Part shown: in pieces, positions 1-35,761 of the stretch
How the letters are laid out: every line of letters starts with the position of its first letter
Numbering within the stretch: the stretch's first letter is position 1
Virus record (IMG/VR): IMGVR_UViG_3300048797_000052
Location: 1 to 35,761 of that record
Length of the DNA stretch: 35,761 nucleotides
DNA from: a virus
Direction: 5' to 3' (one strand)
Notes under the pieces: model-generated
Seen by the model: only the letters and a program-made list of their open reading frames with translations
Database searches by the model: none
Told to the model about the DNA's origin: nothing
Position numbers and translations under genes: made by a program

Positions 1-142
1 CGCTGGTCTCATTGGCCCGCGGCAGCGCCAATAGTTTCGCCTGGCGCCCGGCCTCGAGGATGGCGCGCTCGGTCTTGGTTTTGCGCTTGCCAGGATGGCC
101 CATGGCCGCCTGGTCGATCGGATTGCCCTTGCGGCGGCCCAT
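1..142 (-). CDS. Terminase small subunit, P27-like (partial, runs off left edge)
   Basis: Only the first 47 codons are present. Translation from the ATG at 142 gives a basic N-terminus beginning MGRRKGNPIDQAAMGHPGKR. This is the Arg/Gly/Pro-rich opening of P27-family small terminases, which bind the packaging site and hand DNA to the large terminase. The gene lies downstream of an HNH nuclease gene on the same strand, the usual order in HK97-like phages, and the large terminase should follow beyond base 1. The family call rests on this N-terminal pattern and on position, because the rest of the protein is outside the window. Confidence 0.7.
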   Translation of the reverse strand, partial: MGRRKGNPIDQAAMGHPGKRKTKTERAILEAGRQAKLLALPRANETS

Positions 143-280
143 GATCTCATCTCCGGCGCACCGATCAGCTGGCCGAAGCCAGAGGTGCTCAAAACATTTT
201 ATTTTCCAGGATTCTGCGTAAAAAAATGCGTTTCTAATCTGCCGGTCCGAGCCCTTCGGGCTTAAAGTTTGACCGCCCCC

Positions 281-682
281 CTACCCTGGCAGCAGTTCGA
301 GCGTGAGCCTGGTTGCCAGCGCGCTATTGAGCCAGAGATCGTCGAGGTTGATCTCGTCGCTGGCATAGCGGCGCTCGAGCATCTGCTTGACCACATCATG
401 GTGCCATGCACAGCAGGACTGCCAGCGCTTGGCATTCCAGAACTTGGTCATGTCGCCTTTGTGAGGCTCGACGTGGTCGGTGACCGTCGCAGGTACTACG
501 CGCCCGATAGCTTCACAACCCAGGCATAGCGGATGCGCTAGCTTGAAGCCTGCCGACGCTCGATCCCAGCGTGCACCGTAGCCGCGCTCGCGAGCGCTGC
601 CGCGATTAGCCTCGGCCTCGACCTTGTGCTGCTGTATCGATCGTTGACCATGTGCGCGAAACACCTGCGGACGTGACGGCAT
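281..682 (-). CDS. HNH endonuclease (packaging-associated)
   Basis: A 133-residue protein starting MPSRPQVFRAHG; an ATG two codons upstream, at 688, is also possible. It contains the phage HNH pattern: a Cys pair in HPLCLGC, then TDHVEPHKGD with the first His, then WNAKRWQSCCAWHHDVVK with the Asn and final His. Phage HNH proteins placed next to the small terminase assist terminase cutting at cos or pac sites. A longer reading frame reaches 862, but it would run through the terminator at 697-724, so the short start is chosen. The stop is followed by a 138-base gap before the small terminase. Confidence 0.85.
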   Translation of the reverse strand: MPSRPQVFRAHGQRSIQQHKVEAEANRGSARERGYGARWDRASAGFKLAHPLCLGCEAIGRVVPATVTDHVEPHKGDMTKFWNAKRWQSCCAWHHDVVKQMLERRYASDEINLDDLWLNSALATRLTLELLPG

Positions 683-696
683 ACCCATGGATAGCA

Positions 697-724
697 AAAA
701 GCCCCGCGTTGCTGCAGGGCTTTT
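697..724 (-). terminator. Rho-independent terminator between NusG-like and HNH genes
   Basis: Two 11-base arms at 697-707 and 714-724 pair with a single G-T wobble around a 6-base loop. On the minus strand the stem begins AAAAGCCC and ends in GGGCTTTTT, so a U run follows directly. The symmetry lets it work in both directions. It sits just downstream of the NusG-like gene and just upstream of the HNH/terminase genes, so it could be a control point for expression of the packaging genes. Confidence 0.8.
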
Positions 725-827
725 GAAGGTGCTTTCGGATTGGGGTGACGCTGCGCGCGGACCCTCGGTTGAGGATCTGCGCCGGGGTTTGTTGCCCCTG
801 TCGAAACGTGCTTGCACCGGATCGGTA

Positions 828-1433
828 CTAGACCGCCTCGATCTGGTCCTCGGTGAATTCAACGGGGACCATGCGCTTGAACAAATCGACTAGGACACTG
901 AGTCGGCCCCTCGAGTCAAGTCGCTCGATCGTGCCGTTGAACGATGCGAACGGTCCATCAGACACTCGCACCATCTGGCCAAGCGCGTAAAGCCGCTTGC
1001 GCCGGCTGGGTGCCGTCGAGCCGATTTCCGCGATGATGCGAATATCGGAAATCAGTTTTGGCGAGAGGCGCGCGGTCCAATTGCCGAACCGCAAAAACCC
1101 ATCGACGCCGTCGACGTCGAGCAGCCCGCCGAGTTTGCACTGGAAATCGGGAATGAAGATAAGTCCCGGAAATAAAGGCAAAGTCACGTCGCGGAGATGC
1201 TCGCTGGAATAGCCCATGCGTCGGCGCGTGACACATTGCGATCGCACGATCGTCGGTAAATAGGCGCTGATGTTGCGCCGGCGAAATGTCCGCATTACCT
1301 TGCTCTCGCGATTGGTATGAAGCTGCAGCACGAACCAGCGCTTGGGGATCGGTACCTCGAGCGGGCCGAGCAGCGCGAGATCAAACGGATCGACGTAATC
1401 GCCGATTTTTAAAAGCGCGCGATCGACCATCAT
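828..1433 (-). CDS. NusG-like transcription (anti)termination protein
   Basis: About 201 residues with the two-domain layout of NusG/RfaH. The NGN part begins at about residue 32 with RWFVLQLHTNRESKVMRTF, followed by the usual 'LFPGLIF' core strand. The C-terminal KOW part reads GQMVRVSDGPFASFNGTIERL and ends in a hydrophobic strand. Such proteins bind the RNA polymerase clamp helices and change pausing and termination. Codons TTG-ATG-ATG precede the body; I take the ATG at 1433, which overlaps the stop of the replication gene. It is the last gene before the terminator at 697-724, so a role in reading through that site is a reasonable inference. Confidence 0.85.
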   Translation of the reverse strand: MMVDRALLKIGDYVDPFDLALLGPLEVPIPKRWFVLQLHTNRESKVMRTFRRRNISAYLPTIVRSQCVTRRRMGYSSEHLRDVTLPLFPGLIFIPDFQCKLGGLLDVDGVDGFLRFGNWTARLSPKLISDIRIIAEIGSTAPSRRKRLYALGQMVRVSDGPFASFNGTIERLDSRGRLSVLVDLFKRMVPVEFTEDQIEAV

Positions 1434-2689
1434 CAAGCAACCTCGCTGTTATCGATCGGCCATGTGCCATCGCGATGCGGCGGCCACGGTGCCGGCGCGC
1501 GCAAAATCTTCGCCGACTTTCGCAATCTGAAATCAGCATGCATCGCCGGCAGCGCATGCACAGCCGGATCGAACGGCTCGAGCCAGATCCGCTCGGGCTG
1601 GATCTCGCCGCCGAGCCATGCCTGCAGCCGATCGCGCCACGCGGCGAATTGCGGCGTGCCGAGATCGAACCGATGCCAGCTTTCGGGATCGGCGCTTGCG
1701 AATTCAGCGAGCGCGGCCAGGTCTGCCGGAACGGCGACGTTGCGCCATAGCCCGTGGCCATGCTCGGGATCCTCGATCAGCCGCGGCTCGCCGCGATCGG
1801 CCATGCGCATCGCGATCGCCAGCGCGTCGATCTCGCGCCCGGCGATCCAGACCCGTGACGGGGCGCCGGGCTCGACCAGCCTGGCATTCGGGAATTCGTC
1901 AAAGCCGCGGCTGCGGATCCAGAGATGAAAATTCGGCACCCTGGTGCGGCCGAGTTTTGTTTGCAGGCTTGCGAACAGCGGAACCGCTGCCCTGCAGAGC
2001 AGCTGCTTTTCTGCCGATAGCTGCCGGAACTCGGCGAGCGCCAGATCGCGGCGCATCACCTCATGGCCGGGCCAGCCATGCCAGGCCGGGGCAAAATGTT
2101 CCGGCTCACTTTCCAAAACCTGATCCTGATCACTCTCGCCCCCGGAGGGGGTCTTAGGGGGAGATTCAGGTTCAGGTTCAGAGATTAGCCCCCCCACGCA
2201 GTTGGGGGGCTGGCGGAGGGCTAAAGGAGGGCTAACATTATAACATATCGGATCGGCCCCATTATTTAGCCCCCCACCGGGTGGAGGGCTAACCGGCTCG
2301 ACATTGTCGGGCGAATCCCCATCATTTTGAGGCTCGGAAAGGTCGATTTCGGCCTCGATGATCAGCACGATATCGTCGCTGGTGCGCTTGCCCCGACCGT
2401 CGCCGTTGCGACGGCCATATTCGTCGAGCCATTGCGGCCGCCGCGCGATCGCGCCGATTCCCTCGAGCCAGGCGAGCCGGCTGCGGACCGTGTTGAGCGC
2501 GAGCTCGCAATCCTCGGCGAGCGCGGTGGCGCTGACCCAGCAGATCCCATCGCCGTTGACGTACTGGCTCAGCATACAGAGCACCAGCTTGGCGTGCGGA
2601 TTGTTGAGCCGCAGGTTGCGCGCCCAGGAATGCGCTTCGTCGGCGGCGATGCGTCGGGCACGCCGCTTTGCGTGGTCGTTTACGGACAT
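1433..2689 (-). CDS. Phage replication protein with N-terminal helix-turn-helix (O-like)
   Basis: 418 residues. Residues about 25-110 form a winged-helix domain of the phage replication-initiator type (HAKLVLCMLSQYVNGDG, then WVSATALAEDCELALNTVR). A Pro/Gly/Glu-rich, probably disordered linker of about 90 residues follows, then an alpha-rich C-terminal half with many Trp. A DNA-binding domain joined to a partner-binding domain by a linker, with iteron-like repeats inside the linker DNA, parallels lambda O. The family is inferred from the HTH and the context; I do not recognise the C-terminal domain. A GA-rich stretch lies before the start. Confidence 0.65.
   Translation of the reverse strand: MSVNDHAKRRARRIAADEAHSWARNLRLNNPHAKLVLCMLSQYVNGDGICWVSATALAEDCELALNTVRSRLAWLEGIGAIARRPQWLDEYGRRNGDGRGKRTSDDIVLIIEAEIDLSEPQNDGDSPDNVEPVSPPPGGGLNNGADPICYNVSPPLALRQPPNCVGGLISEPEPESPPKTPSGGESDQDQVLESEPEHFAPAWHGWPGHEVMRRDLALAEFRQLSAEKQLLCRAAVPLFASLQTKLGRTRVPNFHLWIRSRGFDEFPNARLVEPGAPSRVWIAGREIDALAIAMRMADRGEPRLIEDPEHGHGLWRNVAVPADLAALAEFASADPESWHRFDLGTPQFAAWRDRLQAWLGGEIQPERIWLEPFDPAVHALPAMHADFRLRKSAKILRAPAPWPPHRDGTWPIDNSEVA
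2165..2292. repeat. Iteron-like repeat cluster, candidate replication origin
   Basis: Inside the replication gene are six copies of a GGAGGGCTAA-type element in both orientations. Forward copies are at 2215-2224, 2226-2235 and 2283-2292, with a weaker one at 2204-2211. Inverted TTAGCCCCCC(A)C copies are at 2185-2197 and 2266-2277. The last pair forms a 12-base dyad with one mismatch and a 5-base centre. An AT-rich stretch (CATTATAACATAT, 2236-2248) lies in the middle. A TTCAGG triplet repeat at 2165-2181 flanks the cluster. Iterons plus an AT-rich segment within the initiator gene is the lambda origin arrangement. Confidence 0.6.
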
Positions 2690-2734
2690 TTTCTTAATTC
2701 TCTTGGAAAGGATTAAACGGGACGCGCAAGCAAC

Positions 2735-3031
2735 TTAAACAGCTATCTTTTCGTCCTCGGTCGTAGGAAGCAGAATGCGCTCGACGATCTGCGCAACGGT
2801 CAGCCGCTCGAATGCCCCGACATTGACCGCGCGCTGCAGGCGCTCGAGCCATTGCAGCGGGATAATCTTGACGGTCCTGGTCGAGCCGTCGGCCAACACC
2901 AGCTCGCGATCCTCGAGCGCCCCAAGTTCGGCTCCCTCGATAATCAGGCGACAGATCGCGGTGGCGAGGTCATGGGAGCGCGGGCCGTCGCCGGCGATGG
3001 CAGTGTGCAGCTCGGTCAGGTCGGCTCTCAT
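2735..3031 (-). CDS. Hypothetical early phage protein, 98 aa
   Basis: Starts MRADLTELHTAIAGDG at an ATG that overlaps the stop of the DUF4326 gene by four bases. The residues are mainly helical and mildly acidic, with no Cys, no membrane segment and no motif I recognise. A central strand-like piece, ELVLADGSTRTVKIIPLQWLERL, is followed by a helix ending TVAQIVERILLP. It lies directly upstream of the replication gene and is probably co-transcribed with it. Function unknown. A longer frame to 3112 exists, but it would read through the DUF4326 gene in another frame. Confidence 0.7.
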   Translation of the reverse strand: MRADLTELHTAIAGDGPRSHDLATAICRLIIEGAELGALEDRELVLADGSTRTVKIIPLQWLERLQRAVNVGAFERLTVAQIVERILLPTTEDEKIAV

Positions 3032-3396
3032 AGAGCCTCGCAAAGCGCTGGCAGGTTGGCGAGCTCGAGCAGCACGTCGGCATGGCAGGCCGATTGGGCC
3101 GAACACCAACAAGCAAGATTTTTGCCCTTGAGTGATTTCCAGCGATCGCCCGCGTGCACCACGAAGGCGCGTTGCGCGGCAACTGGCGCCCGAGTGGTGA
3201 TCGCGATATGACCGGCGAGCAGAAAGCGAAACAAATGGATGCAGTAGGCTCGCGTTCCATCCTCACCGATGATGAACGGATTGCCCCAGGGCGAAGGCCT
3301 GGCGACGTTGACCGCGGCGAGCCCATTCAGCGCGATCGAAGCGGCCTGCAGGTTAAAACCCTTGGCGCGCGATAGCTGGATCCGGCGCGGCGTCAT
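3028..3396 (-). CDS. DUF4326 domain protein
   Basis: 122 residues starting MTPRRIQLSRAKGFN. The DUF4326 hallmarks are clear: the opening RIQLSR, then NVARPSPWGNPF, then LKGKNLACWCSAQSACHADVLLELAN near the end, with Cys and His spaced for a small metal or catalytic site. The family is common in phages and its biochemical role is not established. The ATG is chosen because AGGAGAG lies at ribosome-binding distance and because it makes an ATGA overlap with the 30-residue membrane protein upstream. A longer frame to 3480 is not needed. Confidence 0.85.
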   Translation of the reverse strand: MTPRRIQLSRAKGFNLQAASIALNGLAAVNVARPSPWGNPFIIGEDGTRAYCIHLFRFLLAGHIAITTRAPVAAQRAFVVHAGDRWKSLKGKNLACWCSAQSACHADVLLELANLPALCEAL

Positions 3397-3485
3397 CGCA
3401 ACGCTCTCCTGCATCTGATGCTCATGACAAGCGCGGCGGCGAACATGCCGATTAACACCCAGAGGGTGATAAGCTGCCACGTCAT
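3393..3485 (-). CDS. 30-aa single-pass membrane peptide
   Basis: A 30-codon frame, MTWQLITLWVLIGMFAAALV followed by a basic tail MSIRCRRALR. One hydrophobic helix of about 20 residues ends in a positive cluster, so an N-out/C-in single-pass peptide is expected. It overlaps both neighbours by ATGA, fitting the unbroken 4-base overlap chain of this operon, which is the main reason to believe it is translated. Function unknown. Confidence 0.55.
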   Translation of the reverse strand: MTWQLITLWVLIGMFAAALVMSIRCRRALR

Positions 3486-3760
3486 GCCGTCACCTCGAGG
3501 TCAGGCGCCAGCTCGCGCTCGAGTCTAAAATCGCATGGCGGCGTGGCGTCGCTCTCGACCTGCTCGCAATCGCGCCACCACTCGATCCATGGCTGGCCGT
3601 TCGGATCATCGTGCCGGGTGACGCGCACCAGCTCGCAGCGCGTGCACTGGCGCTCGGTCTTGAATTGAAATTTGACGGGCTTGGCCCATTTATGGCGCGT
3701 CGAGGCGGCGCGGGGACGGTAGTATCGAATTTCTGGTCGAAACCTCCGGTGAAGGGTCAA
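3482..3760 (-). CDS. Hypothetical Cys-containing phage protein, TTG start
   Basis: 92 residues, very basic at the N-terminus (RRFRPEIRYYRPR), then a CTRC pair at about residues 39-42 and two further Cys (DCEQ, PPCDF). This suggests a four-Cys zinc site. The middle, GQPWIEWWRDCEQ, is Trp-rich. The only start that fits is TTG, which makes a 4-base TTGA overlap with the upstream stop. Small zinc proteins of this sort are frequent in early operons of rhizobial phages. No function can be assigned. Confidence 0.65.
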   Translation of the reverse strand: MTLHRRFRPEIRYYRPRAASTRHKWAKPVKFQFKTERQCTRCELVRVTRHDDPNGQPWIEWWRDCEQVESDATPPCDFRLERELAPDLEVTA

Positions 3761-4296
3761 GTCGACCTCCGACTGATGCGCGATCTACGGCTGCGATTTT
3801 CTCGATCGAGCTCAGCGACGATCAGCGCGCCGGCCCGCACCAGGTCGCGGCGGTTGTCGACGGGTTTCCACCAGCTGGAATCCCAGGGCCAATAAGGCGA
3901 CTCCCGCAACGGACCCTCGCCGATTTGATTAGATCGCCGTCGCGGCGCAATGGCGTAGCAAGAGCCCGCGGCAGCCAACTCGCCCGGCGCATGCGCATCG
4001 TCATGCGCGGCATCCCAGCCCTCGACCTCGACCTGGCGCCGGCGCTCGGCCGCGATCGCCAGCAGCGCCGGCGACAGCGGCACGCGGATATGCAGCGCCT
4101 CGAACAGTCGCCGTAGGGCATAGGATCGCACGATCGAAATCACGGTCATGATCAGCGCAAATTGCAAATTCTGCGAAAGCGAGATGGTAACGCCAAGCAG
4201 CGGTAGGATCAGGATCTGCGCAGCGAAGCTGATGCCGAAACCGACCGCGATGTTGATGATGCTTTCCAGCATTGACATGAATTTCGACTGTTTCAT
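3757..4296 (-). CDS. Two-domain protein: DUF7220-like membrane domain plus phage 'ERRRQ' domain
   Basis: 179 residues. Residues 1-65 carry two membrane helices (SIINIAVGFGISFAAQILIL and LQFALIMTVISIVRS) and end YALRRLFEAL, a pattern I associate with DUF7220 membrane proteins. Residues about 80-165 match a separate, widespread phage domain: AIAAERRRQVEVEGW, then DDAHAPGELAAAGSCYA, then PYWPWDSSWWKP and DLVRAGALIVAELDR. The second domain looks like an all-helical, possibly nucleotide-related, phage protein. That role is inference. The two are normally separate genes, so this is a fusion. It starts at the ATG overlapping the stop of its upstream neighbour. Confidence 0.65.
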   Translation of the reverse strand: MKQSKFMSMLESIINIAVGFGISFAAQILILPLLGVTISLSQNLQFALIMTVISIVRSYALRRLFEALHIRVPLSPALLAIAAERRRQVEVEGWDAAHDDAHAPGELAAAGSCYAIAPRRRSNQIGEGPLRESPYWPWDSSWWKPVDNRRDLVRAGALIVAELDRENRSRRSRISRRST

Positions 4297-4496
4297 TCGA
4301 TCAGCCTGTGCTTGATGGTGCGCTCATTTTCGGAAAGCCAGAGCAGCGTGTCGCGAACCGCCTGCATATGGCCCATCTGGAAATCGGCATGCGACTGGCG
4401 CAGCTTTCGCGTTGAAACCAGCCGCGCATAAACCTGCTTGCGCTGCTCGAGCTCGCGGTCGACCTCGGCGATCTGCGCGGTGAGGGAAAATTTCAT
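4293..4496 (-). CDS. Small helical (coiled-coil) phage protein, 67 aa
   Basis: Starts MKFSLTAQIAEVDRELEQRK, with an ATGA overlap to the methyltransferase stop upstream. Nearly the whole chain is helix with heptad-like spacing, rich in Arg/Lys/Glu (AQIAEVDRELEQRKQVYARL, then HMQAVRDTLLWLSENE). No Cys, no membrane segment. Small proteins of this type sit near replication and modification genes in many tailed phages, and I do not know their role. The longer frame to 4622 reads through the methyltransferase gene and is rejected. Confidence 0.7.
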   Translation of the reverse strand: MKFSLTAQIAEVDRELEQRKQVYARLVSTRKLRQSHADFQMGHMQAVRDTLLWLSENERTIKHRLIE

Positions 4497-6112
4497 GCCG
4501 CAACCCCCGCGGCCGGCGCGACCAGTTGCGCCAGGAAGGCGCGGCCTTCCTCGGTCACCACCAGGCGCTTGGTGGTGGCATAGACAAAGCCGGCGCCGAC
4601 GAGATTGCGTAAGCTCGACCACTCGACGGTTTCGCCGGCCGCAACCAGGGTCAGCGCCGCGTGCAGCTCGATCTCATCGTCGGTCAGCGGCAGGCGGGTC
4701 TGCAGCGCGTTGTCGACGATTTCAGGCGGTGCGCGATCGCGGCGCGTCATATCCATCTCGGTCTGCTGTAATGGCGTGCGGCGCAGAAACGCCGGCAGCT
4801 CGAGCTGATCGGCGGCAATGGGCGGAGGCGCGGACTCTGTCCCTACGTTCCGACTTTCGTCAGACGTTCCGCAAACGGTGCTGGGGGCCTCGCGAGCCGT
4901 ACCAGACGCCTCCTGGGGTATTTCATTCGTCGCCGATGACGACGAAGGCGTCGCATCGGTCGCCTCCCCGACAACGCCTGGCGGCGTTGCGCGGGCTTGA
5001 TTGCCCCAGGCCCGCCAGTCCGGCGGCAGCGGATGCTCGGCATCAACGCGCGCGAACATTTCCAAAACCGGCAGCCCGCCGGTCATGGTCGTGATCATGT
5101 GCCGGTAGAAATCAGGCTTTCGCGAATGTTCGCGGGCCCGCTCCCGATGGTTGGATCCGAACTTTTCGGATCCTGCCGGTTTCGGCAGGCCCTGGCCGCG
5201 CTTGAACAGCAGCAGCAGCTCGTCCTGATCCCAGGCGATGAGGCCGAGCCCACCATCGTCCGGATTCTGCTCGTCGGTCTTGGTCCAGACAAAACAGGTC
5301 GAATAAGAATCCATCCCGAGCGCATGACCAATGGCCCAGCCGAGCGGCACGTCTACCTTTCCCAGCACGATCTCGCCGGTCGCGGCGATGGTCACCTCGA
5401 TCTCGGTTTCGACTAGGGCTAGCAAATGCGCGCGCGGGATCCAGAAAAACGCCCAGGCATCGGGCAATAGCGCGTCGCGTGCGCCACGCAAAAAGGTCAG
5501 AATTTCCGACCACCTCATGGTCGGGTAGTGGTTCTCATAGGCGCGGTTGCCGATGCCTCCCTTTCGTTCCCAGGGACAGTCGATATAGGCGCACGGAAAC
5601 TGCCGCCCGCTCGGCAGCTCAGCCGTCACGTCGGATAACACCTGCGCCAAGTCGCGGCGGCGCTCGCGGCCCTTTTCTTCGGCGCCGATCTTGAGCAGGT
5701 CCATCGCGACCCGGCCCTGGCCGGCGCGCATTTCCTCGGCGTGCTGCGCCAGGGCGCGCTCGAATTCGGCCGAGTCCATTGTCGCCACGCGCTGGGCGCG
5801 GGATGATAACTTTCGGTCGATCCCCGCCTCCGCAAGCGTCGGCGGCGCATCTAAAACCTGTTCCTGATCGGAACAGGTTTTTTCCTTTGGCCGGCCACCC
5901 TTGGCCAAATCGGACGCCAGCAGCATTTCGCCGAGCCGACGCTCGGCGCGAAAACGGATGCGCGCCGCCTTGACCTCAAGATCGCGGTTTTTGGCCTGTT
6001 TCGCGTAGGCCCGCCACGCCTCGGCCTGGTTGCGGATCTCGAGCACCTCATCGACCGTATCGGCATCGGCCAGGGCCCGCTCGGCCGCCTCATATTTTGC
6101 GAGTCCGGTCAT
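4493..6112 (-). CDS. MT-A70 family DNA N6-adenine methyltransferase with extra domains
   Basis: 539 residues. Residues 1-150 are a helical region (KYEAAERALADADTVDEVLE; RFRAERRLGEML) of the kind that precedes MT-A70 domains in alphaproteobacterial phages. The catalytic block follows: YIDCPWERKGG with DCPW at 178-181 in place of DPPW, then HYPTMRWSEI, FFWIPRAHLL, CFVWTKTD, LLLLFKRG and HMITTMTGG. The expected product is N6-methyladenine in phage DNA, protecting it from restriction or marking it. A Ser/Thr/Pro linker (about 400-455) leads to a C-terminal winged-helix-like piece ending KRLVVTEEGRAFLAQL. ATGA overlaps join it to both neighbours. Confidence 0.85.
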   Translation of the reverse strand: MTGLAKYEAAERALADADTVDEVLEIRNQAEAWRAYAKQAKNRDLEVKAARIRFRAERRLGEMLLASDLAKGGRPKEKTCSDQEQVLDAPPTLAEAGIDRKLSSRAQRVATMDSAEFERALAQHAEEMRAGQGRVAMDLLKIGAEEKGRERRRDLAQVLSDVTAELPSGRQFPCAYIDCPWERKGGIGNRAYENHYPTMRWSEILTFLRGARDALLPDAWAFFWIPRAHLLALVETEIEVTIAATGEIVLGKVDVPLGWAIGHALGMDSYSTCFVWTKTDEQNPDDGGLGLIAWDQDELLLLFKRGQGLPKPAGSEKFGSNHRERAREHSRKPDFYRHMITTMTGGLPVLEMFARVDAEHPLPPDWRAWGNQARATPPGVVGEATDATPSSSSATNEIPQEASGTAREAPSTVCGTSDESRNVGTESAPPPIAADQLELPAFLRRTPLQQTEMDMTRRDRAPPEIVDNALQTRLPLTDDEIELHAALTLVAAGETVEWSSLRNLVGAGFVYATTKRLVVTEEGRAFLAQLVAPAAGVAA

Positions 6113-6288
6113 GTCGGCGCCCCGCATTTCGGGCAGCCGTGCAGCCACACCTCGGCGATCTTGCGGATCCGCCAGCCCTCGCGCCGCATCGCCTCGCGGG
6201 CTTGCGTGAAATCATCGGTCTCGGTGTCGAGCACCTGGTCGCAGCTGTCGCATTCGACCAGGATTTTTCCATGCTGGCGGTCGATCAA
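6109..6288 (-). CDS. Zinc-ribbon protein, 59 aa, TTG start
   Basis: The frame reads (M)IDRQHGKILVECDSCDQVLD, then DDFTQAREAMRREGWRIRKI and WLHGCPKCGAPT. Two CxxC pairs at the two ends (CDSC, CPKC) with a helix between them form a typical small zinc ribbon. It starts at TTG, overlapping the HNH stop by four bases (TTGA), and stops inside the ATGA that starts the methyltransferase. Similar small zinc ribbons are common in alphaproteobacterial prophages. Probably a nucleic-acid- or protein-binding accessory; no function known. Confidence 0.75.
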   Translation of the reverse strand: MIDRQHGKILVECDSCDQVLDTETDDFTQAREAMRREGWRIRKIAEVWLHGCPKCGAPT

Positions 6289-6770
6289 AACGGCACCTCC
6301 TGGGCTGGCGCATAACCGTGCTCGGCCATCAGCTGCAGCACGATCGCATCAAGCGAGGGGAGTTTTGCGCGCGGCCGCTTGTTAGCCTGGTTTTGCGCCG
6401 GCGTTACCCAGGCCAGATTGGTGCGGCGGTTATCGAGCGTCTGGCCGTTGCCGTGGTCGACCGGATGCTCTGCCATGAAATCTTCCGCGCGCGGGTCCGC
6501 CGCGATCATGATCTCGCGATGCATGCGCAAGGTGGCGCGATCGCGCCCGATGTTGCGCTTGGCATAGAGCTGCCAGGGAGTGCGCGAGCCCCAGCTGACA
6601 TTCCAGGTGCGCGCGGACAGCCAGTCGAAATCGATGGCGTCGACCAGGCACCAGACATTGTCGCGCGCCGACAGCGTGATGCGACGCCAGGGCGTCGCCG
6701 AAAGGTCGATGAAATCGCAGGCCGAGGCGGCGATCACGATCTGGCTTTGCGTGAGCTCGGCCCGCATCAT
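6285..6770 (-). CDS. HNH endonuclease (HNH_3/homing-like)
   Basis: 161 residues. An N-terminal beta region (IDLSATPWRRITLSARDNVW) leads to LYAKRNIGRDRATLRMHREI and the catalytic motif VDHGNGQTLDNRRTNL, with H106, N114 and N118. AWVTPAQNQANKR then closes it, the usual HNH_3 tail. This form is typical of mobile, free-standing HNH nucleases and of phage proteins that carry an AP2-like DNA-binding part. It overlaps the GapR-like gene upstream and the zinc-ribbon gene downstream. It is distinct in sequence from the packaging-linked HNH at 281-682. Confidence 0.85.
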   Translation of the reverse strand: MMRAELTQSQIVIAASACDFIDLSATPWRRITLSARDNVWCLVDAIDFDWLSARTWNVSWGSRTPWQLYAKRNIGRDRATLRMHREIMIAADPRAEDFMAEHPVDHGNGQTLDNRRTNLAWVTPAQNQANKRPRAKLPSLDAIVLQLMAEHGYAPAQEVPF

Positions 6771-7375
6771 TCGATGGGCTCGTCGGTATCAGCGCCGACC
6801 GGCGTTTTTTCGTCGCCGGGCTTTATGGTTTTGCCGCGCGCCTCGGCGGCGTCGGCCGCCTCTTTGACGGGATCCTTCGGCACCATCGTCAACACGGCCG
6901 CGGATTTTTTTAAACCTTTGCCGGTCTTCTCCGTAGGCTTCGCTTTTGCCTCGGTATATTCCTCGGCATAGGCAATGCCGTCCTCGCCGCGCCACAGCCG
7001 CATCGGCGCGCCGCCAACCCTGGCGATGATCTCGCCGTTGACCGGCACCATCTGCTTGAATGCATCGATCACCTGGTCGCGCGCGAGAGTATCGACGGCA
7101 AGCCGGGAAACCATTGCGGATAGCGGGTTTTCGGCAGCCATGCCGACGGCGTGCATATAGGTATCGAGGATTGCGTCTTCCTCGGCGAGCTCGCCGGCAT
7201 CCTTACGCCGGCGCTTGACCATGGTGCGGATTCCCTTGGGATCGAAACCCTCGGCCTTCGCCTCGGCATAGACGACGCGGATATCGTCGCCCAATTCCTT
7301 GCGTTCGTTTTCGATCCTCTCGACGCGCTCGAGATAGGATTTCAACTTGTCGGCGGCATCCGATCGCATGGTCAT
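6767..7375 (-). CDS. GapR-like DNA-binding protein (DUF2312) with long C-terminal extension
   Basis: 202 residues. Residues 5-80 are a clear GapR/DUF2312 domain: DAADKLKSYLERVERIENER, ELGDDIRVVYAEAKAEGFD and IRTMVKRRRKDAGELAEEDA. In Caulobacter GapR binds AT-rich, overtwisted DNA and supports replication and topoisomerase action. Host GapR is about 90 residues, so roughly 120 residues here are extra. They include DTYMHAVGM, a middle piece ending VGGAPMRLWRGEDGIAYAEE and a Lys/Ala/Pro-rich tail. Its place in the early replication operon suggests that it serves the phage's own replication or reshapes host chromatin. Confidence 0.9.
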   Translation of the reverse strand: MTMRSDAADKLKSYLERVERIENERKELGDDIRVVYAEAKAEGFDPKGIRTMVKRRRKDAGELAEEDAILDTYMHAVGMAAENPLSAMVSRLAVDTLARDQVIDAFKQMVPVNGEIIARVGGAPMRLWRGEDGIAYAEEYTEAKAKPTEKTGKGLKKSAAVLTMVPKDPVKEAADAAEARGKTIKPGDEKTPVGADTDEPIE

Positions 7376-7644
7376 GCTGCGGCCCTTGCCAGTTGCGGCG
7401 CCGATAAAATTGCGGTGATAAGATTCCAGCCCGTCGCACTGGAGCGAAAGAACGAGCTGCGCGTCGAACCCTCATCGGGCACGCAGCGATGCCAGATCTC
7501 GACCAGGCCGCGCCGCCACAATGGTTGCATCGCCTCGCGCTGATCGCGCGTCAGCGTGACGTGGCCGCCATTGCCGCAGCAGATCGCGAGGTGCTTTAAC
7601 GTCGCGATCTGCCGGTTTGAGAGACGCTCGCCCTTCAAAGACAT
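7372..7644 (-). CDS. Hypothetical winged-helix-like protein, 90 aa
   Basis: Starts MSLKGERLSNRQIATLKHLA. The order helix (LSNRQIATLKHLAICCG), strand, helix (TRDQREAMQPLWRRGLVEIW), then a hydrophobic tail, resembles a compact winged helix in which 'LWRRGLVEIW' is the usual 'L..kGLve' wing. Proteins of this build occur in phage early operons. Identity uncertain. The start overlaps the 3' end of the Gly-repeat gene by ten bases, and the stop overlaps the GapR-like start by ATGA. The longer frame to 7725 would run through the repeat gene. Confidence 0.65.
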   Translation of the reverse strand: MSLKGERLSNRQIATLKHLAICCGNGGHVTLTRDQREAMQPLWRRGLVEIWHRCVPDEGSTRSSFFRSSATGWNLITAILSAPQLARAAA

Positions 7645-8321
7645 TCTCCGATGACTTCGCGTTTCAGGGCTGCGACCTTGTCGCCATCGGTTTGCGTCTC
7701 GCCGATCAGCGCGACCAGCCACCATCGATCGCCCTTCCAGTTCGGCGGAACGAAGGTCCCGTGCAGGCCGCGCGCGGTGCAGACTTTGAGTGGCCCCTTG
7801 ATTTCCTCGACGGTGCCGGCGGCAACGGGAGTATTGTTTCCGCCGTTGCAGGCCTTGCCGTTTTTGTCCGATCGCCAGAATGCGATCGTGGCTCCCGCTT
7901 CCTGCAGATCAGCAAGCCGCCGCTGCTGCGGCCGTGGCATCTTCCTTGCAAAATTCGGGATCGTGGCGAGCCAATACTCTTTCGAGCCGTAGCCGTAGCC
8001 GTAGCCGTAGCCGTAGCCGTAGCCGTAGCCGGAGCCGTAGCCGTAGCCGTAGCCGTAGCCGTAGCCGTAGCCGTCGCCGGAGCCGGAGCCGTAGCCGGAG
8101 CCGGAGCCGTCGCCGGAGCCGTAGCCGTAGCCGTCGCCGTAGCCGTAGCCGTAGCCGTAGCCGTCGCCGTAGCCGTCGCCGGAGCCGTAGCCGTCGCCGG
8201 AGCCGTCGCCGTAGCCGTAGCCGTAGCCGGAGCCGTCGCCGGAGCCGTAGCCGGAGCCGGAGCCGTTTAAAAATGTGTCCGGGACTTCGCCCCGGACGAG
8301 TCTCGCTTCGCTTATTTCCAT
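7635..8321 (-). CDS. Gly-Tyr/Ser/Asp repeat protein with conserved C-terminal domain
   Basis: 228 residues in three parts. A short head reads MEISEARLVRGEVPDTFLNG. Residues about 20-113 are then an unbroken run of about 47 Gly-X dipeptides in which X is only Tyr, Ser or Asp. A globular tail of about 115 residues follows (KEYWLATIPNFARKMPRPQQ; KVCTARGLHGTFVPPNWKGD; RWWLVALIGETQ; DKVAALKREVIGE). The tail resembles small phage domains seen in rhizobial prophages, whose function I do not know. The repeat is expected to be disordered and tyrosine-rich, like condensate-forming or adhesive sequences. The ATG at 8321 overlaps the upstream stop; an in-frame ATG also exists at 8336. Confidence 0.75.
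   Translation of the reverse strand: MEISEARLVRGEVPDTFLNGSGSGYGSGDGSGYGYGYGDGSGDGYGSGDGYGDGYGYGYGYGDGYGYGSGDGSGSGYGSGSGDGYGYGYGYGYGYGSGYGYGYGYGYGYGYGSKEYWLATIPNFARKMPRPQQRRLADLQEAGATIAFWRSDKNGKACNGGNNTPVAAGTVEEIKGPLKVCTARGLHGTFVPPNWKGDRWWLVALIGETQTDGDKVAALKREVIGECL
7983..8264 (-). repeat. Hexanucleotide tandem repeat, about 47 units
   Basis: 282 bases of GGC followed by TAC, TCC or GAC, on the coding strand. Every unit is six bases, so gain or loss of units keeps the frame, and each variant is one base away from TAC. Gly is always GGC. Codon use this uniform points to recent expansion by slippage or unequal crossover. The DNA also opens long low-complexity frames on the plus strand (Ser-Arg and Ala-Val repeats), which are artefacts. 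Confidence 0.95.
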
Positions 8322-8614
8322 GGCGCGGCTTCCCATGCCGTCACAGATGCATCAGTGCATTCAGCAACCGAGGTGATATCGCGCAGCTCAATGTCTGCCG
8401 CCGGCCCGACGCGCGCGCCTTTCACCGGGCCCATATTGGCAAGCCCCATGAAGCCCCTGTTGTCAGTCGGCCAATAGATGCAATTGCGCGCGGCCCGCAG
8501 CTTGATCGTCACGCCATCGGTTTCGAGCGCATAGCCGAAAAACACGCCGCGATGCGACGTGGTGACGAGCACGGCGCGCTCGGCGTTCTTGCCCCGGTTT
8601 GGATGGTTGATCAT
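8312..8614 (-). CDS. Hypothetical phage protein, DUF6948-like
   Basis: 100 residues starting MINHPNRGKNAERAVLVTTS. The pattern VLVTTSHRGVFFGYALETDG, then LRAARNCIYWPTDNRG, then FMGLANMGPVKGARVGPAA and a final ...W, matches small beta-rich phage proteins that I connect loosely with DUF6948. The family call is tentative. No catalytic residues are evident. It ends inside the first codons of the Gly-repeat gene, and 44 bases separate its start from the gene upstream. Probably a small structural or regulatory early protein. Confidence 0.65.
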   Translation of the reverse strand: MINHPNRGKNAERAVLVTTSHRGVFFGYALETDGVTIKLRAARNCIYWPTDNRGFMGLANMGPVKGARVGPAADIELRDITSVAECTDASVTAWEAAPWK

Positions 8615-8658
8615 CGTTTCCTACTCCTGCCCCTGAGAAAATTGCGAGGCGCCAATTG

Positions 8659-8988
8659 CTAGATTTGCGAATTGTTTGGATGGTCCGAGTCCTCGACCAC
8701 CATGGCGTCGGCGCGATAGGCGCGCGCCTGCACATAGGTCAGAACTGGATTTGAGGCGGGGCCGCAGAGCAGGAACGGCTCGCCGGCATACATGACGACC
8801 TCGGGAACGCGATCATCGACCACCATGGTGACGATGGCGACGCGTTTGGTGTTAAGGCCGATCAGGCAGGCCTGCGCGGCGCGGATGGGGACGTGGCGCC
8901 CGCCGCTGGCTCGGAGGGCCAGCTCTTGACCAGGACGAGCGCCAGCCCCTCCGCCTGCCGACGATGCTTTCGCATCGCGGGGACTCAT
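8659..8988 (-). CDS. Hypothetical phage protein, 109 aa
   Basis: Begins MSPRDAKASSAGGGAGARPG, a disordered head, then a beta-rich body: LNTKRVAIVTMVVDDRVPEV, VMYAGEPFLLCGPASNPVLT, VQARAYRADAMVVEDSD. One Cys, no membrane helix. I do not recognise the family. The ATG overlaps the stop of the 58-residue membrane protein (ATGA), which supports this start. It belongs to the same early minus-strand operon as the genes on both sides. Confidence 0.65.
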   Translation of the reverse strand: MSPRDAKASSAGGGAGARPGQELALRASGGRHVPIRAAQACLIGLNTKRVAIVTMVVDDRVPEVVMYAGEPFLLCGPASNPVLTYVQARAYRADAMVVEDSDHPNNSQI

Positions 8989-9161
8989 AGCGGCACCTGC
9001 GGCTGATCGCCGTAAGCTTCGCCATGAGGATCGACGTCATCGCGGCGGTCGCATAACGGCCACGCCGCGAGGACGATGAGGAATATGGACAGCAGCACGA
9101 TCGCGGCGATCGCGAGCGGCAGAGCCAAGGACGGCTGACAAAGCGGTGCGGTAAAATTCAT
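8985..9161 (-). CDS. Small single-pass membrane protein, 58 aa
   Basis: The frame begins MNFTAPLCQPSLALPLAIAA and continues with a strongly hydrophobic stretch, IVLLSIFLIVLAAWPL, then a polar tail CDRRDDVDPHGEAYGDQPQV. One membrane helix with an acidic cytoplasmic or periplasmic tail. It ends in an ATGA overlap with the next gene, and that operon linkage is the best evidence that it is real. Function unknown; small phage membrane proteins of this type can act in superinfection exclusion or host takeover. Confidence 0.6.
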   Translation of the reverse strand: MNFTAPLCQPSLALPLAIAAIVLLSIFLIVLAAWPLCDRRDDVDPHGEAYGDQPQVPL

Positions 9162-9206
9162 GCATCGCCCCGCAGTGGCCGGACGAAGTAGATTTGGCGA
9201 AGCGCG

Positions 9207-9500
9207 CTAGTCCCTTTGGTGGAAGCGTCGCATGATTTCGCAGAGGACGACCCCAAGCGCATCGGCCGGCGGCTCGTTGTGCTCAGCGAGCCAGCGGCGG
9301 CAGGTTCTTGGATCGGCCCCGGTGAGTTCAGCAAGAAAAAACTCCGTTTTATAAGGCCAAGCAAACTTCGCGAGATCGCGGAATTGGATCCGCGCGTTGT
9401 TGAGTTGAATGACCTTGCGGACATTTCTGTCCGTGCCTGTCGAGGAACGTCCGTCAATTATTGTGGATGGATTAGCCTGCCTGCTCGATACCAGACGCAT
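9207..9500 (-). CDS. Small HTH-type phage regulator
   Basis: 97 residues. The C-terminal half is a helix-turn-helix of the kind found in alphaproteobacterial prophages: KFAWPYKTEFFLAELTGADP, RTCRRWLAEHNEPPADALGV and VLCEIMRRF. The first 45 residues are polar and poorly structured. The ATG at 9500 has GGGAG at good spacing. It is the first gene after the Cro-like gene on this strand, across a 147-base gap, which is the place of cII-like activators in lambdoid phages. The role is inferred from position. Confidence 0.7.
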   Translation of the reverse strand: MRLVSSRQANPSTIIDGRSSTGTDRNVRKVIQLNNARIQFRDLAKFAWPYKTEFFLAELTGADPRTCRRWLAEHNEPPADALGVVLCEIMRRFHQRD

Positions 9501-9647
9501 GACGCACTCCCGAGAAACGCAACAATGAAACTAAAACTCGAAACGCTTTATTGTGATTGTGAAAGGCAGGCGATGCGCGCCAAGATGGTCCTCCGGCTTC
9601 CGGCGAGGGATCATCAAAATGGGAATTGTTATTCGTTTTCCGCGACG

Positions 9648-9893
9648 TCATGCGCGCGCCTCTTCGACTTTGCGAGACGCCAAGCGGGCAAGAATGTCCA
9701 ATGTGACGCCGCCCGCCTTTGCCTTCTCGGTCAACAAAACTGCCGGCCACCACTTGGATGGAATAGTGTTGCGACCCCACCACTTGATCACTGACCAGTT
9801 CCGGGCACCCACATCGGCTGCCATGGCTTCGCGCGAGGCCCAAAGCTCGATGACCGATCGGAACGACGTGAGATGCGGATCAGAATCACTCAT
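9648..9893 (-). CDS. Cro-like repressor, HTH
   Basis: 81 residues starting MSDSDPHLTSFRSVIELWAS. The HTH core is REAMAADVGARNWSVIKWWG followed by RNTIPSKWWPAVLLTEKAKA, the phage Cro-like form with 'V..WWGRN.IP..WW'. It points away from the CI-like gene across a short region holding three operator-like sites, so it is placed exactly like cro. Expected to bind those sites and repress the opposing repressor gene. A longer frame to 9998 would start inside the repressor gene and is rejected. Confidence 0.8.
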   Translation of the reverse strand: MSDSDPHLTSFRSVIELWASREAMAADVGARNWSVIKWWGRNTIPSKWWPAVLLTEKAKAGGVTLDILARLASRKVEEARA

Positions 9894-9905
9894 GGCCGAA
9901 TATTT

Positions 9906-9977
9906 GGGACATATTTTCCCAAATTGCAAGACCATCATGTCCCATGACTTAAAAAGTCCTGTGGGACATTCTGTCCC
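9906..9977. promoter_or_regulatory. Three operator-like sites between cro-like and cI-like genes
   Basis: A 15-base pattern GGGACA-N3-TGTCCC recurs. GGGACATTCTGTCCC at 9963-9977 is a perfect inverted repeat touching the repressor start codon. GGGACATATTTTCCC at 9906-9920 has one changed half-site base and sits in a longer TTTGGGA...TCCCAAA dyad. A weak third copy at 9929-9943 keeps one perfect half-site (TGTCCC). Three graded sites between divergent regulator genes matches lambda OR. The same motif recurs twice at 10764-10801. Confidence 0.75.
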
Positions 9978-9978
9978 C

Positions 9979-10269
9979 ATGGCGGAAGACTCTGACAAGA
10001 TTGCAGAAAGCGAATGGCGCGAGGCCTTCCGCCTGCGCTTGAGAGCAATTCAAGGGAAGCGTACGCACAATGACATGGGTGATCTGCTGGGTATCAGCCC
10101 GCATACCTGGAACAAATGCGTCAATCGAGGCGACACGTTTCCGATCCGGAAACTGCCCAGACTTGCGAAACTCGCGGAAATGTCCATGGAAGAGTTGATC
10201 GCAGTGGATAAGCCTTCCAAGCCCAGCGCCAGATCAAGGCCCAGATCAAGGAAACAGCAATCCGGCTAA
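9979..10269 (+). CDS. CI-like repressor (single-domain XRE-type HTH)
   Basis: 96 residues starting MAEDSDKIAESEWREAFRLR. The HTH is KRTHNDMGDLLGISPHTWNK, then PIRKLPRLAKLAEMSMEELI, and the chain ends in a very basic tail (SARSRPRSRKQQ). There is no S24 peptidase domain, so RecA-stimulated self-cleavage is not expected and induction must work differently. The start is uncertain. The ATG at 9979 lies directly against an operator and lacks a ribosome site, which would fit leaderless translation. ATGs at 9937 and 9892 are in frame. Its stop overlaps the stop of the lipoprotein gene facing it. Confidence 0.8.
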   Translation: MAEDSDKIAESEWREAFRLRLRAIQGKRTHNDMGDLLGISPHTWNKCVNRGDTFPIRKLPRLAKLAEMSMEELIAVDKPSKPSARSRPRSRKQQSG

Positions 10270-10667
10270 CACTCTGTTTCGCCTGCGGACCACCTCATGA
10301 GCGATCTTGAGAGGTTATCGGCGCCGAGCGTATTGCCAGTCCGTACGACGACCTTCGAGCCTGACTGCTGAGCCTTCTCGATGCGCGCCGAAAGGTAATA
10401 ATTTCGCGCACCCCAATTAATCATCGAGACGGTGATCTCACCGTAGCCGAGGTCCGAATAAAGCTCAGTGTCGACGGCCATCGAAGCGTAAGCCCCCACA
10501 TTGCCGGCGATGCACCTTTTCGCCGTGCCCGCCGCCCGCCTGTAGATCTCCTGGTAGTTCTCGGAGAACGGCTGGACGGCCGGCGTTGCCTTAGCCTCGA
10601 GATCGGCGGGTGTAGAAGAGCAGCCGCCGCAGGCCAAAAAGAGCCCGGCCATCATCGCTCGCTTCAT
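10266..10667 (-). CDS. Putative phage-encoded lipoprotein
   Basis: 133 residues starting MKRAMMAGLFLACGGCSSTP: basic start, short hydrophobic core and a Cys near residue 13-16 that fits a lipoprotein signal, though not the strict lipobox. The mature part is alpha/beta (ENYQEIYRRAAGTAKRCIAG; YGEITVSMINWGARNYYLSA; SGSKVVVRTGN) with two more Cys that could form a disulfide. AAGGGAAGC precedes the ATG. The gene faces the repressor and shares stop bases with it (CTAA). Lipoproteins next to a repressor are often lysogeny-expressed exclusion factors; that is inference. Confidence 0.65.
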   Translation of the reverse strand: MKRAMMAGLFLACGGCSSTPADLEAKATPAVQPFSENYQEIYRRAAGTAKRCIAGNVGAYASMAVDTELYSDLGYGEITVSMINWGARNYYLSARIEKAQQSGSKVVVRTGNTLGADNLSRSLMRWSAGETEC

Positions 10668-10763
10668 GCTTCCCTTGCTCCCGTCATTCAACGCAAGTTG
10701 AACAGGAATATAGGGATCGGTTCAAGAGGCTGATCCGAAAGGTAAAATTGCAAAGTTCACCTT

Positions 10764-10806
10764 GGGACAAATAGTCCTTGATATTTGGGAAAAATTGTCC
10801 CAATAT
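10764..10806 (+). promoter_or_regulatory. Candidate promoter of the plus-strand operon with two repressor operators
   Basis: A possible -35 (TTGATA, 10778-10783) and -10 (CAATAT, 10801-10806) are 17 bases apart. Two copies of the switch operator overlap them: GGGACAAATAGTCCT at 10764-10778 and GGGAAAAATTGTCCC at 10787-10801, the latter in a longer TTGGGA...TCCCAA dyad and filling the spacer. A repressor bound there would block polymerase. This is the counterpart of lambda OL and puts the operon starting at 10841 under the switch. Confidence 0.65.
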
Positions 10807-10836
10807 GTTTCACGTGAAATGAATTCACGGGAAACA
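10806..10836. promoter_or_regulatory. parS-like sites (ParB-binding consensus)
   Basis: The 16 bases TGTTTCACGTGAAATG (10806-10821) match the bacterial parS consensus TGTTTCACGTGAAACA at 14 positions, with a perfect 12-base palindrome TTTCACGTGAAA. A second, weaker copy follows directly (TTCACGGGAAACA, 10824-10836), matching the right part of the consensus at 12 of 13 positions. Both lie at the expected transcription start of the plus-strand operon. Host ParB binding is an inference from the match. Confidence 0.6.
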
Positions 10837-10840
10837 GTCG

Positions 10841-11044
10841 ATGCCATCCCTCCCCGCAAAATCCCTCGATGCCGCCTGCGCAGAAATCTATCGGCGCTGG
10901 TGCCGATTTCTCCCCGAATCCGAGGCGTTGGCTGAGGCCCAGGCGTTCCGAGAGCGCTGCCTTGCCCTGGCGGCCGAGGGATATCTGACCGCGCCCGAAC
11001 TCGACGCCACGTTTGAGATCGCCGACGCCATGGTGTCGGCATGA
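10841..11044 (+). CDS. Hypothetical small helical protein, first gene of plus-strand operon
   Basis: 67 residues starting MPSLPAKSLDAACAEIYRRW. Mostly helix, with a pattern AEAQAFRERCLALAAEGYLT then APELDATFEIADAMV, acidic overall. No known family. It follows the operator and parS-like region and ends in a 4-base overlap (ATGA) with the next gene. Eleven short genes in a row, joined this way, follow; their size and linkage resemble phage anti-host or anti-defence clusters, but nothing in the sequence shows a specific role. Confidence 0.65.
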   Translation: MPSLPAKSLDAACAEIYRRWCRFLPESEALAEAQAFRERCLALAAEGYLTAPELDATFEIADAMVSA

Positions 11045-11220
11045 AGCCCAAGATCCACTTCGAGAGCGGCGTGCGCCGCTCTGATTTCCGCACCATCACG
11101 ACCACGCTTTGCAACCGCTGGCTGGCGGCTGGCGTGATCAATTCGACCGGGCTGCGCTCCGAGGTGACCTGCAGGTTGTGCCTGAAATTGCTGGCGAACG
11201 TGAAGCGGGTGACAGCGTAA
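11041..11220 (+). CDS. Small zinc-finger-like protein, 59 aa
   Basis: Begins MKPKIHFESGVRRSDFRTIT and ends EVTCRLCLKLLANVKRVTA. One Cys at about residue 27 (TTLCNRW) and a CxxC pair near the end give the spacing of the small 'HFE...C...VTCKRCLK' zinc proteins that recur in alphaproteobacterial phages. The family has no assigned function that I know. ATGA overlap with the upstream stop and TAATG overlap with the downstream start support the frame. Confidence 0.65.
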   Translation: MKPKIHFESGVRRSDFRTITTTLCNRWLAAGVINSTGLRSEVTCRLCLKLLANVKRVTA

Positions 11221-11417
11221 TGACGCGCGTTTTTACTCATCCCAACTTCGGCACCGAGGCGCGCGTTGAGCAATATGGGCGCGAGGTCCGGTTGATATTC
11301 GTCGCGAACTCGCGCGCACAGGCGGGTGAACTCGCCGAGAGCATCGTCGAACAACTGAAATCAGGCGCGGTCAACATCACGATGATGGGTCAGCCGACGA
11401 GCATCGAGGAATCCTGA
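11220..11417 (+). CDS. Hypothetical small protein, 65 aa
   Basis: Starts MTRVFTHPNFGTEARVEQYG at an ATG that shares its A with the upstream TAA. A short beta hairpin (ARVEQYGREVRLIFVANS) is followed by a helix (QAGELAESIVEQLKSGAVNI). No recognised family. It ends in a TGATG overlap with the next gene. A frame starting at 11109 is longer but would overlap the zinc-finger gene completely, so the coupled ATG is preferred. Confidence 0.6.
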   Translation: MTRVFTHPNFGTEARVEQYGREVRLIFVANSRAQAGELAESIVEQLKSGAVNITMMGQPTSIEES

Positions 11418-11635
11418 TGTCCCGCAACGTCATCCCCTTCCCGGTCTCCACTCAATGCTCTGGCCGCACCATGCCCGGCCTGACCACGCCGGAGCTGCGC
11501 CAGCGAGCGATGGATAATTATTACAGTGCGGAGCGAAGACTCGGGACCGATCCCCTGACGGCTTATGAACGCGCCGCGGTGTTTCTGGTCAATCTCGATC
11601 ACATCGCTGCGATGGTGATGAGGGACTCATGGTGA
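11417..11635 (+). CDS. Hypothetical small protein, 72 aa
   Basis: Starts MSRNVIPFPVSTQCSGRTMP. The opening 'NVIPFP' is common among short rhizobial phage and plasmid proteins. The rest is helical: LTTPELRQRAMDNYYSAERR, then TAYERAAVFLVNLDHIAAMV. No family recognised. It is coupled to the gene before (TGATG) and overlaps the next by seven bases. Confidence 0.6.
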   Translation: MSRNVIPFPVSTQCSGRTMPGLTTPELRQRAMDNYYSAERRLGTDPLTAYERAAVFLVNLDHIAAMVMRDSW

Positions 11636-11898
11636 TGCGATCACCACGGACATCAGTACCAAATGCCGGTCGCATCCCAATCTCGCTGCGACCGCCGGTT
11701 TCGGACGCCGAGATCTTCAAGCGGCTTAACTCGGCGCTGGAGTTGGCGCGGCCGGCCTACGAGGAGATGAAAATCAAACACAATCTTTGGCCGACACCCC
11801 AATCAAAGGCGACGCTGGAAAAGCTGCGCAAGGCCCTAGAGGCATGCGAGGAGAGCGCCGCGCGATGGCCTCAACCAGCAAAGAATTCCGCCCGATGA
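11629..11898 (+). CDS. Hypothetical small protein, 89 aa
   Basis: Starts MVMRSPRTSVPNAGRIPISL. A basic, Pro-containing head is followed by two helices (SDAEIFKRLNSALELARPAY and KATLEKLRKALEACEESAAR). No motif or family recognised. The ATG lies inside the end of the preceding gene, and the stop makes an ATGA overlap with the next start, typical of this operon. Confidence 0.6.
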   Translation: MVMRSPRTSVPNAGRIPISLRPPVSDAEIFKRLNSALELARPAYEEMKIKHNLWPTPQSKATLEKLRKALEACEESAARWPQPAKNSAR

Positions 11899-12074
11899 GC
11901 AAACTCAGCGAACGCGCAGCGCATCACACCGAGCAGCATTCGATGAACGAAGCCGAATTCTGGTCGGCGCTCGCGATGGATCCCCTGCAGCTTTCGCTTT
12001 CGCTGTTCGATTCAACCGGCGACGAGGAACGCGCCGAGCAGATCATCCGCTCGCATCGGGAGGTGCGACCATGA
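11895..12074 (+). CDS. Hypothetical small protein, 59 aa
   Basis: Starts MSKLSERAAHHTEQHSMNEA at an ATG that overlaps the upstream stop (ATGA). An in-frame ATG at 11865 is also possible. The body, EAEFWSALAMDPLQLSLSLF then DEERAEQIIRSHREV, is acidic and helical. No family recognised. It overlaps the next gene by four bases. Confidence 0.6.
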   Translation: MSKLSERAAHHTEQHSMNEAEFWSALAMDPLQLSLSLFDSTGDEERAEQIIRSHREVRP

Positions 12075-12283
12075 GCGCGCAGCAAGATACTTTGCTGGAA
12101 TTCGAGCGCGACGACGTCACGCTGCTGATCGACGCCCTCGCAAAGGCCGCCGCACGGCATGAATGCCAGGCGAATTACGTCCTGTGCGGCCGCAAACATG
12201 ACGACAAGGCTGCGGCAATGCGCAGGCTGCGCGCGAGGCTGATGCAATATCGTGTCGCTTGTGAACGGGCGCCGGCAGCATGA
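12071..12283 (+). CDS. Hypothetical small helical protein, 70 aa
   Basis: Starts MSAQQDTLLEFERDDVTLLI. Two helices (VTLLIDALAKAAARHECQAN and DKAAAMRRLRARLMQYRVAC) with three Cys (HEC, LCG, ACE). It looks like a compact helical hairpin, and small phage proteins with this 'DDV.LLI.ALa.aA' opening are common in rhizobial phages. Role unknown. ATGA overlaps on both sides. Confidence 0.6.
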   Translation: MSAQQDTLLEFERDDVTLLIDALAKAAARHECQANYVLCGRKHDDKAAAMRRLRARLMQYRVACERAPAA

Positions 12284-12363
12284 TCACGATCCCGATGATT
12301 GGCCTGCTGGTCGCGCTGAATGTCTGCGCCATCGCCCTGTGCGGCTCGCGGGTGCGGCGATGA
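12280..12363 (+). CDS. 27-aa membrane peptide
   Basis: MITIPMIGLLVALNVCAIAL, then CGSRVRR: one hydrophobic helix with a basic end, the normal build of a single-pass peptide. Its ATG overlaps the preceding stop and its stop overlaps the next ATG (both ATGA), so it fits the coupling chain exactly. Nothing else supports it. Confidence 0.5.
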   Translation: MITIPMIGLLVALNVCAIALCGSRVRR

Positions 12364-12437
12364 CATGGGTCGACATCGCCTTTCTGCGTTTTATCAGTCT
12401 GATCCTTCTCACCCTTGCGCCGGCGAGTCGGCCATGA
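12360..12437 (+). CDS. 25-aa membrane peptide
   Basis: MTWVDIAFLRFISLILLTLA followed by PASRP: one hydrophobic helix with a short polar tail. ATGA overlaps join it to the 27-residue peptide before it and the 65-residue protein after it. Two consecutive tiny membrane peptides in one operon suggest that they act together, but this is inference. Confidence 0.5.
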   Translation: MTWVDIAFLRFISLILLTLAPASRP

Positions 12438-12631
12438 AACCCCCGATCGAGAAATACGATTATCGCTTTCTCAAGCTGTTGCGGCTCGCCCCGTTCGAGC
12501 GACGTCCAGGCGGCTGGCGCTTTGGCATCAAGCCGATCGCCGACCGCATCGTCGAGCGCCTGGTCGCCTCGGGCCGCGCGTCCAGCGATGGCGCCACGGT
12601 ATGGCTGGCAACCTTGGGGAGCGCGGAATGA
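12434..12631 (+). CDS. Winged-helix-like small protein, 65 aa
   Basis: MKPPIEKYDYRFLKLLRLAP, then FERRPGGWRFGIKPIADRIV and ERLVASGRASSDGATVWLAT. The order helix, strand, helix (ADRIVERLVASGRA), then a strand pair resembles a small winged helix of the kind 'l..rLiasGrA...g..v.lt'. No specific family. It is coupled upstream and downstream by 4-base overlaps. Confidence 0.6.
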   Translation: MKPPIEKYDYRFLKLLRLAPFERRPGGWRFGIKPIADRIVERLVASGRASSDGATVWLATLGSAE

Positions 12632-12741
12632 CCACAGCAAAGCCGAGCGCGGGGGATGATCCGATGGTGCAAGCCCTTCATGCTGGCATCAGCCGCCGTA
12701 ATTGGGATGATGTAGGTGGTTCCAAGGCGCGCCATGATTGA
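12628..12741 (+). CDS. Short last gene of plus-strand operon, probably truncated
   Basis: 37 residues starting MTTAKPSAGDDPMVQALHAG and ending VGGSKARHD. The start couples to the gene before it (ATGA). The last 53 bases overlap the opposite-strand Lar-like remnant, so the original 3' end has probably been replaced by the rearrangement that brought the Lar and integrase fragments here. No function visible. Confidence 0.4.
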   Translation: MTTAKPSAGDDPMVQALHAGISRRNWDDVGGSKARHD

Positions 12742-12874
12742 ACTCATTACCACTTTCAAGATAGCATCCGCATTCGTCGCAGCGCACGATAGTAGAAACA
12801 CGATGGTTTCCCCTTCGTTCAAAATCGGCACTCCCGCCACAGAACGGACACGGGGACGCCCAGCCCGACGAGGG
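12689..12874 (-). pseudogene. Lar-like restriction-alleviation zinc-finger remnant
   Basis: The minus-strand frame reads CPFCGGSADFERRGNHRVST, then IVRCDECGCYLESGNEFNHG and APWNHLHH. This is the Lar/phage zinc-ribbon pattern: PCPFCGG, a strand, V+CDECG, then ...WN. Lar proteins in Rac-like elements relieve type I restriction. Here the normal 'M..LKPCPFCGG' start is missing: upstream codons continue open but antisense to an integrase, with no start codon close by. I read it as a 5'-truncated gene abutting the integrase fragment. Expression is unlikely unless a distant start is used. Confidence 0.65.
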
Positions 12875-12881
12875 CGCGGCG

Positions 12882-13319
12882 TGGCTGCGCGATTCCAAGA
12901 ACGGCGACCCGCGCATGCTGAAACTTCGCCAGGACATCATCGAACCATTGCGGGAGCATCTTGCGGGCCACAGCGGCGAGCGCCTATTCCGCTTCAAGGA
13001 TGGGGGCCATTTCAAACACCTCTTGCTCCGCGCCAGGCTCGCCGCCTGTAGGCTGCCCTGCCCGGTGCGCCGTCCTACCGGCTGGAAGCCGCCGGCGCAC
13101 CGGCTGGCCTTTGTGGGCTTCCATACCTTCCGCCACACCTGGGCGACCTGGATGCGCCGCTATGGCGGCGCCGACGTGCAGGGCCTCGTCGGCACCGGTA
13201 ACTGGCGCGATCCGCGCAGCGCGGCGCGCTATTCGCACGTCGTCTCGCGCGATGAGTGGGATCGTGTGGAGAACCTGCCCGGTGTGGGGAATACGCGGGG
13301 AAAGGCCTTCAATCGCTGA
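12882..13319 (+). pseudogene. Tyrosine integrase, C-terminal fragment
   Basis: The readable part begins WLRDSKNGDPRMLKLRQDII, then GERLFRFKDGGHFKHLL, and carries the end of the catalytic domain. FHTFRHTWATWM provides the H-x-x-R box, GTGNWRDPRSAARYSHVV contains the late Trp and the nucleophile Tyr, and a short tail follows. The arm-binding domain, the core-binding domain and the first catalytic Arg are missing, so it cannot act alone as a recombinase. An internal ATG at 12915 gives a 134-residue frame. The break upstream coincides with the Lar-like remnant. A complete integrase, if any, is outside this window. Confidence 0.8.
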
Positions 13320-13518
13320 ATTCATCAATCACATCAATGCGGAGACTTTTCTCCCCCAAGGGCTGGCCGCAACTTTTCCTACCGGCCTAAGTGCTGGTTT
13401 TATTGAGGTTTTAGCCACTCGCCGATGCAGCAACATGCAGAACGTGGCAGGAACGTCCCCTTTCGCGGCGGGGAAAATCCGGGGACTATGTTCCGCGATC
13501 GTTCCGGCCCGCGCCAAC

Positions 13519-13566
13519 AAAAAAGAGCCGGCCACCAGTAGCCCTTTCGGGTTCGGTGACCGGCTC
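13519..13566 (-). terminator. Strong rho-independent terminator of the late minus-strand transcript
   Basis: Two 12-base arms at 13525-13536 and 13555-13566 (GAGCCGG-type) pair with one G-T wobble. An inner hairpin of CCC/GGG sits between them. On the minus strand the stem is followed at once by six T (13519-13524). It lies 110 bases beyond the last minus-strand gene (ends 13677), so it closes the lysis/late operon and shields the plus-strand genes. The 200 bases between it and the integrase remnant hold nothing I can identify. Confidence 0.9.
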
Positions 13567-13676
13567 AGTCTAGGGAGGAAACCCCGCCAAGAAGCGGGTC
13601 GATACATCGCCCGCCAACCTGGAGGGAAAAACAGGCGATGTCAGGAACGGCCGATCGGGATCCCGAGCGGCCGAAT

Positions 13677-13814
13677 TCATGCTAGACCGAACAGCTTAAC
13701 CAGCGCCCGCGTCACTTGCGCCACGACGAACAGGCCGAAGCCCCAACCCATCGCCGCGCCAAACGCCGCGAGGAAGAAGGCGCAGAGCGTCTGCCATGTG
13801 CATGTCGGCAGCAT
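13677..13814 (-). CDS. 45-aa hydrophobic membrane protein
   Basis: MLPTCTWQTLCAFFLAAFGA, then AMGWGFGLFVVAQVTRALVK and LFGLA: one long or two short membrane helices with a single basic stretch near the end. The ATG overlaps the stop of the DUF3309 gene upstream (ATGA), so translation is probably coupled. It is the last gene before the terminator. Function unknown. Confidence 0.55.
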   Translation of the reverse strand: MLPTCTWQTLCAFFLAAFGAAMGWGFGLFVVAQVTRALVKLFGLA

Positions 13815-13978
13815 CACAGCCTGCCTAACAGCAGTAGGATCAGGAGCACGATCACGATCAGGCCAAGCCCGCCGCCGCCGTAGTAGCCTGTGCCGTAGAA
13901 AGGTCCGCCGCCGACGCCGGAGAAGCCGCCGAGCAGCGCGATCACGAGAATGATCAGGATGATGGTACCGAGAGACAT
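13814..13978 (-). CDS. DUF3309-like small membrane protein
   Basis: 54 residues: MSLGTIILIILVIALLGGFS, a Gly/Tyr-rich turn (GGGPFYGTGYYGGGG), then LGLIVIVLLILLLLGRL. Two hydrophobic helices around a Gly-rich loop, ending in 'LLLLGR', are the features of DUF3309 proteins, which are common on alphaproteobacterial chromosomes and have no known function. In a phage it may have been taken from a host. A GTG/ATG further upstream would add a polar head, but the ATG at 13978 fits the family length. Confidence 0.75.
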   Translation of the reverse strand: MSLGTIILIILVIALLGGFSGVGGGPFYGTGYYGGGGLGLIVIVLLILLLLGRL

Positions 13979-14041
13979 GACGATGATCCTTTCTGTCTTG
14001 TGGTGCGTCACGGCGACATCGCCGTGATGTTCTTTTGATTC

Positions 14042-14461
14042 TCAATTTTGCCGCTGAATTTCAATATCGATCTTCTTGCACAGATCTTTAATGTCGGTGA
14101 CGATCTCGATCCGCATTTCCTTGATGTCCTTGCGAAGGTCAGTGACATCATGCTTGAGCGCGTAATTGTCGCGGCCCCATATTTCGATCTCGCGAACCTT
14201 CAGATCGAGCGTTTCGACAAACCGTCTCAAGGAAAGCCCTACCTCGCCGAAGTTGTGATCCTGAACAATCTGTGCTTCCTCGAACCTTACCATCGCCTTG
14301 TGGATGGCGTCGGCCCTTTGAATGCGCTCATCCGTTATATGCTCTGCCGTGTTCTGTCTGATCTTGGAGACGGCCCATACGCACCCGCCAATCACGCCGC
14401 CGATCGTCACGAGGAAACCGGCGGCCGATATGGAAACCATCACCCATTCGAAGGTCGTCAT
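14042..14461 (-). CDS. Membrane-anchored coiled-coil protein (possible lysis accessory)
   Basis: 139 residues. One N-terminal membrane helix (FEWVMVSISAAGFLVTIGGV IGG) is followed by about 110 residues of charged helix, including IHKAMVRFEEAQIVQDHNFG, RRFVETLDLKVREIE and LRKDIKEMRIEIVTDIKDLC. A membrane anchor plus a periplasmic coiled coil is the build of i-spanins (Rz), though no overlapping lipoprotein (Rz1) is visible. It lies between the outer-membrane protein gene and the DUF3309 gene, downstream of the lysis genes. Spanin-like function is only a suggestion. Confidence 0.65.
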   Translation of the reverse strand: MTTFEWVMVSISAAGFLVTIGGVIGGCVWAVSKIRQNTAEHITDERIQRADAIHKAMVRFEEAQIVQDHNFGEVGLSLRRFVETLDLKVREIEIWGRDNYALKHDVTDLRKDIKEMRIEIVTDIKDLCKKIDIEIQRQN

Positions 14462-14502
14462 GTCCGTATTGGCCTTTCACATCGGCTAGTCGTTGCCGAG
14501 AA

Positions 14503-14528
14503 CGGCCCGGCCTTGAGAGACCGGGCCG
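14503..14528 (-). terminator. Hairpin downstream of the outer-membrane protein gene
   Basis: Perfect 8-base arms (CGGCCCGG at 14503-14510, CCGGGCCG at 14521-14528) with a 10-base loop, nine bases after the stop of the barrel gene. On the minus strand only TTCTC follows, so the U tract is weak. It may act as an attenuator or mRNA 3' end between the barrel gene and the coiled-coil gene rather than as a full terminator. Confidence 0.5.
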
Positions 14529-14536
14529 CGAGAGGA

Positions 14537-15241
14537 TCAATACTTGATGGAGACGCCGACGCGGGCCATGTTGCCGAGCCTGCCGCAGGCCGATCCCCCG
14601 CCGGGACAGAACGAATTGGAATTCATCTGCCAGCCGGCCCAGGTGTCGATGACCGAGCCGTTGCTGACGCGAGTCAGAAGACCCGCCCCGAGCATTGGCG
14701 CAATCACCCATTGATGGCCGGACAATGCCGCGATCTGTGCGCCGATGTCCTGCTCAACCAGACCTGCGAACAGATAGCCGTTGCCAGGGCTTGTCGTCAG
14801 GTTCGCCGGCAGCAGCGGCAGCGACGGCAGCGCCAGATTGTTGCTGCCGGGAATGAAGCTGCCCAGCATGCCATTGAGCGGAGATCCGACACCGACGCGC
14901 TCGATCGCGACCAGCGGACCGCTCAGCGCAAAGCCATTAGTGTTGCCGTTGAGATTGGCAAAGCCGAACGATCCCTCCACAAACCAGAACGCATTCTGCG
15001 CGAATGGGCAGGTGTAGCCGACCAGGGCATCGAGATCGCCCTGCACGATCTGGGTGCCGACCGCAGCACCATTGACGGCGCCCGCGTTGCCGCCGGTGCC
15101 GATGCCGTAATAGAAGCCGCAGCGCGCGGTCGGATAGCCCGCCGCAAGCAATGGTGCCGCCTTGGTCGCGAGGTCGCCGGCGATCGCCGGCGTGATGGCC
15201 AGCAGGGCCGAAGTGATTCCAAAAAAGATAGATTTTCGCAT
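14537..15241 (-). CDS. Outer-membrane beta-barrel protein, Omp25-like
   Basis: 234 residues with a clear signal peptide (MRKSIFFGITSALLAITPAI AG) and a mature start DLATKAAPLLAAGYPTARCG, which recalls the 'DLP.KAPP' opening of Bradyrhizobium/Brucella Omp25-type proteins. Alternating strands (FYYGIGTGGN; FWFVEGSFGFANL; YLFAGLVEQDIGAQIAAL) end in GRLGNMARVGVSIKY, with a C-terminal aromatic as barrels need for insertion. AGGAG precedes the ATG. A phage-borne barrel could change phage or antibody receptors of a lysogen. The longer frame to 15469 is rejected because it lacks a signal. Confidence 0.75.
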   Translation of the reverse strand: MRKSIFFGITSALLAITPAIAGDLATKAAPLLAAGYPTARCGFYYGIGTGGNAGAVNGAAVGTQIVQGDLDALVGYTCPFAQNAFWFVEGSFGFANLNGNTNGFALSGPLVAIERVGVGSPLNGMLGSFIPGSNNLALPSLPLLPANLTTSPGNGYLFAGLVEQDIGAQIAALSGHQWVIAPMLGAGLLTRVSNGSVIDTWAGWQMNSNSFCPGGGSACGRLGNMARVGVSIKY

Positions 15242-15282
15242 AGCCGTTTTCTCCTGGTTGGTTGGTGGTGGGGTAGTGGTCG

Positions 15283-15630
15283 TTACTTGATGGAGGGATC
15301 CGCCGAGGCCGCGGCGATCGGGCCGGCGGCGGCCTTGGCTGCGTCGGCAGCGCCCGTGACGGCGGCCGGCGCCATGCGCTGCGCGACCGCGACGGCGGCG
15401 GCCGTGGTCGCGGTGTCGGTTAACTTTTTGAGATAGGCGGCGGCCTGGACGTGGCCGCTCATCACCCACCAGGACCAGACCGCGCCGCCGGCGGTCATTG
15501 CAGCCCCGGTCAGTGTTTCAAGGCCGGGGCCAGCCGAGACGATGCCGTGCGCGACCAGCGCGCCGCCGCCGATCTTCAAAAGGCTGGTGAACACGAGCAC
15601 GGCCAGCGGTTTCATGGCTTCCCAATTCAT
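15283..15630 (-). CDS. Holin-like protein (Pam3-gp28 type)
   Basis: 115 residues starting MNWEAMKPLAVLVFTSLLKI. Two membrane segments (AVLVFTSLLKIGGGALVAHG and LTGAAMTAGGAVWSWWVMSG) are followed by an Ala-rich helical tail. 'VWSWW' after the second helix is characteristic of small holins of the Pam3-gp28 group. Holins pierce the inner membrane at a timed moment to release endolysin. AGGAGGA lies at ideal distance from this ATG, so this start is preferred over the longer frame to 15663. The endolysin and a second hydrolase lie upstream in the same direction. Confidence 0.75.
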   Translation of the reverse strand: MNWEAMKPLAVLVFTSLLKIGGGALVAHGIVSAGPGLETLTGAAMTAGGAVWSWWVMSGHVQAAAYLKKLTDTATTAAAVAVAQRMAPAAVTGAADAAKAAAGPIAAASADPSIK

Positions 15631-15707
15631 TCGCTTATCCTCCTGGTTAAAGCGCGAGCGCACGCTGCCATCAGCGGCCGGTCGCGCCGTGTTTGGTCAG
15701 TCGTTTT

Positions 15708-16001
15708 TTAATCCACCGTCCCCGTTGACGGGTTGAACCCGTGCCACCACCAGCTCTCCTGGCCCTTCAGCATCCCGTGGCGATAGCGATAAAGTGCGGC
15801 GTCATCGTCGATGGCACATGGGAAGTCGAAGCCTTGGCGAGCGGTCTCGGGGTCAGCGCCGCGAACGACGCCGACTTGATGGATCACCACGCAAACCCGA
15901 GGCTCTGGAAATATCCGGTATTCGGTAGACGCCAGTGCCGGCGCGGCAGCCAGCGTCAGTAGGATCAGGAGGGCGAGCCGGATGGTGATCGTCATGCTCA
16001 C
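15708..16001 (-). CDS. Secreted hypothetical protein, 97 aa
   Basis: A signal peptide (MSMTITIRLALLILLTLAAA PALA) is followed by a mature chain of about 73 residues: STEYRIFPEPRVCVVIHQVG, a middle region with a second Cys (FDFPCAIDDDAAL), and YRYRHGMLKGQESWWWHGF. Two Cys may form a disulfide in the periplasm. No family recognised. Its place between the lysis hydrolase and the holin suggests a periplasmic helper or inhibitor of lysis, which is inference. Confidence 0.65.
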   Translation of the reverse strand: MSMTITIRLALLILLTLAAAPALASTEYRIFPEPRVCVVIHQVGVVRGADPETARQGFDFPCAIDDDAALYRYRHGMLKGQESWWWHGFNPSTGTVD

Positions 16002-16071
16002 TCCGCTGCGGGTAGACCAGCGCCGGCCGAGACGTGCCGTGCGCGACCAGAGTGCATAATCGCCTAAAAAT

Positions 16072-16545
16072 TCAGTGAGGGATCTCGACGAGGCAGCTCA
16101 GCATCAGCAGCAAGTCGCGCGGCGAGATCAGATGCGCCGGCACCGTGACCGGCCAGCGCAGCCAAGGGCTGATCTGGGTGCGCAGTGCCAGCTCGATTTT
16201 CGCCGAGCAGATCGCGTGATTGAAAATGTGCAAATTGAGCGGCAGCGCATAGTTGAGGATCGCGCGCCAATCATAGGGCTGGCCGATCGAGGCGCGAATA
16301 TAGTCATAGAACGCCGCGGTCTGTTCCGGCGTCGCCGGCAGGTCAACAAACAGCTCGCGGCTCAGATAGGACTTGTCATAGCCGGGCTCGCGCGCGGCCA
16401 TCCCGCCGTGAAAATGCTGGCCGATGTATTTGTCACCGTCGACGCATTCGACATGCGAGGGAGTGAACGGCATGCACACCTGCGATCGCAGGATGATCGC
16501 CAGCGAAACGTCATCCTTGCCGGCGACGAAGCGCAGCCGGATCAC
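16072..16545 (-). CDS. Permuted papain-like (YiiX-type) cysteine hydrolase
   Basis: 157 residues from a GTG that overlaps the endolysin stop (GTGA); an in-frame ATG at 16569 would extend it by eight. The order RLRFVAGKDDVSLAIILRSQ, then FTPSHVECVDGDKYIGQHFH GGM, then RASIGQPYDW and finally ICSAKIELAL is the circularly permuted NlpC/P60 (YiiX/YebB-like) arrangement, with His first (SHVE) and Cys last (ICSAKI). Such enzymes cleave amide bonds, possibly in peptidoglycan or lipids. There is no signal peptide, so it would need the holin or act inside. Its role beside a GH19 endolysin is inferred. Confidence 0.75.
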   Translation of the reverse strand: MIRLRFVAGKDDVSLAIILRSQVCMPFTPSHVECVDGDKYIGQHFHGGMAAREPGYDKSYLSRELFVDLPATPEQTAAFYDYIRASIGQPYDWRAILNYALPLNLHIFNHAICSAKIELALRTQISPWLRWPVTVPAHLISPRDLLLMLSCLVEIPH

Positions 16546-17177
16546 GCGACACCGAGGCAATGTTTCCACAGCACCAGCCAGTGACCGCGCTCGGCGGCGC
16601 CGATCTGGCCGCCGTTTAAATGCTGGGTGACGTGAAACTGATCATCCTTGATCGCGAACGGCAGGCAGCCGCATTGCACGAAATCGGCGACGCCGCATTC
16701 GAGGAAATGAGTGGGGTCGATGATCAAATCCGGATTGGCGACGAGGTCGAGACCGCATGTCTTGCCGAGCTCCGCATAGGCGCTCTTGCCTGTGGTCTGC
16801 GAGGCGCCGCGGCCGCGATAATTCCAGCCATCATCGGACGGCGGCGGGGCATTGCCCATGCGGCCGCCATAGGCCTGGTCGGCGATCGCCCGCGGATTGT
16901 GTTGCATGGCGATCGCCTGGTCCGGCGTGAAATGCCGCGGCCATTGGTGCAGCAGCTGCTCAGCGCGATAGTTGAGATTTTCAACCATCTCGTCGCCGGC
17001 GCCGCACTCGTGGCTGAATTGCGCCATCGCTTGCGCGATGACGAGATCCGATACCAGGCCATATTTTGCGAACACGAACGGCGCGGCGTCGATGGTGGCC
17101 GCAATCAATCCAGGGACATGGCGATCGCCGTGCGGCCATAGCCGCGTCAAGGCATCCGCAAAAGCGGCGTTGTTCAT
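16542..17177 (-). CDS. Endolysin, glycoside hydrolase family 19
   Basis: 211 residues. The GH19 lysozyme-like pattern is clear: IAQAMAQFSHECGAGDEMVE, with E57 in the catalytic position and a second acid at E63/E66, then NLNYRAEQLL, then WNYRGRGASQTTGKSAYAEL G and VANPDLIIDPTHFLE. These enzymes cut the glycan chain of peptidoglycan. No signal sequence, so export depends on the holin. A GGAGAT ribosome site precedes the ATG. The gene faces away from the plus-strand polymerase gene across 108 bases, so promoters for both should lie in that gap. Confidence 0.92.
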   Translation of the reverse strand: MNNAAFADALTRLWPHGDRHVPGLIAATIDAAPFVFAKYGLVSDLVIAQAMAQFSHECGAGDEMVENLNYRAEQLLHQWPRHFTPDQAIAMQHNPRAIADQAYGGRMGNAPPPSDDGWNYRGRGASQTTGKSAYAELGKTCGLDLVANPDLIIDPTHFLECGVADFVQCGCLPFAIKDDQFHVTQHLNGGQIGAAERGHWLVLWKHCLGVA

Positions 17178-17285
17178 GGTAAAATCTCCGGTTGATTCAA
17201 CGATAGCGCGAGACCGCCAGGACTTTGCTGCCGCCGGTTGCGGTGGTATAGGTCAGCCCGAGACCATTCGAGGGAGCAATGCCCG

Positions 17286-18659
17286 ATGACCTACGCGAGC
17301 TATACCCGAGCCACGTCCGAATGGATTGCCCCGACTGTATTAGGTATTTCGGGCATTCTCTCGCTTAATCCGTATCTGTTTTGGTACACGGCGGACCATT
17401 TGATTGTCGCCGGTATTGCAACGGCGTGCTCGGGTGCGTTTCTGTTAGCGACGGGCCGGAGCGTGTTTCCGAAGCGCGCCGAACTCATCGGCGTTGCCGT
17501 CCTTACAATCTTTGTCGTCTATATCACCGCTCTGCCCAAAATTGGCGGCGGCCATGTCAAATGGGTTTTTGTACTGCCGACGCTTTGGACGCTGGCTATC
17601 ATGCCGTTCGACATGCGGATGAGAACCCTGCGCGTGTTCGCAGCACTGTTTGCGATCAGCGTTATTCCATCGGTATTGCTTTCGCTCTATCTAATCTCCG
17701 GCGCACCGATCACGCTCGGCACGATGCCGCTAGCCAATATCGAAATGGCGATGGGAGGGCAGAACCGATACTTCTTGCTTCCCTGCGCCCTTCTGCTGGA
17801 AGGCAACCAAATCGTCTTGCCGTGGGGCGGCGTCCTTTCTCGGATCTGTGGAATTTATGAGGACGCGGGCACGGTCGGGACTGTTGGGGGGCTGCTGCTG
17901 GCGGCCTTCCGATTTAACCTTCGAGATTGGCGGGCTGCGATTTTTTACTGTGCTGGCCTGCTTTCCTTCTCGCTTGCGTTCGTGGTCATAGCCGTGATCG
18001 GCTTCGTTGCCATGACAGTAATAACCAAGCGCGCGCGCCCCATAATAGCTGCGATCCCTGTTCTTTTTGTGGGCGCTCTCGCGCTTGGTTTTGTCAATGT
18101 TGCCGCACCTGTCGGCACCAAAACCAATGTTAGCGTTGAAACGAACTCTCAGCCGCCGCAAGCCATGGTTGCGCAGGGTTTCAATCTCCGCACGCCAGGG
18201 TGGAATAGCCGATTCAACCCCTCAATGCTGATGCTAATCGATGAGTACAAGGCCAGCGGCGTGAGCGTCTGGCTATTCGGTTTGGCCAGCGATGCCAGCG
18301 TGGTGAAGGGCAGCGTCTCATCAGCGTGGAGCCGCATCTACACCGACTACGGCCTCATAGGACTTTTCTTGCTCGGAGCGGGGCTCGGACTGACCGGGCT
18401 TGGTGCCCTGCAAAGTACGCGATATTCGTTGCCCGCTGGGCTCTTCCTGCTGCTGTTCTGCCTCAGCATTTATCAGCGGCCGGCCGTGTGGATGCCTTAT
18501 GCACTGTTGCTATTGTTCTGCGGCTCATTACTGCGGACCAAAACAATTCACCATGAAGCCAACTCCGGGATCAGTGAATGCCCCCGTGCTGGTTGCCCTG
18601 AATATAATGTTGAACGTAACGCCCGAGACCGAATTAGCCGTCGCGATAAGGCCCACTGA
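17286..18659 (+). CDS. O-antigen polymerase/ligase-like membrane protein (lysogenic conversion candidate)
   Basis: 457 residues from MTYASYTRATSEWIAPTVLG, preceded by GAGGGAG; the open frame continues upstream to 17238. Ten or more hydrophobic segments are visible, with a periplasmic loop of about 70 residues (VAAPVGTKTNVSVETNSQPP, then NLRTPGWNSRFNPSMLM) before the last helices. SAWSRIYTDYGLIGLFLLGA is the late 'YGliGl' motif of Wzy/WaaL-type proteins. Such phage genes alter O-antigen linkage and exclude other phages. It stands alone on the plus strand between tail and lysis genes, as morons do. Its last 44 codons overlap the fibre gene, so the C-terminus may be cut short or extended. Confidence 0.75.
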   Translation: MTYASYTRATSEWIAPTVLGISGILSLNPYLFWYTADHLIVAGIATACSGAFLLATGRSVFPKRAELIGVAVLTIFVVYITALPKIGGGHVKWVFVLPTLWTLAIMPFDMRMRTLRVFAALFAISVIPSVLLSLYLISGAPITLGTMPLANIEMAMGGQNRYFLLPCALLLEGNQIVLPWGGVLSRICGIYEDAGTVGTVGGLLLAAFRFNLRDWRAAIFYCAGLLSFSLAFVVIAVIGFVAMTVITKRARPIIAAIPVLFVGALALGFVNVAAPVGTKTNVSVETNSQPPQAMVAQGFNLRTPGWNSRFNPSMLMLIDEYKASGVSVWLFGLASDASVVKGSVSSAWSRIYTDYGLIGLFLLGAGLGLTGLGALQSTRYSLPAGLFLLLFCLSIYQRPAVWMPYALLLLFCGSLLRTKTIHHEANSGISECPRAGCPEYNVERNARDRISRRDKAH

Positions 18660-19634
18660 GGAGTCAAACGCGATGCCTGTACAGGATGGAGCGAGAGTGA
18701 ACGCCGTGGAGAAATTGACGACGTAGTTACCGACCCCTGTCTTGGTGATACTGCTCACGCCATAGCTGGATTGGATCGTGGTACCGATCGTATAGACCCA
18801 AGCCTTGGCGGCGCTCGGGTGATCCTGCTGATGCAATGGTGTTACCGCCAGCGCATTGCTGGTCGAGGATTGCTGATCGGTTTTTGCAGCAGTCAAGACC
18901 TGAAGAAGATTGGACGCGCGGCTCAACAGGCCGCCGATCGTGAACGCCCCTGTCGTACTATCGATTGCGGTGACGTTTGTCCCGCTGATGGGAATATACG
19001 ACAGCACGCGCCAGTTGCCGCTGCCGGCATAAACCGCGAACGCAACGTCGCCGGCGGCCGTGGTCTTGCTGGCCGCACCTGGAATGATCAGGCTGGAGCC
19101 GTTGTAAGTGAGCGTCAGAATGCCACTGAAAACCAGCGTCTTTTGCACACCGATGACGCAGTTCGAGCCAAAGCTGGTGATGGTGGTAGTGCCGCTGACA
19201 GTCTGCAGCACCTGCGGCGAGGCGCAGAGATCCGTGGTACCCGAACTCGCAACCGCACCAGAGCCGCCGCCGGAAACCGGCACCCAGACGCCATTGGTGA
19301 CGTCGATGACGCCCTCGACCACCCAGCCCGAGCCCGAATACCTTTTTTTGATTTTCAGCGTCGACGAGGTGTTATCGAGCCAGCATTGCCCGGCCTTTGG
19401 CGCGCCGCCGAGTGCGTTGGTCGGTGCCGAGGGTCCCTCGTTGCAGGTCAGCACCGCATCGACCGCGGCATTGACGTCGTTGGCCGCAGTCAGGCCGTTA
19501 TAGACGCCCGTGGTCGGCAGCGATGCGGCACCTTGCGACGCCAGCAAATGCATCGGCCCGGTGACAAGCCAGGACGTCGCCAGAGAAACCAGGAAGGCGA
19601 GCACAATCACGCCGAGCGGAACGTTTCGTTTCAT
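18528..19634 (-). CDS. Tail-fibre-like protein with N-terminal membrane segment
   Basis: 368 residues. A basic start and hydrophobic stretch (MKRNVPLGVIVLAFLVSLAT SWLV) precede a Gly/Ser/Thr-rich, beta-dominated body. It includes LPTTGVYNGLTAANDVNAAV, KKRYSGSGWVVEGVID and DTTGAFTIGGLL-like repeats, and ends VTFNIIFRATSTGAFTDPGV GF. The middle parts resemble phage fibre and pyocin-type repeats and follow the J-like gene directly, the normal place for side fibres. The membrane-spanning N-terminus is unusual for a fibre. It could be a signal anchor or mean display on the cell surface. The 3' end overlaps the polymerase gene. Confidence 0.65.
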   Translation of the reverse strand: MKRNVPLGVIVLAFLVSLATSWLVTGPMHLLASQGAASLPTTGVYNGLTAANDVNAAVDAVLTCNEGPSAPTNALGGAPKAGQCWLDNTSSTLKIKKRYSGSGWVVEGVIDVTNGVWVPVSGGGSGAVASSGTTDLCASPQVLQTVSGTTTITSFGSNCVIGVQKTLVFSGILTLTYNGSSLIIPGAASKTTAAGDVAFAVYAGSGNWRVLSYIPISGTNVTAIDSTTGAFTIGGLLSRASNLLQVLTAAKTDQQSSTSNALAVTPLHQQDHPSAAKAWVYTIGTTIQSSYGVSSITKTGVGNYVVNFSTAFTLAPSCTGIAFDSSVGLIATANSVSGVTFNIIFRATSTGAFTDPGVGFMVNCFGPQ

Positions 19635-19660
19635 CGGAAGTGTCCTTTGCTTGGAAAATT

Positions 19661-22600
19661 CTAGTAGCCGCGTACCAAAACATTGATCTCGCTACCGCCG
19701 ACCGAGACGCCGGCGTTCATGACCGTGAGAGTCACTCCCGACAGCGACAGCCCGGTCCAGGTCACCATGTCGCCGGGGTTGGGATTGCGGATCGACGGCG
19801 TCAGATGAGGCAACGCTTCCGCGTTGAGGCCGCCATTGAAGGGAACGTCGACCGCGGCCCCGGTCGGTCGGAACGTAATCGCGAGACCCGCGCCCGAAGG
19901 CACGGTTAAATTCTGGTAGCTGTCGAGCCGATCGGGAACGTCGATGGTCCAGACCCAGCTCTCGAGCACAGCGATCGCGCCGGGATCGGGAACCGCGGCT
20001 GTCGGAAGGATCTCGAACTGTATGCCGAGTTGGAACATCCAGCCTTGATAGACATCTGGCGACCACACCTGCACCGGGCCCCATACGGGCGAGGGACCGA
20101 CTTGCGATACCTGGATGATCGGCCTCACCCGCACGAACTGCGACAGAAAGGATTTCAGGAAATCCGGATTGCCGAGGAAATCCGCATTGCCGAGAAAGTC
20201 GTCGTTGACCGCGACGCCGGCCGCGGTCCAGTCATTAGAGACCCGGCAGAAGGTGACGCCGCCGGTGTTGACGATGGTTGGCGACCAATAGAAGCCGCCG
20301 CCCTGCAAGCCCGAGTCGAGAAAATTGGGAGCACCGAGAAAATCCGCGCGCGACAAAAACGGATCGGAGCCAGCCGTGCGCACGAAATTGCTGGTGGTAT
20401 CGATACCGACGTAGCCCGTGCAGGTGCCGTGCCATTTTTCCGCGGCCTCGTCATGCCTGACCACGACATTCTGGGTTGCAACCGAATCCGTGATCTGGAT
20501 CGATTGTGTAGGACTCGAATAGTTTCGCACGCCGAACGGCGAGGTCGCATAGGACGTCACCCAATAAAGATCGTCGCCGACGGTCTGCCAGGGCGAACTA
20601 ACTGAATCCTCGATGATCTGGGCAGATGCAAAGGACGCGCCCTTGCGGATCTCGATCGGGATCGGTCTTAGGTCTACAGGTGAGTCCCAGGACAGAAATT
20701 CGCGCCCCGTGATGAATGTATTGCGAAGATTGGCAATAGGCGCCGGTGCTTTCGATAGCCCCTGCAGCGTGATGTGATCGAGCGTGGTCCAATCCGACGC
20801 GGTGCCATTATCGAAAATGCAGCGGACCCGAAAACTCCAAACGCCGGCAGAGGTCACTGGCGCGCTTGACGAGGTGGCCGGCGGCAGCACTGTATCGACC
20901 GTGGTCCAGGGACCGCCGGCATCGTCGTCACGCCGCTGCACCTGGAACGAGGCGATATTACCAAATCTCGGCACCTGCCAGATCAGCGAGACCTGCGCAC
21001 GGACCGCGGCGCCGGAGCCGTCGATCACCTCAAGATATTGCAGGTTGCGCGGCGGCAGCGTGAACGGATCCGCCGGGATAGTGATGTTGGGCGTATAGGG
21101 CGGTATGGTGCCGCTGTCGGCCGTCGAGATCGCCTGTGCGTCATCGACCAGGGTGAGTGCCGCGATCAGATCCTTTTGATGGGTGATCACCTGGACGCGA
21201 TAGACGGCATATTCGGAAGCCGTCTCGCCGAACGCAAACAAACAACCCAGCTCAGCCGCCACGCCCGTAAGATCTCCCACTAACGTCAGAGAATTATAAT
21301 CGCCGGCCGAGGTGACATCGAGCGCCCGCACGATCGGCGAGGTTGTTCCTGCCAGCCTGAAACTCATGCCGTAGGTTTTGCCGGCGGCGACGGTGACGAG
21401 CTCGTCGAATGTCACCACCTGGCCGGCGACCGATTTGACCCGGCCGGCATTGAGCCCGATCAAGAGCACGTCATGGGTGACTGCGACGCGATCGCCACGG
21501 GTGCAGACCAGATTCTCCCAGCCGACGTTAAGCGAGATTTTTTCAGGCCGAAGCCGAGCCTGGGCGATCTGGAACCGGCCGTGTTTCCAGATCAGCGCCG
21601 GATCGGTCACGCCGGGAAACCGGATCCCCTCGAACAGCGTCGCATTCGTTGAGTCGAAACCGTCGTCATAGACGATGCGCTCGTCCTGGGTGTAGCCGTT
21701 GAGCTCGTTGATAAACGAAACACGCCAACCGTTGGGCTGCTGCGCGTAGGGTTTCTGGCCCTGAAAGCCCCAGGAGTTGCGCTGCGTAAAATGCTGCACG
21801 ATCGAATCGGCGGGCCGATCCCAGATCACGCCCCATTTGCCGTCGATGAAGGTCGGAACGGCACGGCCACTGGCCGCGATGTCGCAAAGCTTGTCGTAAA
21901 CCGAGCCGACCGCATTGATGACCTGGTTGAACTTGAAGCCCTTCGAGACGCAATAGGTCCACCAATCCTGCAGATTCGAAATGTTGATCAGCGCGTCGGC
22001 AACGGGCCTTGCATTTGACGGTCCCTGCAGCACCCAGCGGAACAGATCGGCCGGATTCTGTGAAGCCGTGTTGGCGTTCCAGGTTGAACCGGATCCGCTA
22101 TAGGCCAGCACCAGCGACGAACAGATGCAGTTGAAAGTGTTGATGACGCCCGAGAGCTGGTCGGTCGCCTTGATGCGGAGCGCCACCAGCGCCAGCGGTT
22201 TCGGGAAAGTGATGGGCGCGGCATGCTTGGTAGAGCGCAGCGCGGTCCAGATCATGCTGTCGGTGACATGCGCGGGATCGCCGCCGCCGGTTAACTTTGA
22301 TGTCTGTACCTCATACTGGCCGCGCGCGACCGGGATATTAAGACCGAGCCGCGACGGGCTGTGGGAAGTCGCAAAAGTAAGATTGGCCGCATTGGTCCAT
22401 GATGTGGTGCCGGCGATCCGGTAGCGCGTGGCAACCGTGACGCTCCAATTCATCGGGCCGCCCTGGCCGTTGGTGGCGCTGATACCTTGCGGTGCCGTGA
22501 AATCAACCGAGATTTCGTCGGCGCCGACCGCGCTGGTCTGGCTGTTCCAGATCCCGCCGGTGCCATTGATACCAGGCGCATCGACCGTGTTGATCAGGTT

Positions 22601-23425
22601 AATCGACAGCCCGAGTTCGTCGACCTCGCCGGGATAGAGCGTGATCGCGGCATCACCGACAAAACCTTGCCTGGTCTCGATGGTGACGCCGGCGAATGAC
22701 GCGATCGGCGTCTCGCCGATCTGTAAGGCTGAAATATTCAGAGGCCCGTAGCCGAGGCAAAACAACAGGCGCAGATATTGATCGTCGCCGACGATCTCGG
22801 TGTAGGGCTTGGCGGCATAATAGGGCGATTGCCGATGAGTGCCCAGCACAACCGGAATCGGCCCGAACGGGTTGGCCTGGTTTTGCGCCCCCTGGACCGA
22901 ATTCAGCGCGGTCGAGGTGACGCTCTGGGCTGCCGCCGGCACAGGAAACAACGCATTGAGCGCCAGCGAACCGGCAAGGATGATGCCGCCGGCGATGAAC
23001 GCCGTGGCGATGCCCGCGCTCAAGCCGACCGCCGTTCCGAATGCTGAAGCCGCCAACCAGCTGCCCGCCGGCCCGGCAATGAGGAAAGCCGCGACCGCGA
23101 CCACCAGGCCGAACACGGTTTTGAGCGCATTGCCACCGGAAAGCCGCGGCAGGAATGTGACGGTCGCACCCGCCTTGACGCGAACGCGATGCCAATTTGC
23201 CGGCTCGATCAGATGACCGTCAATGCGGACGATCAGATCGCCGCGATCGCGCAGGTCCGGATGGCCGCTCAAGGTCTCTCGCAGGATTTCCGCGATCGAC
23301 AGCCCCGCCGAAAAATGGCGCTCGATGCGGCCACCGTTCAAAGGATGGGTTTTGCCGATGACGCGAACCGTCGCGCCAGGCGGCAGGATCTCGCCGTCGA
23401 GCGCTGATATGATGAGAGCATTCAT
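19661..23425 (-). CDS. Tail tip protein J-like (host specificity), with fused I-like N-terminus
   Basis: 1254 residues. A beta-grasp-like head (ALIISALDGEILPPGATVRV IG, then GATVTFLPRLSGGN) and a hydrophobic part (VFGLVVAVAAFLIAGPAGSW; IATAFIAGGIILAGSLALNA) correspond to lambda I/J N-termini. The tip core follows: IPVVLGTHRQSPYYAAKPYT, LRLLFCLGYGPLNIS, DKLCDIAASGRAVPTF and RVSFINELNGYTQDE. Fibronectin-like regions appear at about 800-960. Near the C-terminus the short block DFLGNADFLGNPDFLK and a copy ADFLGAPNFLD recur. The protein caps the tail and contacts the receptor. ATGA overlap with the K-like peptidase gene. Confidence 0.85.
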   Translation of the reverse strand: MNALIISALDGEILPPGATVRVIGKTHPLNGGRIERHFSAGLSIAEILRETLSGHPDLRDRGDLIVRIDGHLIEPANWHRVRVKAGATVTFLPRLSGGNALKTVFGLVVAVAAFLIAGPAGSWLAASAFGTAVGLSAGIATAFIAGGIILAGSLALNALFPVPAAAQSVTSTALNSVQGAQNQANPFGPIPVVLGTHRQSPYYAAKPYTEIVGDDQYLRLLFCLGYGPLNISALQIGETPIASFAGVTIETRQGFVGDAAITLYPGEVDELGLSINLINTVDAPGINGTGGIWNSQTSAVGADEISVDFTAPQGISATNGQGGPMNWSVTVATRYRIAGTTSWTNAANLTFATSHSPSRLGLNIPVARGQYEVQTSKLTGGGDPAHVTDSMIWTALRSTKHAAPITFPKPLALVALRIKATDQLSGVINTFNCICSSLVLAYSGSGSTWNANTASQNPADLFRWVLQGPSNARPVADALINISNLQDWWTYCVSKGFKFNQVINAVGSVYDKLCDIAASGRAVPTFIDGKWGVIWDRPADSIVQHFTQRNSWGFQGQKPYAQQPNGWRVSFINELNGYTQDERIVYDDGFDSTNATLFEGIRFPGVTDPALIWKHGRFQIAQARLRPEKISLNVGWENLVCTRGDRVAVTHDVLLIGLNAGRVKSVAGQVVTFDELVTVAAGKTYGMSFRLAGTTSPIVRALDVTSAGDYNSLTLVGDLTGVAAELGCLFAFGETASEYAVYRVQVITHQKDLIAALTLVDDAQAISTADSGTIPPYTPNITIPADPFTLPPRNLQYLEVIDGSGAAVRAQVSLIWQVPRFGNIASFQVQRRDDDAGGPWTTVDTVLPPATSSSAPVTSAGVWSFRVRCIFDNGTASDWTTLDHITLQGLSKAPAPIANLRNTFITGREFLSWDSPVDLRPIPIEIRKGASFASAQIIEDSVSSPWQTVGDDLYWVTSYATSPFGVRNYSSPTQSIQITDSVATQNVVVRHDEAAEKWHGTCTGYVGIDTTSNFVRTAGSDPFLSRADFLGAPNFLDSGLQGGGFYWSPTIVNTGGVTFCRVSNDWTAAGVAVNDDFLGNADFLGNPDFLKSFLSQFVRVRPIIQVSQVGPSPVWGPVQVWSPDVYQGWMFQLGIQFEILPTAAVPDPGAIAVLESWVWTIDVPDRLDSYQNLTVPSGAGLAITFRPTGAAVDVPFNGGLNAEALPHLTPSIRNPNPGDMVTWTGLSLSGVTLTVMNAGVSVGGSEINVLVRGY

Positions 23426-23856
23426 GCATGTTCTCGAAACCGATAAAACCCGGTGATGCGGTGCGCGAAATTGCCGGAACGATAGCGCTCGATCCGCGAG
23501 GTCTCGCCGCGCTCGACATGCAGCATCAGGCCTGGCGTCACCACCACGCCGATATGGCGCGGGAACGAGCCCTCGCGGATCAAGACGCCGTCGAATGATG
23601 TCTCGGTGCCATCGGCAACCTGATCCCAGGGATCCAACTCGCCCTTGATCAGATACGAGATCGCCGCGCGGTCAGCACCCGTCTGATAGCGATCGACGTA
23701 GGACGGCAGGTCGATGCCACGCAGCTCGCGGAATATCAAGAGCACCAAGCCCCAGCAGTCGCACCCGACGATCGAGCGGCCACGGTCGAGATAGGGAATG
23801 CCTACAAAACTGTCGAATAGCATGAGACGCGCGATCTCTGACTGAGAAACTGCCAC
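23422..23856 (-). CDS. Tail tip NlpC/P60 peptidase (K-like)
   Basis: 144 residues from a GTG that overlaps the DUF1833 stop by one base (TAGTG). The catalytic Cys is C34 in GCDCWGLVLLIF; H101 lies in FPRHIGVVV and H113 in GLMLHVERG. 'GIPYLDRGRS' precedes the Cys as in phage cell-wall peptidases. The family cleaves peptide bonds in peptidoglycan, helping the tail penetrate during infection. The gene order M-like, L-like (DUF1833), K-like, I/J-like is the standard lambda tail-tip order. Confidence 0.9.
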   Translation of the reverse strand: MAVSQSEIARLMLFDSFVGIPYLDRGRSIVGCDCWGLVLLIFRELRGIDLPSYVDRYQTGADRAAISYLIKGELDPWDQVADGTETSFDGVLIREGSFPRHIGVVVTPGLMLHVERGETSRIERYRSGNFAHRITGFYRFREHA

Positions 23857-24359
23857 TAGAAAAATAAACTCGGAAACGAGCTAGGTGCGAATGATCCTGC
23901 AGGATACGGCTCGGTCGCAAGTGCATCCATCGTCAGATCGAATGTCAGCGACAGGCTGTCGTAAACCAGATTTGTCATGCTGAGCGCCGGCCATGACATC
24001 TCGACGGTGTCGGGCGCCGAGGCCAGCACGGCCTCGATCAGGATCGAGGGCGGCGTCGAGACCGAGCGCGCCAGGGGGATAATGTCGCGCGTGATATTCG
24101 AGACGATCAGCTTTGACGCCGGCGCCGCGCGGTCCTGCTCGTCGGGCAGCGAGACGTCGATGCCGGCATAGAGAAACGTCAACGTGCGCGAAACCGTGCC
24201 ATAAACCAGTGGATCGGTTGTGATGCGCGCGGTCGGATCGGTTGACAGCAGGATCGGAGATCCCAGGCTCGGATGCGTGATGGTCAACAGGAAGATGACA
24301 ACCTCGCCACTTTCCTGCGCGAACAGTGCTTTCCGGAAATTGAGGCTGAGCACCCTCAC
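23856..24359 (-). CDS. Minor tail protein, DUF1833 (L-like)
   Basis: 167 residues from a GTG overlapping the previous stop (GTGA). The family's features are visible: SLNFRKALFAQESGEVVIFL LTITHPSL near the start, then PILLSTDPTARITTDPLVYG, FLYAGIDVSLPDEQDRAAPA SKLIVSNI, and PSILIEAVLASAPDTVEMSW. DUF1833 proteins occupy the place of lambda L, linking the tail tube to the tip. No iron-sulfur Cys cluster like lambda L is seen, so the resemblance is by order and by DUF pattern. Confidence 0.82.
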   Translation of the reverse strand: MRVLSLNFRKALFAQESGEVVIFLLTITHPSLGSPILLSTDPTARITTDPLVYGTVSRTLTFLYAGIDVSLPDEQDRAAPASKLIVSNITRDIIPLARSVSTPPSILIEAVLASAPDTVEMSWPALSMTNLVYDSLSLTFDLTMDALATEPYPAGSFAPSSFPSLFF

Positions 24360-24715
24360 GGCATCACCATCAGTGCCAGCGAAAGCTGGTAATTATTGGC
24401 GCCCTGCGGCGAATAGGCCGGCGGGGACGCCTTGGTGAATTTCACCAGTAGGGTCGCGCCTGAGATCGGATCCGGAAAGGTGAACGGCAGCGCGCCGTTC
24501 AAGATCGTGGTGTAGAAAAACGTCTCGAATGTCGCGATCTGGGTATCGGTCAGGATCATCACACCCGACAGCGGGCGCATCACGGCCGTGGTGCGCCGGC
24601 GCGTGGTCGACGGCCCGGTGTCGGGCTGGTATTCGACCAGCGCGTCGCCGACGCCCTTGCTGGCACCCGACAGCAGCAGCGCCTGCGGCAGCGTTCCCGG
24701 CCATGCGGACGCCAT
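24356..24715 (-). CDS. Minor tail protein (M-like/distal tail)
   Basis: 119 residues starting MASAWPGTLPQALLLSGASK. It is beta-rich: VEYQPDTGPSTTRRRTTAVM, TDTQIATFETFFYTTILNGA and LPFTFPDPISGATLLVKFTK. The phrase 'rRrTta....lsg...lt..q...f..Ff...l..G..pF.f.dP' is typical of phage minor tail proteins between the tape measure and the L-like protein, and is shared with distal tail proteins. The ATG overlaps the tape-measure stop (TGATG). Confidence 0.8.
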   Translation of the reverse strand: MASAWPGTLPQALLLSGASKGVGDALVEYQPDTGPSTTRRRTTAVMRPLSGVMILTDTQIATFETFFYTTILNGALPFTFPDPISGATLLVKFTKASPPAYSPQGANNYQLSLALMVMP

Positions 24716-26829
24716 CAGCGGCTCGCCAGGCGTTGCCGCGACCCGAGCTGGTCGGTCAGCACGCGATTAAGCGGTGCGCCTGGCGTTGCAGCGCTCTTGG
24801 CCGTGATCTGCGCGATCGCGACCTCGATGTCGATGCCGCCATTGGCATTTTGTTTTTGCGTGGTGCCGCCGCCGCCACCTGGCGTCTCGATCAGGTTGAC
24901 CGTGATATGCGGCAGCGATCCGCCGCCGCCCGAGGAGACGCCGAGATTGCCGTCGGCGCCGCGACGCAGCGGCACGATCGCCTCGGGGCCGGCCTCGCCC
25001 ATCCGGGCCATCGGCACAACCTGCTCGCGGTCGATGACTCCACCACGCGCGAACGGGACGACATTGCCGCCGTCGAAAATATTGCCGTGCGCGCTGAACA
25101 CGCCTGGTCCGGCCGGGCTGCCGAGCGTGATCTGGCCCTGGGCGCCGCCCAGGCTGCCGAGGCCAAGCCCGCCGGCTGCGGTCTGCAGCGCCTGCATCAA
25201 GGGCGTGACGATCGCGATCTTGATGATCATCTGCTCGATCGCTTTCACCACGGCCATCCCCATATCGGAAAAACCCTGGCCGACGCTCTTAGTGTGGGAC
25301 GCGATGTCGGTCAGCCCCGTCACCAATTCATTCTCGATCGCCGACGAGAGCGTGCGCGCGGCCGTGTTGAAACGCATCTGCGCCGCCTCGGCCGAATTCA
25401 GCGCCGTGGTGACGTTGGGATAAATGTCTTTCAGCTTGCTCGCGATCGCGACATCTTCCTGCGACAGGAACGCGGTTCTTGCATTGAAATTGTTTTCGTT
25501 GGCGATCTTAACTCGCGCCAGGTTGTCGGCGACGGCGGCCGCCTCGAGCTTGAGGCTCGCGAACGCTGCGGCCTGGGCTGCGGTTTCCTTGCCTCCATTG
25601 GCCTGCACTGCTGCGGTCTCGGCCGCGATGGCGCGAAATTTTGCCAATGCAGCGGCGCCCTCGCCGACCGCAAGCGTGTCGGCCGTTTGCGTTTCGATGT
25701 GTTTCCGTAGCGTGTTGATGGCGCGATCGACGGCGTCATTGGCATCGCCGCCGGTCGGCGGCAGCACCGTGCCAGAGCCGCCGGTGATCGGGATTCTGAC
25801 CAGCTCCTGCTTTTGCTTGATCAGGGCCTGGACCTTGGTGATTGCCGAATCGACGGTTGCGAGATCCGCCGCATCGAGCCCGAGTGCGCCGGCCTTGTTT
25901 TCCAGCTTGAACCTCTGGAAATCCGACATCTCGGCATTCACGCTAGACAATTGATCGCGATAGGCTTGCAGGCCGGCGAGATCCTTTTGCAGATCGCCCG
26001 AGGATTGCTGGTCGACTGGCGTCAGAGAGCGCGAGAAAAACGAGCCGAGCGAGCCGGCTTTGTCGAGCAGACCGGTCGCAATATTGGCGAGCTGCACCAG
26101 CATCGGCAGGATCGAGCCCAGCGAGGCCTTGAATTGCATATCCCAGGCCGCGACCGCGGTATGCCACTCCCGATCGAAATCTTTCGCTTTCTGGATCACG
26201 CCGTCATCGATAACGGCGCCGAGGCTGATCGCGGCCTGCTTTTGCCGCCCGAATTCATCCGAGCTCTCGCGCAGCAGCGGGATCCAGTCCTTTGAAACGC
26301 CGACGATGCCCGCGATCGCCCGCTGCACCGCCGGCGTCGAGTTTTGCATCAGCCCCATGATGTCGACCAGCGCCATGCCGGCGGTCTTGATCTCGCCGTT
26401 GGTCTGCTTGATCGAGATCCCATTGGCCTCGAACAGCTTGCCGAAATCGGTGACGCCGCGGCTGGCCGCGGTCAGATCGGTGCCGATCTTGTCGAGCCCG
26501 GAAATGAAATCCTTTTCGGTCAAGCCTGCGGCGCGCGCCGCGAACAGCGTCGCCTGGAAATCGCGCGTCGACATGCCGGCATTAGTCGCATTCTCGGCGA
26601 CGTCGACCAGTTGCTTGTTGGTGGTGCCGACATAGTCGACAAAGGCGCGCAGGCCGGCGATCGCCGCGATGGTGGCGACGCCGACGCCGGCGACCGCCAG
26701 CGTCATGCCGGCGACCGAGCTGGTGCCGCGCTGGGCCGCTTGCTCGGCGCCGTCCATGGCGCGCGAGAAATCAGCAGCGCCCGAGGTGTTGCTGTCGATG
26801 ACGAGCTCTGTAGTAACGACTTGGCCCAT
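24715..26829 (-). CDS. Tail tape measure protein
   Basis: 704 residues. It opens with VVTTELVIDSNTSGAADFSR AM, the common start of this family, followed by hydrophobic helices (AVAGVGVATIAAIAGLRAFV), long helical middle parts and the diagnostic end FARGGVIDREQVVPMARMGE, then AGPEAIVPLRRGADG. Its length sets tail length; at about 0.15 nm per residue this predicts a tail near 105 nm, shorter than lambda. It begins one base after the T-frame stop, so translation is probably coupled to the G/GT genes. Confidence 0.93.
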   Translation of the reverse strand: MGQVVTTELVIDSNTSGAADFSRAMDGAEQAAQRGTSSVAGMTLAVAGVGVATIAAIAGLRAFVDYVGTTNKQLVDVAENATNAGMSTRDFQATLFAARAAGLTEKDFISGLDKIGTDLTAASRGVTDFGKLFEANGISIKQTNGEIKTAGMALVDIMGLMQNSTPAVQRAIAGIVGVSKDWIPLLRESSDEFGRQKQAAISLGAVIDDGVIQKAKDFDREWHTAVAAWDMQFKASLGSILPMLVQLANIATGLLDKAGSLGSFFSRSLTPVDQQSSGDLQKDLAGLQAYRDQLSSVNAEMSDFQRFKLENKAGALGLDAADLATVDSAITKVQALIKQKQELVRIPITGGSGTVLPPTGGDANDAVDRAINTLRKHIETQTADTLAVGEGAAALAKFRAIAAETAAVQANGGKETAAQAAAFASLKLEAAAVADNLARVKIANENNFNARTAFLSQEDVAIASKLKDIYPNVTTALNSAEAAQMRFNTAARTLSSAIENELVTGLTDIASHTKSVGQGFSDMGMAVVKAIEQMIIKIAIVTPLMQALQTAAGGLGLGSLGGAQGQITLGSPAGPGVFSAHGNIFDGGNVVPFARGGVIDREQVVPMARMGEAGPEAIVPLRRGADGNLGVSSGGGGSLPHITVNLIETPGGGGGTTQKQNANGGIDIEVAIAQITAKSAATPGAPLNRVLTDQLGSRQRLASR

Positions 26830-26831
26830 GA

Positions 26832-27643
26832 CTATTCGGTTTCGAGTTGCGATTTTGTATGGTCGGAGAGATATAGATCGTCGAGATCCTCGAGGACCCC
26901 GATTTCCCAGGGATCGAGCCGGATGCGGGCCTGGCGCAGGAATGCGTCGATGTCAGGCCATTCGATCGGCGACGAACCGAAGCCGTTGCCGCCCTTGCGC
27001 CGGCGCAACCGATGGTAGATGCGCCAGAGATAATCCAGCGCGATCGGCAGCGGCGGGCAGGATAGCTCGGCCTGGTATTCGGCGAGCGCTTTCGGGTTAA
27101 GGGCGCGCGCGACGAGGCCCTCGAGCAATTCGCGGTAGGGGGCGCCATCTGCGAGCGAATTAAGTTGGAACGTCTTTTCAGCGAATGCCCTCAGATCTGC
27201 TCTGAGGGCGGCATAAAAGCCCGCTCACCTGTAAAGTAATCGGTGATCTGCACAAAAAAGCTTCCGAGATCGGGACGCACGAACAGATCGACCGCGGCAT
27301 CGAGCGAGAATGCGATCGGATCCGGCGACACAAACTTAAAGGTTGGATTTGGCGACCAGCCGACGATACGGCGGCAAAGCGTGGTGACGTTTTTGCGCCG
27401 CCGATCGTCGACAGTTTCCTGGCCGCCCTTCCATTTTCGGCCGTTGACCTGGGCGAGCTCTATCGCCCTTTCCTTTTCGAGATTTTCGCGGCTCATATCG
27501 CTAACAACCGCGAGCGTTTGCGGGTGCGACGGCCCTGCGAGCTCGATCACCCAGCCGGTCGGGATAGAGGTGCCCGGCTTCAGGATGGCGAGCTTGAACG
27601 AGGCCTGCGGCGCGAGATCCGATAGATCGAGAGTGTCTGACAT
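26832..27643 (-). CDS. Tail assembly chaperone GT-like, predicted -1 frameshift product
   Basis: If ribosomes slip -1 at 27215-27221, the first 143 residues of G are joined to 127 residues in the -1 frame, about 270 in total. The T part reads ALRADLRAFAEKTFQLNSLA, then DGAPYRELLEGLV, ALDYLWRIYHRLRRRKGGNG FG, PIEWPDIDAFLRQARIRLDP and WEIGVLEDLDDLYLSD, which is typical for phage tail-chaperone T domains. The T frame has no good start codon of its own; a TTG at 27128 would leave out conserved residues. Frames: G stop at 27191-27193, T stop at 26832-26834. Its product should be made at a low ratio to G. Confidence 0.85.
27187..27221 (-). promoter_or_regulatory. Programmed -1 ribosomal frameshift signal (slippery site plus hairpin)
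   Basis: Read on the minus strand, GGCTTTT (27215-27221) is read as G-GCT-TTT in the G frame. A five-base spacer follows, then a perfect 9-base stem (arms 27201-27209 and 27187-27195) with a 5-base loop. The A-site TTT re-pairs fully after a -1 slip, while the P-site GCT re-pairs only in part (GGC). The -1 frame is open from just before this site to the T stop. Slippery run, spacer and stem are in the classical arrangement of lambda G-T. Confidence 0.85.
27191..27643 (-). CDS. Tail assembly chaperone G-like
   Basis: 150 residues starting MSDTLDLSDLAPQASFKLAI, with a GGAG site. The body (TSIPTGWVIELAGPSHPQTL, ENLEKERAIELAQVNGRKWK, RRKNVTTLCRRIVGWSPNPT) and the last piece DLGSFFVQITDYFTGERAF match phage tail assembly chaperones, which coat the tape measure and recruit tube subunits. 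It stops inside a hairpin that forms the frameshift signal described in the next entries. It sits between the tail tube and tape-measure genes as expected. Confidence 0.85.
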   Translation of the reverse strand: MSDTLDLSDLAPQASFKLAILKPGTSIPTGWVIELAGPSHPQTLAVVSDMSRENLEKERAIELAQVNGRKWKGGQETVDDRRRKNVTTLCRRIVGWSPNPTFKFVSPDPIAFSLDAAVDLFVRPDLGSFFVQITDYFTGERAFMPPSEQI

Positions 27644-27685
27644 TGAAGGCTCCAGGTTTTTTTGAAACGATCAGACCTTCAGGCT

Positions 27686-28909
27686 TTAGGGAGCCGTGGT
27701 CTGGAATTTGAGCATCGTATTATCTCCGGTCGCCGAGGTGTCGACGCCGACCAGGCCGGCCGGGATCGCAATCGACTGGGTGCGGCCGCCGCCCTGCTTT
27801 GACAGCGCTGACGGATCGGTCGATCCCAGGGTGAAATTCGGCACCGTGATCGCGATGAAATCCTTTGGCTCGGTCATGTTGTCGACTGCCAGGAGATTCA
27901 ACGAATATTGCGTCTCGGCGATGAAATCCGAGAAAACCGCAAGATCCTTGCGCAGCATGGTCAGATTCATCGAGACCAAAAGCGGCCCTGTGAAAACATC
28001 GGCGCCGAATTTCTGCGCGCCGGATCCAAACACGGGCGGCGAGCCCGGCTGAATGTCGAGGTTGATGTCGAGCGCCGACAGCGCCACCTGGTCAACGCCG
28101 TTGAGGCGGATGGTGGCGTCGACTACTGACATCGGCACGTCCGTGGTCGCGACCGGCGCGGTGAACATCGGCGAGGAGCCGGTCGCCAGCGCTGCGACCT
28201 GGCCGATGCCGACGCCCGAGGGCGCCGCCATCACCAGGCCGTTATTCGCCATTGAGAATTTCAGGCCGCCCCAGACGAAATCCTGCACCGTGGTCGACTG
28301 ATCGATGTCGCCCTCGTATTCCTCGAGCGTGTAATAGGGCTTTACCAGCACGGCCGGATTGATCAGCCGCTTGCCCGAGCGCGTGATGGTGCAGCTGGTG
28401 TCGGCGACCGCATCGACCACCAGCGTTTCCGCGACCGTGATGGTGGTCGCCGACAGCCCGGTGATGCGCAGGTTTTTGGCGTTGTTGGCGACGTCGGTCA
28501 GACCGGCGCAGCGGATCACGTCACCGACCCGGAAACCCATGGTGATCGGATTGCCCGAGGTCAGTATGATGGTGTTGGCACCAGTGGTCAGCGAGGTGAA
28601 ATCGGTCTGCGATTTCGTCAGCGCCGCCGAGTCCCAGGTCGAGCGCATCAGCGCCTCAATGATCCCGTCATGCGAGCCCAGCGACAGCTCGGCGTTATAG
28701 GCGGCCGTGATCGCTTGCGTGCCGTGGCGTCCGCGCGTCGACATGCCGTCATTGCGCACCTCGGCCGAGGCGATCGCGGCTTTCGCCAGCTTGATGCCGT
28801 TGCCGCCGGAAAGCCGCAGCACGCTGGCGGCGGAGCCAGACGCCGGCGAGCCAAGGGCGGTCTGCTTTTTATAGGAGCAAAGAATATTAGAGTTTGTCTG
28901 GAAAACCAT
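27686..28909 (-). CDS. Major tail tube protein
   Basis: 407 residues from the ATG at 28909, where GGAG is well placed; an in-frame GTG three codons earlier is possible. The start, MVFQTNSNILCSYKKQTALG SP, then VRNDGMSTRGRHGTQAITAA YNAEL, is a common tail-tube opening. The rest alternates beta strands with Ala/Thr/Gly-rich turns and ends in 'GVDTSATGDNTMLKF'. Tube subunits stack as hexamers around the tape measure. The gene lies between the tail terminator and the chaperones, the standard position. Longer than lambda V, it may carry an Ig-like C-terminal domain. Confidence 0.85.
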   Translation of the reverse strand: MVFQTNSNILCSYKKQTALGSPASGSAASVLRLSGGNGIKLAKAAIASAEVRNDGMSTRGRHGTQAITAAYNAELSLGSHDGIIEALMRSTWDSAALTKSQTDFTSLTTGANTIILTSGNPITMGFRVGDVIRCAGLTDVANNAKNLRITGLSATTITVAETLVVDAVADTSCTITRSGKRLINPAVLVKPYYTLEEYEGDIDQSTTVQDFVWGGLKFSMANNGLVMAAPSGVGIGQVAALATGSSPMFTAPVATTDVPMSVVDATIRLNGVDQVALSALDINLDIQPGSPPVFGSGAQKFGADVFTGPLLVSMNLTMLRKDLAVFSDFIAETQYSLNLLAVDNMTEPKDFIAITVPNFTLGSTDPSALSKQGGGRTQSIAIPAGLVGVDTSATGDNTMLKFQTTAP

Positions 28910-28942
28910 GACGGTCACTCCGCGAGTTGAGAGCTGGGGATT

Positions 28943-29392
28943 TTAAGCGATGAAATAAAACTCGAACGGAATCGAAACCGTCACGCCAAACCAGTTGCCG
29001 TTGTCGGCATTGGATGCGCCGCCGCCGACCGATGGCGCGCCTGAGACAACCTTGGCGCCGACCGTGTTGTCGACGTAAAAGGTCGCGGCGCGGAAGATCT
29101 CGCCAGCCTGGTCGGCCAGCGCCAGGTGATCGGGCAAGGCGTAATTCAGCGGCGCAAAAACGTGAACGAAAATGTTGCCCGTGGTCAGCCAGATTTTCGA
29201 GCCAGGCAACCCGACGCCGCGCTCGACGCTCGCGGTCTGGATCACCTCGAAATAAACCCAGGGTGCCGCAGGCTCGGGCGGCCAGGGTGTGACCGGCGGA
29301 TCCTCGTTCTGAAACTGCACCTTGGTGGCAGCTGCCCAGGCCGCGACAAACCGCGCGCGCATTGCGGCGACGGCGCCGGCATAATCAGCCAT
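28943..29392 (-). CDS. Tail terminator protein (U-like)
   Basis: 149 residues. YAGAVAAMRARFVAAWAAAT opens a helix, followed by strands: APWVYFEVIQTASVERGVG, NIFVHVFAPLNYALPDHLAL and NGNWFGVTVSIPFEFYF. The pattern, with VQFQNEDPP... and the closing strand ending in an aromatic 'FYF', matches phage tail terminators (DUF4128-like), which cap the tube and join it to the neck. It lies just upstream of the tube gene. Confidence 0.8.
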   Translation of the reverse strand: MADYAGAVAAMRARFVAAWAAATKVQFQNEDPPVTPWPPEPAAPWVYFEVIQTASVERGVGLPGSKIWLTTGNIFVHVFAPLNYALPDHLALADQAGEIFRAATFYVDNTVGAKVVSGAPSVGGGASNADNGNWFGVTVSIPFEFYFIA

Positions 29393-29397
29393 GGAAA

Positions 29398-29868
29398 CTA
29401 CCTTGCCGTGATCTGCAGCGCCGGCTGGCGCACAAGCCAGTCCTGGCGGGCCTTTTCACTCATCTTGCGGCCGGGCCGGATCTGCTTTGAAAACGCCGCG
29501 AAGGCTGCGACGTCGCCGAACCGAACCGGCATGAAAACAAACTTGACCGCGACGCTGTTGCCGTATTGGCCAGCCACAACAAGCGCGGCATCCTCATAGA
29601 CGTGGTTGGGCACGCTGAGTTTCATCCGACCGCTTTCGATCTTCCGACTATACGGAACAGGATTCGAAATGTTCACCTGCTGACCTGGCTGCCAGCTCGA
29701 GACATCCTTGACGACGTGGCCGTCGAGAAACACCAGATGACTGTCGCGATAGAGGCCGGGATGCTTGTCGCCGGATGATCCGACTGGCGACGCCGCGCGC
29801 AGCGTTTCCAGCGCGAAATCGACGATCGCCTGCATATAGGTGTAGCGATAGATGACCCGACTGCTCAC
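29398..29868 (-). CDS. Neck/tail completion protein (HK97 gp10-like)
   Basis: 156 residues from a GTG that overlaps the previous stop (GTGA). After VIYRYTYMQAIVDFALETLR, the chain has the HK97 gp10 features ASPVGSSGDKHPGLYRDSHL VF, then ISNPVPYSRKIESGRMKLSV P, VYEDAALVVAGQYG and VFMPVRFG. These proteins belong to the head-tail connector or tail completion complex. The place between stopper and tail terminator agrees. Confidence 0.78.
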   Translation of the reverse strand: MSSRVIYRYTYMQAIVDFALETLRAASPVGSSGDKHPGLYRDSHLVFLDGHVVKDVSSWQPGQQVNISNPVPYSRKIESGRMKLSVPNHVYEDAALVVAGQYGNSVAVKFVFMPVRFGDVAAFAAFSKQIRPGRKMSEKARQDWLVRQPALQITAR

Positions 29869-30140
29869 AGCTTGATCGCGTCATCCGAGGCATCGTCGAC
29901 GCCGTCGACCTCGCGCGAGAATGCGTCCGGCTTATTGGCGTCGATAACTTTCTGATTTTCCGCATGCGTCGCATTGAGCATCTGATGCCGTGCCGCATCG
30001 AGTGCCGAGGTGCGGGCCTTCGTGAAACCATCCTCGTCGAATTTCCAGCGCGCGCGAGCAAAACCGTCCTCATCGAAGGTGTTGCGCGACTTGGCTTCGC
30101 CGAAATCGTCGATGTCGCGCGCCGGCGTCAGCTTGACCAT
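29865..30140 (-). CDS. Hypothetical neck-region protein, 91 aa
   Basis: Starts MVKLTPARDIDDFGEAKSRN. A notable internal duplication, NTFDEDGFARARWKFDEDGF TKARTSALDAA, repeats an FDEDGFxxAR unit. The chain is highly charged and helical (DAARHQMLNATHAENQKVID), ending VDGVDDASDDAIKL. No family recognised. It may be a small virion or assembly factor, placed between the stopper-like gene and the gp10-like gene. Confidence 0.6.
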   Translation of the reverse strand: MVKLTPARDIDDFGEAKSRNTFDEDGFARARWKFDEDGFTKARTSALDAARHQMLNATHAENQKVIDANKPDAFSREVDGVDDASDDAIKL

Positions 30141-30146
30141 GATCAG

Positions 30147-30491
30147 TTACCCGGCCGCCTGAATCACCAGCGCGACCAGCACCCCGCCGATCCGCCGCGT
30201 ATTGTCATCGACCGCCTTGATCGCGACCTCGCGGCCGCGGATCACAAGTCTGTCCGAGGTGGTCAACGGCAGCACGGCGGCAAGCGTGTCGGCCAGCGCT
30301 ATCACCTTGCGATCTCCTTGCGTGACGTCGCCGACGATTTCTTGCGGCAGATACCCCGTCACGCGGGCTTGCGTCGGGGTATCGACATGGCTGCGCGAGG
30401 CGCCTGGGCCGCTATAGCGGCGCACGGTGACGGCCTCGCCGATCTCGGCGACCATGGCGCGATGCGAGGCGAGGGCTTCGGCAGCGTTCAT
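30147..30491 (-). CDS. Head closure/stopper-like protein
   Basis: 114 residues. The pattern LASHRAMVAEIGEAVTVRRY, then TQARVTGYLPQEIVGDVTQG DRKVIAL, PLTTSDRLVIRGREVAIKAV DD and ALVIQAAG fits head-tail joining (stopper) proteins, which close the head portal channel before tail docking ('R...y.p.e..g...qGd.kvi'). The stop is followed immediately by the next start. Assignment by pattern and position, not by a decisive motif. Confidence 0.65.
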   Translation of the reverse strand: MNAAEALASHRAMVAEIGEAVTVRRYSGPGASRSHVDTPTQARVTGYLPQEIVGDVTQGDRKVIALADTLAAVLPLTTSDRLVIRGREVAIKAVDDNTRRIGGVLVALVIQAAG

Positions 30492-30815
30492 TTACTTGGC
30501 CTTGATCTTGACCTTGACGGTAAGGTCCATGGTGCGGCCGCCCGCAGTAACGATGCGGTCGGTCAGGACCGAGGTCTCACCGAGCACACCGCCGGAAAGC
30601 CAAACCTTGGTCGCCGTTGTCGTATGCGAAGTGGTCCCGATCACCACGGTGCCAGAATCCAGCGTCCAGGCCGAGGTCGAGATGGTATCCGCCGGCACCA
30701 CGGTCTGCCCGAGGGCAACCTGGTCGAGCTCGGCCTTTGAATAAAGCCGGTTGGTCCAGTCGATATCGTAGTCGAGGATCTCGTCGGGATCTTTGAACGG
30801 CCAGCTCGATGACAT
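30492..30815 (-). CDS. Phage fibre-tail adaptor-like (Ig-like) protein
   Basis: 107 residues starting MSSSWPFKDPDEILDYDIDW. 'KDPDEvLDYdIDW..RL' and the end TKVWLSGGVLGETSVLTDRI VTAGGRTMDLTVKVKIKAK are characteristic of a small all-beta siphophage protein that public annotation calls a phage fibre-tail adaptor. An Ig-like fold is likely. I take the name from memory of that family and put its certainty low. It sits between the repeat protein and the stopper-like gene. Confidence 0.65.
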   Translation of the reverse strand: MSSSWPFKDPDEILDYDIDWTNRLYSKAELDQVALGQTVVPADTISTSAWTLDSGTVVIGTTSHTTTATKVWLSGGVLGETSVLTDRIVTAGGRTMDLTVKVKIKAK

Positions 30816-30819
30816 TTTT

Positions 30820-31935
30820 TTATGCTCCCGGCGTCACGGTCCTGGCGCCGGCCTTCGGCGTCACCAGGCGAACCTCGCTTGCAACCGTCACCAGTCGCGG
30901 CGACAGCACGAAAGCCGACGGGTCCAGAATTTTAGGATGCAGATTGACAGCTACAATCGGCGCCGGCAGCGGCGGAATCCAGGCGAACTGCACTGCATAG
31001 GGAAGCTTGGCGCCGCCGGCGAACGACGGATTGGTGGCAAGCGGTCCGGACGGCGTAAACTTTGGCCCGACGATTGGCGAGGACTGACTAGGCAACCATG
31101 CCAGCTGCACCTCGAGCGGCACGCGCGAGCCCACCAGCGGCGGCGCTTGTGACGTCGAGGCCTGCGGCAGCAGTTTTGCAGCGACGATCGGCGGCTGCGG
31201 TAGTGGCAGCCAGGCGAGCTGCACCTCGAGCGGGATCCGCGCGCCGCCCATGAACGGCGGATTTTGCGGCGCCGAGATCGGCAGCCCGTTGATGGCAACA
31301 ATCGGCGCCGGCGAAGCCGGCAGCCAAGAGACCTGCACCTCGACCGGAACGCGGGTGCCGGCAAATGGCGGGTTGGTCGCCGCCGAAATGCCAAGCGTAA
31401 ACTTCGGCCCGACGATCGGCGCGGGCGGCAGTGGCAGCCAGGCGAGCTGCACCTCGAGCAACACCCGCGCGCCGCCATTGAACGGCGGATTCGATGCAAC
31501 GGCAATCCCGAGCGTAAACTTCGGCCCGACGATCGGCATCGGCGCCGGCGGCAGCCAGCTGATCAGAATTTCGCCGCAGACGCGGGCGCCGCCCATGAAT
31601 GGCGGATTCGAAATAACCGGGCCGTTGATCGGCGGATCGAGATTGATCGCAACGATCGGCGCCAGGACTGGCGCATCCCAGGCGCGATAGATTTCGTAAT
31701 CGATGTTCTTGAACGGGAACGGCGCTGCAGGTGCGCTCTGTGGCACCATCAGCGTCGGCAGCACGATGGCGACAGCGGCAACCGACCAGCACGATAGGAT
31801 CGCCTGGCCGATGCGTGAGCCCGTGAACGGCGGATTTTGCGGCGTCGGCCCGCTTTGCGGAGGGGTTAATTTCCTCTGCTCGAGCGGCTGCTGATTGCCG
31901 ACATGGGGCGGATTCGGGTTGTAGTACAGGCCCAT
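30820..31935 (-). CDS. Virion-region repeat protein, about eight 38-aa Pro-rich repeats
   Basis: 371 residues. Six clear and two weaker copies of a repeat with consensus NPPFxGGARVPLEVQLAWLP, then a short spacer and APIVGPKFT. The best copies are at about residues 115-345. Pro, hydrophobics and few charges suggest a beta-solenoid or stalk. The start is GLYYNPNPPHVGNQQPLEQR. No family recognised. It lies in a block of structural genes between adaptor and stopper, so a head fibre or decoration is likely. The DNA repeats are diverged, so this is old duplication. Confidence 0.7.
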   Translation of the reverse strand: MGLYYNPNPPHVGNQQPLEQRKLTPPQSGPTPQNPPFTGSRIGQAILSCWSVAAVAIVLPTLMVPQSAPAAPFPFKNIDYEIYRAWDAPVLAPIVAINLDPPINGPVISNPPFMGGARVCGEILISWLPPAPMPIVGPKFTLGIAVASNPPFNGGARVLLEVQLAWLPLPPAPIVGPKFTLGISAATNPPFAGTRVPVEVQVSWLPASPAPIVAINGLPISAPQNPPFMGGARIPLEVQLAWLPLPQPPIVAAKLLPQASTSQAPPLVGSRVPLEVQLAWLPSQSSPIVGPKFTPSGPLATNPSFAGGAKLPYAVQFAWIPPLPAPIVAVNLHPKILDPSAFVLSPRLVTVASEVRLVTPKAGARTVTPGA

Positions 31936-31959
31936 TTCCGCCCCTCGTCGTTTAGGCTA

Positions 31960-32451
31960 TTAGCGTTCGCCGAAGTTCATACCCACTGCCCAATTGGACA
32001 GCGTCGCTGCCGCGGCGGGAAGGAACAGCCCGAGACCCGAGGTCGAGCCGGCCGGCATCCCGATGGTTTCCATCGGCGTTGCCACCCAGAGATAGCCATT
32101 CAGGACGTTGAAGTTATCGCCGAACTTCACGGTCTTGCCGCCGGCGCCTTCGGCCGATGCATTGATGCCGGAGGTGCCGGCCGCCCCGGCGGTGCCGCCC
32201 GCGATGATCGAGATCGTGGCGTCGCCGTGCTTCAAGGGACGCGGTGTCGCCGACACCAAGGTCGGAAACGCCGCGACCTGGGTTTCGACCTGCACCCTCT
32301 GTTGGGCGCTGGTCGCCGAGCCCTGTTGCGAAGCCCACATGCGCAGGAATTCAAGCGCCGAGCTAGGCGCCGCCGGCGGGTTGACGAATGCCAAAGTGAC
32401 AGCTGCGTTGGCGAGGGTAAGGCCGTCGCCGCCGACCGAAAATTCACGCAT
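31960..32451 (-). CDS. Hypothetical virion-like protein, 163 aa
   Basis: Starts MREFSVGGDGLTLANAAVTL AFVNPPAAP. Beta-rich and low in charge: VETQVAAFPTLVSATPRPLK, ISIIAGGTAGAAGTSGINAS, FGDNFNVLNGYLWVATPMET IGMPAGS. The closing part (GMPAGSTSGLGLFLPAAAAT LSNW) resembles small phage capsid-decoration or fibre-associated proteins of rhizobial phages. It lacks a known domain. A pairing with the repeat protein downstream is possible. Confidence 0.65.
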   Translation of the reverse strand: MREFSVGGDGLTLANAAVTLAFVNPPAAPSSALEFLRMWASQQGSATSAQQRVQVETQVAAFPTLVSATPRPLKHGDATISIIAGGTAGAAGTSGINASAEGAGGKTVKFGDNFNVLNGYLWVATPMETIGMPAGSTSGLGLFLPAAAATLSNWAVGMNFGER

Positions 32452-32472
32452 CGGGATAGCTCCTTTTTTGGG

Positions 32473-32784
32473 TTAGATGAAATGGCGGCGGTTGCGGCTA
32501 AACCGCTTCCAACCATAGTTGCCGAAAATGCAGACAACGCCGCGTTGATAAACGATGCGCTTGGCCACCTCCCCGGTATCGACGTCGTTACGCATCACGC
32601 TGAATTCAAACTCGCCGTTGTGCTCGGCATATTGCGGGCCGAAGGTCCAGGCCGCGCCGTCGCTGTCGGTGATGATGAATGCCGGCGGGATCTCGACATA
32701 GGAGTCGGTCTTGTTCTCGCGCTCATAGCGCAGCCCGCCGATGACACCCGAGAGGATGTCCTTGTCGAACAGAAGATCAGCCAT
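32473..32784 (-). CDS. Hypothetical protein, 103 aa
   Basis: Starts MADLLFDKDILSGVIGGLRY. A short helical start leads to beta strands (SYVEIPPAFIITDSDGAAWT FG; GEFEFSVMRNDVDTGEVAKR IVY), ending in a basic, aromatic tail (GNYGWKRFSRNRRHFI). No family recognised. Virion component suspected from its place among structural genes and from its beta content. Confidence 0.6.
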   Translation of the reverse strand: MADLLFDKDILSGVIGGLRYERENKTDSYVEIPPAFIITDSDGAAWTFGPQYAEHNGEFEFSVMRNDVDTGEVAKRIVYQRGVVCIFGNYGWKRFSRNRRHFI

Positions 32785-32787
32785 GTT

Positions 32788-33594
32788 TCACTGCGCCAGG
32801 ATCGGGGCCGCTTGCGGCCAGGGGGAATAGGGAACGAGCGATGGTGCGATGCCGGGCGCCGTCAACATCATCGTCAGATCGAGCGTGCGCGGATACCAGA
32901 ACGACCACGGGTCGGCGGCCCACTTTTGAAGTTCTGCGAGGGAAAGCGCTTTCCGTGAATACTGAACGGCGGCGACGGTAGCGCCCGCCTCAGTGTTGCC
33001 GCCGCCTATGGCGAAGGTTCCGGATGAATTTTGTCCCATTGTGCTCTGTGAACCGCCCCAAACTTGGCCGGTATCAAGACGCCTAACGGCCATGTTGCAG
33101 GCGACACCAGTCTTGCTGGTCATGGCAAAGAAATAAGGAGCGTTCGCGACGAGGGTGGCGATACCAACAGTAGACCCAAAACGAAGATCAAATCCCGGTA
33201 TGAGGAAAACGAAATCCCCCGACCATGAGATCATTGTATTACCGCCCGCTATGTTATCAGTAAAAATAGCGCGGGACGTAGTGTCAGGGCAGGTGAAAAT
33301 ACCAGCCATCGTGAATTCAGAAGGCGCTCCACTAGGGCCGCTGTTCGGTGTCGTGAAGTAATCAGAGACCGTCGGCGGTATGACGTTCGGGCCAATGCGC
33401 CCGTTCATCCCTAGTATCGGAGAGCCTACCTTGGTGGCTGGCACACCAGTCAGCAGGTTTACAAAACCGGCGCCAGACGTGACAGCCGAGTAGATGATAT
33501 TCTGCGATGCCGGATGCGACGGATCAAAGCCCGGCTGCCCGCCTGGGAAGGCGAACGGCGACGGTCGCTTGAGTGGGAGTATCAGCCGCGGCAC
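32788..33594 (-). CDS. LamG/concanavalin-like virion protein
   Basis: 268 residues from GTG, just after a TAA stop. SNxP-type beta sandwich features: SEFTMAGIFTCPDTTSRAIF TDNI, NTMISWSGDFVFLIPGFDLR, APYFFAMTSKTGVACNMAVR RLDT, and NTEAGATVAAVQYSRKALSL AELQKW. The last block 'yS.kaLS.aElqkwa.dPWs.w.Pr' closes LamG-type lectin domains in phage head and tail decoration proteins. A role in binding glycans or the host surface is likely. The codon use here is a little more AT-rich than its neighbours. Confidence 0.75.
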   Translation of the reverse strand: MPRLILPLKRPSPFAFPGGQPGFDPSHPASQNIIYSAVTSGAGFVNLLTGVPATKVGSPILGMNGRIGPNVIPPTVSDYFTTPNSGPSGAPSEFTMAGIFTCPDTTSRAIFTDNIAGGNTMISWSGDFVFLIPGFDLRFGSTVGIATLVANAPYFFAMTSKTGVACNMAVRRLDTGQVWGGSQSTMGQNSSGTFAIGGGNTEAGATVAAVQYSRKALSLAELQKWAADPWSFWYPRTLDLTMMLTAPGIAPSLVPYSPWPQAAPILAQ

Positions 33595-34083
33595 TTAAGT
33601 CATCGCCGGATTGTACGTCCTGTACTTCACAGTCTGCGTTCCGGACGTGAGCGTGAAGCCGGAATTGTTTTGCAGCGCTAGCCGAAACGAGCCGGGCGGG
33701 ATGATGATCTGCTTTGCCTCGCCAACGAGCAAAGTCTGCGCGGCGCCAGCTATCAGGGGAATTGCCGCGAAGGGCGGAAATGCAGGCGTCGCCGCCTTCT
33801 GCGTGCCATTGACGAAGTTTCCGTCGCCGTAGGTCGCAGCGTCATCGAGCAGGTCGAACAGGAACAGCGCCAGATTGGCGCCCGCGCCAATCGTGCTCGA
33901 CGCGATGGCGAGACGCACCGAGATGTCCATGAACATATCGAGCGCCGTGCCATTGGCGATGTCAGCGACGGACGAAACCACAGTGCTGCCGTTGACCATG
34001 CTGGCGAGGTCGGCGGTGTTGATCGCGGTGCCCCAGGTTAAGCCCTGGCCTAGACCGGCAACCCATGATGCTTTCGTTACCAT
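33595..34083 (-). CDS. Hypothetical virion protein, 162 aa
   Basis: Starts MVTKASWVAGLGQGLTWGTA. Ala/Gly/Thr-rich and beta-strand prone: TVVSSVADIANGTALDMFMD ISVRLAI, ANLALFLFDLLDDAATYGDG, AKQIIIPPGSFRLALQNNSG and GTQTVKYRTYNPAMT at the end. The 'i.lppG.frlalqNnsG' element is common in receptor-binding or decoration proteins with a jelly-roll fold. It is coupled to the gene upstream by a TGATG overlap and to the LamG protein downstream. Confidence 0.62.
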   Translation of the reverse strand: MVTKASWVAGLGQGLTWGTAINTADLASMVNGSTVVSSVADIANGTALDMFMDISVRLAIASSTIGAGANLALFLFDLLDDAATYGDGNFVNGTQKAATPAFPPFAAIPLIAGAAQTLLVGEAKQIIIPPGSFRLALQNNSGFTLTSGTQTVKYRTYNPAMT

Positions 34084-34520
34084 CAGACCAATCCGTTCTT
34101 ATCTAGATCAGGTTGAGAGACCGGCCCGGTCAATCCGCCACCACCATTGGCGACGCTCGCGGTGATCCACGGTGCAGGCGGCGCGCCCATCGCCTTGATG
34201 GCATCGGATTGCGGCTGGCTGAGCAGCGAATGCGTCACCAGATCGGTGAGCATCTGCTGCACGATCGGCAGCGACACATCGAGCGTCTGCACGCGCGGAT
34301 CGGAATTGTAGTCAACCGCAGCCGCGGCCCCTGGTGACGTCGCCGCCGCGGCCTTGATCACCATCCACAAATTGTTGGTGCGCAGATAGGTCATCACCTG
34401 CAGCAGCGGGATCGGCTGGCTAGGCCCAGGCACGGTCAGCGCATTGATCGCAGCGAGTTTCGCTTGCGTGGTGCCGCTGAGCGTCGCCCATTTGGCGATC
34501 AGCGCGTCGTAATAGGCCAT
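34083..34520 (-). CDS. Hypothetical structural-region protein, 145 aa
   Basis: Starts MAYYDALIAKWATLSGTTQA KLAAIN. Mainly helical: IPLLQVMTYLRTNNLWMVIK, LDVSLPIVQQMLTDLVTHSL LSQPQSDAIKAM, then a Gly-rich tail. It resembles small phage proteins described in siphophages of rhizobia with an 'aL...Wa.l.g.t..Kl..lN...v' start. No known function. It directly follows the connector gene. Confidence 0.62.
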   Translation of the reverse strand: MAYYDALIAKWATLSGTTQAKLAAINALTVPGPSQPIPLLQVMTYLRTNNLWMVIKAAAATSPGAAAAVDYNSDPRVQTLDVSLPIVQQMLTDLVTHSLLSQPQSDAIKAMGAPPAPWITASVANGGGGLTGPVSQPDLDKNGLV

Positions 34521-34533
34521 CGAATTTTCCTCG

Positions 34534-35262
34534 TTACGAAATCGCGAGATTGATCAGCAGGCTGCGCATCGCCTTGTCGAGCACGTCGGCGGCGGCCGGA
34601 TTATTCTGGAAACGCTTCAGGCCAAGGCCGTCGACGCGATCTTCCATCAGCAGCATGTCGCGGCCGGCGAGCGACAGCAGCGCGCGGGCGCCGAGCACGA
34701 TCGCCTGGCGCAGAGCCGCCGGCATGATGGTGTCGCCCTCATCATAGCCGCAGGTAAATCGTATGCGGACCGAGGCGTCATCGACGCGCGGCACCGGCCA
34801 GCTCTGCTGATACAGCGGCGCGATGTAGGCTTTGCCGTAAGGTTGCCCCATGCCGAGCACGCGATAATCGGTCCCGAGAACCAGCGTGGTGTCGACGCCG
34901 TTGATGTCGAGATATTTAACGCTGTCGACCGACAGCAGCGGCGGATAGGGCAGCACGATCCGGTGCGCCAGGGTCGGCTGCCGCGGATTGAGGTTGGCCC
35001 CGAAACGGGTTTGCTGGCTGCCAAAGCTGCGCAGCTGCAGCTCCCAGGATTGGGTGCGCAGCGCGCGACCGAGCCAGCCGCCGGCGGCGGGATCGAGCGC
35101 ATCGGAGGCTGCCGCGATCGCCGCTGATACCGCGTTGTCCTGAGCGGTGTCAGTTATCCCGAGCGCCTTTTTCGCATCAGTCAGCGTGATCGCCGGATCG
35201 GTCGGCGGATCGGTCAAGACGGCGTGGCCGACGTCCTCGATGTCATGGCTTCGGAAATACAT
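34534..35262 (-). CDS. Head-tail connector (HK97 gp6-like adaptor)
   Basis: 242 residues. After a polar head, ITLTDAKKALGITDTAQDNA VSAAIAAA begins the gp6-type helical domain ('lt.aK..Lri....D..i...i.aA'). The strand region LAHRIVLPYPPLLSVDSVKY LDINGVD and YRVLGMGQPYGKAYIAPL follow, then RIRFTCGYDEGDTIMPAALR QAIVLGARAL at the end. These proteins form a ring under the portal. Longer than HK97 gp6 but within the phiE125 gp8-like group. It marks the neck and places portal and capsid genes upstream, beyond the right edge. Confidence 0.85.
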   Translation of the reverse strand: MYFRSHDIEDVGHAVLTDPPTDPAITLTDAKKALGITDTAQDNAVSAAIAAASDALDPAAGGWLGRALRTQSWELQLRSFGSQQTRFGANLNPRQPTLAHRIVLPYPPLLSVDSVKYLDINGVDTTLVLGTDYRVLGMGQPYGKAYIAPLYQQSWPVPRVDDASVRIRFTCGYDEGDTIMPAALRQAIVLGARALLSLAGRDMLLMEDRVDGLGLKRFQNNPAAADVLDKAMRSLLINLAIS

Positions 35263-35287
35263 GATCTAGCCCTAGTCGCCGCGATCG

Positions 35288-35590
35288 CTACGCCTGCGTA
35301 GGGTCGTCGAGGTTGCTGATCTGATTGAGCTGATCGAGCGCCTCGTCGGCTTTTTTCGCGACAATTTCGGCATGGGCCGAGTACTTGCCGGCTACCTCGA
35401 TATGCTTGCCATAGGCCGCCTCGAGCTTGGCCGCCGCAGCATCGGCGATGTCGTCGGCGCGTTTCATCAGATTGCCGCTGGCGTTTGCCAGCCGTTGAAT
35501 GCCGCGCATTTTTGGGGTGTCCAGGTTGTCTTTCAGGGTTGAAATGGCTGCATCGAGGTGACGATGCAGCCGTTCGCCTTCCGGCGTCAC
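35288..35590 (-). CDS. Helical protein, 100 aa, possibly the -1 frame part of the gene upstream
   Basis: From a GTG at 35590: TPEGERLHRHLDAAISTLKD NLDTPKMRGIQRL, then DDIADAAAAKLEAAYGKHIE, AEIVAKKADEALDQLNQISN. It is one long charged helix with Ala-rich heptads. The GTG overlaps the upstream stop, and a run of seven A just before it would join the two frames after a -1 slip. It lies next to the adaptor gene. Possible scaffold, capsid-associated or DNA-associated helical protein; no family recognised. Confidence 0.55.
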   Translation of the reverse strand: MTPEGERLHRHLDAAISTLKDNLDTPKMRGIQRLANASGNLMKRADDIADAAAAKLEAAYGKHIEVAGKYSAHAEIVAKKADEALDQLNQISNLDDPTQA

Positions 35591-35761
35591 AAAGGGCTTT
35601 TTTTGCCCGGCTTAGCTGCTGCTGCGTCGGCGATAACCCGGTCGGCAGCCTCCTTGGCTACATCGGCGGCGACCCTGTCGGCAGCGGCCCTGGCTGCGGC
35701 AATCCGGGCGGCAGCCTCCTTGGCTGGTGCTGCATCGATGGCCACCCGGTCGGCAGCCTCC
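35587..35761 (-). CDS. Ala-rich helical repeat protein, 3' part (runs off right edge)
   Basis: Only the last 57 codons are visible. They hold degenerate 11- and 14-residue units such as EAADRVAIDAAPAK and EAADRVIADAAAAK, ending KPGKKSPL. The chain is Ala-rich with regularly spaced Lys/Arg/Asp, hence amphipathic helix. It may form one protein with the next frame if frameshifting or a sequence error occurs at the A7 run. Identity unknown; the rest lies outside the window. Confidence 0.5.
   Translation of the reverse strand, partial: EAADRVAIDAAPAKEAAARIAAARAAADRVAADVAKEAADRVIADAAAAKPGKKSPL
35594..35608 (-). other. A7 run inside a mini-hairpin at a frame junction
   Basis: On the minus strand GGGC, seven A and GCCC form a 4-base stem with an A7 loop (A run at 35598-35604). 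The upstream frame reads GGC-AAA-AAA-AGC and stops 9 bases later. A -1 slip gives GGC-AAA-AAA-AAG and continues in frame into the downstream helical protein. It could be a slippery site, a sequencing indel or a hairpin without function. Confidence 0.6.

Follow-up and report, generated by a model that had tools for sequence, protein, structure and literature searches.

Putative −1 frameshifting at a minimal U_UUU site, and a hairpin of two forms, in the tail chaperone cassette of a phage group

In phages such as lambda, the tail assembly chaperones G and GT are made from one start by a ribosomal frameshift, and the founding survey of frameshifts in tail genes is reportedly that of Xu et al. in 2004. 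The virus record IMGVR_UViG_3300048797_000052 of IMG/VR raises the question of whether such a shift operates there and on which bases of the message. The window, which is the whole stretch of DNA analysed (35,761 nucleotides), carries on its minus strand a tail terminator-like gene (29392-28943), a tail tube gene (28918-27686; PF18906, E 7e-17), the frame G, the frame T, a tape-measure gene (26829-24715; PHROG tape-measure families, best E 2e-13) and minor tail proteins, in that order. The G/GT cassette (26832..27643) is flanked by the tube (27686-28918) and the tape measure (24715-26829), and a location between these two genes is a criterion by which G/GT tail assembly chaperones are recognised. 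G (27191..27643) is an open frame for a putative short tail assembly chaperone of 150 amino acids, ending at the TGA at 27193-27191. T (26832..27224) is the predicted C-terminal part of GT and is limited by a TGA upstream (27227-27225) and a TAG at its end (26834-26832). The overlap expected of such genes, with T in a shifted frame over G and no start of its own, is found here as well. It spans 34 nt (27224-27191), and the frames stand in the −1 relation that the preliminary description of this DNA had proposed. Given the bounds of the T frame and the stop of G, a −1 shift is confined to these 34 nt. The predicted GT protein would have 270 amino acids, 143 from G and 127 from the T frame.

The family of T agrees with this reading of the locus. 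T belongs to the Pfam family PF23812, Phage_TAC_18 (38.4 bits, E 1.3e-9; curated cut-off 27), and so do all 29 aligned T relatives, which bears out the T-domain identity previously suggested from recognisable residues. This family covers the T domain alone and includes neither the G part nor the shift. For G, the family phrog_313, 'Tail assembly chaperone', was matched by 22 of 29 aligned relatives (best E 3e-9), the window's own G falling below the threshold (E 0.04). The Pfam search of G returned no family, the NCBIfam search no match, and fold searches of the PDB with both G and T nothing similar. The structure of T was predicted with a pLDDT of 90.5, and its first helix (residues 2-21) begins at the shift codon (residue 2). 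The fold resembles part of the fused tape-measure chaperones of other phages, with a match in Escherichia phage Seurat (E 8e-5, TM 0.76 on the query).

Relatives were sought in viral contigs, in contigs of GTDB and in phage records, which gave 135 loci in which T could be anchored; the GTDB contigs, scanned with a single protein, contributed four. Compared over the 110 nt that surround the site, seventy-five of the loci, the window included, are distinct; they are mutually related, and counts at the site are not independent. Since the named sources are Bradyrhizobium, Rhizobium, Jiella, Henriciella and Rhizobiales, the hosts of the group are probably Alphaproteobacteria, an assignment that follows the relatives and not the window's own source. 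In every one of the 75 sequences, G reads into the site without a stop, and T lies in the −1 frame. A profile of G found the upstream gene in 73 of them at E < 1e-5, and in one more at 1e-4.

Within the G/T overlap of the window, the sole Z_ZZN motif is T_TTT (U_UUU in the message, 27215..27218). It is present in 72 of the 75 distinct sequences, with T_TTC in two and G_TTT (within GGGGTTT) in one, while elsewhere in these genes TTT makes up 21% of phenylalanine codons and T is the last base of 12% of all codons. The site belongs to the tetramer class U_UUY, with T_TTT at 27218-27215 and a hairpin 5 nt downstream, both conserved. In Escherichia coli, U_UU.U is a weak motif that shifts only when a strong stimulator is given, and U_UU.[U,C] is also employed by IS elements (PMC4066793; Sharma et al., 2014). 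The preliminary description had placed the slip on the heptamer GGCTTTT. This heptamer does occupy 27215..27221 and is, as was said, outside the textbook X_XXZ_ZZN class, but it does not appear to be what is conserved. Its first three bases vary among relatives and change 42 times on the tree; 18 different heptamers occur, of which GGCTTTT and GTCTTTT are the commonest (18 sequences each), and only four sequences have a textbook heptamer. Because T_TTT or T_TTC is kept while the preceding codon varies, sequence comparison indicates that the operative unit is the one-tRNA tetramer U_UUU and not GGCTTTT. With conservation limited to the tetramer, the partial re-pairing of the P-site codon GCT is to be expected and is not puzzling. 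Nor does the term 'rare-looking' hold for the site, which is usual among these phages and whose pattern, going by its name, is known as 'twoonefour' in PRFect. An upstream Shine-Dalgarno-like stimulator of the dnaX or IS911 type is not enriched, matches of at least 4 nt being present in 22 of 75 sequences, equal to the 29% background.

Downstream of the tetramer, the spacer ATGCC (5 nt, 27210..27214) leads into a predicted stimulatory hairpin (27187..27209). Its arms, GCCCTCAGA (27209-27201) and TCTGAGGGC (27195-27187), form a perfect 9-bp stem with the loop GCAGA, and the stop codon of G lies inside the 3' arm; spacer, stem and stop are located exactly as first described. In the window, this stretch folds better than 200 of 200 dinucleotide shuffles (z −3.7), and a run of nine pairs at a spacer of 4-9 nt has P = 0.006 against base shuffles and 0.02 against synonymous recodings of T. 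For the window alone, the total fold energy at the site does not differ significantly from that of synonymous recodings (P = 0.145), and by itself its hairpin is only marginal against such recoding; the case therefore rests on the relatives. Across these, the mean fold energy z against synonymous recodings is −1.56 at the site, and a control region within T gives −0.28.

The 75 sequences were searched for stems of at least 6 bp with a 5' arm beginning 4-9 nt past the site, and the counts were compared with the expectation from synonymous recoding of T. Two registers stand out, register 32 with 18 stems against 1.3 expected and register 45 with 49 against 11.2, and none of the others is clearly above expectation. 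They correspond to a short form of 9 bp with a 5-nt loop (17 of 75, including the window) and a long form of 9 bp with an 18-nt loop (48 of 75), which have a common 5' arm; no clear stem in either register was seen in the remaining ten. In the short set 97.4% of cells are paired, falling to at most 57% when the arms are slid, and one position appears as G-C, C-G and A-U; in the long set 87.7% are paired, and at most 51% when slid. The sets were sorted by their own stems, which inflates the values of 97.4% and 87.7% and leaves the register counts and the codon test described below unaffected. Swapping the registers, with the short structure placed on the long set and vice versa, failed in both directions.

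Since the sets had been chosen by their stems, an unselected test of covariation was needed. In the 58 sequences outside the short set, base 1 of T codon 7 was compared with base 3 of codon 14, a conserved alanine codon that is mostly GCC or GCG, a synonymous choice. The two bases pair in 49 of 58 sequences, as G-C in 23 and C-G in another 23, whereas 5000 shuffles of the same pair averaged 27.5 and never exceeded 43. Judged on these sequences, the downstream stem is conserved at 4-9 nt with strong covariation and in two forms. On a quick tree built from G and T minus the hairpin region, the distribution of the short form requires two changes, of which the first concerns the group of 13 that contains the window and the second a set of four with a Bradyrhizobium phage among them; the tree is unrooted, which leaves the direction of change unsettled. 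It is likely that this group of apparent Alphaproteobacteria phages shifts on a bare U_UUU, the 5' arm of the hairpin and its spacing being kept while the 3' arm has been swapped between two sites 13 nt apart.

Other routes to the T product have to be weighed against a slip of one tRNA. Two tRNAs might slip in tandem on G_GCU_UUU, tRNA-Ala re-pairing in part on GGC. For this speaks that GGCTTTT is joint commonest among the heptamers and persists in 11 of the 13 members of the group to which the window belongs, that NCU precedes UUU in 54 of 75 sequences, whose C could re-pair with G34, and that PRFect includes a pattern of this type. The free first three bases and the scarcity of canonical heptamers argue otherwise, as does the mismatch at the middle position that a move from GCU to GGC would create, and tandem slippage is thus considered unlikely. 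T could also be made alone, with no fusion, by reinitiation or from an internal start. The record of Bradyrhizobium phage ppBdUSDA122-1 (OP596612.1 12838-21266) annotates T separately, with a start well downstream, and its G gene is annotated as 'branched-chain amino acid ABC transporter'; both entries look like misannotations. The shift site of this phage reads AAATTTT. The first 100 codons of the window's T frame contain no ATG or GTG and two candidate TTG codons, at 27128 and 27008, neither with a Shine-Dalgarno sequence. The comparison of related phages that had been recommended for this site likewise revealed no conserved start of T: in 63 of the 75 sequences, the open T frame is free of ATG, GTG and TTG within 45 nt of the site. 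Among relatives, the homology of T sets in at the shift codon, and the first helix would be lost from a protein started later. A separate T is therefore very improbable.

Two further explanations carry still less weight than independent translation of T. Slippage of the RNA polymerase on the T run would yield a mixed mRNA, and such events are known in bacteria on runs of A or T (PMC1088944). Here the run has just four T, T_TTC is tolerated and an RNA structure conserved at a fixed distance would be unnecessary, so that there is scarcely any likelihood of this origin. That a sequencing error or a decayed gene simulates the overlap is least credible of all, the identical arrangement being present in 75 of 75 distinct sequences.

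The reading we prefer, with a probability of roughly 0.93, is a lambda-type G/GT cassette in which a −1 programmed frameshift by tRNA-Phe on the minimal U_UUU, stimulated by the hairpin, yields G of 150 and GT of 270 amino acids. This −1 shift, also the central claim of the preliminary description, is supported at the sequence level because T belongs to a known Pfam family, the gene order is that of tail chaperones, the −1 relation is found throughout, T has no conserved start and a covarying hairpin stands at a fixed spacing. The arrangement is real and the signal in all likelihood functional. Ribosomes translating G would decode the UUU at 27217-27215 while their leading edge hits the hairpin five bases on and pauses. 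In a minority of them, tRNA-Phe (anticodon GAA) would release and re-pair one base upstream, on the UUU that overlaps the first; these ribosomes would continue in the T frame (ERAF-YAALRADL) to make GT, while unslipped ribosomes would end at the TGA in the stem and release G. What the sequences show is the anatomy, the family of T, the conservation and the covariation; that the shift takes place, how often it does so, which tRNA slips and what G and GT bind is inferred. By analogy with lambda, where many G and few GT sit on the tape measure and T recruits tube subunits (PMC5009743), G may coat the tape-measure protein and T may bring in the tube subunits, with the shift rate setting the ratio. 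As a yardstick, two genes from an HK97-like tail-chaperone cluster shift at a measured 6-7% (PMC3711429).

The G/GT pair of phage lambda (PMC5009743) likewise lies between tube and tape measure and produces a shorter and a longer chaperone from the same start by a −1 shift near the end of G. The likeness is one of arrangement; a tetramer with a hairpin is found here and a heptamer in lambda. The lambda shift site is G_GGA_AAG. The U_UUY class of the IS3 family (PMC4066793) also has one tRNA moving from UUU or UUC to UUU and needs a strong downstream structure; those are transposase genes with a pseudoknot, measured in E. coli, whereas the present site lies in a structural operon of a phage and is followed by a plain hairpin predicted from sequence. 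PRFect 'twoonefour', used for actinophage tail chaperones (PMC10885494), would cover GGCTTTT if its name, XX-Y-ZZZZ, is taken at its word; it is defined by pattern in other phages, whereas the relatives examined here indicate that the first three bases are free. A conserved −1 site on a T run, GTTTTT, is likewise reported in a tail chaperone gene of Vandenendeviridae and Andersonviridae, which are other phage families with a longer run, and the available text on them describes no hairpin (PMC12846349).

Distant phages with the T domain (loci L136, L138, L139 and L140), inspected by eye, get to T by other means at a UUU. Pseudomonas phage ZQG1 has U_UUU_UUC and Caulobacter phage DMCA has U_UUU_UUG, both canonical −1 sites, and in Limnohabitans phage DC31 and Curvibacter phage P26059A an apparent +1 frame occurs at UUU_CGA.

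Outside the cassette, the window contains a phage-borne NusG-like protein (828-1436, minus strand; PF02357, E 1.9e-10, with a weak KOW), a possible antiterminator. A 6-base repeat occurs 47 times at 7985-8266, giving a tract rich in Gly-Tyr/Ser/Asp within the minus-strand frame 7635-8336. The minus-strand gene at 30820-31935, for which no Pfam family was found, encodes a protein of diverged repeats of about 38 amino acids (NPPF.G..RV..EVQ.AWLP..), from a tandem repeat of 114-117 bases. A plus-strand frame of 473 amino acids (17238-18659), very hydrophobic and without a Pfam match, runs opposite to the tail operon.

G/GT frameshifting itself is well known; of interest here are the minimal tetramer and the exchanged hairpin arms, rather than the heptamer. 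The findings extend G/GT frameshifting to a phage group in whose single close public phage record found it is unannotated, and gene callers miss the shift in such genomes, calling T late or as a separate gene. Apparently, going by the conserved sequences, a single-tRNA tetramer with a positioned hairpin is enough for a structural operon. The two forms of the hairpin provide a natural variant series for the effects of stem, loop and spacing on the shift rate. If the proposal is true, these phages represent a natural experiment, in which the stimulator would have to keep its position and strength, and not its loop or its sequence.
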